Below, piece after piece: positions 1 through 5,568 of a stretch of 5,568 bases of DNA. The notes under the pieces are model-generated. The model was not told where the DNA came from. It saw only the letters and a program-made list of their open reading frames with translations, and ran no database searches. Numbering within the stretch: position 1 is the first letter of the stretch; each line of letters starts with the position of its first letter. Source of the stretch: an uncultured Pseudorhodoferax sp. GTDB lineage: Bacteria; Pseudomonadota; Gammaproteobacteria; Burkholderiales; Burkholderiaceae. A program made the translations under genes and the position numbers. The DNA lies in assembly GCA_913776795.1 (NCBI GenBank), contig CAJYRH010000381.1, positions 1 through 5,568 of the forward strand, written 5' to 3'.

Positions 1-2714
1 CGGCCGCCTTCCGCATCGGCATCGACCTGGGCACGACCCACACCGTGCTGGCGTTCGCGTCGATCGGTGGGGATGACATCCAGGTCTTCCCCGTCCCGCA
101 GAGCATCGCGGCCGGCGAGGTCGCGCCGCGACCGCTGCTGCCTTCGCTGCGCTTCCACGCGGCCGACGGTGCGCTTGCCACGGCGGACCTGCCGCTGCCC
201 TGGCCGTCGGACGAGCCGGCGATCCTGGGCGCGTTCGCGCGCGAACTGGGCCAGCAGACGCCCGGGCGGCTGGTGGCCAGCGCCAAGAGCTGGCTGTCGC
301 ACCCTGCCGTCGACCGCACCGCGGCGATCCTGCCCTGGGGCGCACCCGACGACGTGTCCAAGGTCTCGCCGCTGGAGGCCAGCGCGAGCTACCTGCGGCA
401 CCTGCGCCTGGCCTGGGACCTGGCCCACCCCGAAGCGCCACTTGCGCAGCAGCCGACCGTGCTCACGGTGCCTGCCTCCTTCGACGATGGCGCGCGCCAG
501 CTCACCTTGCAGGCCGCCAGCCTGGCTGGACTGGGTCCGGTCCATTTGATCGAGGAACCCCAGGCTGCGTTCTACGACTGGGTGTTCGCCCACCGCGCCG
601 ATCTCGCCACGGAGCTCGCCGCAACGCGCCGCTTGCTGGTGGTGGACGTGGGCGGCGGCACCACCGACCTCACGTTGATCGAGGTGACGCTGGATGCGCA
701 AGGCCAGCCGCAGCTCGCGCGCACCGGCGTGGGCGACCACCTGGTGCTGGGCGGCGACAACATGGACCTGGCCCTGGCGCGTTGGATCGAGCCGCGGCTG
801 TCCGGCGGCACGCCGGCAGCCCGGCTCAGCGCGGTCCAGCTGGCCCAGCTCACGCAGCGTTGCCGCAGCGCCAAGGAACGCCTGCTGGCGCCGGGCGGCC
901 CCTCGGAGACCACGGTCACGCTGCAGGGCAGCGGCAGCCGGCTGATCGGCGGCGCACGCTCGGCCACGCTGACACGCGCCGATGTGGACCGCCTGCTGGT
1001 CGAGGGCTTCTTCCCGCAGGTGCCGGCCGACGCCCAACCCCAGCGTGCCCGCGGCGCGCTGGTGGAATTCGGCCTGCCCTATGCCGCTGACGCCGCCATC
1101 ACGCGCCACATCGCCGCCTTCCTGCAGCGCCAGGGCGGAGCCCTGCCCGACACCGTGCTGCTCAACGGCGGCGTGTTCCACGCGGCGGTGCTGCGCGAAC
1201 GCCTGCTCGCCACGCTGCGCAGCTGGCAACCGGCCGGCGCCCAGCCGGTCCTCCTGCTGGAGGCGCCGCAGCTCGACGCCGCCGTCGCGCGCGGCGCCGT
1301 GGCCTACGCGATGGCGCGCGCCGGCAGCGCGCCGCGCATCCGTAGCGCCGCCGCACGTGCCTACTACCTTGCGCTCGAGGACGGCCAGGGCGTCTGCGTG
1401 CTGCCGCATGGCACGCCCGAGGGCGAGGCCGTGCGGCTCGAGGCGCGGCGCTTCAGCCTGCGCCTGGGGCGCCCGGTGCGCTTCAACCTCGCCACGAGCG
1501 CCGTCGACCTGCAGCACCGTGCCGGCGACCTGGTTGCGCTGCAGGACGGCCTGCAGCGCCTGCCACCGGTTGCCACCGTGCTGCAGCCCAGGGCCGGCGC
1601 CAGTGGCGAGGTGCAGGTGCTGCTGGATGCCCAGATCACCGAGGTCGGCACGCTGGAGATGCACTGTGTGGCCGCCGACGCACCGCGCCAGCGCTGGAAG
1701 CTCGAGTTCCAGCTGCGCGGCGATGCCACTGCGCAGGACGCCGACGCCCCGGTGGCCGCCCACCCGCACCTGCCCGAGGCGCTGGCCGCCATCGACCGCG
1801 TCTACGGCGACAAGAAGCAAGGCGTGGACGCCAGAGAGGTGCGCCAGCTGCGCGCCACGCTGGAACGCCTGCTCGGCGAGCGCGCCACCTGGCATGCGGC
1901 GCTGCTGCGCTCGCTGTTCGGCGCGCTGCTGAAGGGCGCCAGGCGCCGGCGCCGCTCGCTGCAGCACGAGCGCACCTGGTTCAACCTGGTCGGCTTCACG
2001 CTACGCCCTGGCTTCGGCGACGCGCTGGACGGCTGGCGCATGGAACGGATGTGGGAGCTGTTCGGCCCCGGTATCGCGCACAGCCACGACAGCCAGCAAT
2101 GGTCCGAATGGTGGCTGCTGTGGCGCCGCATCGCCGGCGGCCTGGACGCCGAACAGCAGCAGATGGTCTACGAGGTCATCGCCTACTACCTGCAGCCGCC
2201 AGGCTGCACCGACGTTCCGAGGCCCGACGGCCCGCCCATGCAGGCGCTGGACGAGCTGCTGCGCATGGCAGCCTCCTTTGAACGCATCGCCACGGCGCAG
2301 AAAACACAGTTCGGCGACTGGGTGCTCCAGCGGCTGGCGCAGCACCCGACGGCCGAACTCTGGTGGGCACTGGGCCGCCTGGGCGCACGCCAGCCCCTGT
2401 ACGCCAGCCTGCACCATGTGCTGCCGCCGGCCACGGCCCAGGCCTGGCTCGAACGCATCGATGCCATCGCGCCCGATTGGCCGCACGACGAGGCGGCCGC
2501 CTTCGCCGTGGCGCAGATCGCCCAGGCCACCGGCGACCGCGCCCGCGACCTGCCCGAGGCCTTGCGCCTGCAGGCTGCAGACCGGCTGCAAGCCGCCCGC
2601 GCCGCGCCGAGTTGGGTGGCGATGCTGCGGGAGGTGACCGTGCTGGGCGAGGCGGACCGGCGCCGCGTCTTCGGCGAGGCGCTGCCGACGGGCCTCGTGT
2701 TGCTGCCGGGGTGA
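1..2714 (+). CDS. Hsp70-family (DnaK-like) protein with C-terminal DUF3731 region, 5'-truncated by window edge
   Basis: Large non-canonical Hsp70 relative, probably a cytoplasmic ATP-dependent chaperone-like protein; its clients are unknown. The first full codon is at base 3 and 903 residues are visible (numbered from there). A GTG at base 45 could be taken as the start, but the frame is open upstream and encodes the Hsp70 phosphate-1 loop IGIDLGTTHT (residues 5-14). The true start therefore lies a short way before the window. Other ATPase-fold landmarks are AKSWLSH with K95 (possible counterpart of the catalytic lysine), IEEPQAAF (183-190), the phosphate-2 loop VDVGGGTTDLT (214-224) and NGGVF (388-392) in the adenosine region. 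After about residue 600 there is no canonical substrate-binding domain. Instead there is a Trp/Arg-rich helical region (RRRRRS, LRPGFG, EWWLLWRR) typical of DUF3731 DnaK-related proteins of about 900-950 residues. The TGA stop overlaps the next gene's promoter. The family call is firm; the biological role is not. Confidence 0.93.
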   Translation, partial: AAFRIGIDLGTTHTVLAFASIGGDDIQVFPVPQSIAAGEVAPRPLLPSLRFHAADGALATADLPLPWPSDEPAILGAFARELGQQTPGRLVASAKSWLSHPAVDRTAAILPWGAPDDVSKVSPLEASASYLRHLRLAWDLAHPEAPLAQQPTVLTVPASFDDGARQLTLQAASLAGLGPVHLIEEPQAAFYDWVFAHRADLATELAATRRLLVVDVGGGTTDLTLIEVTLDAQGQPQLARTGVGDHLVLGGDNMDLALARWIEPRLSGGTPAARLSAVQLAQLTQRCRSAKERLLAPGGPSETTVTLQGSGSRLIGGARSATLTRADVDRLLVEGFFPQVPADAQPQRARGALVEFGLPYAADAAITRHIAAFLQRQGGALPDTVLLNGGVFHAAVLRERLLATLRSWQPAGAQPVLLLEAPQLDAAVARGAVAYAMARAGSAPRIRSAAARAYYLALEDGQGVCVLPHGTPEGEAVRLEARRFSLRLGRPVRFNLATSAVDLQHRAGDLVALQDGLQRLPPVATVLQPRAGASGEVQVLLDAQITEVGTLEMHCVAADAPRQRWKLEFQLRGDATAQDADAPVAAHPHLPEALAAIDRVYGDKKQGVDAREVRQLRATLERLLGERATWHAALLRSLFGALLKGARRRRRSLQHERTWFNLVGFTLRPGFGDALDGWRMERMWELFGPGIAHSHDSQQWSEWWLLWRRIAGGLDAEQQQMVYEVIAYYLQPPGCTDVPRPDGPPMQALDELLRMAASFERIATAQKTQFGDWVLQRLAQHPTAELWWALGRLGARQPLYASLHHVLPPATAQAWLERIDAIAPDWPHDEAAAFAVAQIAQATGDRARDLPEALRLQAADRLQAARAAPSWVAMLREVTVLGEADRRRVFGEALPTGLVLLPG

Positions 2715-2739
2715 TCCAAACGGCAGCCGGGCGCGTAAG
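2712..2739 (+). promoter_or_regulatory. Predicted sigmaE (ECF11-type) promoter of the DUF2177 gene
   Basis: The -35 element TGATCC lies at 2712-2717 and the -10 element CGTAAG at 2734-2739, with a 16-base spacer. The same architecture, with an identical TGATCC and CGTAA, precedes the sigma-factor gene in this window, and TGATCC is the known -35 of Rhodobacter sphaeroides sigmaE. The TGA of the -35 is also the stop codon of the Hsp70 gene. Transcription would start near 2744-2747, leaving a leader of about 20-25 bases that contains the ribosome binding site. It is assigned by pattern and is not experimentally shown. Confidence 0.75.
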
Positions 2740-2754
2740 CCCGCGCACCACCAC

Positions 2755-2759
2755 TGGAG
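2755..2759 (+). promoter_or_regulatory. Ribosome binding site of the DUF2177 gene
   Basis: TGGAG lies 7 bases before the ATG at 2767. It supports that start, which also places the first membrane helix at the very N-terminus. Confidence 0.6.
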
Positions 2760-2766
2760 CCATCGC

Positions 2767-3195
2767 ATGCCACTGTCCCAGATCGCCATTGCCTATGTCG
2801 TCGCCGCACTCGTGTTCCTGGGGCTCGACGCCATTTGGCTGGGCAGCATGGCCGAGAAGCTGTACCGCCCGGCCATCGGCCACCTCATGGCCGACAAGTT
2901 CGCATTGGCGCCAGCGGTGGTGTTCTACGGGCTCTACCTGGGCGGCATCGTGTTCTTCGCCATCGCTCCTGCGCTGGAGGCGCGCCGGCCGGTGCTGACG
3001 GCGCTGGGCCATGGCGCGCTGCTGGGGCTCGTGGCCTACGGCACCTTCGACCTGACGAACCAGGCAGTGCTGAAGGACTGGCCCTGGCACGTGACGCTGG
3101 CGGACCTGGCCTGGGGCAGCTTCGTCACCGCCATGGCGGCGGCGGGAGGCACCGTTGCCGCACAGTGGCTGCTGGGCGCGCTGTCCAGGAATTGA
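2767..3195 (+). CDS. DUF2177 family four-helix inner-membrane protein
   Basis: A 142-residue integral membrane protein whose biochemical function is unknown. Four hydrophobic segments are visible, at about residues 5-26, 48-70, 77-97 and 111-136. Family-type motifs are LDAIWLG (20-26), YGTFDLTN (91-98) and the run W107, T110-L111, D113, W116-G117. Length matches the DUF2177 family, usually 130-145 residues. The ATG follows a TGGAG ribosome binding site. The gene starts 52 bases after the Hsp70 stop but has its own predicted sigmaE promoter in between, so it is probably not simply part of the Hsp70 operon. It converges on the anti-sigma gene. From that promoter I infer a membrane-related role in the photooxidative or singlet-oxygen response. 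The family assignment is strong; the role is inference. Confidence 0.9.
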   Translation: MPLSQIAIAYVVAALVFLGLDAIWLGSMAEKLYRPAIGHLMADKFALAPAVVFYGLYLGGIVFFAIAPALEARRPVLTALGHGALLGLVAYGTFDLTNQAVLKDWPWHVTLADLAWGSFVTAMAAAGGTVAAQWLLGALSRN

Positions 3196-3197
3196 AG

Positions 3198-3222
3198 CCA
3201 GGCGGCCGCCCGGCTCGCCTGG
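3198..3222 (+). terminator. Possible weak terminator / stem-loop after the DUF2177 gene
   Basis: CCAGGCG (3198-3204) and CGCCTGG (3216-3222) form a perfect 7-bp stem with an 11-base loop, 2 bases after the DUF2177 stop codon. No T-run follows, so it is not a textbook intrinsic terminator. It may stabilise the mRNA end or assist termination. Confidence 0.35.
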
Positions 3223-3256
3223 ACGGGCCGGCGGTGCGCACCGGGCGGCATGCGGA

Positions 3257-3284
3257 CTGCACACATGGCGCCATGGCGGTGCAG
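3257..3284. repeat. Compound inverted repeat between convergent genes
   Basis: Outer arms CTGCAC (3257-3262) and GTGCAG (3279-3284) enclose the perfect 12-base palindrome CATGGCGCCATG (3264-3275). A further 10-base palindrome, GGTGCGCACC, lies nearby at 3233-3242. The element sits in the 131-base gap between the DUF2177 gene and the convergent chrR gene, where it could act as a bidirectional RNA structure. It has no T-tract on either strand, and high GC makes chance palindromes common. Confidence 0.35.
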
Positions 3285-3326
3285 GCGCGGTAGGCGATCC
3301 TGCGCCCACCCGGCCACGTCCAGGCC

Positions 3327-3989
3327 TCACATCCCGACGATCGCCCCCAAGGTGCGCGCGAACAGCCCGTCGAACTCCAGCCGTCCTTCGATGGAGGCCA
3401 GGCAGATGCATTCGCTGCCCGCCTGCACCACGGGCTGGTGGTTCACCTGGGCGTCCGTGGCGTCGAAGTCGCCCGGGCCGAACTGGGCACGGCCGTCGTG
3501 GAAGCTGCCGTGCAGCACCTGCGTGAACTCGCGGTCGCTGTGCGTGTGCTGGGCGAGGTACATCCCGGCCGCAATGCGCAGCAGCACCACGTTGGCATCC
3601 GGGTCGCGCGGCAGGCGCACGCGCGCATAGCGCATGCCGGGCGCCATCCAGCGCCAACGCGTGATGCGGCAGCCCGCCAGCGCACGCGGCCAGTGCGCAC
3701 CGGCAGGCAGCGGTGGCAGTCCGCGCACCGGCACGGCCGCCGGCGTGGCGCGCGGCCGGTCGATGGCCCCCAGCGTGCGCGCCAGCGCATCGCCGCGCAA
3801 CGGTGCGGGCGCCAGTTCGTCCAGCAGCGCACCGCCGGCCGCCTCCAGCATGCGCAGCTGCGCCTGGCACAGCGCGCAGGATTCGACATGGCTGGCCATC
3901 ACCAGCGCGGGCGCTGCCGGCAGCTGGCCCGCGGCCAGGGCCAGCAGCAGGTCGTCGCCAGGATGGTGTTGGATGGACTCGGGACTCAT
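3327..3989 (-). CDS. chrR: ChrR-type zinc anti-sigma factor (cupin-containing)
   Basis: Cytoplasmic anti-sigma factor of 220 residues predicted to bind and silence the sigma factor encoded just upstream, releasing it on singlet oxygen or organic hydroperoxide. The N-terminal sigma-binding domain (about 1-85) has the zinc set H9, H34, C38, C41, seen as HHPGDD and HVESCALC. The C-terminal cupin-like sensing domain (about 105-200) has H148, H150, E154 and H184, seen as QHTHSDREF and NHQPV. As I recall the R. sphaeroides ChrR numbering, its second-site ligands are H141, H143, E147 and H177, so the offset is a constant 7. The cysteine pair C194/C196 (ECICLAS) falls where ChrR has C187/C189. Its ATG overlaps the sigma stop codon (ATGA), implying translational coupling and roughly balanced synthesis. 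No strong ribosome binding site was seen. All ligands are intact, so it is probably functional. Confidence 0.93.
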   Translation of the reverse strand: MSPESIQHHPGDDLLLALAAGQLPAAPALVMASHVESCALCQAQLRMLEAAGGALLDELAPAPLRGDALARTLGAIDRPRATPAAVPVRGLPPLPAGAHWPRALAGCRITRWRWMAPGMRYARVRLPRDPDANVVLLRIAAGMYLAQHTHSDREFTQVLHGSFHDGRAQFGPGDFDATDAQVNHQPVVQAGSECICLASIEGRLEFDGLFARTLGAIVGM

Positions 3990-4660
3990 GGCAGGGGGTC
4001 TTCAAAAGCGGCAAGCAGCCGCCGCAGGTGGGCCACGGCCAGCCGCACGCGCGACTTGACCGTGCCCAGGGGAATGCCCAGCTGCTCGGCGATGCGCGCA
4101 TGCGGCTGGTCTTCGTAATAGGAAAGCTGCAGCACCTGCACCTGCTCGGCGGGCAGCTGGCGCAGGGCCGTCTGCACGTGGCGCTCCATGCGCAGGGCAT
4201 GCAACCGGGCGGCCGGCTCCGGCGCGCCATGGGCCAGGGTGTCCAGGTCCACATCGTCGGCCTGCAGGGCGGCGCCGCCACCCTGGCGGCGGAAGCGGTC
4301 GACCCGCAGGTTGCGCGCGATGGTGAACACCCAGGTCGAGGCGCCGGCGTGGGACGGGTCGAACAGCGCAGCCTTGCGCCACAGCTGCACCATGGTCTCC
4401 TGGGCCAGGTCTTCCGCCAGGGCGTCGTCGGTGCCCGCGCGCAGCAGGTAGCTTTTGACGCGCGGCGCGAAGTGGCTGAACAGGCGGCCGAAGGCCTCGC
4501 GGTCGCCCGCATGGGCAACGGCGCGCACCCATTCGGCCAGCAACTCGGGACTGGGAGCGGTGGTGCGCGAAACGCTGGGAGGCACGATGGACAGGTGAAC
4601 GGGGCGCGCCCCCACTGCGCCAGGCTCTGGCGGTTCGGGCAGGCGGGGTTGCGGATCCAT
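3986..4660 (-). CDS. rpoE: ECF RNA polymerase sigma factor, RpoE/ECF11 type
   Basis: Extracytoplasmic-function sigma factor of 224 residues, partner of the overlapping chrR gene. Region 2 spans about residues 50-126, including core-binding DLAQETMVQLWRKAALFDP (84-102) and -10-recognition STWVFTIARNLRVDRFRR (108-125). Region 4 spans about 158-217, with the helix-turn-helix ARIAEQLGIPLGTVKSRVR (188-206) reading the -35. The wording closely follows sigmaE of Rhodobacter sphaeroides. The start is ATG at 4658-4660; the frame stays open upstream across the divergent gene, but that part is antisense and crosses the promoter. The next in-frame ATG is codon 90, too late. GTG codons 16 and 26 are alternative starts with no good ribosome binding site. 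With this start there is a proline-rich extension of about 40 residues before region 2. The gene is probably autoregulated from the promoter immediately upstream. Confidence 0.93.
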   Translation of the reverse strand: MDPQPRLPEPPEPGAVGARPVHLSIVPPSVSRTTAPSPELLAEWVRAVAHAGDREAFGRLFSHFAPRVKSYLLRAGTDDALAEDLAQETMVQLWRKAALFDPSHAGASTWVFTIARNLRVDRFRRQGGGAALQADDVDLDTLAHGAPEPAARLHALRMERHVQTALRQLPAEQVQVLQLSYYEDQPHARIAEQLGIPLGTVKSRVRLAVAHLRRLLAAFEDPLP

Positions 4661-4667
4661 GGGCCAT

Positions 4668-4695
4668 GTTACGCACCGTCTGCGGTGCTGGATCA
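4668..4695 (-). promoter_or_regulatory. Predicted autoregulatory sigmaE promoter of rpoE-chrR
   Basis: Reading the minus strand, TGATCC (4695-4690) is followed after 16 bases by CGTAAC (4673-4668). It matches the site in front of the DUF2177 gene in both elements and in spacing. Transcription should begin near 4661-4664, which is at or just before the ATG at 4660, so the message would be leaderless or nearly so. Autoregulation is usual for ECF sigma factors of this type. Confidence 0.8.
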
Positions 4696-4721
4696 CCCGA
4701 GCAATCCAAATGCAGCACCGC
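4682..4721. repeat. 9-bp dyad spanning the divergent promoter region
   Basis: GCGGTGCTG (4682-4690) and CAGCACCGC (4713-4721) are perfect inverted copies separated by 22 bases, with arm centres 31 bases apart (about three helical turns). Each arm lies within the -35/-10 spacer of one of the two divergent promoters; the left arm also touches the last base of the rpoE -35. Neither predicted transcript would contain it, so any role would be at the DNA level. The bound protein, if any, is unknown. Confidence 0.55.
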
Positions 4722-4729
4722 CGCGTACA
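4702..4729 (+). promoter_or_regulatory. Predicted sigmaE promoter of the FAD-oxidoreductase gene
   Basis: CAATCC (4702-4707) and CGTACA (4724-4729) are separated by 16 bases, the spacing of the other two sigmaE sites in this window. The -35 departs from TGATCC at its first two bases, so it may be weaker. The predicted start near 4734-4737 leaves a leader of about 56-59 bases before the ATG at 4793. COG2907-type genes belong to the conserved sigmaE regulon in other proteobacteria, which supports the call. Confidence 0.65.
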
Positions 4730-4782
4730 ACACGCCAGAATCCCGGGCCACGCACCGCCCCAGTCCGGGCACCCAGGTCCAC

Positions 4783-4787
4783 AAGGA
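4783..4787 (+). promoter_or_regulatory. Ribosome binding site of the FAD-oxidoreductase gene
   Basis: AAGGA lies 5 bases before the ATG at 4793 and fixes that start, 18-20 residues before the first strand of the FAD-binding fold. Confidence 0.65.
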
Positions 4788-4792
4788 ACACC

Positions 4793-5568
4793 ATGCCTCA
4801 CGCCAGCACCGCCGATCCGGCCGCCCTGCACCACAGCATTTCCGGGCAACCGCTGCGCATCGCCGTGGTCGGCAGCGGCATCGCCGGGCTGTCGGCAGCC
4901 TGGCTGCTGGGGCAGCGCCACCGCGTCGACGTGTTCGAGGCCGACGGCCGGCCCGGCGGCCACAGCCACACGGTGGACGCACCGGGTCCGGGTGGCTCGG
5001 TGGCCGTGGACACCGGCTTCATCGTCTACAACGAGCCGGCGTATCCCAACCTCACCGCGCTGTTCGCCCACCTGGGGGTGGCCACGCAGGCGACCGACAT
5101 GTCCTTCGGCGTGAGCCTGGACAACGGCGCGATGGAGTACGCCGGCACCGACCTCAACGGCCTCTTCGCCCAGCGCTCCAACCTGCTGCGCCCGCGCTTT
5201 TGGCGCATGCTGCACGAGCTGCTTCGCTTTTACCGCGAGGCCCCCCGCGACGCCGCCGCGGCCGGCCTGCAGCCGCTGGACGACTACCTGGACGAGCACG
5301 GCTACGGCGCGGCGCTGCGTGAAGACCACCTGTACCCCATGGCCGCGGCGATCTGGTCGACGCCGGCTGCCCAGGTCGGCCGCTATCCCACCGCGGCGTT
5401 CGTGCGCTTTTGCGAGAACCATGGCCTCTTGCGCGTGAGCGGCCGGCCGCGCTGGCGCACCGTGCAGGGCGGCAGCCGCAGCTACGTGCGCGCACTCACC
5501 CAGGGCATGGGCGAAGGCCTGCACCTGGACAGCGCCGTTCTGGAGGTGCAGCGCGGCGATGCAGGCGT
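4793..5568 (+). CDS. FAD-dependent oxidoreductase, amine-oxidase-like (COG2907 type), 3'-truncated by window edge
   Basis: Flavoprotein of the NAD/FAD-binding amine-oxidase-like group; the true substrate is not established. 258 codons are visible with no stop before the window ends; relatives are about 430-450 residues. A Rossmann FAD site is visible: GSGIAG (27-32) after strand RIAVV, E49 at the end of the second strand (VDVFEA) for the ribose, then RPGGHSHTV (53-61). Typical family blocks follow: VDTGFIVYNEPAYPNL (72-87), TDMSF (101-105), GTDLNGLFAQR (118-128), LRPRFW (132-137) and AAAIWSTP (184-191). The gene is divergent from rpoE-chrR, with a predicted sigmaE promoter and a good ribosome binding site. 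In R. sphaeroides the homologue (RSP1091, from memory) is in the sigmaE regulon next to a DUF1365 gene and near a cyclopropane-fatty-acyl-phospholipid synthase. Similar genes may follow beyond the window; that is a prediction. Confidence 0.92.
   Translation, partial: MPHASTADPAALHHSISGQPLRIAVVGSGIAGLSAAWLLGQRHRVDVFEADGRPGGHSHTVDAPGPGGSVAVDTGFIVYNEPAYPNLTALFAHLGVATQATDMSFGVSLDNGAMEYAGTDLNGLFAQRSNLLRPRFWRMLHELLRFYREAPRDAAAAGLQPLDDYLDEHGYGAALREDHLYPMAAAIWSTPAAQVGRYPTAAFVRFCENHGLLRVSGRPRWRTVQGGSRSYVRALTQGMGEGLHLDSAVLEVQRGDAG

Follow-up and report, generated by a model that had tools for sequence, protein, structure and literature searches.

An ECF11-type (RpoE–ChrR) locus of an uncultured Pseudorhodoferax with three matching promoter sites, one of them before a DUF2177 membrane protein gene

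The window analysed here is the whole 5,568-nucleotide stretch of contig CAJYRH010000381.1 from an uncultured Pseudorhodoferax sp. The host is a soil-type bacterium. The minus strand carries a sigma factor gene that overlaps chrR by ATGA; the plus strand carries a gene for a DUF2177 membrane protein and an amine-oxidase-type gene (hereafter the FAD gene). The features are as follows.

2712..2738, plus strand: ECF11-type promoter of the DUF2177 gene (−35 TGATCC 2712–2717, N16, −10 CGTA 2734–2737)
2767..3195, plus strand: DUF2177 membrane protein, 142 aa (PF09945, E 1.8e-44)
3327..3989, minus strand: chrR, zinc anti-sigma factor with ZAS domain and cupin (TIGR02451; PDB 2z2s, E 4.9e-33)
3986..4660, minus strand: ECF11 sigma factor, RpoE type (Sigma70_r2 and r4_2; PDB 2q1z RpoE, E 4.6e-34)
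4669..4695, minus strand: ECF11 promoter of the sigma–chrR operon (−35 TGATCC 4695–4690, N16, −10 CGTA 4673–4670)
4702..4728, plus strand: divergent ECF11 promoter of the FAD gene (−35 CAATCC 4702–4707, N16, −10 CGTA 4724–4727)
4793..5566, plus strand: NAD/FAD-binding amine-oxidase-type gene (PF13450, PF01593), continuing past the window end

The sigma factor, in which regions 2 and 4 are both present, and its anti-sigma factor have RpoE and ChrR of Rhodobacter sphaeroides as their closest PDB sequences, and the pair falls within the ECF11 group. ChrR scores 186 bits against TIGR02451 (cut-off 124.5), and its metal ligands, H..H-x3-C-x2-C plus the cupin residues H, H, E and H, are kept in all six sequences when compared with the list in PMC6852236 (papers are cited throughout for the portions of their text available to us). 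The sigma factor would probably respond to oxygen damage brought about by light and be of the singlet-oxygen type, as the first-pass annotation had proposed. Singlet oxygen as the signal cannot be presumed, however, for it is reportedly not what the ChrR system of Stenotrophomonas acts on (PMC11832516).

The same annotation had described three copies of NNATCC-N16-CGTA before the DUF2177, sigma and FAD genes, and all three were recovered there. When spacers of 14 to 18 nt were allowed between ATCC and CGTA, the window gave three matches against 0.09 expected, a number reached in none of 200 shuffles, and the spacer was 16 in each. The full TGATCC-N16-CGTAA has two exact matches only, the DUF2177 and sigma sites, in agreement with the earlier count; with up to three mismatches the signal is weak (10 matches against 4.4 expected, with 6 of 200 shuffles reaching 10). 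The FAD site departs from the consensus in that its −35 element lacks TG and no A follows CGTA; this −35 element faces that of the sigma gene at a distance of 6 bp. The sites match the published ECF11 consensus of Pseudomonas syringae, TGATCC-N16-CGTA (PMC5507510), and one of them does stand before the sigma gene itself, as an ECF11 sigma promoter should. The claim that all three sites lie at plausible distances from a start codon held for the DUF2177 gene (29 nt between CGTA and ATG, with GGAG before the ATG) and the FAD gene (65 nt), but not for the sigma gene, whose 5′ leader is almost absent because only 9 nt separate CGTA and ATG.

Both central promoters recur in relatives. Of 91 loci, 69 have the sigma promoter with no more than one mismatch; among the other 22, 20 had no site within one mismatch and two had no sigma match. 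The divergent FAD promoter was core-exact in 33 of 40 loci. Leaving out the window and three loci that had been picked up through the pattern itself gives 65/87 and 29/36, respectively. The back-to-back pair of sites occurs in 15 of 149 relatives' genomes, lying between the sigma and FAD genes in eight of these 15. A helical phasing of the facing −35 elements (period 10.5) was considered and dropped: p was 0.007 for the first 28 gaps, 0.047 for the 24 left after thinning of relatives and 0.04 for 14 new gaps by themselves, yet it rose to 0.39 once 38 gaps were pooled. The FAD gene itself is probably UfaD/RSP_1091-like, a reading suggested by the gene order FAD–DUF1365–cfa, which a relative of the window gene heads in Pseudorhodoferax aquiterrae. 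Of the core regulon genes (FAD, DUF1365, cfa and photolyase), the window holds FAD, inside which it ends; DUF1365 and cfa adjoin the FAD relative in P. aquiterrae, and another cfa lies about 13 kb off.

We consider it about 88% probable that the locus is an ECF11 (RpoE–ChrR) singlet-oxygen regulon with three promoters, serving the sigma–chrR operon, the FAD operon and the DUF2177 gene, and with a probably leaderless or near-leaderless sigma mRNA. ChrR would retain the sigma factor until oxidation causes its loss, and the freed sigma factor would guide RNA polymerase to the TGATCC-N16-CGTA sites. The site before the sigma gene would drive its own sigma–chrR operon, a positive feedback; the back-to-back site would drive a FAD–DUF1365–cfa operon, of which the counterparts in Rhodobacter are furan fatty acid synthesis genes; and the third site would drive the four-helix DUF2177 protein, which may take part in the membrane response. 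The sigma transcript would probably begin within a few bases of the ATG and be translated in leaderless or near-leaderless fashion.

Much of this arrangement has precedents. The autoregulation and the FAD operon are already known in R. sphaeroides, where, as in the window, the two operons (RpoE–ChrR and RSP_1091–1087) lie side by side with an RpoE promoter before each of them (PMC3818230), and where RSP1091 and RSP1090 are UfaD and UfaO of furan fatty acid synthesis, UfaO containing DUF1365 (PMC7380195). Compared with that system, the window adds a separately promoted DUF2177 unit, convergent to sigma–chrR; the portions available to us name none for R. sphaeroides. The PSPTO_1043/1042 regulon of P. 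syringae shares TGATCCn16CGTA, backed there by promoter-lux and qRT-PCR data, and the site before the sigma gene itself; it differs in that its phrB–cfa cluster lies at a separate locus and in that DUF2177 is not among the targets named in the available text (PMC5507510). Similarly, rpoE2–chrR of Shewanella oneidensis has TGATCC and CGTAAT/CGTATT elements upstream of mapped transcription starts and is autoregulated, but its targets are pgpD, hemH2 and phr (PMC4336711). In Chlamydomonas, DUF2177, CFA1, CFA2, DUF1365, DUF1295 and SOUL genes are induced by singlet oxygen in a SAK1-dependent manner (PMC4067076), although the regulator there is eukaryotic, with no ECF sigma factor, and the homology of the algal DUF2177 is that paper's own label.

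The sigma mRNA is probably leaderless or near-leaderless, since an in-frame ATG stands 8–9 nt past CGTA in 37 of the 40 loci with a divergent FAD gene. At loci without a divergent FAD gene the sigma ATG is often further from CGTA. A literature search combining leaderless mRNAs with ChrR returned no such paper among the matches listed. Alternatively, the protein could truly begin further in, at a GTG that is codon 16 in the window; the mRNA would then have a leader of ordinary length, some 45 nt. An in-frame GTG is indeed present in the window, and in rhizobial plasmids two sigma starts are annotated 75 and 82 nt past CGTA. We regard this explanation as unlikely: the alternative starts shift in position while the ATG stays at 8–9 nt in those 37 loci, and the window and locus L005 have in common an LSIV-like peptide between the ATG and the sigma domain. 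The codon-position GC of the first sigma codons did not discriminate between the candidate starts. From the tight spacing one would predict leaderless sigma mRNAs, and some sigma starts are likely to have been misannotated.

The first-pass annotation had further spoken of a local regulon in which three transcription units are linked to a single sigma factor. Three sites are indeed local, but the regulon is not confined to the locus: in relatives, the cfa gene about 13 kb away has the same promoter. Likewise, the link of the three units to an ECF11 sigma factor is supported by the consensus, the types of gene and the recurrence of the sites, but 'single' is not proven, because P. aquiterrae has a second sigma–ChrR pair. 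This pair (locus L192; 58% identical for sigma and 56% for ChrR) raises the alternative that a different ECF sigma factor, or one more besides this one, reads the promoters and that the regulon is shared. The 15 kb read around the second pair held no NNATC(C/T)-N16-CGTA site. We judge such sharing improbable, considering that in the 69 loci mentioned above the site stands before the sigma gene itself, that 105 of 108 ChrR genomes have a single ChrR match and that the second pair was found in one relative.

The expected genome-wide enrichment of TGATCC-N16-CGTA is present but modest in seven relatives' genomes: the exact consensus occurs 46 times at N16, whereas the spacings N11–15 and N17–21 average 26.1 occurrences each (from totals); p is 6e-4 in a test that takes no account of codon-phase background. 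For the three completely listed genomes the counts were 21 for N16, 18 for N21, 16 for N15, 13 for N12 and 4–11 for the other spacings. Sixteen of the 46 matches could be named (six sigma, six DUF2177, four cfa), and two further ones lie at the cfa place; given the spacing control, most of the remaining 28 should be background. A reversed-pattern control was not relied on because of the CTAG within it, a rare tetranucleotide in bacterial genomes.

The DUF2177 protein is a clear member of PF09945 (151.2 bits, gathering cut-off 26.9), with four long helices predicted and an AlphaFold2 mean pLDDT of 93.7; by sequence, no relative turned up in the PDB. Its promoter is exact in six of seven Burkholderiales relatives, and NGATCC-N16-CGTA occurs upstream of DUF2177 on the same strand in 7 of 69 loci and on the other strand in none. 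In rhizobial plasmids, sites before the sigma, FAD and DUF2177 genes occur all together in 8 of the 13 loci opened (of 59 records), the last of them 24–37 nt before DUF2177, and in two more of these loci DUF2177 lies inside the sigma operon. ChrR is found in 108 of 398 genomes and in 36 of the 64 with DUF2177 (Fisher p 6.6e-8, uncorrected for kinship), the other 28 having no ChrR at E ≤ 1e-15. Among the DUF2177 genes of Pseudomonadota with ChrR, 3 of 36 have an exact site within 300 bp and two more have one with a single mismatch at N16. Near-sites at N15 or N17 were not counted as promoters; two one-mismatch N15 near-sites (G528, G372) overlap the start of the DUF2177 match.

A literature search on COG4852, which we take to be the COG number of DUF2177, gave no papers. 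Among the matches listed we found no paper linking DUF2177 to ChrR, although the core-regulon paper Dufour 2008, outside that set, may list a DUF2177 gene; the available text of PMC6180224 makes no mention of ChrR/ECF11 terms. That only the sigma and FAD genes are true targets, the DUF2177 site being a chance match and the gene being read from its own housekeeping promoter, is highly improbable: such a match would come about more readily given that its TGA doubles as the stop codon of an Hsp70-like gene in the window and in loci L001, L002, L003 and L007 (L004 retains a few residues resembling the Hsp70-like C-terminus), and only 5 of the 36 genes above have a site, but the exact site is found as well in L004 and L005, whose frames ahead of the TGA stay open for just 88 and 81 codons and are not the Hsp70-like gene; it recurs in the eight rhizobial loci, where no frame of more than 160 codons ends there and where the seven with TGATCC have no long Hsp70-like frame ending at the TGA; and in the two other rhizobial loci DUF2177 has joined the sigma operon instead.

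Judged from sequence comparison, the system is mostly of a known kind, with DUF2177 as a candidate new target. A bolder joint reading, to which we give somewhat less than even odds, is that DUF2177 is an overlooked core singlet-oxygen effector whose algal homologue was also recruited, that bacteria have connected it with ECF11 by no fewer than three routes (a promoter of its own, a sigma–chrR–DUF2177 operon and a bidirectional promoter with the FAD gene), and that a conserved leaderless mRNA encodes the sigma factor. If true, such an mRNA could keep translation going when stress hampers normal initiation. DUF2177 would join a well-studied photo-oxidative regulon on the strength of the comparison across Burkholderiales and Rhizobiales and of an independent record of algal induction, so that its function can be sought in membrane lipid oxidation. 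The three-promoter layout also offers a signature by which ECF11 targets of non-phototrophs can be sought in sequence data.

The first-pass annotation had linked the DUF2177, sigma and FAD units to a single singlet-oxygen-type sigma factor through three promoter sites, all of which are present exactly as proposed in the window:

2712-2737, plus strand: TGATCC-N16-CGTA, before the DUF2177 gene
4695-4670, minus strand: TGATCC-N16-CGTA, before the sigma gene
4702-4727, plus strand: CAATCC-N16-CGTA, before the FAD gene
The genes in the window are:
Hsp70-like gene (PF00012 plus DUF3731), 3′ part
DUF2177 gene
chrR and ECF sigma gene, minus strand
FAD/amine-oxidase-type gene, 5′ part

Only 0.09 matches to ATCC-N14..18-CGTA would be expected in the window against the three seen, and none of 200 shuffles reached three. 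The −35 elements of the sigma and FAD sites lie back to back, 6 bp separating them. Judged from sequence, the sigma system is ECF11, since the motif matches the published consensus, the nearest PDB sequences to the sigma factor and its ChrR are R. sphaeroides RpoE and ChrR, respectively, and the zinc and cupin ligands of R. sphaeroides ChrR (PMC6852236) align with residues invariant in 6/6 sequences. For PSPTO_1043, an ECF11-type sigma factor of P. syringae, the reported consensus is TGATCCnnnnnnnnnnnnnnnnCGTA, with reporter and qRT-PCR support (PMC5507510); in Shewanella, TGATCC and CGTATT/CGTAAT elements have been reported with mapped starts (PMC4336711). P. aquiterrae carries a second sigma–ChrR pair (locus L192, G001:C41:1000-16000; sigma 6969-7499, ChrR 7529-8146), 58% (sigma) and 56% (ChrR) identical to that of the window, and no NNATC(C/T)-N16-CGTA site occurs within the 15 kb examined around it.

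The shared promoter recurs in close relatives. A related-locus search returned 31 loci, and the seven most similar (Pseudorhodoferax, Variovorax boronicumulans, Ramlibacter and a Burkholderiales MAG) were examined in detail. An exact site directly precedes DUF2177 in 6/7 and sigma in 6/7 (the L005 site has one mismatch), and a site with an exact ATCC-N16-CGTA core precedes FAD in 6/7. In the Ramlibacter locus L006, the nearest site lies ~630 bp upstream of DUF2177, the FAD relative is located elsewhere, and a cfa gene stands divergent to sigma in its place. In five loci (the window, L001, L002, L003 and L007), the Hsp70-like gene ends on the TGA of the DUF2177 −35 element. This stop codon was rejected as the sole cause of the site, because the site is kept where no Hsp70-like gene ends at the TGA. 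L004 and L005 both have it exactly, although the upstream reading frame there runs for just 88 and 81 codons and does not belong to an Hsp70-like gene (in L004 a few residues resembling the Hsp70-like C-terminus persist), and so do seven rhizobial loci in which no such gene ends at this point. Two Hsp70-like genes lie near DUF2177 in L001, L002, L003, L004 and L007, the second being ~42-43% identical to that of the window over the matched part.

The same layout extends to rhizobial plasmids. A tblastn search found DUF2177 in 59 plasmid records, and eight of the 13 examined have sites with at most one mismatch at each of DUF2177, sigma and FAD, as in the window: Mesorhizobium terrae, Shinella zoogloeoides, Shinella sp. 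PSBB067, Rhizobium sp. CIAT894, Phyllobacterium sp. T1018, Phyllobacterium sp. 628, Ensifer adhaerens W2-B9 and Ensifer sp. PDNC004. In two more (Rhizobium daejeonense, E. adhaerens Casida A), the sigma promoter is followed by sigma-chrR and then by DUF2177. The remaining three (R. johnstonii 3841, R. leguminosarum RCAM1365, R. lusitanum) have no consensus site serving DUF2177; the R. lusitanum locus has no ChrR match, and in the other two (L326, L331), where DUF2177 stands immediately before sigma-chrR, no consensus site precedes sigma either. At L310, a back-to-back site pair is flanked by DUF2177 and FAD. Various members of the rhizobial ECF11 islands L322-L329 carry DUF2147, DUF1295, lipocalin, heme-binding, heme oxygenase, ferrochelatase, photolyase and DUF1365 genes.

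Among 398 Pseudomonadota genomes, ChrR (E <= 1e-15) occurs in 108, DUF2177 in 64 and both in 36 (Fisher p 6.6e-8, kinship ignored). When all DUF2177 profile matches except that of P. aquiterrae were scored (64 genes), an exact site within 300 bp was found at 3/36 with ChrR and 0/28 without, two further genes among the 36 having a one-mismatch N16 site. Over longer upstream stretches, NGATCC-N16-CGTA occurs on the same strand at 7/69 DUF2177 loci (one being the sigma promoter of a sigma-chrR-DUF2177 operon, L133) and on the opposite strand at 0/69. From these counts, sequence comparison indicates that the DUF2177–ECF11 wiring is real, though far from universal. DUF2177 is rare in Burkholderiales (10/150), and ChrR above the cut-off is rarer (1/150, P. 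aquiterrae itself). An FAD relative lies near DUF2177 in L141, L142, L143, L152, L166 and L170, from genomes without ChrR at E <= 1e-15. Two loci from genomes without detected ChrR (L297 in G175, L298 in G271) have the back-to-back pattern beside an FAD relative, DUF2177 being ~1.1-1.2 kb off, which reflects either chance or an overlooked ChrR.

The sigma promoter was followed in 91 loci, comprising the best 80 of 111 ChrR matches (both P. aquiterrae matches excluded), ten relatives and the window; three of the ten (genomes G537, G602, G617) had been found through the back-to-back pattern itself. The best site before sigma, taken over ~480 positions, was exact in 50, had one mismatch in 19 and two or more in 20, and two loci had no sigma match; by our estimate, a site within one mismatch would arise by chance in about 1/91. 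Of the 69 loci whose sigma site is exact or has one mismatch, 40 have a divergent FAD gene, and 33 of these a core-exact FAD site. In these 40, the first in-frame ATG follows CGTA by 8 nt (22 loci), 9 nt (15) or 10 nt (one) and is absent there in two. Leaving out the window and the three loci found by pattern gives 65/87 for the sigma site, 29/36 for the FAD site and 33/36 for an ATG at 8-9 nt. In the 29 loci without divergent FAD, the ATG is at 8-9 nt in seven, 31-46 nt in 15 and elsewhere in seven. Since transcription initiates a few bases after an ECF −10 element, this spacing suggests that the sigma mRNA would be leaderless or near-leaderless, its ATG coinciding with the transcription start or lying only a few bases from it. 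Annotated sigma start codons differ from the ATG 9-10 nt after CGTA in three loci, lying 75 nt (L325) and 82 nt (L322) downstream and, in L327, upstream of the promoter; these annotations may be wrong.

In the window, 10 bp lie between the ATCC cores of the paired sites; this distance ranges from 8 to 92 bp across the 33 core-exact loci and falls to 6 bp in further loci adjoining sigma. Where it is shortest, binding of one polymerase may preclude binding of the other. A helical-phase signal seen in the first set was lost on pooling. The back-to-back pattern occurs in 15/149 relatives (eight at sigma/FAD) and in 28/385 genomes of the class of G422 (16 adjoining a sigma relative), as against 1/385 for the reversed pattern in the same genomes.

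In the genome scan, an excess of TGATCC-N16-CGTA was observed (46 exact occurrences in seven relatives' genomes against a mean of 26.1 per other spacing from 11 to 21), but it is modest, because in the three genomes with complete listing N21 (18) and N15 (16) approach N16 (21). An excess of ~3 per genome is what sigma, DUF2177 and a cfa gene together would give. Five Pseudorhodoferax/Variovorax genomes have a further site 12.5-13.9 kb from the DUF2177 site, and the gene behind it is cfa in the three examined (L054, Pfam CMAS; L034 and L056, same N-terminus), its ATG lying 8 nt after CGTA. In Ramlibacter, a cfa gene adjoins sigma (L059, Pfam CMAS). In P. aquiterrae, DUF1365 and another cfa-type gene lie downstream of FAD, an order reminiscent of a furan fatty acid operon because it parallels the UfaD, UfaO and UfaM assignments: RSP1091, RSP1090 (the DUF1365 protein) and RSP2144 in R. 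sphaeroides, and RPA2571, RPA2570 and RPA2569 in R. palustris (PMC7380195).

The DUF2177 model comprises four long helices (mean pLDDT 93.7), several Trp, Tyr and Asp residues are invariant, and a sequence search of the PDB found no relative. In a Chlamydomonas singlet-oxygen list, DUF2177 has a log2 change of 3.25 in wild type and 0.08 in sak1, alongside CFA1, CFA2, DUF1365, DUF1295 and SOUL genes (PMC4067076); the bacterial islands contain cfa, DUF1365 and DUF1295 genes and, in one case, a heme-binding protein gene. The CFA parallel has been noted before (PMC8491031); no mention of DUF2177 was seen there. The motif, autoregulation and the adjacent FAD operon were already known. As far as the literature searched shows, DUF2177 as an ECF11 target and the conserved sigma start-codon spacing are new; Dufour 2008, outside that search, may list a DUF2177 gene. 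The Stenotrophomonas ChrR system, reported to play no part in singlet-oxygen tolerance (PMC11832516), speaks against singlet oxygen as a uniform ChrR signal. In R. sphaeroides, ChrR is reported to be lost in response to singlet oxygen, RpoE activates both its own operon and RSP_1091-1087, and the RSP_1091/1090 products make furan fatty acids and are required for ChrR turnover (PMC3818230, PMC6852236, PMC7380195). By analogy, the window would encode the same singlet oxygen–ChrR–RpoE loop, and DUF2177 would be a membrane component added to it.
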